From: Planctomycetes bacterium MalM25
Lineage (GTDB): Bacteria > Planctomycetota > Planctomycetia > Pirellulales > Lacipirellulaceae
Direction: 5' to 3'
Assembly: GCA_007745835.1 (NCBI GenBank)
Contig: CP036424.1
Location: forward strand, 62,001-126,000
Length of the DNA: 64,000 bases
Shown: positions 1-64,000 of the stretch, in pieces
How positions within the stretch are numbered: position 1 is the stretch's first letter
Layout: every line of letters starts with the position of its first letter
The notes under the pieces: generated by a model
What the model saw: only the letters and a program-made list of their open reading frames with translations
Databases searched by the model: none
What the model was told of the DNA's origin: nothing
Made by a program: the position numbers and the translations under genes

Positions 1-1
1 T

Positions 2-3000
2 GTCGCTCGATCCGCCCCGCCTCAGGAGCATCTCCAGGTAGGCGAGACGCACGGAGCGGTCCTCGGGGTTCTGCGCGATGATGTTGAGCATCTGCTGGCG
101 GCACTTGCGCCATTCGCCCAACGCGAAGTAGAGCTTCGCGAGGTCGAGTTCCGATTTCTTCGAGAGCTTCTGGTTCTGCCCGATCTCCTCGAGCAGCGTG
201 GCGGCCTTCAGGCGTGAGATCGGCTCGGGGCGCGGCGCGAGGATCTGCGCCATGAGCATGCGGTCTTCGGTGGGCAGGACCCCGTCCGACACATTGGACG
301 AGAGCAAGTTCTCCGCGTCGCGGAGCTCTTGGTAGGAGCCCCCCGAGGCCAGCAGCCGGGCCGCCGTGCTGCGTGCCCAGCGGGCGTGCGGGTTGTTCCC
401 CTCGATGACGCCGTCGGCCACGTCCTTGAGGATCTGGTTGACCAGTGGTTTGGCGCGATCGACCTTGTCCGCGCGTTGGTACGCGGGTCCCAGGTAGAAC
501 TGGGCGGCGAGCCGCGAGACCCGGGCGCGCTGCGATTCATCGACCTCCTCGAGCGCCTGCTTGTAGAGGGCCTCGGCGTCGATCGCGCGGCCGACCATCT
601 CGTAGCAGCGAGCGAACAACAACCTTGACTGATCCTCGATGAGGACGAGCTGCGCCTCGCGGATGGTGTCGTCCGCCTTGATCGGCTGACGCGTGGCCGC
701 GTAATAGCCGACCAGCGCCAGCCAGGCGTCGGCCGAATTGCGGTCGTTCTCCACCGCGGCGTTGAACGCCTTGCCCGCGTTGTCGGTGAGCGTCTTCTTG
801 CGGCTCTGGGGGAGTCCCGGCACGGCGGCGAGACGCGACAAGAAACGGCCGTACCAGAGCTGCATCTTGGGGTTGGTGGGCGCCTGGGCGGCGTACGCCT
901 CGGAGGCGGTCGTCGCCTCGGCGTCTCGGCCGACGTTCAGCAGGCACTCGGAGTACTCGCGGCCCAGCAGCTGCAAGCGGCTGTCGCGGCTGATCTTGTC
1001 CATCTGGCTAAGGGCGTCTTGGTAGCGCCCTCGGGCCATCAGCAGCTTGATGTACTGAAACAGCTCCCGGGCGTCCTGCCGGCCGAGGTTGGCGGCGCGG
1101 TCGTAGCTGCTGAGGGCGCCCTGCACGTCGCCGCGGGCGAGCGCGAGCTCGGCCTTCAGGTTGTGGAGCTCGTGCCATCCTTCGCGTTGGTTGAGAGCGC
1201 GATCGACCAACTCCTTGGCCTTGCTGAGCCCGTCGCCCTGTCCGCCCAGGGCGCGCCAGGCGGCCATCTCGCGTTGGGCTTCGGTGAACATCCAGGTCGG
1301 GTCTTCCTTGCTGCCGACCAGCTTGAGGATCGAGTCTTGCGCGGCTTTCATGCCCTCCTCGTCGTTGGTCGACTTCGCGACCTGGAAAAGGTTCAGGAGG
1401 GTCGGCAAATCGCTCGGCGAGAGCTCGGCGACCTTGCGGAGGCACTCGGAGCGTTCTTCCTCTTTGCGGAGTCGGCCGAACTTGTTCGCGAGGCCCTTCC
1501 AGAGTTGGACCTGCTGCGGGGCGGTCCAGTCCTCGGTCCCTTTGGTGAGAGCGAACAGCTGGTCGGTGAGGTCCTCGTCATTGATGACGCTCAGCAGGTC
1601 CGCCCGCTCGAGCCGCAGGATCGGCATATCGCCGAACCGCTCGACGACCTTGTCCAAAAGGCCGAGCGCCTTGACCGGACCCTGGTCGGGGTCGGCGGCG
1701 AACAGCTTCACCGCGGCCCGGCGAACGCCGAGGTTGTCGGGGTCGATCTTGTACGCCTCGACCAGGAGCTTGCGGGCATCGGGGTAGTTGCCGCGACGCA
1801 TCTCCACTTCGCCCTGCAGGACCTTGAGCATCCCCTCGGAGAGCCCCATCTGATCGATGTACTGGCGGCAGCGGGCGTCAAACGCCTCCCAGTCCTGCTC
1901 CGACTCGGGCTTCGCCAGCTCCAACGCGAGGGCGGTGTAGATCGAAACGCCCTCGCCTTCGCGTCGCTTGCCGCCCAGCGAACCGAGCACGCGTTGGCGA
2001 CCGGTCAGCGCGATCTCGTTCTTGGGCTCGATCTGCAGGGCGCGGTCGAACGCCTCGACGGCGAGCTCCTTCTGCCCGAGCTTCTCGCGACAGAGGCCCA
2101 GCAGGCAGTTCAGCTCGGGGCCGATCAGCTGGTTGGCGCCGAAGAAGGACTGGTACTTCTCGAAGACCTTCGCCGAGTCGAACCAGCGCTGGTCCCGCAT
2201 CCAGACCTGAGCCTCCAGGTAGTCCGGGAAGGCGGCCTGGAACAGGTCGAGGTCTCGCATCTGCTTGATCGTGTCTTTGACGGCCTTCAGGTCGTTCAGC
2301 TGGAGCAGCAGCCGGGCCTTCTGCAGCATCAGGTAGAGCGACTGTTCCGGTTTGACCGCCGCGATCCCCTCGTCGCACACCTTGGCGGCGCCCTCGTAGT
2401 CGCGTTGGCGGGTCGCGGTGTCCGCCAGGGTTTGGTAGAGCCCCGGGTTGTCCGGGTGCTTCTCCAGGCCGTCGCGGAGCAGCTTGTTCGCCTCGTCGAC
2501 GCGGTCGTCGCGCGAGGCGAGCCGCGCGTTCGCGATGATGATCGCCGGGGTGTCGGGCTCCAGCTCGAGGGCCTTCTTGATGTCCTCGTTGGCCTCGTCG
2601 CTCCGTTTCAGGTTCTCCAGGTACTGGCCGCGCGCCAGCAACGCCATCCCGCTCTCGGGATTGGCCTCGACCATCTGGGCGATGACGCGGTCGGCTAGCC
2701 CTTGCTCCAGCCGGTCGTATCGCAGCTTCCGGGCGACCTGGCTGTAGACCAAGAACTCGCCCGGGGCGATCGCTTCGTCCATGTCGAACGCGTCGGTCGT
2801 CGGGTCGTAGCCGATCAGCGTGAAGGCGTGATCGACCGCTTTGTCGTTGCCGCTGCCGAAATAGCACTTCGACCGCATCGCCTCGAGCTCGGGGTCCTTG
2901 GGCTTGCGGTTCAGCAGCTGCGAGATGTGGTCGGTCGCCTGCTTGAGCGCGTGGTGCTCCATGTACAGATCGACCAGCTTGCGCCGCAGGTCGTCGCGTT

Positions 3001-3331
3001 CCGGGAAGTTCCGGACGGTGGTCTCCAGCTGGCCGATCGCCTTGCTCAGGTCCTGGCGTTCCGCGTCGGGCAGCTTGGACACCTCGATCAGGGTGTCGCA
3101 GAGCTGCGCCATGGCGTCTTCGTCGTTCTGGTTGATCTGCAGGTAGTTGACCAGCAGCTGCTTCGACTTCTTCCAGTTGCCCTCTTCGCGGGCGATCTGG
3201 TCTCGCTCCAGCAGAAGGTCGGAGTTGCGCGCCTTCTGGAACTTGTAGAGCCCGTACGAGCCGCCCAACAGGACGATCGAGCCGATCACGAGAGCGGCGA
3301 GAAGCGGAACGTTAACGCGATAGCGTTGCAT
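2..3331 (-). CDS. Large TPR-repeat protein with N-terminal membrane anchor (partial, 3' end outside window)
   Basis: An uninterrupted reading frame of 1110 codons runs leftward from an ATG at 3331 and leaves the window still open, so the C-terminus is missing. Residues about 7-25 form one hydrophobic helix after a short basic start (MQRYRVNVPLLAALVIG), which suggests an inner-membrane anchor with the rest exported or periplasmic. The remainder is a long chain of helical pairs with TPR-like spacing, for example the stretches ending LLVNYLQINQNDEDAMAQL and LAKLYFALGEWRKCRQ. TPR arrays act as protein-protein scaffolds; no catalytic domain is visible in the part seen. It is followed upstream by a 296-bp gap with no gene. 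Function is unknown; large TPR proteins of this kind are common in planctomycetes. Confidence 0.85.
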   Translation of the reverse strand, partial: MQRYRVNVPLLAALVIGSIVLLGGSYGLYKFQKARNSDLLLERDQIAREEGNWKKSKQLLVNYLQINQNDEDAMAQLCDTLIEVSKLPDAERQDLSKAIGQLETTVRNFPERDDLRRKLVDLYMEHHALKQATDHISQLLNRKPKDPELEAMRSKCYFGSGNDKAVDHAFTLIGYDPTTDAFDMDEAIAPGEFLVYSQVARKLRYDRLEQGLADRVIAQMVEANPESGMALLARGQYLENLKRSDEANEDIKKALELEPDTPAIIIANARLASRDDRVDEANKLLRDGLEKHPDNPGLYQTLADTATRQRDYEGAAKVCDEGIAAVKPEQSLYLMLQKARLLLQLNDLKAVKDTIKQMRDLDLFQAAFPDYLEAQVWMRDQRWFDSAKVFEKYQSFFGANQLIGPELNCLLGLCREKLGQKELAVEAFDRALQIEPKNEIALTGRQRVLGSLGGKRREGEGVSIYTALALELAKPESEQDWEAFDARCRQYIDQMGLSEGMLKVLQGEVEMRRGNYPDARKLLVEAYKIDPDNLGVRRAAVKLFAADPDQGPVKALGLLDKVVERFGDMPILRLERADLLSVINDEDLTDQLFALTKGTEDWTAPQQVQLWKGLANKFGRLRKEEERSECLRKVAELSPSDLPTLLNLFQVAKSTNDEEGMKAAQDSILKLVGSKEDPTWMFTEAQREMAAWRALGGQGDGLSKAKELVDRALNQREGWHELHNLKAELALARGDVQGALSSYDRAANLGRQDARELFQYIKLLMARGRYQDALSQMDKISRDSRLQLLGREYSECLLNVGRDAEATTASEAYAAQAPTNPKMQLWYGRFLSRLAAVPGLPQSRKKTLTDNAGKAFNAAVENDRNSADAWLALVGYYAATRQPIKADDTIREAQLVLIEDQSRLLFARCYEMVGRAIDAEALYKQALEEVDESQRARVSRLAAQFYLGPAYQRADKVDRAKPLVNQILKDVADGVIEGNNPHARWARSTAARLLASGGSYQELRDAENLLSSNVSDGVLPTEDRMLMAQILAPRPEPISRLKAATLLEEIGQNQKLSKKSELDLAKLYFALGEWRKCRQQMLNIIAQNPEDRSVRLAYLEMLLRRGGSSD

Positions 3332-3627
3332 GGCGGCGCCCCGGGAGGGGTCCTGCGAGAGAGACGCGATGTGATCGAAGGGAGGGCGGGCTCGACGGCC
3401 CCAAACTCGAGGGCCCCAGAATGGCGGCGACGATACGCCGACCACGCGGAGCCTGGCCCTTTGCGACGCCGCGACCCCGTGTTGGGTTCCCGGATCGCAG
3501 CAAAAAGCGCACGACAGAGCGTCAATCGTATCGCGGTTGGGGGGGGTGTCAACGAACCAGCCGGGGCGCAACCATCGACCTTCAAATGACTTCCGGCTGG
3601 CGCGCCCGATCAGGCGGGTTGCGACGA

Positions 3628-5568
3628 TCAGGCCCCGCCGTCGTCGCTCCCCCTCGCCCGCAGCCAGAGCGGCGGCGAAGCGGCCCCGGACGGCTCCGCA
3701 ACCGCCCGCAGGCGGACCGGCCCGGGGCCCAGGACCTCGGCCGAGAGATCCGTCTCGCCCCCGGGGCCCTCGATCACGGCGACCTCACGCATCCCCTGGC
3801 GGATCGAGATCCGCTCGGCGCCCTCCGCCGTTGCGGCGACACGCAGCGGCTTATCGGTCCTCCGCAGCCGCACGGGGGCGAACGTTTGGCCCTCGATCTC
3901 CAGGACCTCGATCCCGCCGAGCTGCCGCCGCTGGCTCTCTAGCGCGTCGGGACTGAAGCCGACGCACCGCAGGTCGTGCCAGCCCGGCCCGAGCTGCTCG
4001 GCGGTGAACGCGGCGCCTTGGCCCGTGGGGAGCCGCATGCGGAGCTTGCCATCGACAAACAGCTCCCATCTCGAAGCCCCCTTGCCGCTCGCGGTCGTCA
4101 CACGCGGCACAATTTTCAGCACGGGGGGCGGCCCCTCGGGCTCGGTCTCTTCGCTCCCTCCTTCCGGCTCCGAGTCGGCCGTCTCGGTGGCGGGCGGTTT
4201 GATGCCCAGCTCCGCGAGGCCCAGCTCGGCGAGGCCCAGCTCGGCGAGGCCGAGCGTGCTCAGGTCGCCCCCGTTCGCCGGGGTGGGCCATCCGTCGACC
4301 GTGAGGTTGGGCCGTTGGGCCCACGGTTGGCAGAGCGGGTCGCCGACGATCAGCAATTGGTACGGAGCGGCCACCGATTGATAGAACGACTCCGCCAACG
4401 AGCAACCCCGTCGATAGTGCACGTGCAGCGAGGGGAGCGGGAACTTGGCCTGGATGGCGTACGGCTCGGCGACCGTGCCGCAGGAGCCGGTCGCCCCGGC
4501 TCGGATCCAGTCGGTCAGCGGGGTTTGATAGCCCGGCTTGGTGGTCAGCACGCCGCCGTAGCTCGTGAGCTGTTCGCAGATGGCGCCCGGTGAGATCCTG
4601 AAGCCCGCTCTATCAAAATCGATCTCGCGCGTGCCGAGCATCGTTCCGAGGAGTTGGTCGACTTGCTTGGGAGCGTCGCCCGTTTGGACCTGGACCTTCG
4701 CACCAAGCCGCTTCAGCTCCTCGGCCGCCGCGGCGAAGCAGGCGTGGCGTGGGGTGGAACGTGCCGAGTTGTTGCGGACGAAGCAGAACGTCCCCTCGGG
4801 GGGCGACCGCTCGGCCTCGACGGCCCGATCGAGCGAGGCGATCACCTCTTCGACCGTTGAGCCCCGTCCCGTGGTGACGCCCAGCATGGTCGACATCAGG
4901 TAGCGACGGCCCTTCTTCACGTCGGGGGAGCGTCTGCCCCCTTCGAGCCAAGCGTACCGCGAGCGGAAAGCCCGCGACGGGATGCGCGACAGCGAGGCGC
5001 AGCTGAGCAGGTTGCGTTGGCTCGATCGCCCCTTAGGGGAGGGCACGTACCAGTTGGTGGCGAGCGTCACCACGCCCGGGTGCTTGCCCAGCACGAAGGT
5101 GTACAGGTAGGTCGCCCCCGTGAGCGAGGCGTACGGCGACTGCTGCTTGGTGAGCTTGACCTCCTTGGGGTACTCCTTCTGGAGGTTCACCAGCCAGGGG
5201 AAGTCGGTCGAGTAGGCGACCATGTCGATCTGCAGGCCGAGGCCGCGGTCGTCGATCGCCTTGGCCGCTGGCAGGAAGATCTCCTCGCGGAATCGTTCCC
5301 CGCTGACGCGTTCCAGGGGGCCGTTGTAGTCGAGGTAGACGACGTTCGAGGCGGGCAGGTCGCGCGAGCGGATATAGTGGTTGGCGACCGCCTTGGAGCC
5401 GGCGCTGTTGGCGTTGACCACCAGGAGGACGTTCTCCGGCCCGCCGCCCGCCCGGGCCGCAGCGGGCGCCAGCACCAGGCAGGCGATCGCCGCGAGGGTC
5501 CACTTGGGGCGGTTGTACCGGCCGTTGGTGGGGGCCGCGGTCGGGGTGAAAAGCTCCGTGACGCGCAC
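3628..5568 (-). CDS. TIGR03790 family exported protein
   Basis: The protein (646 aa from the chosen start) carries a signal peptide (KWTLAAIACLVLAPAAARA) followed by a domain matching the TIGR03790 family: ENVLLVVNANSAGSKAVANH, then RDLPASNVVYLDYNG and a DPLCQPWA motif near residue 400. The family is found in Planctomycetes, Verrucomicrobia and some other bacteria; its biochemical role is not known. The GTG at 5568 is preferred because GGAGA lies 6 nt upstream (5575-5579); an in-frame GTG at 5601 would add 11 residues. A low-complexity linker of LGLAE repeats follows the conserved domain, then a C-terminal beta-rich region. The gene is divergent from the kinase at 5646. Confidence 0.8.
   Translation of the reverse strand: MRVTELFTPTAAPTNGRYNRPKWTLAAIACLVLAPAAARAGGGPENVLLVVNANSAGSKAVANHYIRSRDLPASNVVYLDYNGPLERVSGERFREEIFLPAAKAIDDRGLGLQIDMVAYSTDFPWLVNLQKEYPKEVKLTKQQSPYASLTGATYLYTFVLGKHPGVVTLATNWYVPSPKGRSSQRNLLSCASLSRIPSRAFRSRYAWLEGGRRSPDVKKGRRYLMSTMLGVTTGRGSTVEEVIASLDRAVEAERSPPEGTFCFVRNNSARSTPRHACFAAAAEELKRLGAKVQVQTGDAPKQVDQLLGTMLGTREIDFDRAGFRISPGAICEQLTSYGGVLTTKPGYQTPLTDWIRAGATGSCGTVAEPYAIQAKFPLPSLHVHYRRGCSLAESFYQSVAAPYQLLIVGDPLCQPWAQRPNLTVDGWPTPANGGDLSTLGLAELGLAELGLAELGIKPPATETADSEPEGGSEETEPEGPPPVLKIVPRVTTASGKGASRWELFVDGKLRMRLPTGQGAAFTAEQLGPGWHDLRCVGFSPDALESQRRQLGGIEVLEIEGQTFAPVRLRRTDKPLRVAATAEGAERISIRQGMREVAVIEGPGGETDLSAEVLGPGPVRLRAVAEPSGAASPPLWLRARGSDDGGA
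4201..4260 (-). repeat. 15-bp tandem repeat inside the TIGR03790 gene
   Basis: Four consecutive 15-bp units (4201-4215, 4216-4230, 4231-4245, 4246-4260), the central two identical (GAGGCCCAGCTCGGC on the + strand), encode LGLAE repeats in a linker. The reading frame is kept, so unit number could change by slippage without frameshift. Confidence 0.85.
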
Positions 5569-5645
5569 TCGTCGTCTCCAGGTATATTGAACGGATCGCA
5601 CCCGCCCCTACGCCCAAGCCTTTTACTTACGCGAGAAACAGGTCG

Positions 5646-6527
5646 ATGGCCGGAATCGGCGCTTTCTTTCGCTCGATGCTCGATGGCGGCAAGGTCGATG
5701 TGGCCAGCCGCTACGAGATCCTCCGCGAAGCGGTCTCCGGCACCATGTCGGACTTCCACATGGCCCGCGATCGCCAGACCGACGAGATCGTCGGCCTGAA
5801 GATCCTCGACAAGACCAAGACGGAGCAACTCGAGGCACGGTTCCGTGGCCTCAAGAAACCGACCGAGGGCGAGATCGCCTCGCTCTTCGATCATCCGACC
5901 ATCGTGAAGACCACCCGCCACGGCCTCACCACCAAGAACGAGCAGTTCCTGGTCATGGAGTTCCTCGACGGACCCGGCCTCAACTCGGTGATCATCGGAC
6001 GCGATCAACGCCTCGAAGGCAACCGCCTGACCCTCATGCGCCAGGCCGCCGAGGCCCTCGATGTCGTCCACAAGGCGGGGTTCATCCACCGCGACGTCTG
6101 CCCGCGGAACTTCGTCTGCGCGAAAGACGGCTCGTCGCTCAAGCTGATCGACTTCGGCCTGACCGTCCCCGCCGAGAAGGAGTACATGCAGCCGGGCAAC
6201 CGGACCGGCACCCCGAACTACATGGCGCCGGAGATCGCCCGGCGGAAGGCGACCGACCAGCGGGTCGATATCTTCGCTTTCGGAGCCTCGATGTACGAGA
6301 TGTTCGCCTTCGAGCTCCCTTGGCCGCGTGGGTCGGACGGCTTGGCGGCGATGTCGCACGGGGTGATCGCGATCCCCCCCCTGTCGGGGCACTGTCCCTG
6401 GGTCCACCCGGAGGTCGAGACCCTGATCACGGAGTGCCTGGCTCAGGAGCCCGATAAGCGGCCCCGGACGATGGAATCGATCATGAATCGCCTGAAACGC
6501 CTGCCCAGCGAGCGGGCTCCCGCCTGA
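5646..6527 (+). CDS. Serine/threonine protein kinase (PknB-like catalytic domain, variant catalytic loop)
   Basis: The 293-aa protein is a single protein-kinase domain. Visible motifs are the ATP lysine in VGLKILDK (K52), the catalytic loop HRDVCPRN (residues 148-155), the DFG motif (169-171) and APE (194-196), and an extended region ending in the usual RP motif (DKRPRTMESI). It lacks any transmembrane segment and sensor domain, so it is probably cytosolic. Two things are odd: the glycine-rich loop is hardly recognisable (ILREAVSGTMSDFHMA), and the loop lysine of HRDxKxxN is replaced by cysteine (C152). It starts 77 bp from the divergent TIGR03790 gene. Substrates cannot be told from the sequence. 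Confidence 0.9.
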   Translation: MAGIGAFFRSMLDGGKVDVASRYEILREAVSGTMSDFHMARDRQTDEIVGLKILDKTKTEQLEARFRGLKKPTEGEIASLFDHPTIVKTTRHGLTTKNEQFLVMEFLDGPGLNSVIIGRDQRLEGNRLTLMRQAAEALDVVHKAGFIHRDVCPRNFVCAKDGSSLKLIDFGLTVPAEKEYMQPGNRTGTPNYMAPEIARRKATDQRVDIFAFGASMYEMFAFELPWPRGSDGLAAMSHGVIAIPPLSGHCPWVHPEVETLITECLAQEPDKRPRTMESIMNRLKRLPSERAPA

Positions 6528-6569
6528 GCGGGGCTCCGATCAGGGGCAATTTTTCGGGCGGGCTACGGG

Positions 6570-6598
6570 TTGTGGCCCGGGGAGCCGACCTCTAGTAT
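6570..6598 (+). promoter_or_regulatory. Sigma70-like promoter of the small basic protein gene
   Basis: TTGTGG at 6570-6575 and TAGTAT at 6593-6598 are separated by 17 bp, giving a leader of about 65 nt before the ATG at 6672. This is pattern matching only. Confidence 0.45.
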
Positions 6599-6671
6599 GT
6601 GGGGCTCGGCTCGCTCCCAGGGGCGCGCCCCACCCATCCGCACACACGACGGCGCTGTTCAGGTCAGAACC

Positions 6672-6884
6672 ATGGCGATTGATAAGTCTCTCAAAGTGAA
6701 GGCGGGCGCCACCGCCAACCGCAGCGTTCTCACGCGCGTCGAGCGGATCGAGAAGCTCCGCGAGACCGAACGGTGGTCCGACGACAGCAGGCCCTACGGC
6801 TTGCCCAAGGTCCGTGTCCGCAAGCTGGCCATGAAGAAGAAGAAGAAGGCCAAGAAGGAAGACGACGAAGATGGCGACAAGTGA
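6672..6884 (+). CDS. Small basic protein, TIGR04137 family
   Basis: The 70-aa product begins MAIDKSLKVKAGATANRS and contains VLTRVERIEKLRE and GLPKVRVRKLAMKKKKK, which match the small basic protein family named TIGR04137 from Planctomycetes, Verrucomicrobia and Chlamydiae. The tail alternates a lysine run and an acidic run (KKEDDEDGDK). No function is established for the family; the charge and size would suit binding of nucleic acid or ribosome, but that is inference. The ATG at 6672 matches the conserved family N-terminus; an in-frame ATG at 6570 would add unrelated sequence. A candidate promoter precedes it and a strong hairpin terminator follows at 6919, so it looks like a single-gene, well-expressed unit. 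Confidence 0.88.
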   Translation: MAIDKSLKVKAGATANRSVLTRVERIEKLRETERWSDDSRPYGLPKVRVRKLAMKKKKKAKKEDDEDGDK

Positions 6885-6918
6885 GCCGCCCCCTCACTCG
6901 TCACGATCAAGACACACG

Positions 6919-6952
6919 AAAAAAGCCGCGTCGACAAAGACGCGGCTTTTTT
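6919..6952. terminator. Intrinsic terminator, probably bidirectional
   Basis: A perfect 14-bp inverted repeat (AAAAAAGCCGCGTC, 6-nt loop, then its complement) ends in a T run on each strand. It lies between the small basic protein gene (+) and the convergent gene ending at 6977 (-), and can serve both. Confidence 0.9.
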
Positions 6953-6976
6953 CATGCTCGGACCGGGATCGTGGGT

Positions 6977-8038
6977 TCAGCGCTCGGACTGCCCCGCGAG
7001 TCGCGCCAGCCGGGCCGTCAGGTTCTCCAACGCTCGCCGGCGTGATTTTTCGCGGGGGGGCGTCTGCTTGGTCAGTCGCTCCGCCTTGCGGCGGACCAGC
7101 TCGCGGACCAGCTCCGACGAGGGCGACTCGGGCAGCCAGCCCCGCTCCGAAGCCGGCAGCCCCTGGCGGTAGAGGTCGAGGAACTGGCGTTGTTCCTCCA
7201 GCCGCTCCAGCCGCTCGGCGGCGTCCGCGAGGCCGAACACGTCACTCTCCTCCATCTCGATGACCGCGAGCTGCAATTCGCGGAGTGCGGCGTTGTAGCC
7301 GCGCACCTCCGCGGCCAGCTGGGCCCGGTTGATCGTGGCTCCCGCCGAGCGATCGAAGGACGGGCGACGTGACGTGCGGCGCTGTCCCGAGCGGAGCGGG
7401 TTCGGGCTGGCGGCCGGGTCGTCGGCGAAGGGGTCGCGCCACTCCAGCGGTGCCGCGGAGGGGCGCCGGGACCACTTGCTGCGCGCCGGCGAGCGGGCCG
7501 GGCCCGCCGCCTCGGCCGCGGGGGCGATCGGCTTAGCGACCGAGCGCCGTTCGGTGGCGGAGGTGCGGACCACCTGGGCGGGGCCATTCGCTCGAGCCCC
7601 GGTGTTCGGGGGAACGATCGCTGGCGGCGCCGGCTCAACATCGGCGGCCGGCGTGGTCTGCTTGGTTAGCGAGCGTTCGGCGGGCGCCCGCTTGGCGACG
7701 ACCGGCTCGGGCTGCTTCAAAAAGCGTGGCGCCGCGGGCAGCTCACCGGACCCTCCCGGCATGATCGAACGCATGGCGCGGTCGATCCAGTTCGCCATCA
7801 GCGCGCGGTTATCGGCGGACGCCTCGCCACCGGTTGTGCGGTTCCATTCCTCCAGCACCGCCCGGATGTGCTGTCGGTGCGCCGTGAGGGCGGGCTCGTA
7901 ATGCTGGTGCCGCAGGTGGACTTGCTGCGCGAGCGCGTCGAGTCGGCCCTGCAACGAAGGCGTCGATTGCCCGTGGGACACGCCGACCGATCCGAGGCCA
8001 ACCGCGAGGGCGGCGACCGCTATCATCCGAGCTGACAT
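6977..8038 (-). CDS. Hypothetical secreted protein, low-complexity middle
   Basis: The 353-aa product begins with a signal peptide (MSARMIAVAALAVGLGSVGV, cleavage likely after SHG or GVS), so the ATG at 8038 is chosen; the frame is open further upstream but without a credible N-terminus. An N-terminal helical region (residues about 25-100) is followed by a proline/alanine/arginine-rich disordered stretch and a C-terminal region rich in Glu, Arg and Leu that looks like a coiled coil (AAERLERLEEQRQFLDLY). I do not recognise the family. It converges on the small basic protein gene, sharing the terminator at 6919. Confidence 0.65.
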   Translation of the reverse strand: MSARMIAVAALAVGLGSVGVSHGQSTPSLQGRLDALAQQVHLRHQHYEPALTAHRQHIRAVLEEWNRTTGGEASADNRALMANWIDRAMRSIMPGGSGELPAAPRFLKQPEPVVAKRAPAERSLTKQTTPAADVEPAPPAIVPPNTGARANGPAQVVRTSATERRSVAKPIAPAAEAAGPARSPARSKWSRRPSAAPLEWRDPFADDPAASPNPLRSGQRRTSRRPSFDRSAGATINRAQLAAEVRGYNAALRELQLAVIEMEESDVFGLADAAERLERLEEQRQFLDLYRQGLPASERGWLPESPSSELVRELVRRKAERLTKQTPPREKSRRRALENLTARLARLAGQSER

Positions 8039-8573
8039 GGGTGTGTGGGTGTGCCTGGGAAGGGTCGAAGGCATCGTGCGCCGCCGTTCCGTACGGCGCG
8101 CGGGGCTCCGCCGGGCGCAAACCCAGAAGCCGGGCAAACATAGATCACCCCCGGCGGGAGTCAAATCGGATAACGCCGCAATCCCGTCAGAGTCACCGCC
8201 CGGGGCGCCGGCGAGACCGCCCCCGCCGGTCGTCGCGCGAAGCACGATCGGGAGGGGTTTGCGGGTTGGGTTGTCGTTTCGGCCTGCGCCCGGTCGTTGC
8301 GATGGGGGCTTTGGCCTTTTGTGATGAAACGGCTCGGTTGGAACTTAGCGGCTAGACGAAACTCATACCTGCCGGACTGGGAGGTTGGTGCACCACTCGG
8401 TTCGGAGCGGGATACAAGATGGGCCGGCGTTGCGGGCAGGCAATCGCTGGTCGAGCGGCTCTCGATCCTCACCTTGACGTTGCCCCCCTGACCCTCAGAG
8501 CTGTCCGATCAAAGAAGGCTGATTGCTCAAAGCGCGGCCCGTCCCTTCGTTTTTTTTTGCACAGGGGCAGGCG
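8039..8573. other. Intergenic region of 535 bp without a recognisable gene
   Basis: The region separates the divergent genes starting at 8038 (-) and 8574 (+). I looked for tRNA, 5S rRNA and long hairpins and found none that fold convincingly. Part of it (about 8300-8540) is less GC-rich than its surroundings and could hold promoters or a non-coding RNA, but nothing specific can be supported. Confidence 0.5.
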
Positions 8574-9344
8574 ATGCAATTCACACCCGAACCCGCGTAC
8601 GCCGCGGGCCAGGAGACCACCGAGCCGGGGCAGCTCGTGCTGCTCGGGCTCGATCCGCAGCAGATCGAGGCGTGGACCGGCGCCGCCCAGGTGCTGGGCA
8701 TGCGGTGCGCCATCGCACTCTCGTTCGACGAGTGTGCGGCCTACGCCTTGGGCGTCGGGCCGACGGTCTATGTCTCCACCGAGCCGTGTTTCCACCCGCG
8801 GATGGTGAGCCGGGCCGAGACCGCCTTCCGGCGGACCGCGGTCATCGTGCTGAGCGACAACCCCGGGCGGCCCCCATCGTGGCAACTGATCGCGTGGGAC
8901 GTGCTCCCTTGCGCCTCGACACGGGACTCGCTGATCAGTCCTCTCACCGTCGCCCGGGCCGAGGCGCAGCGACGGCTGGCCGAGTGCCTGCTGGTCGAAG
9001 ACGTGCGGCGCCGACAGGCCGCGCTTTGCGACAACGAACAGCGCGTACTCGAGGCGATCTGCGCCGGGCGGCTCAATAAACAGATCGCGAGCGACCAGGG
9101 CGTGAGCGTCCGCACGGTTGAGCAGCGCCGGCGCCGCGTGTTCGAGAAGATGGGCGTCGAATCGGCGGTTCCGCTGGCGGCGAAGATGGCGGTCGTCGAA
9201 TCGCTCGAGCAGCAGGTGAACCACGCCCGGCACGCTTTGCCGGCAACCCCGCCGAGCGTGCCCTCGCCCTCGCCACCTAAGCCGAAGCTCCCCCCTGGGC
9301 TCTTCCAGGGCGGGGCGACCATGGCGAGTGGCGTGACGGTCTAG
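8574..9344 (+). CDS. FixJ/NarL-like response regulator with degenerate receiver and LuxR-type HTH
   Basis: The 256-aa protein has an N-terminal alpha/beta domain (residues about 15-125) shaped like a receiver but without an evident phospho-acceptor Asp: the strand that should carry it reads VGPTVYVSTEPCF. Residues about 160-225 form a clear LuxR-type helix-turn-helix (NEQRVLEAICAGRLNKQIA, then VSVRTVEQRRRRVFEKMG). The C-terminus is a proline-rich tail. The ATG at 8574 is favoured by a purine-rich GGGGCAGG just upstream; a TTG at 8523 is the alternative. No histidine kinase is adjacent. It probably regulates transcription without classical phosphorylation, which is inference from the missing Asp. 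Confidence 0.8.
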   Translation: MQFTPEPAYAAGQETTEPGQLVLLGLDPQQIEAWTGAAQVLGMRCAIALSFDECAAYALGVGPTVYVSTEPCFHPRMVSRAETAFRRTAVIVLSDNPGRPPSWQLIAWDVLPCASTRDSLISPLTVARAEAQRRLAECLLVEDVRRRQAALCDNEQRVLEAICAGRLNKQIASDQGVSVRTVEQRRRRVFEKMGVESAVPLAAKMAVVESLEQQVNHARHALPATPPSVPSPSPPKPKLPPGLFQGGATMASGVTV

Positions 9345-9371
9345 CGCTGGTCGAAGCGGAGGGGCGTCGGG

Positions 9372-10544
9372 TCAGAACAGCGCGAGCTGCCGTTCGGATC
9401 CGGGCGGTCGGAACGCGTCGTTGCTGAGCGGCGCCGGCGTGGTCCGCAGGCCGAACCGGTTGGCGAACACGCGGTAGGTCCGCGCGATCTGGCCGGCGTA
9501 CGGGCCGACGCCCGTCATCCGGCGACCGAAACGGGTGTCGTTCAGCCCCCCACCCCGCACGCCCCGGATCAACGCCTCGACGCGGCGGGCTCGGTTCGGT
9601 TCGACCCGCCGGAGCCACTCGAAGAAGACGTCGCGCACCGATCCGGAGAGCCGCAGCAGCAGATAGCTCGCCGAGCGCGCGCCGGCGTCGCGGGCCGCTT
9701 GCAGCAGATCGGGCAGCTCGTGGTCGTTCAGCCCGGGCACGATCGGCGCGAGCAGCGCGTGGACCGGGACGCCCCCTTCGGTGAGGCGGGTGATCGCCTC
9801 AAGTCGTTGGTCCGGGGTGCTCGTGCGGGGCTCCATCCGGCGGGCGAGGCCGGCGTCGAGCGTCGTCAGCGTGAGGGCGACCGACACCGCCCGATGCTCC
9901 GCCAGCTCGCGGAGCAGGTCGAGGTCGCGCGTCACGAGGGCGTTTTTGGTCACGATCCCGATCGGCTGGCGGCACTCGGCCGCCACGCGCAGGCAGCCGC
10001 GGGTGATCTCCAGCCGGCGCTCCAGCGGCTGGTAGCAATCGGTCACGCCCGACAGCGAGATCGGCTCGCCCCGCCAGGCGGGCCGGGCGAGCCAGCGGCG
10101 GAGCAGCTCGGGGGCGTCGGTCTTGGCGGTGATCTCGGTCTCGAATCCGAGCCCCGCGTCGGAACCCAAGAACTCGTGCCCCGGTCGGGCGTAGCAATAG
10201 CTGCAGCCGTGCTCGCAGCCGCGGTACGGGTTGAGCGTCCAGCGGTACGGGACGTCCGGGCTGTCGTTGTGGGTGACGATCGACCGCGACCGCTCCTCCC
10301 GCACCCGCGTCTGGAGCCGGGCGGCGCCGGCGGCGAGGCCCTTGGAGGCCAAGAAATCGGTGTCGGCAGCGACTTGCTCTAGGTCGTCCTCCCGCCGGAC
10401 CCGCTCGTGCGGGTTCGGTGGTCGCCCTGCGGCTCCCCGGCCGAGGAATCGTCCGGTCGGCGTGAGCGGTTCGCCCTCAATGGGGCCTGCAAGGGACGTC
10501 GTCGGAGAGTCGGGGGGCGTTGATGTGGCCGAGGACGGTAGCAT
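9372..10544 (-). CDS. PA0069 family radical SAM protein
   Basis: The 390-aa protein carries the radical SAM 4Fe-4S motif CEHGCSYC (C110, C114, C117) within NPYRGCEHGCSYCYARPGH, the hallmark of the SplB-like PA0069/Rv2578c group, and ends in RQLALF. These proteins bind an iron-sulfur cluster and SAM; their substrate is unknown. An ATG at 10544 is preceded by GGAG six nt upstream and is preferred to the GTG at 10562. The stop lies 27 bp from the stop of the convergent regulator gene. Its own function cannot be narrowed further from sequence. Confidence 0.9.
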   Translation of the reverse strand: MLPSSATSTPPDSPTTSLAGPIEGEPLTPTGRFLGRGAAGRPPNPHERVRREDDLEQVAADTDFLASKGLAAGAARLQTRVREERSRSIVTHNDSPDVPYRWTLNPYRGCEHGCSYCYARPGHEFLGSDAGLGFETEITAKTDAPELLRRWLARPAWRGEPISLSGVTDCYQPLERRLEITRGCLRVAAECRQPIGIVTKNALVTRDLDLLRELAEHRAVSVALTLTTLDAGLARRMEPRTSTPDQRLEAITRLTEGGVPVHALLAPIVPGLNDHELPDLLQAARDAGARSASYLLLRLSGSVRDVFFEWLRRVEPNRARRVEALIRGVRGGGLNDTRFGRRMTGVGPYAGQIARTYRVFANRFGLRTTPAPLSNDAFRPPGSERQLALF

Positions 10545-10645
10545 GACGTTCTCCTGGATCACCGGGATGCGGTCCGCATGGTTTATGTGTACGCACGAAC
10601 ACTATTCCCGTCAAGCTTTGCGTCATCCTTTTTTGAGGCCCCGCT

Positions 10646-11152
10646 TTGTTCCTGATCCTGCTGTTGCTGTTCACCCTCCTGCCGATTGTGGAGATCGCCC
10701 TGCTCGTGAAGTTGGGCGGAGCGATCGGCTGGCCGCTCACGCTGCTCATTGCTCTGGGCACCGGCGCGCTCGGCGCCGCCCTGGCTCGGCAGCAGGGGCT
10801 GGCGACGCTCTCACGCATCAGCCGGCAGATGGCCGCCGGCGAGCCGCCGACCGATTCGCTCATCGACGGGGCGATGATCCTCATGGCGGGCGCCGTGCTG
10901 ATCACGCCCGGCGTGCTGACCGACGCGTTCGGTTTCGCGCTGCTGATGCCGCCCGTTCGCGCGGTGCTGAAACCGCTGCTGGCCGCCGCGGTCAAACGCC
11001 ACGTCCGCATGAGCGCCGGTCAGGGCGGCAACGTCCGTGTTTGGACGACCGGCTCGCCGCCACCGGGCACGCCGCGCGGCGACGTGGTCGACGCGGAGGT
11101 GATCGAGGTCCGCACGCGCGACGCCGAGTCGGACAACGGCGAGCCGCGTTAG
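10646..11152 (+). CDS. fxsA: FxsA family membrane protein
   Basis: The 168-aa protein matches the FxsA family: an N-terminal hydrophobic helix (MFLILLLLFTLLPIVEIALL), a second helix pair around residues 28-48, the conserved AGAVLITPGVLTDAFGFALL stretch near residues 80-100, and a hydrophilic tail. E. coli FxsA is an inner-membrane protein that relieves F exclusion of phage T7; its native role is unknown. The start is a TTG at 10646 with GAGG 7 nt upstream (10635-10638). Its stop codon overlaps the stop of the convergent HAD gene in the shared bases TTAG. Confidence 0.88.
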   Translation: MFLILLLLFTLLPIVEIALLVKLGGAIGWPLTLLIALGTGALGAALARQQGLATLSRISRQMAAGEPPTDSLIDGAMILMAGAVLITPGVLTDAFGFALLMPPVRAVLKPLLAAAVKRHVRMSAGQGGNVRVWTTGSPPPGTPRGDVVDAEVIEVRTRDAESDNGEPR

Positions 11153-11901
11153 CGTATCGCGCCGGCGACACGCAGCAGATCGAGCACGCCCTCGACCTCC
11201 TCGTGGGGCGAGACGTAGTCGGCCACGGCCTTGAGCTCGTCGACCGCGTTGGCGGGGCAGCCGAACCAGCCGCACGCCTCGGCGATCGGCAGGTCGCTGG
11301 TCGTGTCGCCCAGGCCGACGCAGCGCCGTGGGTCGTAGCCGGTCGCCGCGAAGAAGCGTTTGAGGCCGCTCGTTTTGGAGATGTGCCGCAAGTCGCAGTT
11401 GATGTAGTCGCACGTCATCGAGACGCGGAACGGCCAGCCCCGCTCGGCGAGCAGCGATTCGACCCCGTCGAAGATCGCGTGCAGCACGCGGCGGTCGGCG
11501 TGGAAGAGGGTGACCGAAGCGGTCTTCGCCGGCTGCTGGAGCACGCCCCGCGGCCCGTAGCGCTCCGCGAGCAGGCGGGCCGCCTCGTGAACGTGCGCGA
11601 GGTGCTCGGCCGTGATGGCGGGGTCCTGCTCGTAGCGGTTCTCAATCGGGTGATACAGCCAGACGCCGTTCTCCGCGACGCACGGCGTGGTCGTGTTGCC
11701 GAGGACGCGGCACATCGCCTCGGCGAAGGGCTGTGGGCGGCCGGTGCAGAGCGTCACGACGGGGCGGTCGCCGTCGCGCTGGGCGAGGCGGTTGTGCTCG
11801 GCGAGCTGCGCGAGCCGCGGCAGGTCGAAGGGCCCATCCCGTTCGTTGGCGAGGCAGCCGTCGAGGTCGCTGATGACGGCTTGGTAGGGCGGATCAGGCA
11901 T
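11149..11901 (-). CDS. HAD superfamily (IIB) sugar-phosphatase-like hydrolase
   Basis: The 250-aa protein shows the four HAD motifs: ISDLDGCLA (nucleophile and acid Asp at the N-terminus), CTGRP, a lysine in SKTSGLKRF and the metal-binding GLGDTTSDLPIAEA near the C-terminus. The arrangement, with a cap between motifs II and III, fits class IIB phosphatases such as sucrose- or mannosyl-3-phosphoglycerate-phosphatase relatives, which dephosphorylate sugar phosphates. Its ATG overlaps the stop of the upstream 521-aa gene (ATGCCTGA, 11894-11901), so the two are translationally coupled. The true substrate is unknown. Confidence 0.82.
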   Translation of the reverse strand: MPDPPYQAVISDLDGCLANERDGPFDLPRLAQLAEHNRLAQRDGDRPVVTLCTGRPQPFAEAMCRVLGNTTTPCVAENGVWLYHPIENRYEQDPAITAEHLAHVHEAARLLAERYGPRGVLQQPAKTASVTLFHADRRVLHAIFDGVESLLAERGWPFRVSMTCDYINCDLRHISKTSGLKRFFAATGYDPRRCVGLGDTTSDLPIAEACGWFGCPANAVDELKAVADYVSPHEEVEGVLDLLRVAGAIR

Positions 11902-13459
11902 CGGTCGGCTGGCTCAGGCGTTGCAGGCGCTCGCGGAGCTCGTCCGCCGGGAACAGGCAGAACGAATGCTCGCGCGAGTCGAGGATCGCCCCGTCGCGCC
12001 GGCCGGCGTCGACCCGCGTCAGGTCGCGGAGCGCCTGTTCGTACTCGCCGGCGAGCGCCTCGAACAGGCGCCCGTTCGCCGCGGTGATCGCTGCGTGCCG
12101 CTGGGCCGGGTCGGCCGCTCGGTTGTCGATCCACTCGCGTTTGCTGGCGGCGAGCCGAACGATCTCGTCCGGGGCGTCGGCGGGCAGGCGCCGCTCGCCG
12201 TGGTAGCGCAGGTCGCGCAAGCGTTTCACCAGCCGTTGACGATCTTCATCGGATGGCGCGGCGTGGTCGATCGGCAGGCGGAGCGTCGCCGTGAGGGTCG
12301 CGTGGGGCGGGGGGGCGGCGCCGAACAGGCGGGCGCTGAACCGATCCGTCACTTGGTCGTACTTCGCCCCGCCGATGCCGTGCAGGAAGAGGTCGGCGAG
12401 CACCAACCGGCAGTAGAGCGTGGTCACCAGGGCCCGGCTGCGGACCTTCACGCCGGCGGCGCGGAGCTCTTCGAGCCACCCGGCGACGCCCTCCGCGTCG
12501 CTCGGCCCCTCGGCAGCCCAGCCGTTGTGGTTGGAGAGCGTCAGCACGCCCGATTCCGACCGCGCCCACAACGCACGGCGGGTCGGTTCGTTGTCGAACC
12601 AGACCCAGAGGGGCGTCTCGATCCAATCGTCGTCGGTCGCCAGGTCGGGCAGCGGCTGCGCCGCGTTGCGCAGGTGGTGGGCCACGCGGTACTCGGCGAG
12701 GGCCGCGTTGTACGCCCCGGCGGTGTCGCGGGCACGGAGCAGCAGCTCGGCGGCGAAGCGGCGGAACTCGGGCGCGTCGCAAACCAAGCTGGACGGCGCT
12801 TCGAGCGTGTTCGAGCCCCACCCGCGTTCCACTCGGTGCCGCGCCTCGGAGAGGACCCGGCCCAGGTTGCCCGAACGCTCGCGGGCCGACTCGGCGAAGG
12901 CCCAGAGCTCCCGAACCAGCGGCTCGGGGATCAACGGCTTGATCGCTTGGGCAGCGCGATCGGTGAAGGAGGCGAAGGTCGCCGTGTCTTGGATGGTCCG
13001 CTCTTCGTAGGGCCTCGCCGCGAGCGCCCGGTCGTAGGGGACGCCTTCAACGCGTGGCGAAGCGATCGAACCGGTCGGCGTGCGGACCGACGCGCCGCGG
13101 CAGAGGTCGCTGTCGATCAGCAGATGAACGCCCACGCCGCCGGCGGTCTTCGCCAGCGCGTCGAGCGCGAAGTTCTTGAACCAGACACCGGGGTGGAAGA
13201 GCTCCGGCTGGTGCCCCGACAGGACGATCGGCCCGTCGGGCGACGATTCAACGTTGGCGTAGGCCGAGGTGTACTCCCGCGCCGCAGAGAGCAAGCCGGC
13301 TCGCGCTGAGTTCTGGATCGCGCCAAGATCGAGACCGCCGATCTTGATGGCGGCGGGCGCCGGAGGTTCGGCGAGCTGCGCGAGCTGGCGCGACCAGGCG
13401 GGATCGACCAGCGCCGTGTCGTTCGCGGCGGGAGCGCGGTACTGCGGGTAGTCCGCCAT
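11894..13459 (-). CDS. Conserved hypothetical protein, 521 aa
   Basis: A soluble 521-aa protein with no signal peptide or membrane segment. Near residue 80 it has SGHQPELFHPGVWFKNFALD, which recalls the TGQQPGLFTGP motif of BshC, the last enzyme of bacillithiol synthesis, although the rest shows no clear BshC signature to my eye. It is coupled to the downstream HAD phosphatase by an 8-bp overlap and follows a GT2 glycosyltransferase by 36 bp, so the three probably form one operon. A role together with those sugar enzymes is plausible but unproven. Very probably a real gene; function unknown. Confidence 0.75.
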   Translation of the reverse strand: MADYPQYRAPAANDTALVDPAWSRQLAQLAEPPAPAAIKIGGLDLGAIQNSARAGLLSAAREYTSAYANVESSPDGPIVLSGHQPELFHPGVWFKNFALDALAKTAGGVGVHLLIDSDLCRGASVRTPTGSIASPRVEGVPYDRALAARPYEERTIQDTATFASFTDRAAQAIKPLIPEPLVRELWAFAESARERSGNLGRVLSEARHRVERGWGSNTLEAPSSLVCDAPEFRRFAAELLLRARDTAGAYNAALAEYRVAHHLRNAAQPLPDLATDDDWIETPLWVWFDNEPTRRALWARSESGVLTLSNHNGWAAEGPSDAEGVAGWLEELRAAGVKVRSRALVTTLYCRLVLADLFLHGIGGAKYDQVTDRFSARLFGAAPPPHATLTATLRLPIDHAAPSDEDRQRLVKRLRDLRYHGERRLPADAPDEIVRLAASKREWIDNRAADPAQRHAAITAANGRLFEALAGEYEQALRDLTRVDAGRRDGAILDSREHSFCLFPADELRERLQRLSQPTDA

Positions 13460-13495
13460 CGGGGCGATCGCACGGGCGCGAGGGTGAGGGCGGGC

Positions 13496-14278
13496 TCAGG
13501 TGGCGGCCGGCACCGCAACGCCCGCGGCGAGCAGCCCGGCGCACGGGTCGTGGTCGGCGGCCGGGTCGCGCTGCGCGACGCGTCCGCTTGCGCGGTTGAT
13601 CACCTCGCGGTAGTGACGCAGCCGTTGCTGGGCGACATCGAGGTCGCCGCCGAAGCTGCGCGACTCGTCGAGGTAGATCAGCGGCACCGGTTCTTCAACG
13701 ATCCGCAGACCGTGGTGGGCCGCTTGCACCCACAGCTCAAGCGGCATCGCGTAGCCATCCTCGCGCAGTTGCAGCGGCCCGAGCGCCGCGACGCGATACG
13801 CCTTGAAGCCGCAGAAAGCGTCGGTCAGATCGAGGCCGAGCCGCTCGTTCAACTCGGCGGTGATCGTCTGGTTGATCCGCTTCCGGTCGGCGGGGGCGGA
13901 GAGCCCGGCGCTCGCCGAGTCGGCCAGGTAGCGGCTGCCCGAGACCAGATCGACGCCGTCGCGGACGCGGTTGGCGAGCTGGCGGATGCGCTGCGGTTCG
14001 TGCTGGCCGTCGCAGTCGATCGTGACCAGCACGTCGTAGCCGTTGCGTTTCGCGTAGCAGAAGGCGGTCCGCAGCGCGGCGCCGTAGCCCCGGTTGGGCG
14101 TGTGGGTGACGACTTGGATGTCGTCGCGTTGGGCGAGCAGCTCGGCGGTCCCGTCGGTCGATCCGTCGTCGATCACCAAGACGTCATCGACTTGGGAGAC
14201 AACCTCGTCCAGCACCGCGTTGAGGTGCGACGCTTCGTTGTACACCGGCAGGGCGGTGAGCAGGCGCGTGGCTCGCAA
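13496..14278 (-). CDS. Glycosyltransferase family 2 (dolichol-phosphate-mannose-synthase-like)
   Basis: The 260-aa protein begins with the GT2 fold: LTALPVYNEASHLNAVLDEV, then VLVIDDGSTDGTAELL, the NRGYGAALRT segment and the metal-binding VTIDCDGQHEP (DxD-type). A conserved DAFCGFKAYR segment near residue 155 is typical of the polyprenyl-phosphate glycosyltransferase (DPM1/ArnC-like) branch. It lacks C-terminal transmembrane helices, so it is probably cytosolic or peripheral. Such enzymes move a sugar from a nucleotide donor to a lipid phosphate or other acceptor. It heads a leftward group with the 521-aa protein and the HAD phosphatase. Confidence 0.87.
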   Translation of the reverse strand: MRATRLLTALPVYNEASHLNAVLDEVVSQVDDVLVIDDGSTDGTAELLAQRDDIQVVTHTPNRGYGAALRTAFCYAKRNGYDVLVTIDCDGQHEPQRIRQLANRVRDGVDLVSGSRYLADSASAGLSAPADRKRINQTITAELNERLGLDLTDAFCGFKAYRVAALGPLQLREDGYAMPLELWVQAAHHGLRIVEEPVPLIYLDESRSFGGDLDVAQQRLRHYREVINRASGRVAQRDPAADHDPCAGLLAAGVAVPAAT

Positions 14279-14384
14279 GGCGACCTCGGGGGCAAGAGCG
14301 GTGGGAAGGCGGGTGGCGTGCCAGTCTAGGCGGGCGAGGCCGGCGATCCAAAAGGAAAATCGGCGGGGGGGCGTTGAGTCCGTT

Positions 14385-15173
14385 TCAGCTGACGGTTAGC
14401 GGGTCGGCCTCGGCGGCGCTCGCCGCCACCTCGACGCCGGGCAGGCCCTCGGCGAGGCGATCGGCGAGGGTCTCGATCGCGAAACGCTCGCTGGCGTAAT
14501 GGCCCGTGAGGATCGCCCCCATGCCGAGCGAACGGCAGCGCAGGCAGTCGTGGAAGGTCATTTCGCCGGTGAGGAAGGCGTCGCAGCCCGCGGCGATCGC
14601 CAGGTCGAGCAACGAGCCGCCGCTGCCGCAGGCGACGGCGACCCGGAGCGGGCCCTCCCGCTCCGATTTTACGGTGCGTGCCTCGGGAAGGTTCACGGCC
14701 GATTTGACCGCTTCGACCAGCGAGTCGAATCCGCCCCCGTTCCACAGGCCGATCCGGCCCACGCCGGCGCCGTCGTCGCGGTTCTCGATCGGTTCGAGCG
14801 GGCGGGGATCGGCCAGCGGCAGCCGCTCGGCCCACTGGGCGTTCACGCCGTCGGCGGCCGAGTCATACGCCGTGTGCGGGCTGTAGACCGCGACGCCCGC
14901 CCCGAGCAGCCTCCAGAGCGAGCCGCCGTCGATCGTGCCGGTGGTGAGCGTCTTCACGCCCCGGAAGGGGAGCGGGTGGTGCGAGACGACGAGGTCGGCC
15001 TTGGCGGTGATCGCCTCGTCGACGACGTCGGGCGTGAGCGTCAGGCAGGTGTGCACGCGTCGCAACGGCGCTGCCGGGTCGCCGGCGAGCAGGCCGACGT
15101 TGTCCCAGTCTTCCGCCAGTTCGGGCGGGGCGATCTGTTGCAGCAGCGTGACGGCGTCGGCGAGGGTCGGCAT
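14385..15173 (-). CDS. Nif3-like dinuclear metal centre protein (DUF34)
   Basis: The 262-aa protein matches the Nif3/YqfO/YbgI family: EDWDNVGLLAGDP at the N-terminus, the metal-binding VVSHHPLPFRGVK, YSPHTAYDSAADGVN and, near the C-terminus, LTGEMTFHD and LTGHYASERFAIE. Histidines and acids in these motifs bind two metal ions in a toroidal hexamer. The family is universal and has been linked to GTP cyclohydrolase I type 2 activity and to metal homeostasis, but the exact role is unsettled. The length is normal for the short form without the PII-like insert. Confidence 0.9.
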   Translation of the reverse strand: MPTLADAVTLLQQIAPPELAEDWDNVGLLAGDPAAPLRRVHTCLTLTPDVVDEAITAKADLVVSHHPLPFRGVKTLTTGTIDGGSLWRLLGAGVAVYSPHTAYDSAADGVNAQWAERLPLADPRPLEPIENRDDGAGVGRIGLWNGGGFDSLVEAVKSAVNLPEARTVKSEREGPLRVAVACGSGGSLLDLAIAAGCDAFLTGEMTFHDCLRCRSLGMGAILTGHYASERFAIETLADRLAEGLPGVEVAASAAEADPLTVS

Positions 15174-15236
15174 GGCGAGCGGGGGTGGCGTGGTGAGCGG
15201 TTCGGCCCCGCATTCTACGCCCTCGGGCCGCCCGCA

Positions 15237-18137
15237 CTAAGCCGAGTCGCCGCGAAGGGGCGCCTCCTCGTCGTCGAGGATGGCGCTCTCGTACGGTTTG
15301 GGGTCGACCTTGAAGCGGTGGATCAGCTCGCGGCGCCCATCGACCTCCTCGATCTTCAGACGCATCTCCAGGCCGATCAGGCCTTTCGGGTTCAGGTAGG
15401 TGTAATGCTTCTTGTCTACGTCCGGGCCGAGCCGGAAGACCTGCGCTCGCTTGCGGCGTTTGTCGGTGCCGGGGACGTAGAGGTAGCAGGTGAAGTCGGA
15501 GGGTTGGCCCGATTCCTGGCTCATCTGCTGCTCGACGATCAGGCGGCCGTCGTGGCCCAGGCGTGTCTGGACTTCGAGCTTGACCGCCTCGAGGCCGACG
15601 TGCACCTGGCGCCAGACACTGAACCGGTACTCGCGGTCCGCCAGCAGCGAGAAGTCGAGCCGCACGAGCTGGTCGCCGTACTGGGCGTCCTGCAGGCGGA
15701 TCGACACCGGCGCGCGGATCTCTTCGCCCGCTTTCAGCGTGAGTTGCTCGTTGTTCAACCCGATTTCCCACTCCGCCGATTGGACCTCGGACAGCGCCTC
15801 GTCGGCTTCGCCGCGCGCGGGGACGAACACTTTGACTCGCCCCCCGATCCCTTGTCGGAAGGTGTTGGTCAACAGGGCCGCGTTCTGGTGCTCGACGCCA
15901 AAGACGCTCGGCACCGAGCCGCTCTCGAAGCGGGTCGCCATCCGCCAGCGGGCGATCGACTCGTTTAAACCGAACACGAAACGGGGCATCCGGCCGACTT
16001 TGATCACCTGCCTCTCGCCCCGCATCTCGGGCTCCTCGGTGCTGCCCCACACGTCGATCGTGTGGACGTTTTCGCCCAAGTAGAGGACCTCCTCGATCGG
16101 CGCGGCGTTGGCGTCCTCGACCGGAGCGCTGAGGTTCCACAGCACCATAACGACCTTGCCGTCCGGACGCCGGAACAGCCAGTTCTGGCTCTTGTTGGGC
16201 AGCTGGATCGTGCCGATGTAATCCGCCCCGCCCAGCAGGCGGGCGCAGGTGCGCCAGGGGAGCAGCAGCTCGCCGGGCGTGCCGTCTTGGTTCATCACGC
16301 CGGTCTGACCGGAGTGGGCGTCGGCCGACCCGGAGAACGGGTCGGCGATGAAGATGCCGTCCGTGCCGTGCATCTTGGCCACGAGGATTTGCTTCACAAA
16401 GTCGCGCACGCGCCGCTGGTGCCGCACGACGAACGCCTCGCGAACGAGTGGGTTGCCGGTGTCGTTCGGGTTGATCCCCGTTGGGAGTTCGAGCGGCACC
16501 TCGGGCGGGGCGACCAGCACCCAGCGTTGCACCGGGCTGGGGGGGACGGTCGTGAGGGCCTGGTTGAGCCCCGTGGCGTCGAGGTGCTCGCGACCGGCCA
16601 TCTGCTCGAAGTCCCACCCGAGCGGCTCGTCCCACGCTTGCGCGTGGTCCCACCGCCAACCGATGCCCATGCGGATGTCCTGGCCGAAGCGGAACATCTG
16701 GTTGCGGATCGCGGTGAGGCGCGGGATCAGCCGGTCGTACCCGACGAAGCTCGTGTCGCCGTCGCGGCCCAGCTGCCACCAGCGGATCCGCAGGGAGAGC
16801 CGGGTGATCACGTGGTCGATCAGCGGCGTCCAGTACGACGGGTCGGCCGACAGCAGCCCCTCGATCGGCGGCGGCGTGCCGGTCGCCAGCGGGCTGTTGA
16901 TCCACAACGCCGGGTCCTCCAGCACGCCGACCGTCTCGATGCCGCGCGCCGCGAGCTGCTCGGCGAACTGCACGATGCGTTCGCTGCGGCGTTCGTCGCC
17001 CGGTTGGAACCAGACGGGCAGCTTCACCCTCTTCACCCCAACACGCGGCAGGAGTTCCTGCAGCACGTCGAACGAAAGCGGTCGGTCCGCGTGGGGAAGC
17101 GACCAGCCGAACTCACCCTGCTCGCTTATCTCCAGGTCCTGGCGCACCACCGCGATGGTGATCGATCGCGCGTCGCCGATCGGTTGATTGGTCTCCGGGT
17201 TGAACATGCCGACCCGGACGCGGTAGAAGCCGTACTCGTTGATCGGCGGCAGCCAGTCGATCTCGCCCTCGTAGCTGGTCTTGTCGGTGTCGAAACCGTC
17301 GACGATGTCCGACGCCCGCGTGCGCGACTCGGAGATGATCTTGCCCGGCAGCTCGAGTTGCCCGCCCGAGCCGATCGACTTGTTGGTCGCGTCGAGCAGC
17401 TGGAAGCGGATCTCCGGGTTCTGTTTGAGGATGCCCGAGAGGCTGCACGTGACCTTCACGTCCTTCGGGTCGGTGTAGACGTTGTAGCGGCTGCCGGTGT
17501 GGATCTTGATGCTCGGCAAGCGGTAGAGCCGCATGTCGGCGATCGCCACCTCCGCGTGCAGGTCGCCGTGCTCGCCGGCGTCGTAGTCGAGGTGCACGTA
17601 CATCCGCTCCACGTCCGGATCGCGCGGTTGGTAGTCGCCGATCTCGATCTCGCGCCACTCACCGTCGGTTGGCAGCGGGGGCGAGTGCTGGAGCTGGCGG
17701 ATCTTGTCGTGCGCGTGGAACGCGACCCGCACCCGCGCCTCGCCGTGAACCGCCCCCTTCACCCGCACCCGCATCCGCAGCTTGTAGCTGAACTTCGGCT
17801 TGACGAAGATCGGCGGGCTGGTCGCGCGGGCGGAGGCGCCGTCCGGCTCGATCGTCAGGCAGCGGCCCGGAACCGAGGGGTCGTCCACCTCGCGGATCTC
17901 CATCCGCACGTACTGCGGGTGCTCGTCGTCGTAGGTGCGCTGCCAGCGGTCGGGCCACCGGTCGTAGTTGATATCGAATCGGTCGTCGAGGAAGCGGCAC
18001 TCCCAGACCTTCACCAGGTCGGCCAGGGCGTCCTCGGCCGACAACGATTCGGACCCCTCGATCGAGGCTTCCAGCGCGCACGCGCCCACGGGCCAAAGGA
18101 GCAACGCCAAGAGGGTCAGCGGGCGGAGGCGGGACAC
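15237..18137 (-). CDS. Large exported protein with beta-sandwich and TIM-barrel-like regions, unknown function
   Basis: The chosen start is a GTG at 18137, which gives a signal peptide (VSRLRPLTLLALLLWPVGA) and a 966-aa protein; the open frame continues upstream but overlaps the divergent gene at 18274. Residues about 40-230 look like carbohydrate-binding-type beta-sandwich (EWREIEIGDYQPRDPDVERM). A central region (about 310-560) has alternating motifs such as VGVKRVKLPVWFQ and WWQLGRDGDTSF that resemble a glycoside-hydrolase TIM barrel. The C-terminal part is again beta-rich and ends in an acidic tail. No family is recognised with confidence, and catalytic acids cannot be assigned. Confidence 0.7.
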   Translation of the reverse strand: MSRLRPLTLLALLLWPVGACALEASIEGSESLSAEDALADLVKVWECRFLDDRFDINYDRWPDRWQRTYDDEHPQYVRMEIREVDDPSVPGRCLTIEPDGASARATSPPIFVKPKFSYKLRMRVRVKGAVHGEARVRVAFHAHDKIRQLQHSPPLPTDGEWREIEIGDYQPRDPDVERMYVHLDYDAGEHGDLHAEVAIADMRLYRLPSIKIHTGSRYNVYTDPKDVKVTCSLSGILKQNPEIRFQLLDATNKSIGSGGQLELPGKIISESRTRASDIVDGFDTDKTSYEGEIDWLPPINEYGFYRVRVGMFNPETNQPIGDARSITIAVVRQDLEISEQGEFGWSLPHADRPLSFDVLQELLPRVGVKRVKLPVWFQPGDERRSERIVQFAEQLAARGIETVGVLEDPALWINSPLATGTPPPIEGLLSADPSYWTPLIDHVITRLSLRIRWWQLGRDGDTSFVGYDRLIPRLTAIRNQMFRFGQDIRMGIGWRWDHAQAWDEPLGWDFEQMAGREHLDATGLNQALTTVPPSPVQRWVLVAPPEVPLELPTGINPNDTGNPLVREAFVVRHQRRVRDFVKQILVAKMHGTDGIFIADPFSGSADAHSGQTGVMNQDGTPGELLLPWRTCARLLGGADYIGTIQLPNKSQNWLFRRPDGKVVMVLWNLSAPVEDANAAPIEEVLYLGENVHTIDVWGSTEEPEMRGERQVIKVGRMPRFVFGLNESIARWRMATRFESGSVPSVFGVEHQNAALLTNTFRQGIGGRVKVFVPARGEADEALSEVQSAEWEIGLNNEQLTLKAGEEIRAPVSIRLQDAQYGDQLVRLDFSLLADREYRFSVWRQVHVGLEAVKLEVQTRLGHDGRLIVEQQMSQESGQPSDFTCYLYVPGTDKRRKRAQVFRLGPDVDKKHYTYLNPKGLIGLEMRLKIEEVDGRRELIHRFKVDPKPYESAILDDEEAPLRGDSA

Positions 18138-18273
18138 GGCTTCGCGGGGCGGGAGAGGCGGGGCGGACGGGCGCCGCGGCGCTTGTCGCGCGCGGCCTGA
18201 CAAAGGTACGGTGCGGCCGACCGTCCGGCCGTCGCGACCGGGCCCCGATCCGCACCCAACCGACCGCACGACC

Positions 18274-19059
18274 GTGGCGACCCTCCCAATCGGCATCCAA
18301 ACCCGCTCCCTGAGGCGTCCGCTGCGCCGTGCGCTCGAAACGGCCGCCGAGCTGGGCGCCGAGGGCGTCGAGATCGATGTCCGCAACGAGCTGCGGATCG
18401 CCGACTTCTCCCAGACCGCCCTGCGGCAGTTCCGCCGGGTGCTGGAGGACCTGCGGCTCAAGGTGTTTGCGGTCGCCTACCCCACCCGGCGCCCGATCGA
18501 CGACCCCGATGACCTCGAACGGCGGTTGCTCGCCACGCGCGAGGCGATGACCTTCGCGTACAAGCTGGGCGCCCGTGTGGTGATCGGCCGGGTCGGGTCG
18601 ATCGAGGACGCCGAAGAGGCCGGCCCGACGCCCTCCCAGGCCGAAGCGCTCACGATCCTTGGCGCCCACGGCGAGCACACCGGCGCGCGGTTCGCCTTCG
18701 CCTCGGCCGCCACGCCGGAGGCGCAGTGCGCTCTGATCGACCAGGCCGGGCGGGGCGTGGTCGGCGCGGCGTTGCACCCGCCGCTGCTGATCGGCGCCGG
18801 ACACGACCCGACCGAAGCGGCCGCCACGCTGGGCGACCGCGTGCTGCACGTGCACGCCGTTGATGCGGTCCGCGAGCCGACGGTCTCCGACGGCGGCGCG
18901 ACCGAGGTCCAACTCGGCCGGGGCGAAGCCGACCTGCCGACACTGCTGGCGACCCTCGACGAGCGCGGCTACCAAGGCCCGCTCACCCTCGAACGCCACA
19001 ACGCCTCCGACCCGGTCGCAAGCCTCAGCGATGCGATCGCTTATCTGCGGACGATGTAG
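18274..19059 (+). CDS. Sugar phosphate isomerase/epimerase-like TIM-barrel protein
   Basis: The 261-aa product starts at a GTG (18274) giving LPIGIQTRSLRRPLRRALE and GAEGVEIDVRNELRIADF, the N-terminal pattern of the AP-endonuclease-2/xylose-isomerase-like TIM-barrel family. The C-terminus has the expected strand-end LHVHAVDAVRE and GYQGPLTLERHN. Family members isomerise or epimerise sugars or act on inositol derivatives using a divalent metal. The frame is open upstream, but that sequence overlaps the divergent exported-protein gene and has no conserved features. Substrate unknown. Confidence 0.82.
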   Translation: MATLPIGIQTRSLRRPLRRALETAAELGAEGVEIDVRNELRIADFSQTALRQFRRVLEDLRLKVFAVAYPTRRPIDDPDDLERRLLATREAMTFAYKLGARVVIGRVGSIEDAEEAGPTPSQAEALTILGAHGEHTGARFAFASAATPEAQCALIDQAGRGVVGAALHPPLLIGAGHDPTEAAATLGDRVLHVHAVDAVREPTVSDGGATEVQLGRGEADLPTLLATLDERGYQGPLTLERHNASDPVASLSDAIAYLRTM

Positions 19060-19132
19060 CCCGTCGCGCGTCGCCTCGCGACTCCGTGGAAAACGTGGGA
19101 ACCCTTCGCAGGATCCAGCGTCCTAGCGAGTG

Positions 19133-19621
19133 ATGTCCCCCGTAGCGCACAGCCTTGTCGGTCTGACCCTGGGAAACCTGGCGGGCCGCAACTCCCCGAA
19201 GCGGGCTTGGTTCCTCGTGGCGGGGGTCGCGTTGGCCAATCTTCCCGATTGGCCGCTGCCCGGCTGGGGGCACGACGCCTATCACGTCAGCCACAGCCTC
19301 GCGGTCAACTTGGCGTTGATCGGTCTTGCCGTCTTGGTGGCGCGCTGCTGGCTCGACGCGCGGAGCCTCGCGTTCCTCGCCCTCGCTTGGCTAAGCCACC
19401 TGCTGCTCGACTCGCTGTACAACCACGGCAAGGGCGTGCAGATCGGTTGGCCACTTACGGACTTCCGACTGACCTTGCCGATTCCCTGGTTGCAGACGCT
19501 TGAGATCCAGCAGCCTCTCAGTTGGCGCAACCTGTCGGTCGCCCTGCTCGAGCTGCTGACGTTCGCGCCGCTGGCCCTGCTGGGCTGGTGGATGGCGAAG
19601 GAGAGACAGGCGAGTCGCTAG
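19133..19621 (+). CDS. DUF457/YdjM-like membrane-bound metal-dependent hydrolase family protein
   Basis: The 162-aa protein has about four hydrophobic segments and conserved histidines and aspartates: PVAHSLVGLTLG at the start, LANLPDWP, HDAYHVSHSL and LSHLLLDSLYNHG. This His/Asp pattern is the signature of the DUF457 (LexA-regulated YdjM-like) inner-membrane family, annotated as metal-dependent hydrolases although activity is not shown. An in-frame GTG sits directly before the ATG at 19133, so the start may be 3 nt earlier. It follows the TIM-barrel gene by about 70 bp in the same direction. Confidence 0.82.
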   Translation: MSPVAHSLVGLTLGNLAGRNSPKRAWFLVAGVALANLPDWPLPGWGHDAYHVSHSLAVNLALIGLAVLVARCWLDARSLAFLALAWLSHLLLDSLYNHGKGVQIGWPLTDFRLTLPIPWLQTLEIQQPLSWRNLSVALLELLTFAPLALLGWWMAKERQASR

Positions 19622-19808
19622 AGCGTGCTACGGCGCGCGGGTCGGCTCGCCCCTATCCAATGCTCAGGAAGTGGGAGGCTCCATCCCGTGGCGTGCTCGC
19701 ATGCGGTCTCGCCATCCCCCTATCTCCCCATGTCGCGGTTGTTTAAGCAGCCGCGCTCGCGAAGGACATCGGGCGCCGAAGCTTGCGTTCCGCCCTCCCC
19801 GCATCTCC

Positions 19809-20093
19809 TCAGTGCTTGTAGACCTTGTGCGACGGACGCCCGGCGAGGATCTGCTCCTTGCCCCAGTTCGTGACGCCGCGGAAGGCGTCGCTGGTGATGA
19901 AGTCCTTGAAGGCCTGCTCGTCGTTCCACTCGCTGGTGATCAGGTACGACGCGTCGTTCGTCGTGTCACGCCAGAGGGTCGAGTTGTCGTGCCCCTCGGC
20001 CGCTTCGAGCGCCCCGATCACGCCGGCGAACTTCTCTTCGAACTCGGTCTGCTTGCCGGGCAAAACGACGTAGTTCATACCAACCGTGACCAT
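19809..20093 (-). CDS. ABM-domain (antibiotic biosynthesis monooxygenase-like) protein
   Basis: The 94-aa protein is a single dimeric ferredoxin-like ABM domain: MVTVGMNYVVLPGKQTEFEE, a middle DNSTLWRDTTNDASYLITSE and a C-terminal helix WNDEQAFKDFITSDAFRG. Relatives include quinol monooxygenases and haem-degrading enzymes; which activity applies here cannot be told. The start is well supported by AAAGGAG seven nt upstream of the ATG. It stands alone between the DUF457 gene and the next leftward gene. Confidence 0.83.
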   Translation of the reverse strand: MVTVGMNYVVLPGKQTEFEEKFAGVIGALEAAEGHDNSTLWRDTTNDASYLITSEWNDEQAFKDFITSDAFRGVTNWGKEQILAGRPSHKVYKH

Positions 20094-20186
20094 CGGGAAC
20101 TCCTTTCAACACAAATGGGTGAGACGCGCGCTCTTGCGCAAGACGCCTAAGTTACCCGGTGCTGCCCGCTACGGGAATCGCACCCC

Positions 20187-21056
20187 TTAGGAGGCCTCGT
20201 CCGCCGAGGGGGCCACGGCGAGCGCCTTGAGCGATTCGAGCGCCCCCAGCAGGTCGTCGCGCGAGATCGCCTCCCAGCCGGTCAGCTTGTGGCTGAGGAT
20301 CACGAGCTTGAACTGCTCGAACGCCTCGGCGACGTCGTCCGGCAGCGTGGCGAGGTCCTCGAACGGCCGCACGCGGGGCATCGCCTCGACCGGCTCGGTC
20401 TCCGGCGTGTCGAAGGGGGCGTCCTCCTCGTCGCCGGCGGCGGACTCGGTGCGGGGCTCGTCGTCGGACGACGCCTCGCCATCTGAATCGGCGCCCATCC
20501 CATCCGCGGGGGCGTCCTCACGGTCGATCAACGACTGGTACGAGTCCTCGTCGATCTGGGCCTCGATCACCTCGCTCTCGGGCGGGTCGCCCGAGCCGCC
20601 GACCGCCTCCCAGCGCCCGGCGCGCATCTGCGACACGCTCCAGCTGTTGGTGATCGCGCCCTCGAGCCACATCTCCGCGTCTTCCCAATCGAGGGCGGCC
20701 TGGAAGTGGCTCCAGAAGAGGCCCTCGTACTGCTCCCACACGCCGCCAAAACGCTCGTGCGCGCGGCGGAGCCGGCCGACGTGCTGGCTGGTGACGTTGC
20801 CCACGAGTCGCGACCAAGCCTCGTCGGAGTAATCGGTCACTTGGGCGCCGGAGTCCTTCAGCGCGTCGCGCCATTCGGCGATGACGCGGCCCTTCTCCCA
20901 GTTGGTCGTGCTGACCAGCTTGTTCCAACGCCCGATGAACGGCGAGGACGATTCGATCGCCGCTTCGGACAGCTCGTTCGGGTCGGTCGTGAGCTCGGCG
21001 ACCGCTTGGGGGGCGCTGATCGTTTCGGTCGTGGGGGTCTCGTTCTCGATCGACAT
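20187..21056 (-). CDS. Conserved hypothetical acidic protein
   Basis: The 289-aa protein starts MSIENETPTTETIS and has no signal peptide or membrane segment. Residues about 40-150 are a tryptophan-rich helical region (GRWNKLVSTTNWEKGRVIAE and LFWSHFQAALDWEDAEMW). The middle (about 165-230) is highly acidic and probably disordered, and a short helical C-terminal domain follows (DDVAEAFEQFKLVILSHK). The family is unknown to me. The ATG at 21056 is preferred over an upstream in-frame start because the extra N-terminus is low-complexity. Confidence 0.7.
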   Translation of the reverse strand: MSIENETPTTETISAPQAVAELTTDPNELSEAAIESSSPFIGRWNKLVSTTNWEKGRVIAEWRDALKDSGAQVTDYSDEAWSRLVGNVTSQHVGRLRRAHERFGGVWEQYEGLFWSHFQAALDWEDAEMWLEGAITNSWSVSQMRAGRWEAVGGSGDPPESEVIEAQIDEDSYQSLIDREDAPADGMGADSDGEASSDDEPRTESAAGDEEDAPFDTPETEPVEAMPRVRPFEDLATLPDDVAEAFEQFKLVILSHKLTGWEAISRDDLLGALESLKALAVAPSADEAS

Positions 21057-21328
21057 CGGCGGTGGGGTGGGGCGTCGCGGGGCTTCGTGAGGTGAAGCGG
21101 CGGATTCTAGCACCGCTCGATCCGCCCGCTACGCGCCGTTTGGTCCGAAGCGAGAAGCGCCTTCGACTTCCGGTCCCGACCACCCGTGCGACCGGCGCCG
21201 TTTCGCGCCAATCGCGGAGTATCGGCCGTTCCTGGCCCCTCGTGCCGCCACCACGGCCAGCCCAACGCGGCGTGGAAAACGCGTCGGAGCCGTGTTGATA
21301 AGCTGTCGCGGATCGGCGCCCGGATCGC

Positions 21329-21544
21329 CTATTCGGCCGGCGCGGTCACTTCCGACTGGAAGCCGCAAGCCTTGTGGGCGCCGTCGCAGAACGGCATGTT
21401 CTCGCTCGCGCCGCAGCGGCACAGCGCGATCGCCGGCTTCGATTCGTCGAGCGGGAAGCGGTTGCCGTTCGAGTCGTAAACCTCCACCGGCCCCTCGACT
21501 TTGAGCGAACCGTTGGGGCGAACCGTGATCTTGACGTCGGCCAT
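21329..21544 (-). CDS. CDGSH iron-sulfur domain protein
   Basis: The 71-aa protein contains the CDGSH signature CRCGASENMPFCDGAH (residues 42-57), where three cysteines and one histidine bind a 2Fe-2S cluster. The N-terminus (MADVKITVRPNGSLKVEGP) and the phrase NRFPLDESKPAIALCRCG are typical of small bacterial CDGSH proteins, which have the size and cluster type of electron- or cluster-transfer proteins. The ATG is the one at 21544; the frame is open much further upstream but overlaps the M28 peptidase gene. Confidence 0.92.
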   Translation of the reverse strand: MADVKITVRPNGSLKVEGPVEVYDSNGNRFPLDESKPAIALCRCGASENMPFCDGAHKACGFQSEVTAPAE

Positions 21545-21624
21545 GCGTGGGGACTCCGGCGAGGCAGGTGAGAGGGAAGCTCGCAACGATTGTGGCGAGA
21601 CGCCGCGAAACGGCAACGGTGGGG

Positions 21625-22755
21625 TCACTCCGCCCGGCTCGTTCCGATCCGCCCCCGCTCCAGCATCCACTCCCATACGACCCAACCGACCTTCGCCATC
21701 GACTCGCCCGAGCACTTGTCCGGCGTATCTCCCCTGGTGTGCCAGTAGGGGTAGTCGAAGTCGATCAGATCGACCGCCTGGATGCCGCCGTACTTGCGGA
21801 GGGCGAGGTGGTCGTCGAGGACCTCGTGCTTGACCCGCGGGACGAACTCGTCCACGCCGAGGCGATCGGCGACGCCCCACAGCTGTTGCAGGATGGGGCG
21901 GGTCTGGCGTGAGTTGTAGCTGTGCGCTTCCCAGTAAACCTGGAGGTTCGCGTCGGCGACCATGTCGAGCAGAACGGCCCCCTCGTACGACCACTCGCGC
22001 GGCTCGCCCCCGTCGGGATCGGCCAGCGGCTTCCGCTTGGCGTACTGCGTCCCGAACCACTGGCTCCCCAAGAAGTACGGGTCGGTGCGGCGGTAGATCA
22101 GCTCCTCCGCGTCGAACAGCGCGAAGTCAACGCCGAAGTCGGGGTCGGTCGCCTCCTCCTCGAACCGTTCGTTCATGAGGTGCGCCATCTCCATGAGCAG
22201 CGCGACACCGCTGCCGCCGTCGTTGGCGCCGATGAACACGCCCGAACGCCGCGCCTGCGGGTCGCGGTCCTGGTCGGGCAGGGGCCGCGTGTCGTAGTGA
22301 GCGCAAACGAGCACCCGCCGCGTCGCCGCCGGGCGCCAGCGGGCGAGGAAATTGGCAAGGCGGACACGCTTCGCTTTGTTGAGCGGGTGCGGAGCTTGGA
22401 AGCGTTGAAAATCGATCTCGTCCGCCAGCGGTTTGAAGTGCTCCTCAACGAGCTTCTGCTGCGCGAACATCCCGCGCGTGCCGCTGATGCGCGGCCCGAT
22501 CGCACAGACTTGCTGCAAGTAGCCATACGCGCGCGCGGCGTCGAGCGGGTTCGCCGCCGCCGTGGTGGAGGCGAGCGTCAGCGGCGTTCCGTTGAGATAA
22601 CCCGTCGTCTCCGCCGGAGGCTCCTCCGGCTTCTCGCCCTTGGGCGGCAAGAGCAACACGTGCGCGGCGATCGCTGCTAGCAGCAGGCCGACGATCCAGT
22701 TGCACGCGACACGGACCTTGCGGCCGGGCTCGGAGTTCGATTGAGGTTGCGACAT
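21625..22755 (-). CDS. M28 family zinc peptidase / glutaminyl-peptide cyclotransferase-like protein
   Basis: The 376-aa protein has an N-terminal signal-anchor (residues about 16-36) and an M28 fold with zinc-site motifs: CAHYDTRPLPD, GANDGGSGVALLMEMAH, ALFDAEEL, LLDMVADANLQVYWE and the C-terminal YPYWHTRGDTPD. The overall plan, with one zinc likely, resembles glutaminyl cyclases as much as aminopeptidases, so either N-terminal pyroglutamate formation or peptide hydrolysis outside the cytoplasm is possible. The ATG starts directly after a short gap from the SDR gene upstream, with which it may be co-transcribed. Confidence 0.85.
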   Translation of the reverse strand: MSQPQSNSEPGRKVRVACNWIVGLLLAAIAAHVLLLPPKGEKPEEPPAETTGYLNGTPLTLASTTAAANPLDAARAYGYLQQVCAIGPRISGTRGMFAQQKLVEEHFKPLADEIDFQRFQAPHPLNKAKRVRLANFLARWRPAATRRVLVCAHYDTRPLPDQDRDPQARRSGVFIGANDGGSGVALLMEMAHLMNERFEEEATDPDFGVDFALFDAEELIYRRTDPYFLGSQWFGTQYAKRKPLADPDGGEPREWSYEGAVLLDMVADANLQVYWEAHSYNSRQTRPILQQLWGVADRLGVDEFVPRVKHEVLDDHLALRKYGGIQAVDLIDFDYPYWHTRGDTPDKCSGESMAKVGWVVWEWMLERGRIGTSRAE

Positions 22756-22793
22756 CCCCTCAGTCTACACCGCGGCTTGAAACGGGCCGATGG

Positions 22794-23636
22794 CTATCGC
22801 TTGAGCCTGGTCCCACCGTCCACCGGCAACGCCACGCCCGTGATGAACGGGTTCTCAACCAGCATCGCCACCGCGTGGGCGACGTGCTCCGCCCGGCCGT
22901 AGGCGCCCTCGTTGGGGGTGGTGATGAGGGCCGCTTTGCGGACGAACTCCTTACGGGCGGGCGGGTCCTCGGGCTCGTCGGGCAGGTGCTCGCAGATCAC
23001 CGGGCCGGGCAGCACGGCGTTCACGCGGACGCGCGGGTTGCGTTCGGCCAGCTCGATCGCCAACGCCCGGGTTATGCCAGGGATGGCCGCCTTCGACGCG
23101 TGGTAGCCGGCGTAGCCGGTTGGGGGAACGCCGTCCGGCGCGGTGGCGACGTCGCCCAGGTTGAGGATCACCCCGCCGGTCGCCTGCTCGGCCATCCGGA
23201 GGCCCGCCTCCTTGGCGAGCAGCAGCGGGGCGACGGTGTTCACTTGCAAGCACCGGCGCGCGTCCTCTCCCGTCAGCTCCTCGAGCGGCTGCTTCGGCCA
23301 GACGGCGGCCGAGTTCACGAGGATATCGATCCGCCCCACCTCGGCGTCGCCCGCCTCGCCGAAGCGAGCGAAGTGCCGCGTGACGCGTTCCACGAGATCG
23401 GCCGGCGCGCCGTCTTCGGCGAGGTCCGCCTCGAACGCGGCCGCGTCGGCGCCGAACTCCTCTTCGAGCAGCTCGCAGAGCGCGTACGCCTCGTCGAGCG
23501 AGGAGTTCGCGTGCACGGCGACCCGGGCGCCCCGGCGGGCCAGCTCGATGGCGATCGCCTTGCCCACACGCCGGGCGCCCCCTGTCACCAGGGCGACACG
23601 GGTGCGAAGGGTCGGGGGGAGCGGTTGTTTATCCAT
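22794..23636 (-). CDS. Short-chain dehydrogenase, pteridine-reductase-like
   Basis: The 280-aa Rossmann protein has the cofactor motif TGGARRVG (18-25), NSAA (108-111) and YHASK with Y178 and K182. The TGxxxRxG form of the glycine motif and an Asp (D162, in LNLGDVAT) where classical SDRs have the catalytic Ser are both features of the PTR1/FolM pteridine reductases, so reduction of dihydropterins with NADPH is the best guess. The C-terminus (ITGVALPVDGG) is typical SDR. It is divergent from mtnA, 54 bp away. Confidence 0.87.
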   Translation of the reverse strand: MDKQPLPPTLRTRVALVTGGARRVGKAIAIELARRGARVAVHANSSLDEAYALCELLEEEFGADAAAFEADLAEDGAPADLVERVTRHFARFGEAGDAEVGRIDILVNSAAVWPKQPLEELTGEDARRCLQVNTVAPLLLAKEAGLRMAEQATGGVILNLGDVATAPDGVPPTGYAGYHASKAAIPGITRALAIELAERNPRVRVNAVLPGPVICEHLPDEPEDPPARKEFVRKAALITTPNEGAYGRAEHVAHAVAMLVENPFITGVALPVDGGTRLKR

Positions 23637-23690
23637 GCCGGTATTCTATGACGGTTCCCCCGAGATGACTCCCTCCCGCTGAATCCCGTC

Positions 23691-24794
23691 ATGCCCGAAT
23701 CGACCGATGCCCGACCGAACCCGATCTCCTGGACCGGCGGCGGGGATGGTTTCCTGACACTGATCGACCAGACACGCCTGCCGACCGACTTGGTCTACCT
23801 CAACTGCCAATCCGTCGAGGACGTGTGGCAGGCGATCAAGCGGCTCAGCGTTCGGGGCGCCCCCGCGATCGGTATCGCCGCGGCGTACGGCGTGGTGCTC
23901 GGCGTGCGCGACGAGGCGTTGCTCGGCTCGCCTCCGCCCGCCAAGGGCCCCAGCGAGGCGAAGCGGGCGGCCCACGCCGCCGCCGACCACCTGGCGACCA
24001 GCCGGCCGACCGCAGTGAACCTCTTCTGCGCGCTCGACCGGATGCGAGGCGTGATCGACTCACTTGAAGACGAGCTGCCGCCGGCGCAAATCGGCAAACG
24101 CCTGCTCGCCGAGGCGGTCGCCATCCACGAGGCGGACCGCGCCCAGTGCGCCGCGATCGGCCGCCACGGCGCCGAGCTGCTCGCCGACCTCGGGAGCGGC
24201 GCGGGGATCATCACGCACTGCAACACGGGCATGCTCGCCACCGGCGGCGACGGCACCGCCCTGGCGGTCCTCTTCACGATGCACGACGACGGCAAGAAGC
24301 CGCGCGTCTACGCCGACGAGACCCGCCCCCTGCTGCAAGGCTCACGCCTCACCGCGTGGGAGCTGATGCAGCGCGGCGTCGACGTGACGCTCATCTGCGA
24401 CTCGATGGCCGCCCCCCTGCTGCGCGACGGCAAGGCTCAGGCCGTGATCGTCGGCGCCGACCGCATCACCGCCAACGGCGACGCCGCGAACAAGATCGGC
24501 ACCTACGGCCTCGCCGTGCAGGCGAAGCACCACGGCGTGCCGTTCTACGTCGCCGCCCCGACGACGACGTTCGATTTGGCTTTGCAATCGGGCGCCGATA
24601 TCCCGATCGAGGAGCGCGCCGCCGAGGAGATCACCGAGCCGTACGGCAAGCGGACCGCCCCGGAGGACGTCCCCGTCTGGAACCCGGCGTTCGACGTGAC
24701 CCCCGCGGAGCTGATCGCAGGGATCGTGACCGAACGCGGGGTGATCTCGCCGGTGACGGAAGAGGCGGTTCGGGAGATGGTTTCAGAGGGTTAG
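23691..24794 (+). CDS. mtnA: S-methyl-5-thioribose-1-phosphate isomerase
   Basis: The 367-aa protein matches MtnA along its length: VRGAPAIGIAAAYG (54-67), GIITHCNTGMLATGG with the catalytic Cys177, VGADRITANGDAANKIGTYG with Asp257, and the C-terminal NPAFDVTPAELI. MtnA converts methylthioribose-1-phosphate to methylthioribulose-1-phosphate in the methionine salvage pathway in the cytoplasm. No other salvage gene is in the window, so the pathway genes are scattered or incomplete. Length is within the family range. Confidence 0.95.
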   Translation: MPESTDARPNPISWTGGGDGFLTLIDQTRLPTDLVYLNCQSVEDVWQAIKRLSVRGAPAIGIAAAYGVVLGVRDEALLGSPPPAKGPSEAKRAAHAAADHLATSRPTAVNLFCALDRMRGVIDSLEDELPPAQIGKRLLAEAVAIHEADRAQCAAIGRHGAELLADLGSGAGIITHCNTGMLATGGDGTALAVLFTMHDDGKKPRVYADETRPLLQGSRLTAWELMQRGVDVTLICDSMAAPLLRDGKAQAVIVGADRITANGDAANKIGTYGLAVQAKHHGVPFYVAAPTTTFDLALQSGADIPIEERAAEEITEPYGKRTAPEDVPVWNPAFDVTPAELIAGIVTERGVISPVTEEAVREMVSEG

Positions 24795-24811
24795 GCATCG
24801 GTACGCCCCGC

Positions 24812-25126
24812 TTAAACCGCAAACATCTCGCCCAGCGCCCGCAGCACCTTCTCGCCCGTCGGCTTGGGCAAGCGCCCGATCTTCTTAACGAGCCGCTGTT
24901 TGTCGATCGTGCGGACCTGATCGACGGCGGCGACACCCTTCGTTCCCTGCATACGGGTCGCCACGCGGAACGGGTAGCTCTTGCCGGTCGTTAGCGGCAC
25001 GACGACGACCGTCCGCAGGTGCTCGTTCAACTCGTCGGGTGAAACGATCACGGCGGGGCGGGTCTTCTTGATCTCGCTACCGACCGTTGGGTCGAGGTTC
25101 ACCAGCCAGACTTCGAGGCGGTTCAT
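24812..25126 (-). CDS. MazF/PemK-family toxin
   Basis: The 104-aa protein starts MNRLEVWLVNLDPTVGSEIKKTRP, followed by AVIVSPDELN and the VVPLTTG strand, the pattern of PemK/MazF endoribonuclease toxins. The basic R and conserved S/T residues of the RNA-cleaving surface are present in outline (KKTRPAVIVSP, VDQVRTID). The ATG at 25126 overlaps the stop of the antitoxin gene by 4 bp (ATGA), the usual coupling for toxin-antitoxin pairs. It ends 18 bp before the convergent mtnA stop. Expected to cleave mRNA when the antitoxin is lost. Confidence 0.9.
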   Translation of the reverse strand: MNRLEVWLVNLDPTVGSEIKKTRPAVIVSPDELNEHLRTVVVVPLTTGKSYPFRVATRMQGTKGVAAVDQVRTIDKQRLVKKIGRLPKPTGEKVLRALGEMFAV

Positions 25127-25362
25127 TCCCAGTCGCCCTCGCCGACGACGGCGTCCCAATCGGCGAGATCGTCCTCGCCTGACGCTCGACACGCCGCGGC
25201 CGCCTCGGCCCAGCCGGCGCGGGTCTTATCGAGGGGGCGGATCGTGATCGAACCGGGCGCGACCTCCAGATCGAGCTCGTCGGTCAGCCCCGCTTGCTCG
25301 ATCACCGCTTTGGGGAGCCGCAAGCCTTGCGAATTGCCGATCTGGATCAGGTCGATGCGCAT
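25123..25362 (-). CDS. MazE/AbrB-family antitoxin
   Basis: The 79-aa protein has the AbrB swapped-hairpin DNA-binding domain at its N-terminus: MRIDLIQIGNSQGLRLPKAV, then the hydrophobic strand ITIRPL. The C-terminal acidic part (GEDDLADWDAVVGEGDWE) suits binding of the basic MazF-like toxin. It is the first gene of the pair, overlapping the toxin by 4 bp. The ATG at 25362 is chosen because it begins the domain directly; the open frame upstream lies in the promoter region. Confidence 0.9.
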   Translation of the reverse strand: MRIDLIQIGNSQGLRLPKAVIEQAGLTDELDLEVAPGSITIRPLDKTRAGWAEAAAACRASGEDDLADWDAVVGEGDWE

Positions 25363-25391
25363 GAGTGTTCTAGCGTGGGGACGGTGGTTAG

Positions 25392-25429
25392 ATGTAATTA
25401 CATTGTATGCCCTGGTGGCTGGCCGTCCA
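25392..25429 (-). promoter_or_regulatory. Promoter and candidate operator of the toxin-antitoxin pair
   Basis: On the - strand TGGACG (25424-25429) and TACAAT (25402-25407) are 16 bp apart. The perfect 12-bp palindrome ATGTAATTACAT (25392-25403) overlaps the end of the -10 element and stands out in GC-rich DNA. AbrB-type antitoxins repress their own promoters by binding such palindromes; binding here is inferred. Confidence 0.5.
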
Positions 25430-25444
25430 GTCTGCGCTATCGAC

Positions 25445-27523
25445 TCACCCCACGTCCCCAAGCTCCAGCGACGCCCCGTAGCGCCGCAGCATCTGCCGCC
25501 TGAGCAGCTTGTTCTCCTCGGCCTTCAGGCCCGGATCAGCAGAAAACAGCTCCGCGGCGGCGGTGCGGGCCTCTTCTAAGACCTCGCGGTCGCGCACCAA
25601 GTCGGCGATCCGCAGCGGCGGCAGGCCCGTTTGGCGGTCGCCGAACAGGTCGCCGGGGCCGCGCAGTTTGAAGTCGATTTCGGCCAGCTCGAAGCCGTTG
25701 GTCGTCTGTTCGAACGCCTGCAGCCGGTGCAGCGCGGCGTCGGACAGTTCGTGTGGCAGCAGCAACCCGCACACGCCCGGGTGCCGGCCGCGGCCGACGC
25801 GCCCGCGGAGCTGGTGCAGCTGGCTGAGGCCGAAGTGCTGCGGCGAGGCGATGACCATCACGGTGGCGTTCGGCACGTCGACACCCACTTCGATGACGGT
25901 CGTGCTCACCAGGACCTGGGTCGCTCCCGAGCGGAACCGCTCCATGACCTCGTCCTTCTCCGCCGGCGTGAGGCGGCCGTGCATGAGCCCGAGCCGGTGG
26001 CCGGCCAGCTCCCCGTGCGTGAGCTCTGCGAAGGCGCGTTCGACGCTCGCCGCGTCGATCGCTTCGGAGTCGCCCACCAGCGGCGCGACGACGTACGCCT
26101 GCCGGCCGCTCTTGAGCGCCTCGCGGACGTGCTCCCACCACTTGGCCTCCTCGGCGGGCTCGACCAGGTAGGTCTTCACCGGGGCGCGGCCGGGGGGCAT
26201 GTCGGTGATGCTCGAGACGTCGAGATCGCCGAACTGCGTCATGCTGAGCGTCCGCGGGATCGGCGTCGCGGTCATGACGAGGTAGTGCGGCGAGTGGTCC
26301 CCCTCGCGGAGCATCGCCCGCTGTCGGACGCCGAACTTGTGCTGCTCGTCGATGACGGCGAGGCCGAGCTTATCGAACTGAACCTTCTCCTGCAGCAGGG
26401 CGTGGGTGCCGATCGCGAGATCGACGTCGCCCGACTTGAGCCCCGCGCGGACGGCGGCCTTCTCCGACTCGGGCATGCCGCCGACCAGCAGGCGTGAGCG
26501 GACGCGGCTCGCTTGCAGCATGCCGGAGAGCGTGTCGGCGTGCTGGCGGGCGAGCACTTCGGTCGGCGCGAGCAGCACCGCCTGCCACTCGCAGGCGACC
26601 GTGGCGAGCATCGCGTAGAGGGCGACCACCGTCTTGCCGCTGCCGACGTCGCCCTGCAGGAGGCGGTTCATCGGCACGTCTGAGCCGAGGTCGTTCGCCA
26701 CGTCGTCGATCGCCGCCTGCTGGCCGGGCGTGAGCTCGAACGGCAAGAGCCGTTGGATGCGGGCGTCGAGTCGCGTGTCGATCGTGATCTCCGGCGCGCT
26801 GAACGCCACCCGCTGCTGGTGCCGGCGGGCGGCGAGCGCGAGTTGCAGCACGAACAGCTCTTGGAAGACGAACCGGCGGATGCCGGCGTCGCGCTGCTCT
26901 TCGTCTTTTGGACGGTGCACGGCGCGGAGGGCGTCGGCGATCGGCATCAGGCCGTGTCGCGCGAGCAGCTCGCCGTTGAAGACCTCGTCCGGCAGGTCGG
27001 CGTAGCCATCGACCGCCGCGGCGACCAGCCGCCGCATAGCGTGCTGCGGCACCCCCTCGGTGAGCGGGTAGACGGGCGAGAGGCCCTCGTCGGCGGGGTC
27101 CTCCTCGGGGTCGTCGGTCAGCCAGGTGATCCGCGGGTGCGTCATCTCCCACCGCAGCCCCCCCCGCTTCGGCTTGCCCGAGAGCTGCACCCGCTTGCCG
27201 ATGGCGAACTTGCGGGCGAGGAACGCCTGGTTGAACCAGTTGGCCCGCAGCGCGTCCGACTCGTCCTGCACGACGACGCCCAGCCGGTGCTTGCCGAACC
27301 CGGTGCCACGCGACTCAACGTCGATCACCTCGCCGACGACGGTCTGCGGCAGCTCCTCCTCGAGTTCGGCGATCGGCCGTCGGTCGCGGAAGTCCTCGTA
27401 GTCCCGCGGGAAGAGGAAGAGCAGGTCGGCGACCGTCCGGAGCCCCTTGCGCGCGAGCGCCTCCACCTGCCGCCGCTGCGGGCGGGGGAGTTGAGCGATC
27501 GGCGTGCCGAGGGCGGGGTCCAT
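25445..27523 (-). CDS. recG: ATP-dependent DNA helicase RecG
   Basis: The 692-aa protein matches RecG: an N-terminal wedge/OB domain (about 50-180), then superfamily 2 helicase motifs LLQGDVGSGKTVVAL (Walker A), DEQHKFGVRQR (motif II), MTATPIPRTL (motif III), LMHGRLTPAEKDEVM and the RecG-specific QLRGRVGRGRHPG (motif VI). RecG binds branched DNA and drives fork reversal and Holliday-junction migration in repair and replication restart. Full length for the family. A dispersed palindrome lies between its start and rnhA. Confidence 0.97.
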   Translation of the reverse strand: MDPALGTPIAQLPRPQRRQVEALARKGLRTVADLLFLFPRDYEDFRDRRPIAELEEELPQTVVGEVIDVESRGTGFGKHRLGVVVQDESDALRANWFNQAFLARKFAIGKRVQLSGKPKRGGLRWEMTHPRITWLTDDPEEDPADEGLSPVYPLTEGVPQHAMRRLVAAAVDGYADLPDEVFNGELLARHGLMPIADALRAVHRPKDEEQRDAGIRRFVFQELFVLQLALAARRHQQRVAFSAPEITIDTRLDARIQRLLPFELTPGQQAAIDDVANDLGSDVPMNRLLQGDVGSGKTVVALYAMLATVACEWQAVLLAPTEVLARQHADTLSGMLQASRVRSRLLVGGMPESEKAAVRAGLKSGDVDLAIGTHALLQEKVQFDKLGLAVIDEQHKFGVRQRAMLREGDHSPHYLVMTATPIPRTLSMTQFGDLDVSSITDMPPGRAPVKTYLVEPAEEAKWWEHVREALKSGRQAYVVAPLVGDSEAIDAASVERAFAELTHGELAGHRLGLMHGRLTPAEKDEVMERFRSGATQVLVSTTVIEVGVDVPNATVMVIASPQHFGLSQLHQLRGRVGRGRHPGVCGLLLPHELSDAALHRLQAFEQTTNGFELAEIDFKLRGPGDLFGDRQTGLPPLRIADLVRDREVLEEARTAAAELFSADPGLKAEENKLLRRQMLRRYGASLELGDVG

Positions 27524-27553
27524 CGCCGTAGTCTAACGCGATGGCCGCGCTGT

Positions 27554-27672
27554 GGCCTGTAGGGCCACCCGATGAATGCCCAGGGCAACGCCCTGGGGGA
27601 CCATCAGGCGAGCTATCAACCGACAATACCAGGGCGTTGCCCTGGGCTTTCGTCTAGCGGCCTTTCAGGCCG
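27554..27672. repeat. Dispersed palindromic element, family A, copy 1
   Basis: A pair of 19-bp arms, GCCCAGGGCAACGCCCTGG (27578-27596) and its exact complement (27629-27647), is flanked by GGCCTGTAGGGCC (27554-27566) and GGCCTTTCAGGCC (27660-27672), which are themselves inverted with 11 of 13 matches. The same arms recur at 54577-54646. Each arm is also an imperfect hairpin. It lies between recG and rnhA. Confidence 0.9.
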
Positions 27673-27681
27673 AGTGAGGTC

Positions 27682-28128
27682 TCACAAGAACTGCTGATAA
27701 GCGGCCACGGCGAGCTCGTCGACGCGGTCGTTCTCGGGGTGGCCGCTGTGGCCGGCGACTCGGGTGTACTTGACCGTGTGCTGGCCGGCGAGCTCGTCGA
27801 GCTGCTTCCAGAGGTCGACGTTCTTCACGTCCTTGAGCTTGCCCTTCTCCTTCCGCTTCCACCCGTTCCGCTTCCAGCCGGCCATCCACTCGCTCATGCC
27901 CTTGCCGACGTAGACGCTGTCGGTGAACAGTTCGACCTCGGTCGGTCGCTTGAGCGTCGAGAGCCCCTCGACGACGGCGCGGAGCTCCATCCGGTTGTTG
28001 GTCGTCTCCGGCTCGCCTCCCGAGCCTTCGAGGCGTTTGTCGGTCGCGGGGTGGATCAGCAGGAAAGCCCAGCCGCCCGGGCCGGGGTTCCCGCTGCAGC
28101 CGCCGTCGGTGTAGAGCAGTACGGACAC
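27682..28128 (-). CDS. rnhA: Ribonuclease HI
   Basis: The 148-aa protein starts at a GTG and has all four carboxylates of the RNase H catalytic core: the Asp in YTDGGCSGNPGPGGWAF, Glu in NNRMELRAVV, Asp in LFTDSVYVGKGM and Asp in ENDRVDELA. RNase HI removes RNA from RNA-DNA hybrids. The basic protrusion (WKRNGWKRKEKGKLKDV) that helps substrate binding in E. coli is present. Length is typical. Confidence 0.96.
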   Translation of the reverse strand: MSVLLYTDGGCSGNPGPGGWAFLLIHPATDKRLEGSGGEPETTNNRMELRAVVEGLSTLKRPTEVELFTDSVYVGKGMSEWMAGWKRNGWKRKEKGKLKDVKNVDLWKQLDELAGQHTVKYTRVAGHSGHPENDRVDELAVAAYQQFL

Positions 28129-28223
28129 AGAATCGGCGCGGGGTCAGAAGGCGTGGGTCGTGAGAGCCCAAACCTTATCGCCCCCGCCGCCGCTTGCGGA
28201 GGGGCGGCGCCGCGGGCGCCCGA

Positions 28224-28580
28224 TCAGTCGGACAGCAGGCCCAAGATCTCGAGCGCCGCGAAGCCGACGGCGAGCTGCTCGCCGGGACGCTTCTGGCTGC
28301 GGCGCCAGCGCGATCGGGCGCGTCGGACGTAGTGCGCGCGGGTCTCGTTGAGCAAGCCGTTATCGACCGCGGCTTGCGCTTCGCGCCAGGCCTCGGCCGC
28401 CTCGTCGAGGGCGCCGGCGTCGCCCGAGAGGGCGGCGAACACGGTGTCGTCGAGCTGCTCCAGCCGATCGAGCGAGTCGCTCGGGATCCGCTGGCCGTCC
28501 GCCGCCACCACGTGCGACACCAAGGCCGGTCCGGCGGACGGCTTGGTGAGCGGGCGGCGTTTGGGCTTGGCGGCGACCAT
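28224..28580 (-). CDS. Small hypothetical helical protein
   Basis: The 118-aa protein starts MVAAKPKRRPLTKPSAG and is predicted largely alpha-helical (SLDRLEQLDDTVFAALSG; LDEAAEAWREAQAAVDNGLL). It is basic at the N-terminus and in the YVRRARSRWRRSQKRPG stretch. No domain is recognised. It lies between rnhA and the coiled-coil gene in the same direction. Real coding is supported by codon usage and spacing but not by homology. Confidence 0.6.
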   Translation of the reverse strand: MVAAKPKRRPLTKPSAGPALVSHVVAADGQRIPSDSLDRLEQLDDTVFAALSGDAGALDEAAEAWREAQAAVDNGLLNETRAHYVRRARSRWRRSQKRPGEQLAVGFAALEILGLLSD

Positions 28581-28680
28581 GGGATTTCGGCTGGGCTAAA
28601 GGTGTCTCGTGTCGGGTTCTGGGGAGGGGACAGCTAAGTGACAGACGGCGACCCCCCGAGGGTTCGCGCCGCCGCCGTGG

Positions 28681-29202
28681 CTACTCGCCGTGACGCAGGG
28701 CGGCGAAGCGCTGGGCGACGCCGCCGTCGGACGCGGCGTTGGCCGCCTCGTCCGTGGGGTCTTCGGTCGGAGGGCCTTCGCCGGCGGCCTCTTCGTCGAT
28801 CGAGATCGCCGCGAGGGCGGGGTCGTCGTCGCCGATCGCTTGCAGCTCGGCGGCGAGTTGGTTGTTCGCTTCCTGCGCTCGGAGCAGCTCTTCGGTTCGG
28901 TCGTGGAGCATCCGCTCCAGGTCGGCCACGCGGGCACGAGCCAGCTTGAGGTCGTGCTCCAGCCGCCGACGCCGGTCGTCGCCCGCCTGGGTGCGGGCGT
29001 CGGCCTCTTCGCGTTGCTCGGCCTCGGCTTGCTGGTTCGTGGCGAGCCGATCGGCCCACTCGACCAGCTGGCCTAGCGCCTGCTCGATCGGTTCGAGCAA
29101 ACCATCGACCTCCGCCACGCGGCTCTCTTCGGCCTGCGACCAGTCGTCGACGAGCGACCGCAACGGGTCGCTGGCGGGCGCTTCGGTCGGGGCGTCGGAC
29201 AT
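28681..29202 (-). CDS. Hypothetical coiled-coil protein
   Basis: The 173-aa acidic protein begins MSDAPTEAPASDPLRSLVDD and contains a long heptad-like helix (residues about 35-120), with phrases such as RLEHDLKLARARVADLERML. It ends in an acidic alanine-rich linker and AQRFAALRHGE. No domain beyond coiled coil is visible; self-association is likely. The ATG at 29202 is chosen since upstream in-frame sequence falls in the intergenic region with the family B palindrome. Function unknown. Confidence 0.65.
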   Translation of the reverse strand: MSDAPTEAPASDPLRSLVDDWSQAEESRVAEVDGLLEPIEQALGQLVEWADRLATNQQAEAEQREEADARTQAGDDRRRRLEHDLKLARARVADLERMLHDRTEELLRAQEANNQLAAELQAIGDDDPALAAISIDEEAAGEGPPTEDPTDEAANAASDGGVAQRFAALRHGE

Positions 29203-29382
29203 GCGTGGCGTTGGGCTCGGAGAGGGTGCGGACGGACCGTCTCCGCACGATCCGCATCTGAACCCTACGTCACGAACGGCCGAGCCGCCGTGTTCAGCCC
29301 CATAGAAACAGGGGGCCGGATGTGCCGGAAATGCCGATTGCTCGGCATTCTCCAAGCCAAGAGGCAAGGTCGAGCAGAAAAC

Positions 29383-29463
29383 CTGAGCCGCAGGCGCTAG
29401 CCTCGGGCGCCGCGGGATCAAGACGCTCCGTGAGTCCGCCCGAGGCTAGCGCCTGCGGCTCAG
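29383..29463. repeat. Dispersed palindromic element, family B
   Basis: Two perfect inverted 27-bp arms (29383-29409 and 29437-29463, beginning CTGAGCCGCAGGCGCTAGCC) flank a 27-nt centre. It lies 23 bp beyond the carA stop codon and within a 283-bp gap that has no gene. A 12-nt piece (GCCTGCGGCTCA) recurs at 39143-39154. Confidence 0.9.
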
Positions 29464-29485
29464 ACCCTGCATTTTGAGACGCAGC

Positions 29486-30616
29486 CTAACCCTTCAGGCC
29501 GTCGAGGAACCGCTCGAACAGGTAGTGGCTGTCGTGCGGGCCCGCGGAGGCTTCCGGGTGGTACTGCACGCTGAACGCGGGCTCCGACTTGTGGCTAACG
29601 CCCTCGACCGAACCGTCGTTCAGGCTGCGGTGTGTGACTTCTAGGTCGGCGGGGAGCGACTCGGGGTCGACCGCGAAGCCGTGGTTCTGGCTGGTGATCT
29701 CGACCTTCTCGGTCGTGAGATCCTGCACCGGGTGGTTCGAGCCGCGGTGGCCGAACTTCATCTTGAAAGTCTTCGCGCCGCAGGCGAGCGACAGGAGCTG
29801 GTGGCCGAGGCAGATGCCGAAGATCGGCTTCTGGCCGAGCAGCTCGCGGACGGTCTTGATCGCGTAGTCGACCGGCTCCGGGTCGCCCGGGCCGTTCGAC
29901 AGGAAGACGCCATCCGGCTCGCGCGCCAGGATGTCGGCCGACGGGGTGTCGCCCGGCACGACGGTCACGCGGCAGCCGCGCCCCGCGAAGTGCCGCGGGA
30001 TGTTCCACTTCATGCCGAAGTCGAGCGCCACGATGTGCGGCCCGTCGCCCGCCGCTTCGGTCTGCGAGCCGTCGAGGTTCGTCCAGCGGTTGAGCGCCTC
30101 GCTCCACACGGCGGGCTCGTTCGGCGTGACCTCGCGCACGAGATCGCGGCCGACGAGGCCGGGGCTCGCCTTCGCCTTGGAGACGAGGCTCGCGTCGTCC
30201 AGGTCGATCGTCGACAGCACGCCCCGCATGGCGCCCGCCGAGCGGAGCCGGCGGACGAGCGCGCGGGTGTCGACACCGTCGATCGCCACCACGCCGTGGC
30301 TCTTCAGGTAGTCGCTGAAGGTGAGCTCGCTGCGGAAGTTGCTCGCGACCCGGCTGCTCTCTCGCACCACAAAGCCGGCGGCCTGCGGGCCGGGGCTCTC
30401 GGCGTCTTCGGCGGTGACGCCGTAGTTGCCGATCTGCGGGTAGGTCATCGTGACGATCTGCCCGCGGTAGCTCGGGTCGGTCAGGACCTCCTGGTATCCG
30501 GTCATCGAGGTGTTGAAGCAGACCTCGCCGTCCACTTCTCCATCGGCGCCGATGGCGTGGCCGGCGTAGACGGCGCCATCTTCCAGGGCGAGTTTCGCGG
30601 GTCGCGGGGCGGGCAT
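29486..30616 (-). CDS. carA: Carbamoyl-phosphate synthase small subunit (glutamine amidotransferase)
   Basis: The 376-aa protein has the CarA-specific N-terminal domain (LEDGAVYAGHAIGADGEVDG, FNTSMTGYQEVLTDPSY) and a class I glutaminase domain with the nucleophile C269 in GICLGHQ and the His353/Glu355 pair in QYHPE. It supplies ammonia from glutamine for carbamoyl phosphate, used in pyrimidine and arginine synthesis. The large subunit carB is not next to it. The ATG at 30616 gives the family N-terminus; a TTG at 30661 would add 15 low-complexity residues. Confidence 0.96.
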   Translation of the reverse strand: MPAPRPAKLALEDGAVYAGHAIGADGEVDGEVCFNTSMTGYQEVLTDPSYRGQIVTMTYPQIGNYGVTAEDAESPGPQAAGFVVRESSRVASNFRSELTFSDYLKSHGVVAIDGVDTRALVRRLRSAGAMRGVLSTIDLDDASLVSKAKASPGLVGRDLVREVTPNEPAVWSEALNRWTNLDGSQTEAAGDGPHIVALDFGMKWNIPRHFAGRGCRVTVVPGDTPSADILAREPDGVFLSNGPGDPEPVDYAIKTVRELLGQKPIFGICLGHQLLSLACGAKTFKMKFGHRGSNHPVQDLTTEKVEITSQNHGFAVDPESLPADLEVTHRSLNDGSVEGVSHKSEPAFSVQYHPEASAGPHDSHYLFERFLDGLKG

Positions 30617-30657
30617 AACGGCTAGAGACCCAGAGAGGGGGGCGGAGGGGCGGGGCT

Positions 30658-31155
30658 TCAAACCCCTTCAGTCTCGCCCTCGAAGCCCTCCGAATCAACG
30701 GGCTGTTTCGCCGGTTTGTGGCTGCCGACTCTCTTGTTCGCGAAGCGGGCGACCAGCCCCGAAATCGCCAGCGGGATCGCCGGCAGGTCGGGGGTTGTGG
30801 CCAACAGAAAGAGGCCCCGTTTCAGCGCGTACTCTTGCGGTTCGCCGGCTCGGAGCCAAGCGATAATGCCCCACAGCACGATCCCCCCTGCCAAGAGGGC
30901 CCCGATTTTCCACGCGGCGTTGGCCAGTCGTCTCGAGCGGGAAGGCCCGACCGCCCGGCAGGTGAGCACCAACGTCGGGGCGAGCAGCGTCAGCCACAGT
31001 AAATGGGCGCCGAGCAACGCCTCGGGCGCCGCGGCGCAGCCCCACGGTCCGCAGAGGCCGTGCTCGAATGGCAGCTCGACCCGGTGCATTTGGGTCGACG
31101 CCCACAGGGCGCTGCCCCAGAGGGCGGTACCGACGGCGATCTTTAGGGCTCGCAT
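30658..31155 (-). CDS. Hypothetical membrane protein
   Basis: The 165-aa protein has about three to four hydrophobic segments, at residues about 5-22, 48-68, 85-102 and 120-137, and a charged C-terminal tail (EGFEGETEGV). There are two cysteines in HGLCGPWGCAA between the first helices. No family is recognised. It sits between the ABC permease gene and carA, 42 bp upstream of the carA start, and may be co-transcribed with carA. Confidence 0.65.
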   Translation of the reverse strand: MRALKIAVGTALWGSALWASTQMHRVELPFEHGLCGPWGCAAAPEALLGAHLLWLTLLAPTLVLTCRAVGPSRSRRLANAAWKIGALLAGGIVLWGIIAWLRAGEPQEYALKRGLFLLATTPDLPAIPLAISGLVARFANKRVGSHKPAKQPVDSEGFEGETEGV

Positions 31156-31199
31156 ACCGCCATTCTACCACCCGAACCGTTGGCGCCGGGTGGCGTGCT

Positions 31200-32903
31200 T
31201 CACGCTAAGCGTAGCGCCCAGTCACGCCGCATCGCCTGCCACGCCAGGAGGGTCAGGCCGACGCTCACGCTCGTCAGGATGAGCACTTGGACCGCCACGG
31301 GGAGCTGCTCGCCGTTGTAGGGAACCAGGGCGAGCCAGGTCGTGTACGCCGCCACGGCGAACGAAAGGATGCCGGCGTAGATCACGTTGCGCACCAGACA
31401 AGCGACGCAGACCGCGGAGGAGTAGACCGTCCAGAAGGCGAGGACTGCCTGGGGCGCGCTGATCCAGTCTTCTGTCAACACGTACGGGTACAACACCTGC
31501 GAAAGCATGTACACCGTGCCAAAGACGATCGCCAAGAGACTGAATCCACATGAATACTTTGTCCAGAACCACAAGTCGGGATCGATCGGCCGCGATCGCC
31601 AGAAGCCGCTCAGCCCGGAGCTGAGGTCGTCCTGGAAGCTGGCGACACCGACCAGCAGGGCGGCCAGGAAGCCCGATACTGAAGTGACCCATAGAACAGC
31701 CCAAACCTTGATCTTTAGGTCCCACTGATCATCCAGAATGATTACGTACGCGGCAGCCAATGCGATGACTCCGCCGATGATCGGCAGGCATTCACGCACC
31801 TGTTTCCACAGGATGGCTTGCAGTGGAGAAGGGGATGGTGGGCCGAGCCACTGAGATGTCGCAGTAGCCGTACTCTCATGGACGCGTTGCTTGGCGGCGT
31901 TGACATTCTTGCCGTAGCCGGTGACCCACCGCCAGATGAGCAGGCCGTGCATCCCGGCGAAAACGGAGAGGGCGGACCACATCAGGGCGGTCCGGTCTTG
32001 GCGTTGATGGGTTGCGTCCAAAGCGTAGGCGGCGATTCCGCCCGGCAACGCCGGCGCTATTGTGAGCCGGATGAAGCGATGCGGTCGATACGCCTGCTCG
32101 TACGCCGAATAAGGCTGAAGCTGGTAGTCATGCGGTCTAGGCCTCGTGGCTTGTATAATAGATCCCGAAACAACCCACAGGGCGATGACCGCCACGAGAG
32201 CGACCACGCCGGCTCTTAGCTCGCTCGATTGGTTCATGCCCAGAACGGCGAACCAGATCAACAAGCTGCCACATGCGGCTGCCGGGAGGAGGAATAAAGC
32301 CACCTGCGGACGCGTCGGTCCGTACAGGTTCCAGTGATCGAACGGGTAGTCGTCGGAGGTGCTGTCAAATAGCCCCAGACCGCTGAGCAGCATCGCCAAG
32401 GCGAGTGTCAGCAGCACCGGGGTGATCAGGGTTAGCATCCCAAGCACCAGTTTCGCGATCGCGGCGTAGCGCAGCGTGACTGGCTGAACACGCAGGAAGC
32501 CCGCCGTACCGTCGCCCCGTTCTTTGCCGGCCAAACCCATGCCGATGAATAACGCCGCCAAGGGCGTGACGAACATTAAGACCATGAACGCGTTCTCGAA
32601 CGGCCCTTCGCCTTCGGTCGTGTACAGGCAGATCGCGTAGGTGGTTAGGTAGATCGCCGTCAACGCTGCCAGCTTCCAGCGGTGCTCGCGCCACTCCTTC
32701 CAGAGCAGGTTGGCCCACGCAGCGGGGTCCTGGCGAATCGCCGCCGGCAAGCCGATGAAGCTCAGCCACCAGAGGACCGGCGCGAGGAGCGCGGCCCCGA
32801 TGAGATTGCTCAGGTAAGGAGCCGAAGTCGGACTGATCACGGCGAGCAGGAGGCACCCGCCGGAGATGGCTCCGGCGATGACTCCCCAGATCCTGGCGTT
32901 CAT
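31200..32903 (-). CDS. ABC-2-type transporter membrane subunit
   Basis: The 567-aa protein has about twelve hydrophobic helices in two halves, with a cytosolic stretch rich in charge around residues 310-340. It begins MNARIWGVIAGAISGGCLLL, and phrases such as LLWKEWREHRWKLAALTAIY and ILWKQVRECLPIIGGVIALA mark the start of each half, as in ABC-2 permeases. Its ATG overlaps the stop of the ATPase gene by 4 bp (ATGA). Together with the ATPase and the GntR regulator it forms a likely export or membrane-repair transporter; the cargo is unknown. Base composition is a little lower in GC than its neighbours. Confidence 0.8.
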   Translation of the reverse strand: MNARIWGVIAGAISGGCLLLAVISPTSAPYLSNLIGAALLAPVLWWLSFIGLPAAIRQDPAAWANLLWKEWREHRWKLAALTAIYLTTYAICLYTTEGEGPFENAFMVLMFVTPLAALFIGMGLAGKERGDGTAGFLRVQPVTLRYAAIAKLVLGMLTLITPVLLTLALAMLLSGLGLFDSTSDDYPFDHWNLYGPTRPQVALFLLPAAACGSLLIWFAVLGMNQSSELRAGVVALVAVIALWVVSGSIIQATRPRPHDYQLQPYSAYEQAYRPHRFIRLTIAPALPGGIAAYALDATHQRQDRTALMWSALSVFAGMHGLLIWRWVTGYGKNVNAAKQRVHESTATATSQWLGPPSPSPLQAILWKQVRECLPIIGGVIALAAAYVIILDDQWDLKIKVWAVLWVTSVSGFLAALLVGVASFQDDLSSGLSGFWRSRPIDPDLWFWTKYSCGFSLLAIVFGTVYMLSQVLYPYVLTEDWISAPQAVLAFWTVYSSAVCVACLVRNVIYAGILSFAVAAYTTWLALVPYNGEQLPVAVQVLILTSVSVGLTLLAWQAMRRDWALRLA

Positions 32904-33823
32904 GCGGCGGTCTCCTCGGCGGGGGCGGGTTGTTCACGGGGCAGCTCGGGCTGGCCCGCGACGTACGCCTCGAAGATCTCGTCGAGGTTCAGCTCGACGA
33001 CGTTGAACGGCACGCCTTCGCGCGCCAGGGCGTCGGCCGCGAGGTCGGCGGCGGTCTGGGTGACGGCCAGCTCGTCGCCGTCGGGGCGGATGTCGAGCAC
33101 CGTGCCGTAGCGGCTGACGATCGGCAGCCGCTCGGGGCGGATGAAGAGCTGCTTCACGTCGGCCCGCAGCTCCTCGGTCTCCCCCTGCCGCACGATCCGC
33201 CCGCCGTGCAGGATGGCGACCTGGTCGGCGACCGGCTCGACCTCGTGGAGCAGGTGCGAACTGTAGAAGACCGCTCTGCCCTCCCCTTGCAAGTGCGTGA
33301 TCAGGTCGCGGTTGAACTGCTTGCGCATGATCGGGTCGAGCCCGAGCGCCGGGTCGTCGAGGATCACCACCTCCGGCCGGTGCGCGAGGGCGAGCACCAG
33401 GCCGAGACGCACCGTCTGCCCCTTCGACAGGTGCTTGATCTTCGTCCGCAGCGGCAGGTCGAACTCGTCGAGGTACCGCCGCGCGAGGTCGTGATCCCAT
33501 CGGGAGTAGAACGGCGCGACGAAGCGGACGATCTCATCGACCGTCATCCAGCCGTACATGGTCTGGTCCTCAGCGAGGTAGCCGACGCGGTCCCGCAGTG
33601 TCAGCGGGTCGGTCGCCGGGTCGCAGCCGGCGACTTGGATGGATCCCTCGTCGGGTTTCAGTAGTCCGAGCAGCATGCGGATGGTGGTCGTCTTCCCCTC
33701 GCCATTGCGTCCGAGGAAGGCGTACGTCTGGCCCGGCTCGACCTTCAAGGAAACGTCGCGCACGACGAGCTTCTTGCCGAACGATTTGGCGACGCCGATG
33801 GTTTCGATCGCGGGTTGCGTCAT
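32900..33823 (-). CDS. ABC transporter ATP-binding protein
   Basis: The 307-aa protein has Walker A GRNGEGKT (38-45), the signature LSKGQ (132-136) and Walker B VVILDD (152-157), with D157 where the catalytic glutamate normally stands, followed by PALGLDP. The switch histidine (YSSHLLHE) is present. The C-terminal about 80 residues match the regulatory extension of ABC-2 ATPases. It is the first transporter gene and overlaps the permease gene by 4 bp. Regulation by the GntR protein encoded just upstream is likely, by analogy with YtrA-type operons. Confidence 0.92.
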   Translation of the reverse strand: MTQPAIETIGVAKSFGKKLVVRDVSLKVEPGQTYAFLGRNGEGKTTTIRMLLGLLKPDEGSIQVAGCDPATDPLTLRDRVGYLAEDQTMYGWMTVDEIVRFVAPFYSRWDHDLARRYLDEFDLPLRTKIKHLSKGQTVRLGLVLALAHRPEVVILDDPALGLDPIMRKQFNRDLITHLQGEGRAVFYSSHLLHEVEPVADQVAILHGGRIVRQGETEELRADVKQLFIRPERLPIVSRYGTVLDIRPDGDELAVTQTAADLAADALAREGVPFNVVELNLDEIFEAYVAGQPELPREQPAPAEETAA

Positions 33824-33847
33824 GTTCGGTGCTCCAACGCGGCTGAA

Positions 33848-33932
33848 TGTAGGAGGCGTCTCCGACGCCGAAACGAGTTGTTGAGCGATTCAAGCTGGCA
33901 GTGCGTAATCGGCGTCGGAGACGCCTCCTACA
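33848..33932. repeat. Dispersed palindromic element, family C
   Basis: Two perfect inverted 24-bp arms (33848-33871 and 33909-33932, beginning TGTAGGAGGCGTCTCCGACG) enclose a 37-nt centre. It fills most of the 133-bp space between the GntR gene and the ABC ATPase gene. Confidence 0.9.
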
Positions 33933-33956
33933 GGTGCCGGTGGGGTTCGAGTGCGA

Positions 33957-34361
33957 TCATGGCGCTGTCTCCTCCTTCGCCTCGGCGCCGAGCTGCTCGA
34001 GCGCCTCGGCGAGCAGTTCGTGGACCTCGGGGGGCGAGAGCCCCAGGCCGAGCGCCTGGCGGCCGAGTTGGCGCAGCTCCTCGACCAGGCGGACCCGGTG
34101 GCTCGCCGCCGCCCGGCGGCCGGCGGTGGGGGCGACGAAGGTCCCCTGCCCGTGCCGGCGTTCGAGCAGCCCCTCGCCGGTGAGGCGCTCGTAGACCCGC
34201 AGCACGGTGTTCTGATTGACCGCCAGCTCGCGGGCGAGTTCGCGGACGCTCGGCAGCCGATCGCCCGGCTTGAGCTTGCCGGCGGCGCAGAGGGAGGCCA
34301 CCTGCTCGGCGATCTGCCGAGAGATGGGGACCGAAGAGCCTTTCTCGATGCGGAGGAGCAT
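33957..34361 (-). CDS. GntR family transcriptional regulator, YtrA-like
   Basis: The 134-aa protein has the winged-helix GntR domain at its N-terminus: SVPISRQIAEQVASLCAAGK, LKPGDRLPSVRELARELAVN, then NTVLRVYERLTGEGLLERRHGQG split over two motifs. The C-terminus is one short helical segment and not a large effector-binding domain, as in the YtrA subgroup, which usually controls an adjacent ABC transporter. Here the ABC genes follow directly, so autoregulation of that group is likely. The ATG at 34361 has GGAG-like bases nearby. Confidence 0.9.
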   Translation of the reverse strand: MLLRIEKGSSVPISRQIAEQVASLCAAGKLKPGDRLPSVRELARELAVNQNTVLRVYERLTGEGLLERRHGQGTFVAPTAGRRAAASHRVRLVEELRQLGRQALGLGLSPPEVHELLAEALEQLGAEAKEETAP

Positions 34362-34466
34362 GGTTCGCCGCCGGGCCAAGTGATTACACAAGTGTAACAC
34401 TAGTCACCGGGGCGTCAAGACGATTCCCGACCTTCCCATTCGCCCCCGGCTCAGCCGCATGCCAAT

Positions 34467-34495
34467 AAAAAAGGACCTCGCCGAAGCGAGGCCCT
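34467..34495 (-). terminator. Intrinsic terminator of the small peptide gene
   Basis: On the - strand GGGCCTCGC, a TTCG loop, and GCGAGGTCC are followed by TTTTTT. The stem has one G-T pair. It ends transcription coming from the 34606-34689 gene. Confidence 0.85.
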
Positions 34496-34605
34496 AGGAG
34501 CGTGGTGAGCAGAAACTTGAGAGCGATCAGGCGTTCCGGCGGCGGCCCGTTGCGGGGGAAAGGCCAGCCGCGGAACGCCCGGGGCGGTGCGCTGAGGAGC
34601 AATTC

Positions 34606-34689
34606 TTACAAAGCGCCGGTGACAAAATTACCAAGCAGAACGTAGGCGGCGAACGAAACAACGGCGATGGCGACGGCGGGCTCGAGCAT
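34606..34689 (-). CDS. 27-residue single-helix membrane peptide (small ORF)
   Basis: ATG at 34689 and TAA at 34606-34608 enclose 27 codons, starting MLEPAVAIAVVSFAAYVLLG and ending NFVTGAL. Residues about 5-20 are hydrophobic enough for one transmembrane helix. AAGGA stands about seven nt before the ATG. A second overlapping ATG at 34697 opens a frame without conserved features and is rejected. A hairpin terminator lies 110 bp downstream, which gives this gap the structure of a small transcription unit. In size it recalls KdpF-type or other small membrane subunits, but no partner gene is adjacent. Unknown function, moderately supported. Confidence 0.55.
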   Translation of the reverse strand: MLEPAVAIAVVSFAAYVLLGNFVTGAL

Positions 34690-34822
34690 GGGACCATCCT
34701 TGGACTGGGCCAGAGTCGGGAAATAAAGGGCAACCGCCGTGGTGAGGCGGCCGTTGGCGGCGTGGCTATCCGTTGCCTCGCTGCCGACGTGAGTCCTTAT
34801 TGCAACCTGCGTGCCGAACTAC

Positions 34823-35962
34823 TCATTCCGAATCCCCCGAGTCGGTCTCAACTGGTTTCTTCCTGCGAAAGGGATAGACCCATTGAGCCAGGTAGCTCTC
34901 GGGCACATCGTTGTTGCGGACGCCATAGATCGTCGGCCAGCGGGCGCCGGGCAGGTGGAAGGTGCCGAAGATCAGGTCGAGCACCGGCAGGTGGACCGCG
35001 TAGTTCTTATCGATGCCTTCAGCCTCGGCCGTGTGGTGCCAGTGGTGGAACTGTGGGGTCGCGAAGACCCATCGCAGTGGACCGAACTTGAAGCGGAGGT
35101 TCGAGTGGATGAAGACCGAGTGCAGCGAGACGAAGACGATGTACGCGACCATCGGGGCGTCGTCGAAGCCCAGGATGAACGAGGGGACGTAGATCAAGCT
35201 GCGGGTGATCGCCAAGTCAACGAGATGCAAGCGATTGCCCGCCATCCAGTCCATCACCTCCGCCGAATGATGCACGGCGTGGAACTTCCACAGCCAAGGG
35301 ATCTCGTGGAACATGCGGTGGACCCAGTACTGGACGAGGTCGGCCAGCAGCATGATTTCCAAGAACTGGAGCCAGTAGGGCTGGCTCCTTATGAAGCTTT
35401 GCACCTCGGGGAAGGTCGCCCAGCCGAACAGCACGATCGCCGGCTGGAGGGTGAGGTAGGTGGTGAGTTGCACCAGGAGCGTGCTCACGAAGAAGTAGGT
35501 CAGGTCGACGCGCCAGCCTTTGCGGAAGACGTCCTGCTGCAACCTGCCGAAGAGCTTCTCAAGCGGCACGAAGATGGCCGAGTAGAGGATTAAGATCAGC
35601 AGCACGTAGTCGAGACCGAGATAGACATCGGAGTTCATCTCGCCGTCGATCGGCACTTGCGACCCGCCAAGCAGGGCAGCGACCAGGACGATCGCCATGC
35701 CGACCAAGCCGAGCGTTTTGTTCTGACGGAGCATGACGCTCGTGTAGCCGAGCAAGAACGCGGTCACGAGCACAACGTGCAGGAGCCCACGGATCACCGC
35801 TTCCGGGTAGTGCGGACGGACATCCGGGATCGTCAGGTGGGCCGGGAAGTGGAAGCAGAGCACGGCGCCCAGGCCGATCGCCGCGAGGACGACCGAGAGC
35901 GTCCCGCTGATCCACCCCGTTCCGAACGCACGCGGACCGGGTTCGTTCGCATCCAAAGACAT
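34823..35962 (-). CDS. Sterol desaturase / fatty acid hydroxylase family protein
   Basis: The 379-aa integral membrane protein has the histidine boxes of the di-iron fatty acid hydroxylase family: HRMFHE, FHAVHHSAE and FHHWHHT, with six to eight hydrophobic segments and a long N-terminal part of about 120 residues with three helices. Family members hydroxylate or desaturate lipids using molecular oxygen. A good ribosome site, GGGAGG, lies about seven nt before the ATG. It is about 36 bp downstream of the aminotransferase gene stop, on the same strand. Confidence 0.9.
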   Translation of the reverse strand: MSLDANEPGPRAFGTGWISGTLSVVLAAIGLGAVLCFHFPAHLTIPDVRPHYPEAVIRGLLHVVLVTAFLLGYTSVMLRQNKTLGLVGMAIVLVAALLGGSQVPIDGEMNSDVYLGLDYVLLILILYSAIFVPLEKLFGRLQQDVFRKGWRVDLTYFFVSTLLVQLTTYLTLQPAIVLFGWATFPEVQSFIRSQPYWLQFLEIMLLADLVQYWVHRMFHEIPWLWKFHAVHHSAEVMDWMAGNRLHLVDLAITRSLIYVPSFILGFDDAPMVAYIVFVSLHSVFIHSNLRFKFGPLRWVFATPQFHHWHHTAEAEGIDKNYAVHLPVLDLIFGTFHLPGARWPTIYGVRNNDVPESYLAQWVYPFRRKKPVETDSGDSE

Positions 35963-35998
35963 CTCGGAGCCTCCCTGCCAAAGGTCGATCGGGCCGGA

Positions 35999-37249
35999 TC
36001 AGGTCGCCGACGCGACCGGGTCTCTCGCATACTCCGCCTCGGCTTCTTTGAGGCACTGTTTGATCTGCCGCACCGCTTGGCGGAGGCGTTCCTCGTTCTC
36101 CACGAGGCTCATCCGCAAGAAGCCCTCGCCGTCGGGGCCGAAGCCGCTGCCGGGGCTCACGGCGACGTTCCCCTTCTCCAGCAGCAGCATGGCGAAGTCC
36201 ATCGTGCTCATGCGCGACCGCCACGGTTCGGGGATCGGCTGCCAGACGAACATGCCCGCCTTCGGCCGCGCGTCCTCCCAGCCGAGCCGCACGAGTCCGT
36301 CGCACAGCGCGTCGCGTCGGCCCTGGTAGATCTCCGACTGCTTCTCGACGGCGACCTGGGTGTCACGCAACGCCACGATCGAAGCGATCTGAATCGCCTG
36401 GAACATGCCGTAGTCGTAGTAGCCCTTGATCGTGGCCAGGGCGTTGATCATCTGGCGGTTGCCGGCGCAGAATCCGACGCGCCAGCCCGCCATGTTGTAG
36501 CCCTTGGACATGGTCGTGAACTCAACGCCCACGTCGATCGCCCCCGGCGACGCCAGGAAGCTGGGCGGCTTGTAGTCGTCGAACGCCACGTCCGCGTAGG
36601 CGAAGTCGCTGATGACCATCAGGTTGTATTTCTTCGCGAGCTTCACCACCTCGTCGTAGAACGGCTGCTCGACGACCACGCTCGACGGGTTGTGCGGGTA
36701 GCACAGCAGGAGGAGCTTCGGCTTCGGGTAGAGCGTCTCGCACGTGTGGGCGATCGCCGAGAGGAACTTATCGCTGTCGGCCACCGGCAGCTGGATCACG
36801 TTGCCGCTGGCGAGCGCCACCGCGTACACGTGCACGGGGAAGTAAGGCGTCGGCACGATCGCCGTGTCGCCCGGGCCCATCATCGCCAGGCACATGTGGC
36901 TGAAGCCCTCCTTCGAGCCGAGGCAGGTGATCACCTCCGACTCCGGGTCGAGCCGCACGCCGAACCGCTTGAAGTACTTGCTGGCGACCTCGCGTCGGAG
37001 GTTGGCGATGCCGTTCGATTTGCTGTAGCGGTGGTTGCCCGGGTTGCGCGCCGCCTCGACCAGCTTCTCGATGACGGCTTCTTCGGGCGGGTCGCTCGGG
37101 TTGCCCATGCCGAGCTCGATCACGTCGTCGCCCGCGACGCGCTTGTCGTAGATCATCTTGTTGATGCGGCCGAACAAGTACGGCGGCAGCCGCGTCACGC
37201 GGTCGGCCACACGGATCTCGAACGGGGGGGCGGACGGGTCTTCGGGCAT
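35999..37249 (-). CDS. alaC: AlaC-like class I/II aminotransferase (alanine transaminase type)
   Basis: The 416-aa PLP enzyme resembles E. coli Ala[76 protein letters not shown] and the PLP lysine in [16 protein letters not shown]. Such enzymes move the amino group between alanine or related amino acids and 2-oxoglutarate; a DapL-like activity is the alternative. The ATG at 37249 gives the family N-terminus ([17 protein letters not shown]). It is divergent from the rhomboid gene. Confidence 0.88.
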
Positions 37250-37397
37250 CGGGCAGCGGATCGTTAGGGGGGCGTCGGGAGGGCGTAGGCAGGGAGCGGC
37301 GAGGCGATCGTCGGGTTCGCGGCCCACAAGCGGCGTAGCGTCTAATATACTCGACCCGCCGCCGCTGCTCAGACCGCTAATCCCGCCGGGCCGAGCC

Positions 37398-38564
37398 ATG
37401 TTTTTCCCCTATTCGACCGATGCGCCCGACTATCACTGGCCGTGGGCGACGATCGGGCTGATCGTGGCCAACGTGCTGGTCCCCGTGGGGATCATCCTCG
37501 GCGTGTTGCCCTTCGACGCGGAGACGGGCGATCCCTGGGTGCTGCAGTACGGTGAGGGCCTGTGGCCCACGCAGTGGTTCTGCTCCCCCTTCATGCATGC
37601 CGGCGTGTTCCACTTGCTGGGCAACATGGTGGCGCTGTGGACCTTCGGCCTCGTGGTCGAGGGCAAGCTCGGCTGGCGGCGCTATCTGCCGCTCTACCTG
37701 TTGCTGGCGGTGGGAGAATCCGCGATCGAACAGACCCTCATGCTCGGCATGAGCGAAGGGAGCTCGGTCGGCGCTTCCTCGGCCATCATGGGCCTCTTGG
37801 CGATCGCTGCGGTGTGGGCGCCCGACAACGAGTTCGAGTGCTTCTACTGGGTCGCCTTTGTGTTCGGCACCGTGTCGGTGCCGATCTTGGGCGTGGCAGT
37901 CTTCTACATCGGATTTGACCTGCTGATCGCGATGCTCGCCAGCGAGATCACGGGCAGCTTCCTCCACCTGCTAGGCGTCGCGATCGGCTTCCCGCTTGGC
38001 GTCTTGATGCTCCGGCGCGGCGTTGTCGATTGCGAAGGCTGGGACGTCTTCTCGCGTTATGGAGGCGCTAAAAAGAAAACGCGTGTACCCGGCCCAGATC
38101 CGGAGGCCGAGGCACGCCGCTCTGCCAAAGCGGCCAAGCGTGACACGGGCCAGCTCGAGGCGGCCGGTCAACAGATCGACGCCTTCCTCGCCGACGGCGC
38201 CATCTCCGCCGCGTTAAAGCTGCACCACAAGATGAGCGCCGTCGGCGATGGGCTGCGGCTCCGCCCGGCGCAGCTGACCAAGTTGATCGCCGGCCTCCAG
38301 GCGGAGCAGCGCTGGGCGGACTTGGCGCCGCTCATGGCCGAGTTGATCGAGCGGACGCCCGATTCGGCGGACAGGCCGCGGGTGCAGCTCGCTCAGGTCT
38401 GTGTGACGAAGCTCGATCGTCCGGGTCGGGCGCTCGACCTGCTCGGTGAGGTTGACGCGAAAGCCCTGACCGAGAAACAACTTACGGCGGCCAAGCGGAT
38501 AAAATCCCGCGCCCATGAAATGCAATCGGAGGGCTTGGTCGAACTAGATGATGGGGGCTGGTGA
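37398..38564 (+). CDS. Rhomboid family intramembrane serine protease with cytosolic tail domain
   Basis: The 388-aa protein has about six transmembrane helices in residues 15-205, with the rhomboid marks HLLGNM (H72-N76) in helix 2, GASSAIMG (S127) in helix 4 and H190 in helix 6 ([14 protein letters not shown]). It should cleave membrane-anchored substrates within the bilayer. A linker (KKKTRVPG) leads to a helical tail (about 240-388) that is repeated as the product of the next gene. The 37398 ATG gives the expected short N-terminus. A TAATAT box at 37343-37348 may belong to its promoter. Confidence 0.88.
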
Positions 38565-38618
38565 TCGGCGCCGGCCCTAGAAGCCCTGCGCCACAAGAAC
38601 CCAGCCGCATGCCCCGAC

Positions 38619-39119
38619 GTGTCCGAAGAAGTTAGCCCCGCCTCCGCACCGACCCCGAAGCCGCTTTCCCTCGTCGAGGCGAAGCGGCAGTTCGAGAAGT
38701 ACCTCGACCTCGGGGCGTACGACCCCGCGATCGCGCTGTACCAGGACCAGGTCTCCGCGGGTCGGCCGTTGAAACTCGAGCCCGCCCATCTCTCCCCGCT
38801 GGTCGCCCACCTGCAAACGGAGAAACGCTGGGAAGAGCTCTCGCCGATCATGACCGAGTTGATCGACTTGGAGCAGCAGCGGGTGAACAACCTGCGGATC
38901 ACCCTCGCCCAGGTCTGCGTGAAAAAGCTCGATCGACCGGAGCAAGCGATCGACTTACTCGCACCGATCGATCACCGCTACCTGTCCGCCACGCAGCGCG
39001 ACGTGGCGATCGAGATGCAAGGCCGCGCTCGCCGGATGCAGTCGGAGCAGCAAGCGTCGCCCGGTCTCGGGGTGGTCCTGCCCAACGAGAACAGCCCCGA
39101 GTCCGAGACCCGAGGCTGA
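38619..39119 (+). CDS. Paralogue of the rhomboid tail domain
   Basis: The 166-aa soluble protein is almost a copy of the rhomboid C-terminal domain: shared patterns include LxPAHLSPLVAHLQTEKRW against [38 protein letters not shown] against [19 protein letters not shown], and RARRMQSE against RAHEMQSE. The start is a GTG at 38619, 54 bp after the rhomboid stop, so both are probably in one operon. The domain is helical with TPR-like repeats. Function unknown; it may bind the same partner as the rhomboid tail. Confidence 0.8.
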   Translation: MSEEVSPASAPTPKPLSLVEAKRQFEKYLDLGAYDPAIALYQDQVSAGRPLKLEPAHLSPLVAHLQTEKRWEELSPIMTELIDLEQQRVNNLRITLAQVCVKKLDRPEQAIDLLAPIDHRYLSATQRDVAIEMQGRARRMQSEQQASPGLGVVLPNENSPESETRG

Positions 39120-39151
39120 AGCTCGTTGAAGAGTGGGCTGGAGCCTGCGGC

Positions 39152-41089
39152 TCACTTCACGCCGGCCGTGGGACGCACGGCGGCGTCGCGGCGGCGGGAG
39201 GCTTGCTGTTTGCCCTTGGCGGCGGGCGCCTGGCTGGTGCCGGCCAGATAGTTATCGATCCGCGCCGCGGCGCGGATGCGATCGAACTCCTGGCTCATCG
39301 CCAGCCGCAGCTTCTTCTCGTAGATGTCGCGGTGCAGTTCCTTGGCGACCTCGTCCGGGGTCACGCCGATCGATTCGGTGCGTCCCTCGCACTTGAGGAC
39401 AAGGAACTTGTCGCCCACCTGGACGATGCCCGACAGTTCGCCGTCGGCCAACGCGAAGGCGGCCTCCTCGAGCTGGGGCTGACCGCTGAACCGGCGGACC
39501 GGCGGCACCTCGCCGCGGAGACTGCGGCTGGAGGGCTCGATCGAGTACTCCTCGGCCAGATCGCCGAAGTGCTCGATCGTCGGGGTCGCGCGGGCCTTCT
39601 CCCAAACCTCTTGGGCTCGACGGAGGCTGCCCATCACGATGGCCCGGCAGCGGACCTTCTCACCGTAGTTCGCCTCGAACCCCTTCTGCAGGTCCTCCTG
39701 CGTGACTTCGACACGCTGGCTGGTGAGCTTCTTTAGCGCGGCCGACGGCCACAGCGAGTCGCGGTAATACTGGTCCTTCGAGATCTCTTGTTCGGTGGTC
39801 GCCATCTGCAACCACTGGTTGCGGTCCGGCTTGCCCGCCGCGTCGACGACGCCGGCTAGCACGGCGGCGTGGTCCATCTCCGCCTCGACGTCCTGCTGCG
39901 TGAGCGTGACGCTCGCCGACTTGAGCGCCTGGCGGAGCAGCTGGTGCGAGACTTCGACCTGCAGCACCTCCTCGCCGTGGCGGTCGAGGCACTCCTTGCC
40001 GAGCTCCTTCATCGTGACCTTGTCGCCGTTCACCGTGGCGACCACACCGGGCATCGCTTGACGGAGCTTCGGGTCGTTGTAGACGTTCTGGATCAGCGCC
40101 TCGTCTTGCAATTTCGTGAAGAGCGTGTTGGCCACGCCGCGGAGCTTGTGTTCGACGAGCGCTTCGGAGAGTTCGTCACGGACTTGCTCCATCGGCACGT
40201 TGCGTGACGGCACGCGGCCTTCGCACTTGAGGATCACGTGCTGTTGTCCCGCGCTGATGACCGGGGAGATTTCACCCGGCTTTAGGTTGAAAGCGGCTCG
40301 CTCGACCAGCGGTTCGCCCGCGTGCAGGCGGATCGGTTGGATCAAGCCGCCGATGCTCGCGCTGTTCACGTCCTGAGACTTCTGCATCGCGAGGCGGGCG
40401 AAGTCGTCCGGCCTGGCCACCGCCTCGCGGCGGATCTGCTCGGCGGTCGCCGCGTCGCTCACGACGATCAGCCGCGTCCGCACGGCGGGGCCGAAACGGG
40501 TTTCGTAGGCTTTCTGCAGTTCGGCCTCGGTCGGCTGCACCTGGTCGGCGGCCAGTTTGCGGAGGGCCAACGTCGGCCAGAGGATGTCGCGCTTGTACTC
40601 GGTCACGTCGACGCCGCGTTGGTTCTGCAGCAGCTCGAGCCACTGCTCGCGGCCGAGCTTGAACCGCTTCGCCATGCGATCGATCTCGGCGTCGATGTCG
40701 GCCGGGGTGACGCTCACGCCGCGCTTGCGGCAGTGGTGTTCGATGAGGCTCTTGTTGACGAGGCTTTCTAGGACGTCCTCGCCGTGGCGTTCGACGCACG
40801 CCTGAACGAGCGTCTGGCGGCTGATGTCGACTCCGTTGACGATCGCCATCACGTCGTGGGGCGGCCCGCCGGCGGGCAGGTCGGCCATCGCCGGGGTGAC
40901 CTGGTGGCTCTGCCCCTCGGAGGCCGCGCGGTTCTGTGCCTGAGCCTCGTTGCCCCCGACAATGCCCCGGGCCAGCAGGCTGGCGATCAGCACCAGGGCG
41001 CCGGCCAGCAGCAGGGGCCAGCGTCGGCGGGGCGCCGAAGGCAAGGATTCCGTGCGGTCGTTTCTACGATCCGATTGTTTGCGAGCCAT
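39152..41089 (-). CDS. Peptidyl-prolyl cis-trans isomerase with two SurA/parvulin-like halves
   Basis: The 645-aa protein has an N-terminal signal anchor (WPLLLAGALVLIASLLARG) and two similar halves, each with a SurA-N-like helical part followed by a parvulin-like (rotamase) part. The matching phrases are VACVERHGEDVLESLVNKSL-type and CLDRHGEEVLQVEVSHQLL, and VILKCEGR near both ends (QQHVILKCEGR, KFLVLKCEGR). It should act as an exported foldase. Half 2 looks less complete in the isomerase core. It is convergent with the rhomboid-tail gene and 192 bp from the frr stop. Confidence 0.85.
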   Translation of the reverse strand: MARKQSDRRNDRTESLPSAPRRRWPLLLAGALVLIASLLARGIVGGNEAQAQNRAASEGQSHQVTPAMADLPAGGPPHDVMAIVNGVDISRQTLVQACVERHGEDVLESLVNKSLIEHHCRKRGVSVTPADIDAEIDRMAKRFKLGREQWLELLQNQRGVDVTEYKRDILWPTLALRKLAADQVQPTEAELQKAYETRFGPAVRTRLIVVSDAATAEQIRREAVARPDDFARLAMQKSQDVNSASIGGLIQPIRLHAGEPLVERAAFNLKPGEISPVISAGQQHVILKCEGRVPSRNVPMEQVRDELSEALVEHKLRGVANTLFTKLQDEALIQNVYNDPKLRQAMPGVVATVNGDKVTMKELGKECLDRHGEEVLQVEVSHQLLRQALKSASVTLTQQDVEAEMDHAAVLAGVVDAAGKPDRNQWLQMATTEQEISKDQYYRDSLWPSAALKKLTSQRVEVTQEDLQKGFEANYGEKVRCRAIVMGSLRRAQEVWEKARATPTIEHFGDLAEEYSIEPSSRSLRGEVPPVRRFSGQPQLEEAAFALADGELSGIVQVGDKFLVLKCEGRTESIGVTPDEVAKELHRDIYEKKLRLAMSQEFDRIRAAARIDNYLAGTSQAPAAKGKQQASRRRDAAVRPTAGVK

Positions 41090-41213
41090 CGCTCGTTCTC
41101 TCCACCATCCGTGGTATTAACCGGGGGCGCTCGCTGCGCCCTCGCGGCGGGAGAGTAGCAACCGCCGGCGGACCCGCAAAGAGAAATGCGACCGAATGAG
41201 CGATTCGTCTCAA

Positions 41214-41253
41214 GAAAAGAGGCCGCCCCGCCGAAAGCGGGCCGGCCTCTTTG
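41214..41253. terminator. Intrinsic terminator after the rpsB-tsf-pyrH-frr operon
   Basis: A GC-rich hairpin (AAAGAGGCCGCCCCGC, CGAAA loop, complement with one mispair) has T-rich ends on both strands. It lies between the frr stop (41282) and the start of the foldase gene (41089), both leftward, so it would end the operon transcript. Confidence 0.8.
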
Positions 41254-41281
41254 ATAGCGGTGCTAGTTCGAGTCACCGCCG

Positions 41282-41842
41282 TCACTCGTCCATCACCTCG
41301 GCCGTCTTCGTCTTGGCGAGGTCGTCGGCGTTCTTCTCGTGCTTGTTGGTGAGCTCCTGGACGTCTTCCTTGTAGGTCTTGAGCTCGTCCTCGGTCAGCT
41401 CCTTGTCCTTCTCCAGCTGGTCGAGGTGCTTGTTCGCGTCCCGGCGGACGTTGCGGATGCTGACCTTGGTCTCCTCGGTCAACTCCTTGGTGCGGGCGAC
41501 CATCTTCTTGCGCACATCGCCGGAGAGCGCCGGGATGTTGAGCCGGACGACCTTGCCGTCCGACTGCGGCGCCAGGCCGAGGTCGCTGGCGACGATCGCC
41601 TTCTCGATGTCCTTGATGACCGACGGGTCGAACGGCCGGATCACCAGCTGCTGCGGCTCGGGCGCGCTGACGCTGCCGAGCTGTTTGAGCGGCGTCGGCG
41701 AACCGTACGCGTCGACGCGCAGCGAATCGACCATGCCCGGGTTCGCCCGGCCGGTGCGGATGCCGGTGAGGTCGCCCTTGAGCTTGTCGAGGGCTTTGTC
41801 CATTCGCTCCTCGGCGTCGAGGAGGATTTCATCAAGCTTCAT
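41282..41842 (-). CDS. frr: Ribosome recycling factor
   Basis: The 186-aa protein matches RRF over its full length: EERMDKALDKLKGDLTGIRTG, ASPGMVD-type sequence (RANPGMVDSLRVDAYG), APEPQQLVIRPFDPS, and VRKKMVARTKELTEETKVS. RRF with EF-G splits the post-termination ribosome. It is the last gene of the rpsB-tsf-pyrH-frr series, followed by the terminator at 41214. Confidence 0.97.
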   Translation of the reverse strand: MKLDEILLDAEERMDKALDKLKGDLTGIRTGRANPGMVDSLRVDAYGSPTPLKQLGSVSAPEPQQLVIRPFDPSVIKDIEKAIVASDLGLAPQSDGKVVRLNIPALSGDVRKKMVARTKELTEETKVSIRNVRRDANKHLDQLEKDKELTEDELKTYKEDVQELTNKHEKNADDLAKTKTAEVMDE

Positions 41843-41929
41843 GACAGAAGAGGGGCTAGCAGCTAAGTGTTGATTGCAAGTTATTGTTCTGACGGCGAGC
41901 CGTAAGCGTAAGCGCCCGGAGAACCCAAA

Positions 41930-42679
41930 CTAACCGGCCGGCGCCGCGGCGGCGCTCGTCACGCGCGTGCCGAGGGTCTCCCCCCGCACGGCGCGCTCGA
42001 TGTTGCCATCGTTGCGGTAGTTGAACACCAGGATCGGCAGGTCGTGCTCCATGCAGTGCGCGATCGCGGTGGAGTCCATCACGCGGAGGTCCTTGTCACG
42101 CACCTGCTGGAAGGTCAGGTGGTCGTACTGGACGGCGTGCGGGTTCTTCTCGGGGTCGTCGTTGTAGACGCCATCGACGCGGGTCGCCTTCATCAGGATG
42201 TCGCACTCCAGCTCGAGCGCCTTCTGCGCGGCGGCGGTGTCGGTCGTCACGAAGGGGGCGCCCGTGCCCGCGGCGAAGATCACGATGCGGCCCTTCTCCA
42301 GGTGGCGCTTCGCCCGCCGACGGATGAAGGGCTCGGCGACGCCGTCCATCTTGATGGCCGACATCAGGCGGGTTTCGGCGCCGAGCGACTCGAGCGCGTC
42401 TTGCAGTGCGAGCCCGTTGATCACGGTCGCCAGCATCCCCATGTAGTGGCCGGTGGCTTCTTGGATGCCCGTTTTGCCCGCGGTGAACTGGGCCCCGCGG
42501 AGGATGTTGCCCCCGCCGATCACGATCCCGATCTCGACGCCCCGCTCCGCGGCGCGGATCGTCTGCTTCGAGATGTGGACCACCTCCTCCATGCTGATCC
42601 CCCGCTCGCCCGGCGGGGCGAAGCTCTCGCCCGACAGCTTCAGGAGGATGCGTTTGTAGGGCGAGTCGGAGTCGGACAT
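41930..42679 (-). CDS. pyrH: UMP kinase
   Basis: The 249-aa protein shows UMP kinase motifs: [29 protein letters not shown], the [18 protein letters not shown] segment, and [17 protein letters not shown]. It phosphorylates UMP to UDP with ATP, a hexameric enzyme of the amino-acid-kinase fold. It lies in the expected place between tsf and frr. A dispersed palindrome and a terminator stand in the gap between it and tsf, so some transcripts probably start separately for pyrH-frr. Confidence 0.97.
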
Positions 42680-42792
42680 GCGGGGCGTGGCCTGGATTCA
42701 CGTTGGGGACGCCCCGAGTCTAACGACCTGCCAAAGGAACCGCCAAGCCGCCGGGATCTCTCAACAACAACCGAGCCCGTAAAAAATACGCT

Positions 42793-42863
42793 GGGAGGGC
42801 GAGGCTCCCGCCGAGCCTTGAAGCGGGCGCCCGACGCCGGCTCAGCAGGAGCTTCGCCCTCCC
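42793..42863. repeat. Dispersed palindromic element, family D
   Basis: Two inverted 25-bp arms (42793-42817 and 42839-42863) beginning GGGAGGGCGAGGCTCCCGCC match with three mismatches. It lies between tsf and pyrH, next to the terminator at 42877. Confidence 0.8.
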
Positions 42864-42876
42864 GGCGAGCTATAAA

Positions 42877-42908
42877 AAACGCCCCGGGGCAATAGCCCCG
42901 GGGCGTTT
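42877..42908 (-). terminator. Intrinsic terminator after tsf
   Basis: A perfect 14-bp stem (AAACGCCCCGGGGC, AATA loop, complement) is followed on the - strand by a T run, 25 bp beyond the tsf stop. Confidence 0.9.
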
Positions 42909-42933
42909 GGTTCATGTCATTCTACGGCTGCGA

Positions 42934-43782
42934 TCAGCCGGCGGTCGCTTCGCTGGTGTCGCCCAGCTTCCAGAGCGTGAAGCCCTTGAGCTCCATGCCG
43001 CCCTGCTTGGCGATCTTGCCGACGGTCTGCTTGTCGTCCTTCACGAAGGGCTGCTCGGCGAGGACCTTCTCCGCGTAGAAGTTCCGCATGCGGCCGTCGA
43101 CCATCTTCTCGATGATGTTCTCGGGCTTGCCCTCCTTCTTGGCGGCCTCGATGAGGATGCCGCGCTCCTTCTCGACCTCGGCCGGGTCGAGGTCTTCCTT
43201 GTTGGTCGCCAGCGGCTTCATCGCCGCGACGTGCATGCTGATGTCCTTGGCCAGGTCGTCGGCGCCCCCTTCGACCATGAGCAGCACGCCGCTCTTGCCG
43301 TCGAAGTGGACGTAGCCGCCGGTCGGGCCCTCGACCCGCTCGAGGCGGGCCAGCTTGAAGACTTCGCGGATGCGGTTCTCGAGGTCGGCTTTCACGTCCG
43401 CGAGGGTCTTGCCCGCTTGGCTGGGCGAGGGCTGAGCCCACAGCTCGTCCGCGTTGGCGGCCCCAGGGCCCGTGGCGAGTTGCTTCGCGAGGTCGTTCGC
43501 CAGAGCGATCACCTCTTCGTGGCCGGCGACCGGAGCCGACTCGACCTGCAGCTCGACCAACGCGCCGGCCGGTTGATCGACTCCCGTGAAGATCGCGATG
43601 CGGCCCTCTTCGGTGGCCCGGTCGCGGCGGCCGTCCATGAGCTTGAGGCCCTTCTCACGGAGCGCCTGCTTCGCGGCTTCCTTGTCGCCGCCCGCCTCGG
43701 TGAGGGCCTTCTTGCAGTCCATCATCGGGAGCTGCGTCTCTTCGCGCAGCTCCTTGACCATCGCGGCAGTGATTTCAGCCAT
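42934..43782 (-). CDS. tsf: Translation elongation factor Ts (variant core motif)
   Basis: The 282-aa protein has the EF-Ts N-terminal module (ITAAMVKELREETQLPMMDC, KKALTEAGGDKEAA) and two further subdomains ending in YAEKVLAEQPFVKDDKQTVG. EF-Ts regenerates EF-Tu-GTP. The usual ETDFVA loop that enters EF-Tu is replaced by ESAPVA (residues 81-86). It is the second gene of the operon, followed by a terminator and family D element. The ATG at 43782 gives the standard N-terminus (MAEITAAMVKELR). Confidence 0.95.
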   Translation of the reverse strand: MAEITAAMVKELREETQLPMMDCKKALTEAGGDKEAAKQALREKGLKLMDGRRDRATEEGRIAIFTGVDQPAGALVELQVESAPVAGHEEVIALANDLAKQLATGPGAANADELWAQPSPSQAGKTLADVKADLENRIREVFKLARLERVEGPTGGYVHFDGKSGVLLMVEGGADDLAKDISMHVAAMKPLATNKEDLDPAEVEKERGILIEAAKKEGKPENIIEKMVDGRMRNFYAEKVLAEQPFVKDDKQTVGKIAKQGGMELKGFTLWKLGDTSEATAG

Positions 43783-43912
43783 GTCTCTGTCAGGTGGGTT
43801 GGCGCCCGTCCGCCGAAGCGGCGATCCGTGGCGCAATTGCGGATGGGAGGGTTCGGGGTGCGGATTGGTTGCTGGAATCCGCGATCCGAATTCCGCAATC
43901 CGCAAAGAGCAC

Positions 43913-44707
43913 TCAGCTCGCGGCGACCGGGGCGTCGTCCGCGGCGGCCTTCTCGGCGATGGCCTTTTCCTCGGCCTTCTTGGCGGCTTCCTTCGCGGCG
44001 CCCTCGTTCGAGGCTTGCTGCTGCATGGCGGCCTGGGCCTTGCCGGCGGCGACCGCGTCGGCCAGCAGGCGGGTGATCACCTCGATCGACCGCATGCTGT
44101 CGTCGTTGCCCGGGATCGGCAGGTCGATCGTGTCCGGGTCGCAATCGGTGTCGATGAGCGACACGACGGGGATGCCCAGGGCGCGGGCTTCCTTGACGGC
44201 GTTCTTCTCTTTCTTCGGATCGACCACCACCAAGCACTCGGGCAGGCGGGTCATCGTCCGCATGCCGTTCAGGTTGCGGTAGATCTTGCGGTACTCGCGG
44301 TTGAGCGTCGACTGCATCTTCTTGGAGTACGAGTTGATCGCCTCGCTGCCGCGGATCGATTCGAGTTCCTCCAACCGGCCAAGCCGGTCGCGGATCGTAC
44401 GGAAGTTGGTCAGGGTGCCGCCGAGCCAACGCTCCGCGACAAACGGCATGCCGCAGCGGGCCGCCTCACGCTCGATCGACTCCGACGCCTGACGCTTGGT
44501 GCCGACGAACAGGATCAGGCTGCCACGGCCGGCCACATCGGCCAGGTACTTCTTGGCCCGCAGCAGACCCCGGATGGTCTCGCGGACGTCGATGATGTGG
44601 ATCAGGTTGCGGCGGGCGTAGATGTAGGGCCGCATCTTCGGGTTCCACCGGCTCGCGCGGTGACCGAAGTGGACGCCTGCCTCGACCAACTCATTTACTA
44701 GCGACAT
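43913..44707 (-). CDS. rpsB: 30S ribosomal protein S2
   Basis: The 264-aa protein matches S2: [78 protein letters not shown] and [25 protein letters not shown] stands nine nt before the ATG at 44707; the earlier ATG at 44716 is too close to that site. A lysine/alanine/glutamate-rich tail ([16 protein letters not shown]) extends beyond the usual end. It heads the operon. Confidence 0.97.
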
Positions 44708-45124
44708 CTCAATCATCTCCTTGGGCACACCAGCAATCCTCACGGGGCGGTCGCCCGGTGAGCCGTCAGACGTTCCCTGGGAGGGGCCCCCCTAGAGGGG
44801 TCGTCTGCGGGCCAGCGTTGGGGTCGTTTCGGCCTGCGGTTAAAGGAAGTTCGCGAACCACCCGGGCCGTTCGGGGGTCGCGAGTCTGGCTAGCGTAACG
44901 CTCTCCAGAATGGGGGTCAATCGCCGCCGCAGGCTTGTGGCCGGGGGCCTCGATCCGCTGGCGGCGGGCCACGGGCTTCGGCTTGGGGGGCGGAATCACC
45001 CGAACCCCTTGATTCGGCGCTAGTTGCGGCCTGTCCGACCCCCGATTACGATTCGTGGCTCGGCTTTGTTTTTTTACTCGGCCCTGGGGCCCCCTGGCTC
45101 CAGGTTCACGCGGCGGAAAACGAC
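44708..45124. other. Divergent intergenic region between rpsB and ilvN (417 bp)
   Basis: It must hold the promoters of the leftward rpsB operon and of the rightward ilvN-ilvC pair. Apart from the structured element at 44755-44812 I see no gene, repeat or RNA. A short open frame on the - strand (44766-44999) has no start context and proline-rich composition and is not counted. Confidence 0.6.
44755..44812 (-). promoter_or_regulatory. Candidate structured leader of rpsB mRNA
   Basis: Read on the - strand, CAGACG and CGTCTG (44802-44807 and 44767-44772) close a three-way junction holding the hairpins CCCC-TCTA-GGGG and CCCT-CCC-AGGG; three more base pairs extend the outer stem past a bulge. It lies about 60 nt before the rpsB start. 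S2 autoregulates through leader RNA in some bacteria; here that is inference. Confidence 0.3.
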
Positions 45125-45640
45125 ATGCGACACGTCCTCTCGGCCCTCGTTCAGAACGTCCCCGGCGTGTTGGCCCACGTTTCGGGGATGCTCGCCTCGC
45201 GGGCTTACAACATCCACAGCCTGGCGGTCGGTGAGACCGAGGAGCCGGAGCTCTCGCGGATGACGTTCGTCGTCGTGGGCGATGACAACATCCTCGAGCA
45301 GGTCCGCAAGCAGCTCGAGAAGATCGTCACGGTCGTGCGTGTGGACGACATCAGCAGCAAGGACCACGTCGAGCGGGACCTGATGCTCGTGAAGGTCCAG
45401 GCCGACAAGGACGACCGCCCCGAGATCCGCGAGCTGACCCGCATCTTCCGCGGCCGGATCGTCGATGTCTCGTCGGCGGAGATGATGATCGAGCTCTCCG
45501 GTCAGGAGAAGAAGATCGAAGCCTTCATCGACATGCTGCGTCCCTTCGGCATTCTTGAGCTGTGCCGGACCGGCCGGATCGCGATGGTCCGCAGCATCAA
45601 TCGGCCCACGCCCGGCGTACCCGCCGAGGCCAGCAAGTAG
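45125..45640 (+). CDS. ilvN: Acetolactate synthase small (regulatory) subunit
   Basis: The 171-aa protein has an N-terminal ACT domain with [20 protein letters not shown] and [20 protein letters not shown], then the C-terminal domain with [20 protein letters not shown]. It activates the catalytic subunit and gives valine feedback control in branched-chain amino acid synthesis. The large subunit (ilvB) is not in the window. It precedes ilvC by 128 bp on the same strand. Confidence 0.95.
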
Positions 45641-45768
45641 TTCCGAGTCGGAAGCGGGAAGTCGGGAGGCGGAGCCGCTTCCTTCCAGTTTCCAACTTCC
45701 CCATTCCCATTCAGGCGCCGCGGCCGGTTCGGTTCTGCGGTCAGACTCCAAACCAAACAGAGACCGCT

Positions 45769-46800
45769 ATGGCCAAGATTTACTACGACGCCGACATCTC
45801 CCCGCTCAAGGGCAAGACGGTCGCCATCCTCGGCTACGGCTCGCAAGGCCACGCCCACGCCCAGAACCTCCGCGAGAGCGGCGTGAACGTCGTGGTCGGT
45901 CAACGCCCCGGCGGAGCGAACTACGAGCTGGCCAAGGAGCACGGCTTCGAGCCCGTCTCGGCCGCCGAAGCGACCAAGCAGGGCGACGTCGTCAACATCC
46001 TGCTGCCGGATGAGATCCAGGCCGACTTCTACAAGTCCGAGGTGAAGCCGAACCTCAAGCCGGGCGCCATCCTGATGTGCTCGCACGGCCTGAACATTCA
46101 CTTCGGCCTGGTCGAGCCCCCCAAGGACGTCGATCTGTTGTTGGTCGCCCCCAAGGGCCCGGGCCACTTGGTCCGCAGCGAGTTCGAGGCGGGCGGCGGC
46201 GTGCCCTGCCTGATCGCCACCCGCAAGGGCGACGCGGCCGGCGCGGACGACGACATGTCGGACGAGTCGTCCGACGTCTTCAAGATCGGCATGGCCTACG
46301 CCCACGGCATCGGCGGCACCCGCGGCGGCGTCATCCGCACGACCTTCGCCGAAGAGACCGAGACCGACCTGTTCGGCGAGCAGGCCGTCCTGTGCGGCGG
46401 TGTCAGCGAGCTCGTGAAGGCGGGCTTCGAGACCCTGGTCGAAGCGGGCTACCAGCCCGAGATGGCCTACTTCGAGTGCATGCACGAGCTGAAGCTGATC
46501 GTCGACCTCTTCTACCAGGGCGGCCTCAACTACATGCGTTACAGCGTGAGCAACACGGCCGAGTACGGCGACTACAAGTCGGGCCCGCGCGTGGTGACCG
46601 CCGAGACCAAGGCCGAGATGAAGCGCATCCTTGAGGATATCCAGTCGGGCCGCTTCGCCCGCGACTGGATGCTCGAGAACCGCGCCGGCGCCCCGATGTT
46701 CAAGGCGACCCGCCGCAACGAGCAGAGCCACCCGATCGAGAAGGTCGGCAAGGAGCTGCGGAAGATGATGAGCTGGATCGACGAGAAGGAAGTCGGCTGA
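45769..46800 (+). CDS. ilvC: Ketol-acid reductoisomerase
   Basis: The 343-aa class I enzyme has the Rossmann motif [20 protein letters not shown], the loop [51 protein letters not shown] and the knotted C-terminal domain ([49 protein letters not shown]). It converts acetolactate to dihydroxyisovalerate with NAD(P)H and Mg. The start at 45769 ([16 protein letters not shown]) is the family start. A long terminator follows. Confidence 0.97.
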
Positions 46801-46823
46801 TCCAGCGGCTCGGACAGTTTGCT

Positions 46824-46872
46824 AACCAACAAAGAAACCCCGGCCAACTTGGCCGGGGTTTCTTTGTTGGTT
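46824..46872. terminator. Long hairpin terminator after ilvC
   Basis: A perfect 24-bp inverted repeat around position 48 of the line (46824-46847 and 46849-46872, beginning AACCAACAAAGAAACCCCGG) forms an unusually long stem with T-rich right arm. It can also act for the convergent leftward gene ending at 46943. Confidence 0.88.
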
Positions 46873-46942
46873 CTCGCTGGTTGTAACCCGGACCAGGCTT
46901 GGTCGGGGCGATCGATTCGGGGCAACCCCCAGTAGCTCGGGG

Positions 46943-47965
46943 CTATTGGTTCAGCAGTTGGGGACGGTGTCGCGATCCCGCCATGCCCAGTCCACAGAGT
47001 ATCAGCAAGAGCGACCCGGGCTCGGGGACGGCCAGGGAGACTCCGTTGTCGGAAGACGCGCCGTAGTTGTCGGCCCAGATCGGGTAGTCGCTGTTGCCGA
47101 CGAACCCGTCGCCGTCGCCGTCGCCGGGGACGTCGAACATCAACCAGTTGTCTTTCCAAACCGTGTAGTCGGCCGCGTCGACGACGCCGTCCTCGTTGTA
47201 GTCGCCCACGAGGGGTTGCTCGCCACCGACCACGAAGGCCTGCAGGTCGTCGAGATCGCCGTCGAACACGTTCGCGTCGACCGGCGACTCGCCGCCGAGG
47301 TTCTCCGTCCAGCTGTACTGCCAGAACGCCCAGCCCTGGGAGCCCCAGATCCCGATGCTCGACGAGCTGGGCGGGCTGCCCAAGCCGTTGGGCGCCGCGA
47401 ACCAGAGGTCGAACGAAGCGAGGTCTGGCTCGTAGTAGTTCTTCGAGTAGTTGCCGTTGGAGTAGATGATCACGTCCAGGCCGAGACGGTCTTGGACCAC
47501 CGAGTTGAAGTCGCGGATCCAGTCGGACAGGTAGGCCCGCTGCTCGGACACCGTGTTGATCTCGCCGCTAGACGGTAGCTCCTCCACATCGAGCACGGGG
47601 CGGAGGTACTCGCCCGGGTAAGTGGTGTAGTACGGCTCGATGGCGTCGACAAAGTCGTTCGCCTCGTTGATGGCGTCCTGCTTGACCGGGTCGGCGAGCG
47701 TGCCCACGGCCGAGTCGGGCCGCGCGTAATGGTACGGCCCGATCGGCACCCCCGCCGCTCGGGCGCCGTTCATGTTCTGGACGAATCGATTGTCGACGAA
47801 GTTGACGCCCTCGGTCGCCTTGGCGAAGCCGTAGGTGATGCCGTCGTTCTTCATCGTGTTCCAGTTCACGAAGCCCTGGTGGGTCGAGACATCGACCCCG
47901 AACAGGTCCGCGTGGGCCGACGCGGCCATCAGCAGCGTGGTCGTGAGGGCGAGGGCGTAACGCAT
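46943..47965 (-). CDS. GH25 muramidase-like protein with dockerin-like module and PEP-CTERM tail
   Basis: The 340-aa protein has a signal peptide (MRYALALTTTLLMAASAHA) and a GH25 (lysozyme-type) domain with FGVDVSTHQG (D25), FAKATEGVNF, YHYARP and the catalytic pair D126/E128 in PVLDVEELP. Residues about 258-310 are two dockerin-type calcium loops (GDYNEDGVVDAADYTVWKD, GDGDGDGFVGNSDYPIWAD), and the C-terminus is PEP-CTERM-like (VPEPGSLLLILCGLGMAG). It should act on peptidoglycan or another glycan outside the cell, then be anchored or sorted. The ATG at 47965 gives the signal peptide. Confidence 0.88.
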   Translation of the reverse strand: MRYALALTTTLLMAASAHADLFGVDVSTHQGFVNWNTMKNDGITYGFAKATEGVNFVDNRFVQNMNGARAAGVPIGPYHYARPDSAVGTLADPVKQDAINEANDFVDAIEPYYTTYPGEYLRPVLDVEELPSSGEINTVSEQRAYLSDWIRDFNSVVQDRLGLDVIIYSNGNYSKNYYEPDLASFDLWFAAPNGLGSPPSSSSIGIWGSQGWAFWQYSWTENLGGESPVDANVFDGDLDDLQAFVVGGEQPLVGDYNEDGVVDAADYTVWKDNWLMFDVPGDGDGDGFVGNSDYPIWADNYGASSDNGVSLAVPEPGSLLLILCGLGMAGSRHRPQLLNQ

Positions 47966-48082
47966 GCTTCTTGTTCCGGTAGAGATTCCTCGGGCCGGTT
48001 GGCCCTCGGGCGTGGGGCCTGCCATACTGTTCCGGCAGGCCGACGGCGTATTCCTTCAAACCTCCATCATGGCGCGCCCCTC

Positions 48083-49570
48083 ATGACGACGCTCCCCCTT
48101 GAACGCCCGATCCGCGCAATGCTCACACTCGTTTGCGCATGCCTCGCGGTTCCGGGGTTCGCGGACGAGGCGGGCTTCATCGACCTGCTGGCCGACGGCG
48201 CCCTCAGCGAGCAGTGGCGCGGCTACCGAGCCGAGTCCTCTCCCGACGCCTGGCGTTTGGAGGACGGGGTGCTGACGCTCGAGGGTTCGGGGGGCGGCCT
48301 GATCACCAAAGAGCCGTACCGCGACTTCGATTTACGCTTCGAGTGGAAGATCGCGCCGGGGGGCAACAGCGGCGTTCTGTATCGTGTGGTAGAAACCGAA
48401 GAGCCGGCCTATCACACGGGGGTCGAGTACCAAGTGCTCGACCCGGAGTTCCCGGGCGTGACCGACCTGAACGGGCCGGCTTCGCTCTACGCTCTCTACC
48501 CCGCTCCCAAGGAGACGGCGAAGCCAGCGGGCGAGTGGAACACGGGGCGGATCGTGTCCCGCGATGGGAAGGTCGAGCACTGGCTCAATGGCGAGCGTGT
48601 CGTGTCCGCCGAGATCGGTTCGGACGACTGGAACGAGCGGGTCGGCGGGAGCAAGTTCGCCGACTGGAAAGGCTTCGCGAAGAACGCCACGGGCCATATC
48701 GCGTTGCAGGACCACGGCTCCCGCGTTTGGTACCGCAACGTGCGGATCAAGCCCCTCGCCGCCGGCGACGAGGCCGCTTCGACGGACTCGAAGCGGATGC
48801 TCTTCGTCACGCAGAGTTCCGGATTCCGCCATCCGACCGTCACCCGCAAATCGAGTGACTACTCGCACAGCGAGCAGGTGATGCAACAGCTGGGAGTGGA
48901 GAGCGGAGCGTTCCGCGTTGATTGCACTCAGGATGTCGCCACCGATTTCACGCCGGAGCTCTTGGCCAACTACGACGTGGTCGCGTTTTACACGACGGGC
49001 GACCTGCCGATCCCCGAAGAGACCCGCGAGTGGTTCCTCAACACCTGGCTCGCCGAGGAGGGGCACGGCTTCCTCGGTGTTCACGCCGCGGCGGACACGT
49101 ACCACAACTACGAACCGTACTGGGACATGATCGGTGGCACGTTCGCGGGGCACCCATGGACCGCGGGAACGGACGTTGTCCTCCGCGTTCATGACGGCGA
49201 CCACCCCGCGGCCAAGCCGTGGGGCCCCGCTGGCACGCGGATCCCGCTCAAGGACGAGATCTACCAGTTCAAGCACTGGCAGCCCGAGAAGGTGCGGGTG
49301 CTGATGTCGCTCGACATGGAAGCGACCGAGATCAAGAAGCCGTACCACGTCCCCGTGCTGTGGGTGAAGGATTACGGCAAGGGCCGCGTGATGCACATGA
49401 GCCTGGGCCATCGCGAGGACGTGTGGACCAATCCGACGTATCAGGCGTCGCTCATCGGCGGCGTGCGGTGGCTGCTCGGTCTCGAGGAGGGGGGCGCCGC
49501 GCCCAACCCCGAAGTGTCCGACGAACAGCAGAAAATCGCGGTGGCGGCCGCCTCCGTCGGCAAGCCGTAG
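48083..49570 (+). CDS. DUF1080 (3-keto-disaccharide hydrolase-like) and ThuA domain protein
   Basis: The 495-aa protein has a signal peptide (about residues 8-28), a DUF1080 domain (about 30-220; WRLEDGVLTLEGSGGGLITK, FDLRFEWKIAPGGNSGVLYR, YHTGVEYQVLD) and a ThuA-like domain (about 235-480; MLFVTQSSGFRHPTVTRKS, FLGVHAAADTYHNYEPYW, HVPVLWVKDYGKGRVMHMSL). Both domains are common in exported planctomycete sugar-degradation proteins: DUF1080 has been called 3-keto-disaccharide hydrolase, ThuA acts in trehalose use. A fused role in glycan breakdown is the likely meaning. The ATG is at 48083; 48119 is an alternative. Confidence 0.87.
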   Translation: MTTLPLERPIRAMLTLVCACLAVPGFADEAGFIDLLADGALSEQWRGYRAESSPDAWRLEDGVLTLEGSGGGLITKEPYRDFDLRFEWKIAPGGNSGVLYRVVETEEPAYHTGVEYQVLDPEFPGVTDLNGPASLYALYPAPKETAKPAGEWNTGRIVSRDGKVEHWLNGERVVSAEIGSDDWNERVGGSKFADWKGFAKNATGHIALQDHGSRVWYRNVRIKPLAAGDEAASTDSKRMLFVTQSSGFRHPTVTRKSSDYSHSEQVMQQLGVESGAFRVDCTQDVATDFTPELLANYDVVAFYTTGDLPIPEETREWFLNTWLAEEGHGFLGVHAAADTYHNYEPYWDMIGGTFAGHPWTAGTDVVLRVHDGDHPAAKPWGPAGTRIPLKDEIYQFKHWQPEKVRVLMSLDMEATEIKKPYHVPVLWVKDYGKGRVMHMSLGHREDVWTNPTYQASLIGGVRWLLGLEEGGAAPNPEVSDEQQKIAVAAASVGKP

Positions 49571-49723
49571 GCAAGGTGTTCGGAAGAAACGTGAGCTGAC
49601 ACACTGTCCGACCTGCGCTATCGCCCGTACGGTGTGGCAAGGTCGAGCGGCGGCGCGCTTTCTCTCATGCGGCAGCGGTTTCTCGGCAGGACGATCGCCT
49701 CAGCCGACATCCCCGCTCTCCCG

Positions 49724-50755
49724 ATGCCTTCCTCCACTGATTGCGCCACGAGCTCGCGCCGTGCGCACCGTCTCGCCAACGGACAGTCCCCCAGCGATTT
49801 CTCCGCCGCCGAACCGTCCGGCGCGAGCCTGTCCGATTTTCGCGCCGACGTGCTCAACGGACTTAGCGCCTCGCCGAAGCGCTTGCCCTGCAAACACTTC
49901 TACGACCGGCGGGGGTCCGAGCTGTTCGACCAGATCTGCGAACTGCCCGAGTACTACCCGACGCGGACCGAGTTGGCGATCATGCGCCGCCACGCGCCGG
50001 CCATCGCCGCGGCGATCGGCCCAGGCGTCGCGTTGGTCGAGTACGGCAGCGGCTCCAGCACGAAGACGCGGCTCCTGCTCGACGCGCTGATCGAACCGAT
50101 TGCCTACGTGCCGGTCGATATCTCGGCCGAGCACCTGCACGCCACCGCGGAGCGTCTCGCGGTCGCTTACCCGGCGATCGACATCGCGCCGCTGGCGGCC
50201 GACTTCACCGAGCCGCTCCGGCTCCCGCCCCTGCCGCGTGAACCGTCGCACGCCGCGGTCTACTTCCCGGGATCGACGATCGGCAACTTCGAGCCCCCGG
50301 CGGCGCTTGCCCTGTTGCGCCAGATGGGGGAGCTGGTCGGCGAGGGGGGCGGGCTCGTCATCGGAGTCGACCTGCAGAAGGAACGCGACGTTCTCGAGGC
50401 GGCCTACAACGACGCCGCGGGCGTCACCGCCGCGTTCAACCAGAACCTGCTGGTGCGGATCAACCGGGAGCTCGACGGAGATCTCGACCCGGCCGCCTTC
50501 GACCACCGCGCGGTTTACGATGAGCGGCACGGACGGATCAGCCTCTCGCTCGTTTCGCGGGTCGATCAGACCGCCACGATCGAGGGCGAGCGTTTCGCGT
50601 TCGCCGCCGGCGAGGCGATCCACACGGAGCACTCGCACAAGTACACGGTCGATGGCTTCGCGGCGTTGGCCGCCGAGGCGGGCTTCGAGTTGCGTCGGTC
50701 CTGGACCGACGACCGCGACTGGTTCGCCGCGCTGCATCTGGTGGTGGCTGGCTGA
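49724..50755 (+). CDS. egtD: L-histidine N(alpha)-methyltransferase (EgtD-like)
   Basis: The 343-aa protein matches the EgtD family: LPCKHFYDRRGSELFDQICE, LPEYYPTRTELAIMRRH, the SAM-binding VEYGSGSSTKTRLLLDAL, VYFPGSTIGNFEP and LVRINRELDGDLDPAAF. EgtD makes hercynine from histidine, the first step of ergothioneine synthesis. No egtB or other pathway gene is next to it. The ATG at 49724 is chosen to fit family length; ATGs at 49667 and 49634 in the same frame would lengthen the N-terminus. Confidence 0.9.
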   Translation: MPSSTDCATSSRRAHRLANGQSPSDFSAAEPSGASLSDFRADVLNGLSASPKRLPCKHFYDRRGSELFDQICELPEYYPTRTELAIMRRHAPAIAAAIGPGVALVEYGSGSSTKTRLLLDALIEPIAYVPVDISAEHLHATAERLAVAYPAIDIAPLAADFTEPLRLPPLPREPSHAAVYFPGSTIGNFEPPAALALLRQMGELVGEGGGLVIGVDLQKERDVLEAAYNDAAGVTAAFNQNLLVRINRELDGDLDPAAFDHRAVYDERHGRISLSLVSRVDQTATIEGERFAFAAGEAIHTEHSHKYTVDGFAALAAEAGFELRRSWTDDRDWFAALHLVVAG

Positions 50756-50889
50756 TGTGATCCGCAAGGATTTCTGGGCAAGATCGCTCGGCGGGGGGCG
50801 AAGCACGGGTGGATGCCCTAGACCGACCGAGTTTTTTGTTACGATGGCCGCGCATTGCCCGCCAAATACTCACTCCCCCATAGCACGCC

Positions 50890-51642
50890 ATGAGCACTGC
50901 TCTGCAAGAAGACGACACGTTCACCGCCGAGCCGCGTGAGAAGAAGAAGGGGATGGGGTGCTTCTTCTGGGGGTGCCTGATCACTTTCCTGCTGATCGTC
51001 TTGCTCGTCGTGGGGCTGGGATTGGGCGCCTACTTCGGCTTGAAGGGGGTCATCAACCAGTACACGTCTGACACGCCGGCGGATCTCCCGGTTGTCGAGC
51101 TCCCCGAGGAGGAGATGGCCGCGCTCGCCGCTCGTTTCGAGTCCTATAAAGAGGCCATCGACGAGAACTCCTCGCTGGACCCGATCGAGCTGACCGCACG
51201 GGAATTGAACGCACTCATCGGCCAGAACAAGGATTTCAAAGGCCATGTCCACGTTACTATCGAAGAGGGCTTGGTGGGCGGTGAGGTCTCGATGCCGACC
51301 GACATGTTCCCCGGCGGGGGCGGACGGTTCTTCAACGCGACCGCCGAGTTCGATGTCGGCATGGTGGGCGACCGCCTCGTGGTGACGGTCGCCGACGCCA
51401 CGGTGAACGACGCCCCGCTTCCCGGCCCGTTCCTCGAAGGCCTGAAGGGCGAGAACCTCGCCAAGGACGCCTACAACGATCCGGACACGGCCAAGGTGCT
51501 CAACAAGTTCGCGACCATCGAAGTGGTCGGCGACAAGCTGATCCTGACCCCCAAGGAACCGGAGGCCGCGCCCGACGCTCCGTCAGAGCCGGCGGAGGAA
51601 GCGGTTGAGGAACAGGCCCTTGAGCCGGCTGGCGCGGAGTGA
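50890..51642 (+). CDS. Hypothetical single-span membrane protein
   Basis: The 250-aa protein has a basic region (PREKKKG) then one transmembrane helix (about 25-48; GCFFWGCLITFLLIVLLVVG) and a large outside part with beta-rich sequence (VHVTIEEGLVGGEVSMPTDM and FNATAEFDVGMVGDRLVVTV). The C-terminus is Pro/Ala/Glu-rich. It looks like a lipid- or ligand-binding type-II membrane protein, unknown otherwise. Its stop is 26 bp from the stop of the convergent methyltransferase gene. Confidence 0.75.
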   Translation: MSTALQEDDTFTAEPREKKKGMGCFFWGCLITFLLIVLLVVGLGLGAYFGLKGVINQYTSDTPADLPVVELPEEEMAALAARFESYKEAIDENSSLDPIELTARELNALIGQNKDFKGHVHVTIEEGLVGGEVSMPTDMFPGGGGRFFNATAEFDVGMVGDRLVVTVADATVNDAPLPGPFLEGLKGENLAKDAYNDPDTAKVLNKFATIEVVGDKLILTPKEPEAAPDAPSEPAEEAVEEQALEPAGAE

Positions 51643-51667
51643 AACAAAGGCTGACGCGTTGGGTGCG

Positions 51668-52228
51668 CTACGCTCCGTCCGGAGTGTAGGGCGAGAGTCT
51701 CGGCGCCCAGCAACGGACCGAGCGGCGGTAACTCGTGTATTGGTTGCCAAACATCTCGGCCAGATGGGCCTCTTCGAGGGGACGCACGCCGAGATGCCAA
51801 ATGACAGCCCCAATCGCCACGTAGGCGAGCACACCCCACGAGCCGATCATCACGCCAACCGCGGCCCCTTGGCTGAGGCCCGCGATCGCCATGGGATTGC
51901 GGACGTAGGCGTAAGGGCCGTCGGTCACCAGCCGGCGTGGGCAGTCCAGGGGCAGCGGCGTCCCGTGGCCTTCCTTGGCCATCGTGTACCCGCTCCACAG
52001 CCCGAGGCAACTCGCGCCGATCAGTAGGGCGCCGCCCGATCGCCAACCGAGGTTGGATGCGAAATTTGCTAGCCCGGAGGAGGTCTCTAACGAGTGGATC
52101 GCCCACGGCAAGATCGCGAGGAAGACCGTCCAGAAGACCGCGGTTTGTGCCGCTGTCTTCGACAGGTTCCACCAGTCCGACATCGGTCGAGCTTGACGAA
52201 ACCAACGAGGATCGCGGGGCTGAGTCAT
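51668..52228 (-). CDS. Isoprenylcysteine-carboxyl-methyltransferase-like / phospholipid methyltransferase family membrane protein
   Basis: The 186-aa protein has about four hydrophobic segments and the family motifs VTDGPYAYVRNPMAIAGL and EEAHLAEMFGNQYTSYRRSV with RCWAPR, as in ICMT/PEMT-like membrane methyltransferases. The substrate is unknown; a lipid or a thiol is likely. Its start overlaps the stop of the upstream small membrane protein gene by 4 bp (ATGA), so it is the last gene of the cysD-cysNC operon. Confidence 0.85.
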   Translation of the reverse strand: MTQPRDPRWFRQARPMSDWWNLSKTAAQTAVFWTVFLAILPWAIHSLETSSGLANFASNLGWRSGGALLIGASCLGLWSGYTMAKEGHGTPLPLDCPRRLVTDGPYAYVRNPMAIAGLSQGAAVGVMIGSWGVLAYVAIGAVIWHLGVRPLEEAHLAEMFGNQYTSYRRSVRCWAPRLSPYTPDGA

Positions 52229-52599
52229 GCCGTATTAACCGCCGCCCACACGCTGCCGATCACCGCGAATCCCATTGCCACGACGGCGGCCACGGCTTCC
52301 CCTGTTGTGACGAGTTGCCCGACACAAAAGAGACCGGCGTAGACCGCAGACCCCGCAACGATCCAGGCGACGGGCACGGCTCTCTTGGAGCCGCGAGCGA
52401 CCAAGTGTGAGAGGATCGCCGATCCGATCACGAGCAGGGGAATGTCGGCGAACGCGAACGAGAGGAGGACCGATTCGGTGATCGAGTCCGACCAGAACGC
52501 TTCGCGGACCTCGGGGCGAGCGAGAACAAGCCACCACCAAAGGCCACCGGCGACCGCTTGAGCCAGGCAGTACGTCGAGACCAGACGCTTGGTAGTCAC
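52225..52599 (-). CDS. Small four-helix membrane protein
   Basis: The 124-aa protein begins at a GTG at 52599 ([20 protein letters not shown]) and has about four hydrophobic helices. The start overlaps the cysNC stop by 4 bp (GTGA), and its stop overlaps the following methyltransferase start by 4 bp, so it is strongly coupled to both. I do not recognise the family. Its place between sulfate activation and a membrane methyltransferase suggests a shared lipid or sulfur role, inferred only. Confidence 0.75.
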
Positions 52600-54533
52600 A
52601 CCACCCCGCGCTCGCTCAGCAGCTCGACCACTGCCGCGGCGCACTCGTCGAAGGAGGTCTCCGCCGGCTTCACGACCAGGTCGGGCTTCGCGGGGGCTTC
52701 GTACTCGATCGACACGCCGGTGAGGTTCTTGATCTCGCCCGTGTCGGCCTTGGCGTAGACGCCCTGCTCGTCGTGCTTGCGGCGCCACGCCTCGGGGGCG
52801 TCGACGTGGACGACGAGGAACTTGTCGGCGCCGACCACCTCGGCCGCCTTCTGCCGGACCTCCTCGTGCGGCGCCACGAACGACGCGATCGTGATCAGCC
52901 CCGCCGTGTTGACCGTCTTGGCGACCTCCGCCGCGCGGCGGAGGTTCTCGCTGCGATCCTCGGCGGTGAACTTCAGGTCGCGCGACAGGCCGCGGCGGAG
53001 CGACTGGCCGTCGATCGTGACCACGGCGCGGCCGGCGTCGAACAGCCGCCGCTCGATCGCCGCGGCGATGGGCGTCTTGCCCGCGGCGGGGGGGCCGGTG
53101 AGCAGGAGGGTCACCGGCTGCTGGCCGTAGCGGGCGGCCCGCTCGTCGGCGGTGACGGCGCTCTTCGCCTCGACGAGCGACTCGGCCGCCTCGGTCTCCC
53201 AGAGGTCGCCCTCCTCGGCGGCCGTCTTGCGGTCAAGGATCATGCCCGCGCCGACCGTGACGTTGGTCACCTGGTCGATGACGATGAACGCGCCCGTCCC
53301 CTTGTTCCGCTTGTAGCCGTCCAGCGCGATCGGGGCGTTGAGTTGCAGCTCGGCCCGGCCGATCTCGTTGAGGGCAAGCGTCGGCGTGGGGCTGCGGTGC
53401 AGCGTGTTGACGTCGATCTTGTAGCGCAACGTGCTCACTCGGCCCGGCGTGAGCTTCGTGCCGTGCTTGATGAAGTACTCCTTGCCGGGCGTCATGGCGG
53501 TCTCGTCCATCCAGACGAGCGTCGCATCGAACTTGTCGGCGACCGTCGGCACGTTGTCGGGGCGGACGAGCATATCGCCCCGGCTGATGTCGACCTCGTC
53601 CTCGGTGGTGAGCGTCACGGCGAGCGGCGCGAAGGCCTCTTGGAGGTCGCCGTCGTAGGTGACGATCGACTTGACCCGCGTCCGCTTCTTGCTCGGCAGA
53701 ACCATGATCTCATCACCGGGCGAGACCTTGCCCGACGCGATCGTGCCGCAGAAGCCACGGAAGTCGAGGTTCGGCCGATTGACGTACTGCACCGGCAGGC
53801 GGAAGTCGATCAGGTTGCGGTCCGAAGCGATGTGCACGTTCTCGAGGTGGTGCATCAGCGTCGAGCCGTCGTACCACGGGGTGTTCTCGCTGCGATCGAT
53901 CAGGTTGTCGCCTTCGAGGGCGCTGATTGGGATGAAGTGCTGGTCCGGCATGTCGAGCCGCGTGGCGAACTCGCGGTACTCCTTCTTAATTTCCTCGTAG
54001 CGCTCTTCGGACCAGTCGACGAGGTCCATCTTGTTGACGGCGATCAGCACGTGCTTGATGCCCAGCAGCGAAACGATGAACGAGTGCCGCTTGGTCTGCG
54101 TCATCACGCCGTGCCCGGGTCGGGCGTCGACGAGGATGATCGCCAGGTCGCAACTGCTGGCGCCGGTCGCCATGTTGCGTGTGTACTGCTCGTGCCCCGG
54201 GCAGTCGGCGATGATGAACTTGCGTTTGGCCGTTGAGAAGTAACGGTAGGCGACATCGATCGTGATGCCCTGTTCCCGCTCGGCCTTGAGGCCGTCGGTC
54301 ATCAGCGCCAGATCGACCTTGTCGCCGGTCGTGCCGTGCGTGGCGCTCGCCTTCTCGATCGCCGCGAGTTGATCCTCGTAGATCATCTTCGACTCGAAGA
54401 GCAGCTTGCCGATGAGCGTGCTCTTGCCATCGTCGACGCTGCCGCAGGTCAAGAAGCGGAGGAGCTCCTTGTTCTCGTGCTGCTCGAGGTACGCGTCGAT
54501 GTCGGTGGCGATTAGGTCGGATTGGTGCGACAT
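52596..54533 (-). CDS. cysNC: Sulfate adenylyltransferase subunit 1 / adenylylsulfate kinase fusion
   Basis: The 645-aa protein joins a GTPase subunit (CysN, residues about 20-450; [43 protein letters not shown]) and an APS kinase (CysC, about 475-645) with P-loop GPPAAGKT (480-487) and [20 protein letters not shown]. With CysD it makes APS and then PAPS from sulfate. The GXXXXGKS form is replaced by GKT. The ATG at 54533 is chosen ([19 protein letters not shown]). It is followed directly, with 4-bp overlap, by a small membrane protein gene. Confidence 0.95.
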
Positions 54534-54551
54534 GGGGGCCGTAGCGAAGCC

Positions 54552-54671
54552 AAGCCTGAAAGGCTTGTAGACGTTAGCCCAGGGCAACGCCCTGGGGAAT
54601 GTGTGTGGAAACGATTCGAAACCGCACCCAGGGCGTTGCCCTGGGCTCTCGTCGGGTCGGCCTTTCAGGCC
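54552..54671. repeat. Dispersed palindromic element, family A, copy 2
   Basis: The arms at 54577-54595 and 54628-54646 are identical to those of copy 1, with outer repeats AAGCCTGAAAGGCTT (54552-54566) and GGCCTTTCAGGCC (54659-54671). It lies inside the operon, between cysD and cysNC. Confidence 0.9.
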
Positions 54672-54672
54672 T

Positions 54673-55587
54673 TTAGAAGTAGCCCTCTTTCTTCTTCTCT
54701 TCCATGCTGCCCGCTTGGTCGTGGTCGATCACGCGGCCTTGGCGTTCGCTCGTGGTGGTGAGCAGCATCTCTTGGATGATCTCGGGGAGGGTTGTCGCCT
54801 CGCTCTCAACGGCGCCCGTTAGCGGGTAGCACCCGAGTGTGCGGAAGCGGACCATCTTCTCTTCGATGACGTCGTCCTCTTCGATCGGCATGCGGTCGTC
54901 GTTGACCTGGATCAGCACGCCATCCTTCATGACGACCTTCCGCTTCTTCGAGAAGTACAGGTCGGGGATCGGGATCTTCTCGAGGTGGATGTACTGCCAG
55001 ACGTCGAGCTCGGTCCAGTTGCTGATCGGGAAGACGCGGATCGATTCGCCGAGGCTGCGGTTCACGCGGCCGTTGTACAGGTTCCACAGCTCGGGGCGCT
55101 GGTTCTTGGGGTCCCAGGCGTGGCTCTTGTCGCGGAAGCTGTAGACGCGCTCCTTCGCTCGCGACTTCTCCTCGTCCCGCCGAGCGCCGCCAAACGCCGC
55201 GTCGAAGCCGTGCTTGTCGAGCGCCTGCTTGAGCGCGACGGTCTTCATGATCCGGGTGTGGACGTCTGAGCCATGGGTGAACGGCCCGACGCCCTCTTGG
55301 ATTCCCTCTTCGTTGCTGTGGACGATCAGGTCCCAGCCGAGGTCGTTCTTCACGTAGCTGTCGCGGAACTCGATCATCTCCTTGAACTTCCACGTCGTGT
55401 CGACGTGCATCAAGGGAAACGGCGGCTTGCCCGGAGCGAACGCCTTCTCGGCGAGCCGGACCATGCAGGCGGAGTCCTTGCCGACCGAGTACAGCATCAC
55501 CGGGTTGTCGAACTCGGCGGCCACCTCGCGGATGATGTGGATGCTCTCGGCCTCAAGCTGCTTGAGGTGCGTCAGGTTGTACGACAC
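54673..55587 (-). CDS. cysD: Sulfate adenylyltransferase subunit 2
   Basis: The 304-aa protein has the PP-loop of CysD ([20 protein letters not shown]), [36 protein letters not shown] and [16 protein letters not shown]. It adenylates sulfate with ATP, driven by CysN GTP hydrolysis. The start is a GTG at 55587. It is the first gene of the operon, 139 bp from cysNC. Confidence 0.97.
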
Positions 55588-55762
55588 GGCGATCGATCGG
55601 GAGGGGGGGCCAGGGGCGGGTCAGCGCGGAGCGGATAGCCGCGGGGGCTCGGGCGGCGGGGGGATTCTTGCCGCACCGGTCAGCGGGACCAGGGGCGCAG
55701 CCCACCATCATCGCCGTGCAACGATCCGCCGTCCAGGCGGCTTGGGGGGCTTCTCCGGCCGC

Positions 55763-56131
55763 TTAAGCCCGTCCCCGGCGGGCCACCAAGGCCCCCAAGA
55801 TCGCCAAACCGAGCCCCGACCACCGCAGCGCGGCCCGACGGGCGCCGGCCGTCCCGGCCGCCGATTGACGCTCCGCATCGAGATCGGCGAAGACGATCCG
55901 CGACTCTCGCAGCCGTTCCATCGCCTCCTGATCCCCGTCCGCGGTCAGCGAGAGGCCGTGCAATTCGGCCGAGGCCTTCTGGTACTCAACCGCCCGAGAC
56001 TCGGTCCAGCTCCGATCCCGTAGCATGGAATCGGGCAAGACCAGCGAGGCAACGAAGAGAGCGACTCCCAGCAGAGCCAACCCGGGCCCCACCCACCGCG
56101 CGAGCCCGGCGTCCCGCGTTTCGGCGGTCAC
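55763..56131 (-). CDS. Small two-helix membrane protein
   Basis: The 122-aa protein starts at a GTG at 56131 (VTAETRDAGLARWVGPGLALL) and has two hydrophobic helices, at about 12-30 and 100-117, with a charged helical loop between (DGDQEAMERLRESRIVFADL). Its start overlaps the stop of the DUF1559 gene by 4 bp (GTGA), so it depends on the translation of that gene. Family unknown; the context suggests a partner of the pseudopilin-like protein. Confidence 0.7.
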   Translation of the reverse strand: MTAETRDAGLARWVGPGLALLGVALFVASLVLPDSMLRDRSWTESRAVEYQKASAELHGLSLTADGDQEAMERLRESRIVFADLDAERQSAAGTAGARRAALRWSGLGLAILGALVARRGRA

Positions 56132-57261
56132 TTGCTCGCCTCGAGTTGGGCATCGACGTGGCCGCGGCCGACGTAGTCGTCGTGGATGCCGATCGTCAGC
56201 GACATGAGGACCGGATCGACGTCGTTGCTGAGGAACTCGACCCGCCCATCCAGGTAGGCGCTGTTCACCCCGCCCGGGTGCCGGCTGCGCGGAGCCGAAG
56301 ATTGATAGCCCGCCATGCCGACTTGGTTCTCTGAAGTGGGGTTCACCCCAACCCATTCGCCGCACGGCATGCCGTCGAGCTGCGCGGCGGCCAGAGACTC
56401 CTCGGGACAGTGGACGAGCGTGTCGTAATTCGGTCCGGCGTGGTTGGGCGTCTGGGATTGGTACTCGTAGCGCCCATTCGCATAGAAGCGGTTGAAGATA
56501 CTGCCGGCGGCATCGGAGTTGTGGTGCATGTCCATCGCCAGGAGCGTCGCCGCGTTCCACGCCAGTGCCCAAACGCCCCGTTCGTCGGCCTGCTCGGGGC
56601 TGGTGCGGACCTCGCTGAAAGCCATGGTGTGGGACAAGCCGTCGGTGATCTTTCGCAGCGTGTTGGGCCGGGCGACCAGGGCGCCGGGGTGCAAGAGCTG
56701 CAGGTCGTTGTGGTACGGCGTGGTGAAGCCGGCATAGTTGCCCTTCGCGAAGGAGCGTCCCGAAGCGAAATCGGGGTCGATGAAGAACCGACCCGAAGCC
56801 TCGTCGGAGGGGCACGCGAGTGAAGCCACGAAGGTCGCTTGCGGGTCCCCTGCCTGCTGATCCACCGGGATCGACAAGTCGAACTGGTCGAAGAGCGGCG
56901 CCTCTTCCATGAAGGGCAAGAGGAGCACGGCCCAGCTGTGCATCCTGCCGTTAAACTGATCGACGGCTTCGTAGGCACGCCTCGCGTAGACTTTCTCGAC
57001 CGGGTCGAGGAGCCCGCAGGGGGGCAGCTCCTCGTTGGCCGATTCGTAGTTGATCGTGGCGAGCGTAATCTGCTTCAGGTGGTTCACGCACTGCGTCCGC
57101 CGCGCCGACTCGCGCGCCGCCTGCACGGCGGGCAGCAGCAGAGCGACCAGCACGCCGATGATCGCGATCACCACCAGCAACTCGACCAGCGTGAACGCGG
57201 ACGCGCGTGGCGACGCGGCGACGCGGCGGCGGGGCGACGGTTGGGCGGCGAGATGAGACAT
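56128..57261 (-). CDS. DUF1559 pseudopilin-like protein
   Basis: The 377-aa protein has a prepilin-type N-terminus (SAFTLVELLVVIAIIGVLVA, residues 21-40) followed by LLLPAVQAARESARRTQCVN and the large DUF1559 domain that ends with NSAYLDGRVEFLSNDVDP. The cleavage site has Ala, not Gly, before FTLVE. DUF1559 proteins are very abundant in planctomycetes; they are thought to be pilin-like surface proteins, with no known partner. The ATG at 57261 is preferred; 57330 is an alternative. Confidence 0.92.
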   Translation of the reverse strand: MSHLAAQPSPRRRVAASPRASAFTLVELLVVIAIIGVLVALLLPAVQAARESARRTQCVNHLKQITLATINYESANEELPPCGLLDPVEKVYARRAYEAVDQFNGRMHSWAVLLLPFMEEAPLFDQFDLSIPVDQQAGDPQATFVASLACPSDEASGRFFIDPDFASGRSFAKGNYAGFTTPYHNDLQLLHPGALVARPNTLRKITDGLSHTMAFSEVRTSPEQADERGVWALAWNAATLLAMDMHHNSDAAGSIFNRFYANGRYEYQSQTPNHAGPNYDTLVHCPEESLAAAQLDGMPCGEWVGVNPTSENQVGMAGYQSSAPRSRHPGGVNSAYLDGRVEFLSNDVDPVLMSLTIGIHDDYVGRGHVDAQLEASK

Positions 57262-57474
57262 CGTCGGTCGGATTCGGATCGTTGCGAAGCCGATTGGCCC
57301 CGGGGCTTCGCAAGCAGCAAGAAGATGCATTCTCTCACTATAGACGAGCCCCCCGCAGCAGGCGACTAGCTGGCGCCCTACGCCACCGCCGGGGGTGTGT
57401 GGTAGATTACGCGGCCCGCCGGGGGGAACCCGTAAGATCCCCCCGTTTGCCCCACCCCACCGAGACCGCTCGCT

Positions 57475-58173
57475 ATGCGATTCGCCCTCGCGATGCTGCT
57501 GTTCGCCGCTCCAGCCTTGGCTCAAGACGAACTCCCCGAGCCGGCCGCCGGTGGCGAGCCGCAGTTGCAAAAGAAAGTTGGCTACTGCCTCGGTCTCGAT
57601 TTGGGCAAACGGCTCCGCGAAGACGAAGCGCCGATCGATTTAACGTCGATCGTTGCGGGCCTCCGCGATGGCTTGAGCGGCGCGGATCCGATGCTCAGCG
57701 AAGAAGAAATCACGGCCGTTATGGGCCAGTTCCGACAACTCATGCAAAAGAAAGCGGAGGCGAAGATGGCCCAGATCGCTAGCGAGAACCTGGCCCGAGG
57801 CGAGGCGTTCCTCAAGGAGAACGGCGCCAAAGAGGGCATCCAGACGACCGAATCGGGTCTCCAGTACCGCGTTGTTGAAGAGGGGGACGGCGCGTCGCCC
57901 GGGCCCTCGGACACCGTCCGCTGCCACTACGAAGGCAAGCTGATCAACGGCGAGATCTTCGACAGCTCGATCCAGCGCGGCGAGCCCGCCGAGTTCCCGG
58001 TCAACCGCGTGATCGCGGGTTGGACCGAGGCGCTGCAGAAGATGAAGACCGGCGCCAAGTGGGAAGTCTTCCTCCCGGCCGACATCGCCTACGGCCCGAG
58101 TGGAGCGGGTGGCGCCATCGGTCCGAACGAGACGCTGATCTTCCAGATCGAGCTGATCGACATCGTCGATTAA
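57475..58173 (+). CDS. FKBP-type peptidyl-prolyl cis-trans isomerase, exported (FklB/Mip-like)
   Basis: The 232-aa protein has a signal peptide (MRFALAMLLFAAPALAQ), a helical dimerisation segment (about 30-120) and a C-terminal FKBP domain (about 125-232) with VRCHYEGKLINGEIFDSSIQ, EFPVNRVIAGWTEALQKMK, IAYGPSG and LIFQIELIDI. This plan matches Mip/FkpA/FklB, folding helpers of the periplasm. It is divergent from the DUF1559 gene. Confidence 0.93.
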   Translation: MRFALAMLLFAAPALAQDELPEPAAGGEPQLQKKVGYCLGLDLGKRLREDEAPIDLTSIVAGLRDGLSGADPMLSEEEITAVMGQFRQLMQKKAEAKMAQIASENLARGEAFLKENGAKEGIQTTESGLQYRVVEEGDGASPGPSDTVRCHYEGKLINGEIFDSSIQRGEPAEFPVNRVIAGWTEALQKMKTGAKWEVFLPADIAYGPSGAGGAIGPNETLIFQIELIDIVD

Positions 58174-58593
58174 GCCAGAGCGGCGAACAGTTACCCAGGA
58201 TGCGGTAAGCCTCAGCGGATGGGCTTTGCGCTGGCCGTGCGCATTTGTGCTTCGCAGGGGTTGGATTTCACCAACGGCGTTGGCGTGTGAGCCGCCCGGA
58301 TCCCCGTGCCAGGCGGCTGTTTGAGCCTGCGAACCGGGCTACCCGCGACGTCTTGGCGCCCAGCCGACTTTGGCAAAGTCAATTTCGGAGAGGGGCTCGG
58401 AATGCCTTGCTGGGGCAAAATGGGTCAAATGGGCGCAGTTTTCTTGACGGCTGCTATGCGCAAGATAGAATTGCGGCCAACCGTTTAACGCAACCTGTCT
58501 GTGGGCAGCACGTTACGTACTAGGTCGGCCTGTTGCCGGTAACGGACAGTTACTGAAATGCCCTTTATTATTCGTTTTGGGAGGACACCCTCG
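58174..58593. other. Intergenic region of 420 bp upstream of the YTV gene
   Basis: It contains a good sigma70-like promoter (58444-58471) and a leader of about 115 nt that ends in a strong ribosome site GGGAGGA just before the ATG. No further gene or hairpin repeat is seen. The rest (58174-58440) is unexplained. Confidence 0.6.
58444..58471 (+). promoter_or_regulatory. Sigma70-like promoter of the YTV-repeat gene
   Basis: TTGACG (58444-58449) and TAGAAT (58466-58471) are 16 bp apart. Transcription would start near 58478. Confidence 0.6.
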
Positions 58594-60261
58594 ATGCGGC
58601 GTACTTTGTTCGCCTTGCTGCCGGCAATCGCTTTGCTGGTTGCAAGCACGCAGGCTCAAGCCTGTTCAGATTGTGGCTGCAGCTCCGGCTGTGGCGAGGC
58701 AGCGGCAGCCGATTGTGGCTGCGATGGCGGTAGCGACAGCGGTTGTGCTGGCGGTTGCGGCGAAGCCGCGGCTCCGGCTTGCGGCCCGGCGATGGTCACC
58801 AAGACCATCTACGTTCCGCAGCAAGTCACGGAGATGCGTACGGTCACCTCGACCGAGTACACCAAGGAGACTCGCGAGAAGACCTACACGGTCATGAAGC
58901 GTGTCCCGCAGACCGAAGAGAAGACCCGCACCTACACGGTGATGGTCCCCGAGCAGCGCTCGAAGACCGTCGAGTACACCGTCATGACGCAGGTCCCCGA
59001 GACCAAGACGGTCGACTACACCGTCATGGTGCCGGTCACCGAGCAGGTCGAGCAGACCTACACGGTCATGACGCAGGTCCCCGAGGAGAAGACCTCGACC
59101 TACACCGTTCACGTCCCCTCCTACTCGGAGAAGGAAGTTGATTACACCGTGATGGTGCCGGTGCAGGAAGAGAAGACCTCGACCTACACGGTCATGGTCC
59201 CCTCCTACTCGGAGAAGGAAGTTGAGTACACCGTGATGACTCAGGTTCCCGAGGAGAAGACCTCGACCTATACCGTCCAGGTTCCTTACACCGAGGAAGT
59301 CGAGCAGACCTACACGGTCAGCGTCCCGTACACGGAGACCGTCGAGGCGACTCGCACCGTTTCCAAGTGCGTGCCCGTCACGACCACGAAGACCGTTCAG
59401 GTCTCCGGCGGTCACTACGAGACCCAGATGGTTGAGGTCCCGTGCGGCGGCGGCTCGGCCTGTGGCGGCGGCTGCGGCTCGGACTGCGGCGGCTGTGGTG
59501 ACTGCGGCGGTTGCGGCGAGTGCGGCGGCTGCGGCTGTGGCACCAAGACCGTCTGCAAGAAGGTCTGGGTCCCGACCTGCGAGACCAAGGAAGTCCCCGT
59601 GACGACCTACGAGCGCGTCACCGAAGAGGTCCCGTACACGTACAACGTGTGCAAGACCCGCACCGAGGAGCGCTCGCGCACCGTCACCGTGACTAAGTGC
59701 AACACCGAGGAGCGGACCCGCACTTACACCGTCATGAAGTGCGTGCCCGAGACCAAGACCAAGACGGTCAAGGTTTGCACGATGGTTCCCGAGGAGCGCA
59801 CCAAGACCTACACGGTCACCAAGTGCGTCCCCGAGACCCGCACGAAGACGGTCAAGGTTTGCACGATGGTTCCCGAGGAGCGCACCAAGACCTACACGGT
59901 CATGAAGTGCGTCCCCGAGACCAAGACTCGCACCGTCAACGTGACCAAGTGCGTCGCTGAGACCCGCTCGAAGGAAGTGACCACCATGAAGTGCGTCCCC
60001 GAGACGCGCACCAAGGAAGTCACCTACACCGAGTGCGTTCCGCAAGAGAAGACCGAGACCTACACGGTCACGACTTACTCCTGCGTGCCCGAGGAAAAGA
60101 CCTCGACCTACGAGGTCTGCGTTCCCGTCACGGTCACGAAGGAAGTCCCGGTCACCGTCTGCAAGATGGTCGCTCAGGAAGTGACCGTCCCCGCCCCGAG
60201 CTGCGGTGGTGGTTGCGGCGGCTGTGGCGCCCCGGCGGCTTCGGGTTGCGGCTGCAACTGA
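58594..60261 (+). CDS. Cysteine-rich YTV-repeat envelope protein
   Basis: The 555-aa protein has a signal peptide (1-23, cleavage before Cys24) and consists almost wholly of 14-residue units. Residues about 98-255 hold about ten units such as TYTVMTQVPEEKTS and EYTVMTQVPETKTV with no cysteine; residues about 363-520 hold about eleven units such as TYTVMKCVPETKTK and TVKVCTMVPEERTK with about one cysteine each. Cys-Gly-rich blocks lie at residues 24-63, 284-316 and 537-555. This is the YTV family described from Rhodopirellula baltica and associated with the planctomycete cell wall. The start has GGGAGGA eight nt upstream; a promoter and a strong terminator flank the gene. An antisense open frame of 459 codons is a codon-bias artefact. 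Likely disulfide-linked surface protein, inferred. Confidence 0.9.
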   Translation: MRRTLFALLPAIALLVASTQAQACSDCGCSSGCGEAAAADCGCDGGSDSGCAGGCGEAAAPACGPAMVTKTIYVPQQVTEMRTVTSTEYTKETREKTYTVMKRVPQTEEKTRTYTVMVPEQRSKTVEYTVMTQVPETKTVDYTVMVPVTEQVEQTYTVMTQVPEEKTSTYTVHVPSYSEKEVDYTVMVPVQEEKTSTYTVMVPSYSEKEVEYTVMTQVPEEKTSTYTVQVPYTEEVEQTYTVSVPYTETVEATRTVSKCVPVTTTKTVQVSGGHYETQMVEVPCGGGSACGGGCGSDCGGCGDCGGCGECGGCGCGTKTVCKKVWVPTCETKEVPVTTYERVTEEVPYTYNVCKTRTEERSRTVTVTKCNTEERTRTYTVMKCVPETKTKTVKVCTMVPEERTKTYTVTKCVPETRTKTVKVCTMVPEERTKTYTVMKCVPETKTRTVNVTKCVAETRSKEVTTMKCVPETRTKEVTYTECVPQEKTETYTVTTYSCVPEEKTSTYEVCVPVTVTKEVPVTVCKMVAQEVTVPAPSCGGGCGGCGAPAASGCGCN

Positions 60262-60287
60262 GCCTCTAGGCGATAGCTAACCAACGA

Positions 60288-60329
60288 CACGGGCCGGGTT
60301 CCTTCGGGAACCCGGCCCGTGATTTTTTT
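60288..60329 (+). terminator. Intrinsic terminator of the YTV gene
   Basis: A perfect 15-bp stem (CACGGGCCGGGTTCC, TTCG loop, complement) is followed by A and seven T. It begins 27 bp after the stop codon. Confidence 0.93.
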
Positions 60330-60367
60330 CCCGCCAGCGACGCCTGGATTCTCTGGGTGCGGATCAC

Positions 60368-61513
60368 TTAGCCGCGATCTAGGTACGCGGCGCAAGCATC
60401 GACGATCCGCCCCGCGGCGCGACCGTCGCCGTAGGGGTTCACCGCCTCGGCCATGGCGCGGTAGGCGGCCTCGTCCGTGAGCAGCTCGGAGACGCCGCTC
60501 ACGATCGCCTCGGAGACCGGTCCAACCAGGCGCACCGTGCCGGCATCGACCCCCTCGGGGCGTTCGGTCGTGTCCCGCATGACGAGCACCGGCTTGCCGA
60601 GGCTGGGAGCCTCCTCCTGCACGCCGCCCGAGTCGGTCAGCACGACGCGGCACGCCGCCAGCAGGGCGACGAACTCGCTGTACGGCTGGGGCGGCAGGAG
60701 ACGTACGTTCTCCAAGGCCCCCAGCCGCTCGTGGACCACGCCCTTCACGTTCGGGTTCAGGTGGACCGGGTAGACGAACAGCGTGTCCGTGTGGCGGGTG
60801 GCGAGCGTCTCGATCGCGGTGCAGATCTGGGCGAAGCCCTCACCGAAGTTTTCGCGACGGTGCCCGGTCACCAGGACCATCGGCCGCTCGAACAGGTCGG
60901 GACCCCCCAGCTCGCTGAGCGTCGTCCGCAACGCTTCGCCGACGGCGGGGTCCTCCTGCCGGCGGCGCTCCATCTGGAGGGCGTCGATCACCGTGTTGCC
61001 GGTCACGAACACCGACTCCCGGGCGATGCCCTCGCGCAGCAGATTGGCTTGCGACGCCTCGGTCGGGGCGAAGTGCAGTGCGGCCAGCGGCGTGGTGAGC
61101 CGGCGGTTGCCCTCCTCGGGGAAGGGCGAAGCCATGTCGCCCGTGCGGAGGCCCGCCTCGACGTGGCCGACCGGCGCCCGGCGGTAGAACGAGGCGAGCG
61201 CCCCGGTGAGCACCGTGGTCGTGTCGCCCTGCACGAGGACGAGCTTCGGGTCGAGGGCGACGAGCGCTTCGTCCAACGCGGTCAGCAGCCGCGAAGTGAG
61301 CGAGGCGAGCGACTGATCGGGACGCATCACCGCCAGATCGCGATCGACTCTCAGGCCGAAGAGCGAGATCACTTGATCGATCAGCTCCCGGTGCTGGCCC
61401 GTGTTGACGACCACCGGCTCGAGCCGCTCGTCCGCCTCGAGCGCGGCGATCACGGGGGCCAGCTTGATCGCTTCGGGGCGGGTGCCCATCAGGACGGCGA
61501 CGCGGTGTTTCAT
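60368..61513 (-). CDS. wecB: UDP-N-acetylglucosamine 2-epimerase (non-hydrolysing)
   Basis: The 381-aa protein matches WecB/MnaA: VAVLMGTRPEAIKLAPVIAA, VNTGQHRELIDQVISLFGL, VQGDTTTVLTGALASFYR, GHVEAGLRTGDMASPFPEEG, VTGHRRENFGEGF and VLTDSGGVQEEAPSLGKPVL. It converts UDP-GlcNAc to UDP-ManNAc for surface polysaccharide. The ATG at 61513 gives the family start MKHRVAVLMGTRPE. It is divergent from the flippase gene. Confidence 0.96.
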   Translation of the reverse strand: MKHRVAVLMGTRPEAIKLAPVIAALEADERLEPVVVNTGQHRELIDQVISLFGLRVDRDLAVMRPDQSLASLTSRLLTALDEALVALDPKLVLVQGDTTTVLTGALASFYRRAPVGHVEAGLRTGDMASPFPEEGNRRLTTPLAALHFAPTEASQANLLREGIARESVFVTGNTVIDALQMERRRQEDPAVGEALRTTLSELGGPDLFERPMVLVTGHRRENFGEGFAQICTAIETLATRHTDTLFVYPVHLNPNVKGVVHERLGALENVRLLPPQPYSEFVALLAACRVVLTDSGGVQEEAPSLGKPVLVMRDTTERPEGVDAGTVRLVGPVSEAIVSGVSELLTDEAAYRAMAEAVNPYGDGRAAGRIVDACAAYLDRG

Positions 61514-61690
61514 GGGGTGTGCTGGGGGACTGGAAAGCGAATCGCGGAACGCTTCGAGTGTAATCCGCGTCGGACAGTTCGGCGAAAAGGTGGCGTCCGG
61601 TTGTAGCGGTTGTGCCGCCTCCGCCGCGTGCGTCCCAACGTGAGTTAGATTTGGACTCGTCCTGCGAACGGGCGACCCGTCCGCCCCTCC

Positions 61691-63184
61691 ATGCAAGCAG
61701 GCCCTCGATTGCCCGCGACCGATTACTTTTCGCACGAGCGGGCCCGCCAAGACCTGATGCGGAAGACGGTGCGTGGTGGCGCCGCGGCGGGTGTGGCCCA
61801 GGTGGCCGGGATCGTCATTCAGGTTATCAGCATCCCGATCCTCTCGCGATTGCTCGGCCCGGATGACTTTGGCGTCGTCAACATGGCGGTGATCTTCACC
61901 GGCTTCGGGCAGCTGCTGATCGATTCGGGCTTCGCCTCGGCGACGGTTCAGCGCGATGACCTGACGCGCCAGCAAGCCTCGAACCTGTTCTGGATCGCCA
62001 CCGCGGCGGGGGTTTCTCTGGCAGCCATGTTGAGCGCGTTATCGGTCCCCATTTCGTGGTGGTTCGCGCGCGAGGAGGTGGCGGCCATTATCGTGGCGCT
62101 GTCACTCCCGTTTGTTCTGGCGGGGATGACGATCCAGCACCAAGCGCTGCTGCGTCGCAACATGCGATTCGGCGAGTTGGCGATGATCCGTATCGGCGGG
62201 GTGCTGCTATCGCAGAGCGTCACGATCGGTTGCGCCTACGCCTGGCGCAGCTACTGGGCCTTGGTGGTCGGTCAGATCACGTTGGCCGCCTTCTCGATGC
62301 TCGCCACGTGGTGCTTCTGTCGGTGGCGGCCGGGTCTACCAGCACGCGGCGCAGGGACGCGGTCGTTGGTCGAGTTCGGCGCGAACCTGACGCTCGCCAA
62401 GTTCATCAACTACCTCACACGCACCGCCGACCGCGCGCTGATCGGATCGTTCATCGACGCCGCGACGCTCGGCTTCTACGACCGCGCCTTCAAGTGCCTG
62501 CTCTTCCCGGTCCAGAACATCAACGGCCCGAGCACCTCGGTCATGGTGCCTGCGCTCAGCCGCCTCAAGGAGCAGCCCGAGCGATACAGCAAGGCCTACC
62601 TAACCGCGCTCACGGCGTTGGCGACCGTCGTGACGCCGTTGGTGACCGTCGCGGCGATCGATTCGGAGCGGCTCATCCCCCTGATCCTGGGCGACCTGTG
62701 GCGCCCGTCGATCCCGATCTTCCAGGCGCTGATCCCCGCGGCCTACCTGGCGGTTTTCAGTTCGGTCTTCTCGTGGATCTACGTCTCTCAGGGGCGGGGA
62801 GTCGATCAAGTCCGCTGGCAGATCATCAACGGGGTGGCGACTCTCGCGGGGGTTGTCTGCGGGCTCCGGTGGGGCGCTGTGGGCGTCGCTTGGGGCTTCT
62901 CAGCCAGCCGTCTGATCGTGATGCCGATCGGTTTCTGGCTCAGCTTTCGTGGGGCGCCGATGACGATCCCCGAGTTGCTCCAAGCAATCCGCCCCGTGGC
63001 CCTCAGCGCTCTGACCGCGGCCGGCGCCGGTTTGAACGCCAAGGCCTGGGCGCCCGAACGGTTCGCCTTGTCTTCGTGGGGATCGACGCTGATGCTCGCG
63101 GCGCTAACCGTCGGCGTCTTCCTCGCCACCGCGCAAGCCTTGGGTTTGCCCAAGAGGGTCCTCACCGTCCTCCGCCGAAAGTGA
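61691..63184 (+). CDS. Polysaccharide flippase (MOP superfamily, Wzx/WzxC-like)
   Basis: The 497-aa protein has about twelve to fourteen hydrophobic helices and the N-terminal family pattern GGAAAGVAQVAGIVIQVISI, PILSRLLGPDDFGVVNMAVI, then QASNLFWIATAAGVSLAAML and NINGPSTSVMVPALSRLKEQ. Members move lipid-linked oligosaccharides across the inner membrane. It faces wecB, 177 bp apart, and ends 5 bp before the stop of the convergent sulfotransferase gene. This suggests a surface polysaccharide group; the polymer is unknown. Confidence 0.9.
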   Translation: MQAGPRLPATDYFSHERARQDLMRKTVRGGAAAGVAQVAGIVIQVISIPILSRLLGPDDFGVVNMAVIFTGFGQLLIDSGFASATVQRDDLTRQQASNLFWIATAAGVSLAAMLSALSVPISWWFAREEVAAIIVALSLPFVLAGMTIQHQALLRRNMRFGELAMIRIGGVLLSQSVTIGCAYAWRSYWALVVGQITLAAFSMLATWCFCRWRPGLPARGAGTRSLVEFGANLTLAKFINYLTRTADRALIGSFIDAATLGFYDRAFKCLLFPVQNINGPSTSVMVPALSRLKEQPERYSKAYLTALTALATVVTPLVTVAAIDSERLIPLILGDLWRPSIPIFQALIPAAYLAVFSSVFSWIYVSQGRGVDQVRWQIINGVATLAGVVCGLRWGAVGVAWGFSASRLIVMPIGFWLSFRGAPMTIPELLQAIRPVALSALTAAGAGLNAKAWAPERFALSSWGSTLMLAALTVGVFLATAQALGLPKRVLTVLRRK

Positions 63185-63189
63185 AACGC

Positions 63190-63999
63190 CTAGGCGTTCC
63201 CTTCTTTCCACGAGTCGAGGTCGCGGCCGATCAGCTTCGAGAGCCGGTCGATCTCGGGAACGAACTCCTCCGTGAGGCGGCGGCGTGTTTCGGGAGCCAT
63301 CTTCGTGCGGGCGTCGACTTGCTCGCCCGAGAACCGGACCATCAGGTCGCTGATCGCCGTTCCCACCGACACCGGCAAGCTGCGAATGCACCGATCGAGC
63401 CAAGCGTGCTTCTTCATCAGGGCCCGCACCCGAAAGTTCCGCAGCCGCTTCGTCTCGCCCGCGTTGCGGGCGCTCAGATCGACTCCGTCGGATTCGGGCA
63501 GCCCGAGGAAGCGGAGCACCTCGCCGAACACCCTCACGGGGTCCTTGCCGAGGTCTTCCATCAGCACGACCTTCACCTGTTGTTGGCCGAAGCGATCGTA
63601 GAAGCGTTCGACTTGTTCGGCGAAGCGAGCGTTGTGCCGGTAGAGCAGCTGGCCCGGGTAGTGGGCGGCGTCGGGGATCCGCTCGCCCGCCGCGCGATCG
63701 GGCTCCGCCTCGAGGGCGTCCTCGAACCTGTGGAGGTCCTCGTTGCAGGAGCCGACGAACTGTCGGTGCAGCGAGAACATGAAGTCGATCGGGTTCCGGA
63801 GCGAGATCAGCACCTTCGCTTCCGGCGCGTACTCGTGGATCCGCTCCGCGGCGAGGCGCGACACCAGGTAGGAGGGCGAAGCCTCGCCGATCACCCGCTT
63901 GCCTTCCGCTTCATCGAACAGCCGGTGGTAGGCCTCCGGGTCGCGGACGCAGAACCGAGCCGCCGCGGGCAGGTCGGTGTCGAAGAAGCGGGGCTCCTT
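63190..63999 (-). CDS. Sulfotransferase domain protein (partial, 5' end outside window)
   Basis: The frame enters from the right edge and ends at 63190 (270 codons seen). The visible part reads KEPRFFDTDLPAAARF, VIGEASPSYLVSRLAA and KVLISLRNPIDFMFSLHRQ, the motifs of bacterial sulfotransferase family 1 with the 3'-phosphate-binding Arg/Ser of the PAPS site. The 5'-phosphosulfate loop lies beyond the window. A GTG at 63894 is internal to the frame and not the start. It would move sulfate from PAPS to a sugar, lipid or peptide. The C-terminal part (ETRRRLTEEFVPEIDRLSKL) is typical. Confidence 0.9.
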   Translation of the reverse strand, partial: KEPRFFDTDLPAAARFCVRDPEAYHRLFDEAEGKRVIGEASPSYLVSRLAAERIHEYAPEAKVLISLRNPIDFMFSLHRQFVGSCNEDLHRFEDALEAEPDRAAGERIPDAAHYPGQLLYRHNARFAEQVERFYDRFGQQQVKVVLMEDLGKDPVRVFGEVLRFLGLPESDGVDLSARNAGETKRLRNFRVRALMKKHAWLDRCIRSLPVSVGTAISDLMVRFSGEQVDARTKMAPETRRRLTEEFVPEIDRLSKLIGRDLDSWKEGNA

Positions 64000-64000
64000 C

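Follow-up and report, generated by a model that had tools for sequence, protein, structure and literature searches.

A YTV-family envelope protein of a planctomycete is probably a single giant two-stranded beta-hairpin

The YTV gene of Planctomycetes bacterium MalM25 lies in a stretch of 64,000 nucleotides of contig CP036424.1 (the window; Table 1), and we think it probable that its product, a putatively secreted envelope protein, is one giant antiparallel beta-hairpin, that is, a two-stranded beta-ribbon in which the residue numbers i and j of paired positions sum to 600. The first repeat array (array 1, residues 67–283) would run out, a Cys-Gly tip loop (284–316) would follow, and the second array (array 2, 317–533) would return alongside; the hairpin would be closed within a single chain rather than swapped into an assembly. 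That array 1 pairs antiparallel with array 2 over its whole length is very likely, and is argued for by sequence evidence together with two structure predictions. The protein has 555 residues, 40 of them cysteines, and appears to be secreted, as its N-terminus, read by eye, resembles a signal peptide.

Table 1. Features of the YTV gene, its product and its neighbours; positions count from the first nucleotide of the window
Feature	Position	Strand	Details
DUF1559 gene	56128-57570	-	N-terminal methylation (pilin-like) motif
FKBP-type prolyl isomerase	57475..58173	+	Directly upstream of the YTV gene; signal-peptide-like start; PF00254 1.3e-27, PF01346 8.9e-27
YTV open reading frame	58594-60261	+	555 aa, 40 Cys
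Putative signal peptide	58594..58662	+	Residues 1-23; AQA ahead of C24, read from sequence
Cys-rich leader, hairpin base end	58663..58791	+	Residues 24-66; 9 Cys (within 24-63)
N arm (array 1)	58792..59442	+	Residues 67-283; one Cys; landmarks E80 and Y275
Y275 codon, tip landmark facing W325	59416..59418	+	275+325=600
Cys-Gly tip loop	59443..59541	+	Residues 284-316; 10 Cys (within 284-315)
C arm (array 2)	59542..60192	+	Residues 317-533; 15 Cys, ~1 per 14 residues, on one face
W325 codon, C-arm tip landmark	59566..59568	+	Trp in 29/30 sequences of alignment A4, Tyr in the remaining one
Cys-rich tail and stop, hairpin base end	60193..60261	+	Residues 534-555; 5 Cys (within 537-554)
UDP-GlcNAc 2-epimerase and polysaccharide biosynthesis (flippase-like) gene, downstream of the YTV gene	60368-63184		

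The protein matches the YTV family of Pfam (PF07639; 1.2e-29, 102.6 bits against a curated cut-off of 21, in 13 stretches), as a model's sequence-only reading of the locus had proposed. In a sample of the phylum, YTV matches were present in 23 of 294 genomes, 21 of them in the class of the window (its own genome included) and two, both weak, outside it, while none of 14 control genomes had one. All 54 loci confirmed by a scan of genome contigs belong to planctomycetes, and a search with the window protein gave a match at E 0.001 in 184 of the 196 genomes of the order. Two further YTV genes are present in the same genome, near C1:868.6-870.1 kb (499 aa, 60 Cys) and near C1:4.298-4.299 Mb (387 aa, 20 Cys). 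NCBIfam gave no meaningful match, a PDB sequence search with the family profile found no chain at E up to 1, and our literature search, which covered open-licence papers, found no published fold for a YTV protein.

According to the passages cited here, the planctomycete wall was proposed in the 1980s to be mainly protein, and wall preparations were later shown to contain Cys-rich YTV proteins (PMC8567305); walls of Gemmata obscuriglobus obtained with boiling 10% SDS have YTV proteins among their major constituents (PMC5287468). The essential set of Planctopirus limnophila includes a YTV gene, and it has been suggested for this species that the YTV cysteines regulate wall rigidity (PMC10632474). 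The window protein is a Cys-rich member of this family, otherwise described from Rhodopirellula, Gemmata, Tuwongella and Planctopirus, with relatives located in the wall (PMC5287468, PMC8567305). The family and its wall location are thus already known, and the published accounts, as far as the cited passages go, deal with the domain and its Cys content; the fold, the paired arms and the hairpin are what the present analysis adds.

That the sequence is a repeat protein with two arrays had been recognized previously and is borne out by identity autocorrelation, which peaks at 14 and 28 residues. For the full protein, the value at lag 14 (0.373) was reached by 0 of 500 shuffles; within each array on its own, lag 28 exceeds lag 14. 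The 14-residue period had been called strict, and it is regular but not strict: the eleven YTV motifs of array 1 are spaced by 16 residues once and then by 14 nine times, the C-array cysteines are 12, 14 or 16 residues apart along most of the array, and the relatives and the two paralogues in this genome have units of 14, 16 or both. The three Cys-rich blocks noted earlier were found at residues 24–63 (9 Cys), 284–315 (10 Cys) and 537–554 (5 Cys). The N array had been described as free of cysteine, which is incorrect, as C259 sits near its end.

A two-residue rule is stronger than the 14-residue period. All 82 Val residues in the two arrays (70–283 and 316–535) are on a single parity (41/0 and 41/0), all 29 Pro are on the opposite parity, and the C-array Cys share the Pro parity in 15 cases out of 15. 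They had earlier been assigned mostly to unit position 5 or 7; they occupy sub-positions two residues apart, all on this single parity. A phase model, with weights chosen after the parity of the window protein had been seen, was applied to the 60 arrays (11,516 residues) of alignment A4, which consists of 30 sequences including the window protein. It gave 0 slips, against ~302 in shuffles, with 2004 of the 2102 array Val in phase and 98 off phase.

The lengths of the arrays obey the same rule. The difference from the window protein's array was even in 28/28 relatives for the N array and 29/29 for the C array (57/57 together), taking values that include 2, 12, 14, 26 and 28 but no odd value; elsewhere in the protein, even differences were seen in 10/26 cases for the leader, 20/29 for the spacer (tip loop) and 15/29 for the tail. 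Even-only differences are as expected for an uninterrupted beta-strand with non-exchangeable faces. Gap runs in the alignment were even in 712 of 743 cases inside the N array and 859 of 1029 inside the C array, and because the landmark distances are all even, the odd runs are attributed to the aligner's placement of gaps. Arm Pro was found at an even distance from the tip aromatic without exception, both in 49 arm pairs (901/901) and in a set of fresh relatives (502/502; 1403/1403 together), and arm Trp in 201 of 210 cases. In an antiparallel pair of strands, every second residue is bonded to the opposite strand and the residues in between have an outward-pointing NH, and Pro has no NH. The limitation of Pro to one parity on both arms is thus what a two-stranded ribbon demands, and we infer that the Pro positions are the outward, non-hydrogen-bonded sites.

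The hairpin seen by AlphaFold2 leads to a prediction that can be checked independently of any model, namely that the distance from E80 to Y275 should equal that from W325 to V520. The two distances were exactly equal in 47 of 51 relatives, and these 47 cover 17 different lengths (97–265). When partners were permuted (10,000 permutations), equal arms numbered 5.0 on average and 13 at most, and with identical arm pairs counted once, 45 of 49 were equal. The four misfits differ by 28, 28, 28 and 42. The 51 relatives comprise the 54 loci, less 13 with no closed open reading frame of >300 residues and 2 N-truncated ones with no first landmark, plus 12 further proteins, and the window type was split from a 16-residue type by our own autocorrelation cut. 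At the position of Y275, most relatives in this set have Trp.

Among the fresh relatives (29 loci, less 3 that duplicate earlier ones and 2 that lack the first landmark, other residues being accepted at a landmark), the arms were equal in 21 of 24, the misfits being 42, 28 and 42; under a stricter rule for the landmark residue and with duplicates kept, 17 of 19 were equal. Three species of the window's own genus have arms of 195/195, 179/179 and 181/181. Pooling both sets gives 68 of 75 relatives with equal arms and 7 with arms unequal by 28 or 42. On a quick tree built from the array ends, with 19 open forks, the N length, the C length and the pair each need at least 25 changes, and the mismatch at least 3. 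Since 25 joint changes stand against 3 changes in mismatch, the two distant arrays have changed length together roughly twenty times. That two distant arrays of one gene should change length jointly, to the residue, is an evolutionary puzzle.

The seven relatives with unequal arms (L079, L085, L088, L093, L136, L137 and L140) differ by whole units. They are perhaps intermediates of joint length change, or repeat assembly errors.

The direction of pairing can be read from two-residue phase shifts inside the arms. In L048, the N arm has these shifts 54, 104 and 149 residues from the tip, and the C arm has its own at 54, 98 and 149; had the arms paired in parallel, the C-arm shifts would be expected near 80, 125 and 175. 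L096 has shifts at 135 (N) and 140 (C) from the tip, and its sister L097 at 84 and 81; the three relatives with internal mirrored shifts thus amount to two lineages. Shifts at matching tip distances in both arms argue for antiparallel pairing. Eleven further shift calls are unmatched in the opposite arm: ten are ≤18 residues from an arm end, where the profile is unreliable, and one is internal (L078, C arm, 120 of 153). Pro overlap alone did not separate the directions, with values of 0.54 for antiparallel and 0.50 for parallel pairing.

The AlphaFold2 model of the window protein, made with alignment A4, has predicted strands at residues 67–172, 189–203 and 221–283 in the N arm, which shows 0 phase slips, and at 317–379, 383–397 and 428–533 in the C arm. 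The tip loop is the largest internal gap between strands. The strand ends 67+533, 172+428, 221+379 and 283+317 all sum to 600. Confidence in this model is moderate (mean pLDDT 56.7, pTM 0.24), with pLDDT of 71–85 in residues 71–130, 231–280, 321–360 and 471–530, values mostly <50 in 141–225 and 376–455, and low values in the leader. The two short strands in the low-confidence middle, 189–203 and 383–397, fit a sum of 586, one 14-residue unit off 600. For the orthologue L113, the landmarks gave i+j=480 before its AlphaFold2 model was made, and the predicted strands (53–216, 219–224, 256–261 and 264–427) give 480 at every end; the mean pLDDT was 60.9 and the pTM 0.22, and most of the 13 input sequences share one arm length. 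What a two-stranded hairpin calls for, equal arms and a constant i+j, is accordingly found in 68/75 relatives and in both models, bar a slip of 14 residues where confidence is low, midway along the arms in the model of the window protein.

A Foldseek search of the PDB gave no match at E 0.001 for either model. Among the best matches of both were pore-forming toxins (e.g. lysenin) and phage tail proteins, with TM-scores of ≤0.17 among the matches listed. These toxin stems and phage tail proteins contain long beta-hairpins; their hairpins are parts of oligomers or of larger folds, whereas in the YTV protein the hairpin would be the whole protein, with 217 residues per arm.

Charges across the modelled pair support pairing of the arms near the modelled register, but not the exact register. 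The opposite-charge score was 324 at register 0, peaked at 503 at +2 and was 394 at −1. Comparing an arm's own partner with foreign partner arms of equal length in 38 cases, the own partner was better/worse in 27/7 at register 0, 28/6 at +2, 26/8 at −2, 23/13 at +4 and 16/18 at −4. The peak at +2, the high score at −1 and the own-arm gain at −2 and +4 mean that charge does not fix the register exactly.

Cys accounts for 119 of the 5599 residues in the N arrays of alignment A4 and for 481 of the 5917 in its C arrays, and in some relatives the N array is Cys-richer (e.g. L108, 14/215). Conservation had been offered as a check on the C-array cysteines and holds in the main, though not strictly: Cys is kept at C383 (25/28 relatives) and C523 (28/29) and not at C369 (2/21) or C467 (1/24). 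In the relatives having a residue at the position, Cys is invariant at C33 (26/26) and C41 (25/25) of the leader and at C552 (27/27) and C554 (29/29) of the tail; C24, which would follow the signal peptide, is not conserved (1/28). At the model register, Cys lies opposite Cys across the arms 0 times, against 24.2 expected from 500 parity-keeping permutations (minimum 12), and in the paralogues of the 16-residue type, once against 35.6 expected. Cys–Cys coincidences exceed expectation at other offsets, e.g. −4, +10 and +12. A C-arm Cys faces Pro in 180 of 630 cases, compared with 11% of N-arm sites of the same parity. Direct cross-strand disulfides between the arms were considered and rejected, since no Cys has another opposite it at the register of the model; the arm cysteines may instead link separate molecules.

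The sequence-only reading had proposed that each 14-residue unit is one turn of a beta-solenoid or repeated beta-arch, in which the cysteines could stack as a ladder. It was right about extended beta structure, about two arrays and about Cys kept to one side, and the regular 14-residue period with alternating residues does suit such a fold. Nonetheless, we now consider a solenoid highly improbable. The structure prediction it had named as a check finds no 14-residue turn in either AlphaFold2 model, and the uninterrupted predicted strands, up to 106 residues in the window protein and 164 in L113, belong to no solenoid and no beta-arch; within the limits of models of moderate confidence, this refutes the solenoid by the test which that reading had itself set. 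Moreover, strand phase is unbroken in 60 arrays, two-residue shifts recur at matching distances from the tip, and a solenoid gives no reason for two arrays to match in their number of units. The ladder, whether for disulfides or for metal, fares no better: along an extended strand, a spacing of 14 residues would put successive cysteines ~4.6 nm from each other (at 0.33 nm per residue), too distant for an intramolecular stack. A metallothionein-like or disordered metal-binding protein, which the 40 Cys and the Cys-Gly blocks might bring to mind, is hardly more plausible, as the arm cysteines are spread ~14 residues apart and a disordered chain is ill suited to strict parity and equal-length constraints. 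Arrays paired in parallel, or two independent sheets of equal length packed side by side, would also need equal lengths, and the Pro overlap is nearly neutral towards them; the shifts in L048, L096 and L097 at like distances from the tip and the antiparallel arrangement of both AlphaFold2 models nevertheless make either very improbable.

A further alternative keeps antiparallel pairing and joins the N arm of one molecule to the C arm of its neighbour, so that the assembly is either a swapped dimer or a polymer without end. Matched lengths, parity and mirrored shifts are required here too. Sequence cannot distinguish pairing within a molecule from pairing between molecules, and Cys-Gly loops of widely varying length could act as swivels. 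We judge it unlikely, given that AlphaFold2 pairs the arms within one chain, the sum being identical at tip and base, and that a closed tip agrees with the aromatic landmarks on either side of the loop, Y/W275 and W325.

The 16-residue type of YTV protein was compared separately: of 27 proteins, 26 were entered, one was skipped and 25 were compared. An arm difference (N minus C) of −9 is shared by 13 of the 25 over four lengths, including the other two YTV proteins encoded in this genome (165/174 and 125/134), and a difference of −25 is shared by 11 at a single length. As the 13 sharing a difference are set against a permutation maximum of 12, this set is weak taken alone. The −25 group (L018, L021-L023, L028-L030, L032, L033, L037 and L046) is one 16-residue unit off the −9 group and has a shorter tip spacer, 44–45 residues; its base may be built differently. 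One protein, L057 (1885-4446), fits neither group, having a much longer N arm, with 321 residues between landmarks, and a C-terminus that is seemingly out of frame. In L001, units of 14 and 16 residues alternate in step in both arms, with Pro at 30, 44, 60, 74, 90, 104, 120 and 134 residues from the tip in one and at 32, 46, 62, 76, 92, 106, 122 and 136 in the other.

Of the 54 YTV loci, some of which have no DNA on the upstream side, six carry a homologue of the FKBP gene upstream of the YTV gene; the six (L077, L080, L081, L095, L100 and L105) are all close orthologues, and none was found in L082. The isomerase is a possible folding helper of the Pro-rich arms. Good homologues of the DUF1559 gene lie near the YTV gene in the close orthologues L077, L081, L095 and L100, with a weaker one in L091, and the UDP-GlcNAc 2-epimerase had no match in the 54 YTV loci. 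An open reading frame at 54673-55587 (−), which by its SVGKDS motif resembles CysD, the small subunit of sulfate adenylyltransferase, would place a sulfur-assimilation gene 3 kb from that of a Cys-rich protein, which may be chance.

We know of no parallel for a hairpin that makes up a whole protein, with arms of ~100 to >265 residues that agree in length to the residue in many planctomycetes. In the same superphylum, the chlamydial proteins OmcA and OmcB form a Cys-rich, disulfide-linked protein layer that strengthens the envelope. The YTV proteins may resemble them in working principle, by analogy only and with no homology claimed, and to our knowledge no giant hairpin occurs in the chlamydial Cys-rich envelope proteins.

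If the YTV protein is a closed hairpin, it would measure up to ~70 nm (217 residues at 0.33 nm) and, as a rod, would lie in the plane of the envelope. Pro at the outward sites would spare the ribbon's own bonds and would discourage edge-to-edge sheet growth and aggregation. The cysteines of the C arm, with the clusters at tip and base, could form intermolecular disulfides that tie rods side by side and end to end, and rods tied in this way would form the protein layer of the planctomycete wall. In Tuwongella, fibrous SDS-insoluble remains have been described, and the two top-scoring YTV proteins of the wall preparation were detected only in fraction S3, which is SDS-soluble; the cited passages mention a reductant only at the mass-spectrometry step (PMC8567305). 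This speaks against a layer wholly locked by disulfides in Tuwongella.

A wall woven from disulfide-linked giant beta-hairpins, as single-chain rods of ~40 to 95 nm with arms kept equal to the residue by selection, is a tentative proposal, somewhat short of an even chance in our estimate. We know of no fibre that matches such a principle. The paired-arm model offers the family a fold, a length in nanometres for each orthologue, a register that can be tested by crosslinking and a role for the cysteines. The woven wall, if true, would give planctomycetes a principle of wall building unlike peptidoglycan and unlike S-layers.
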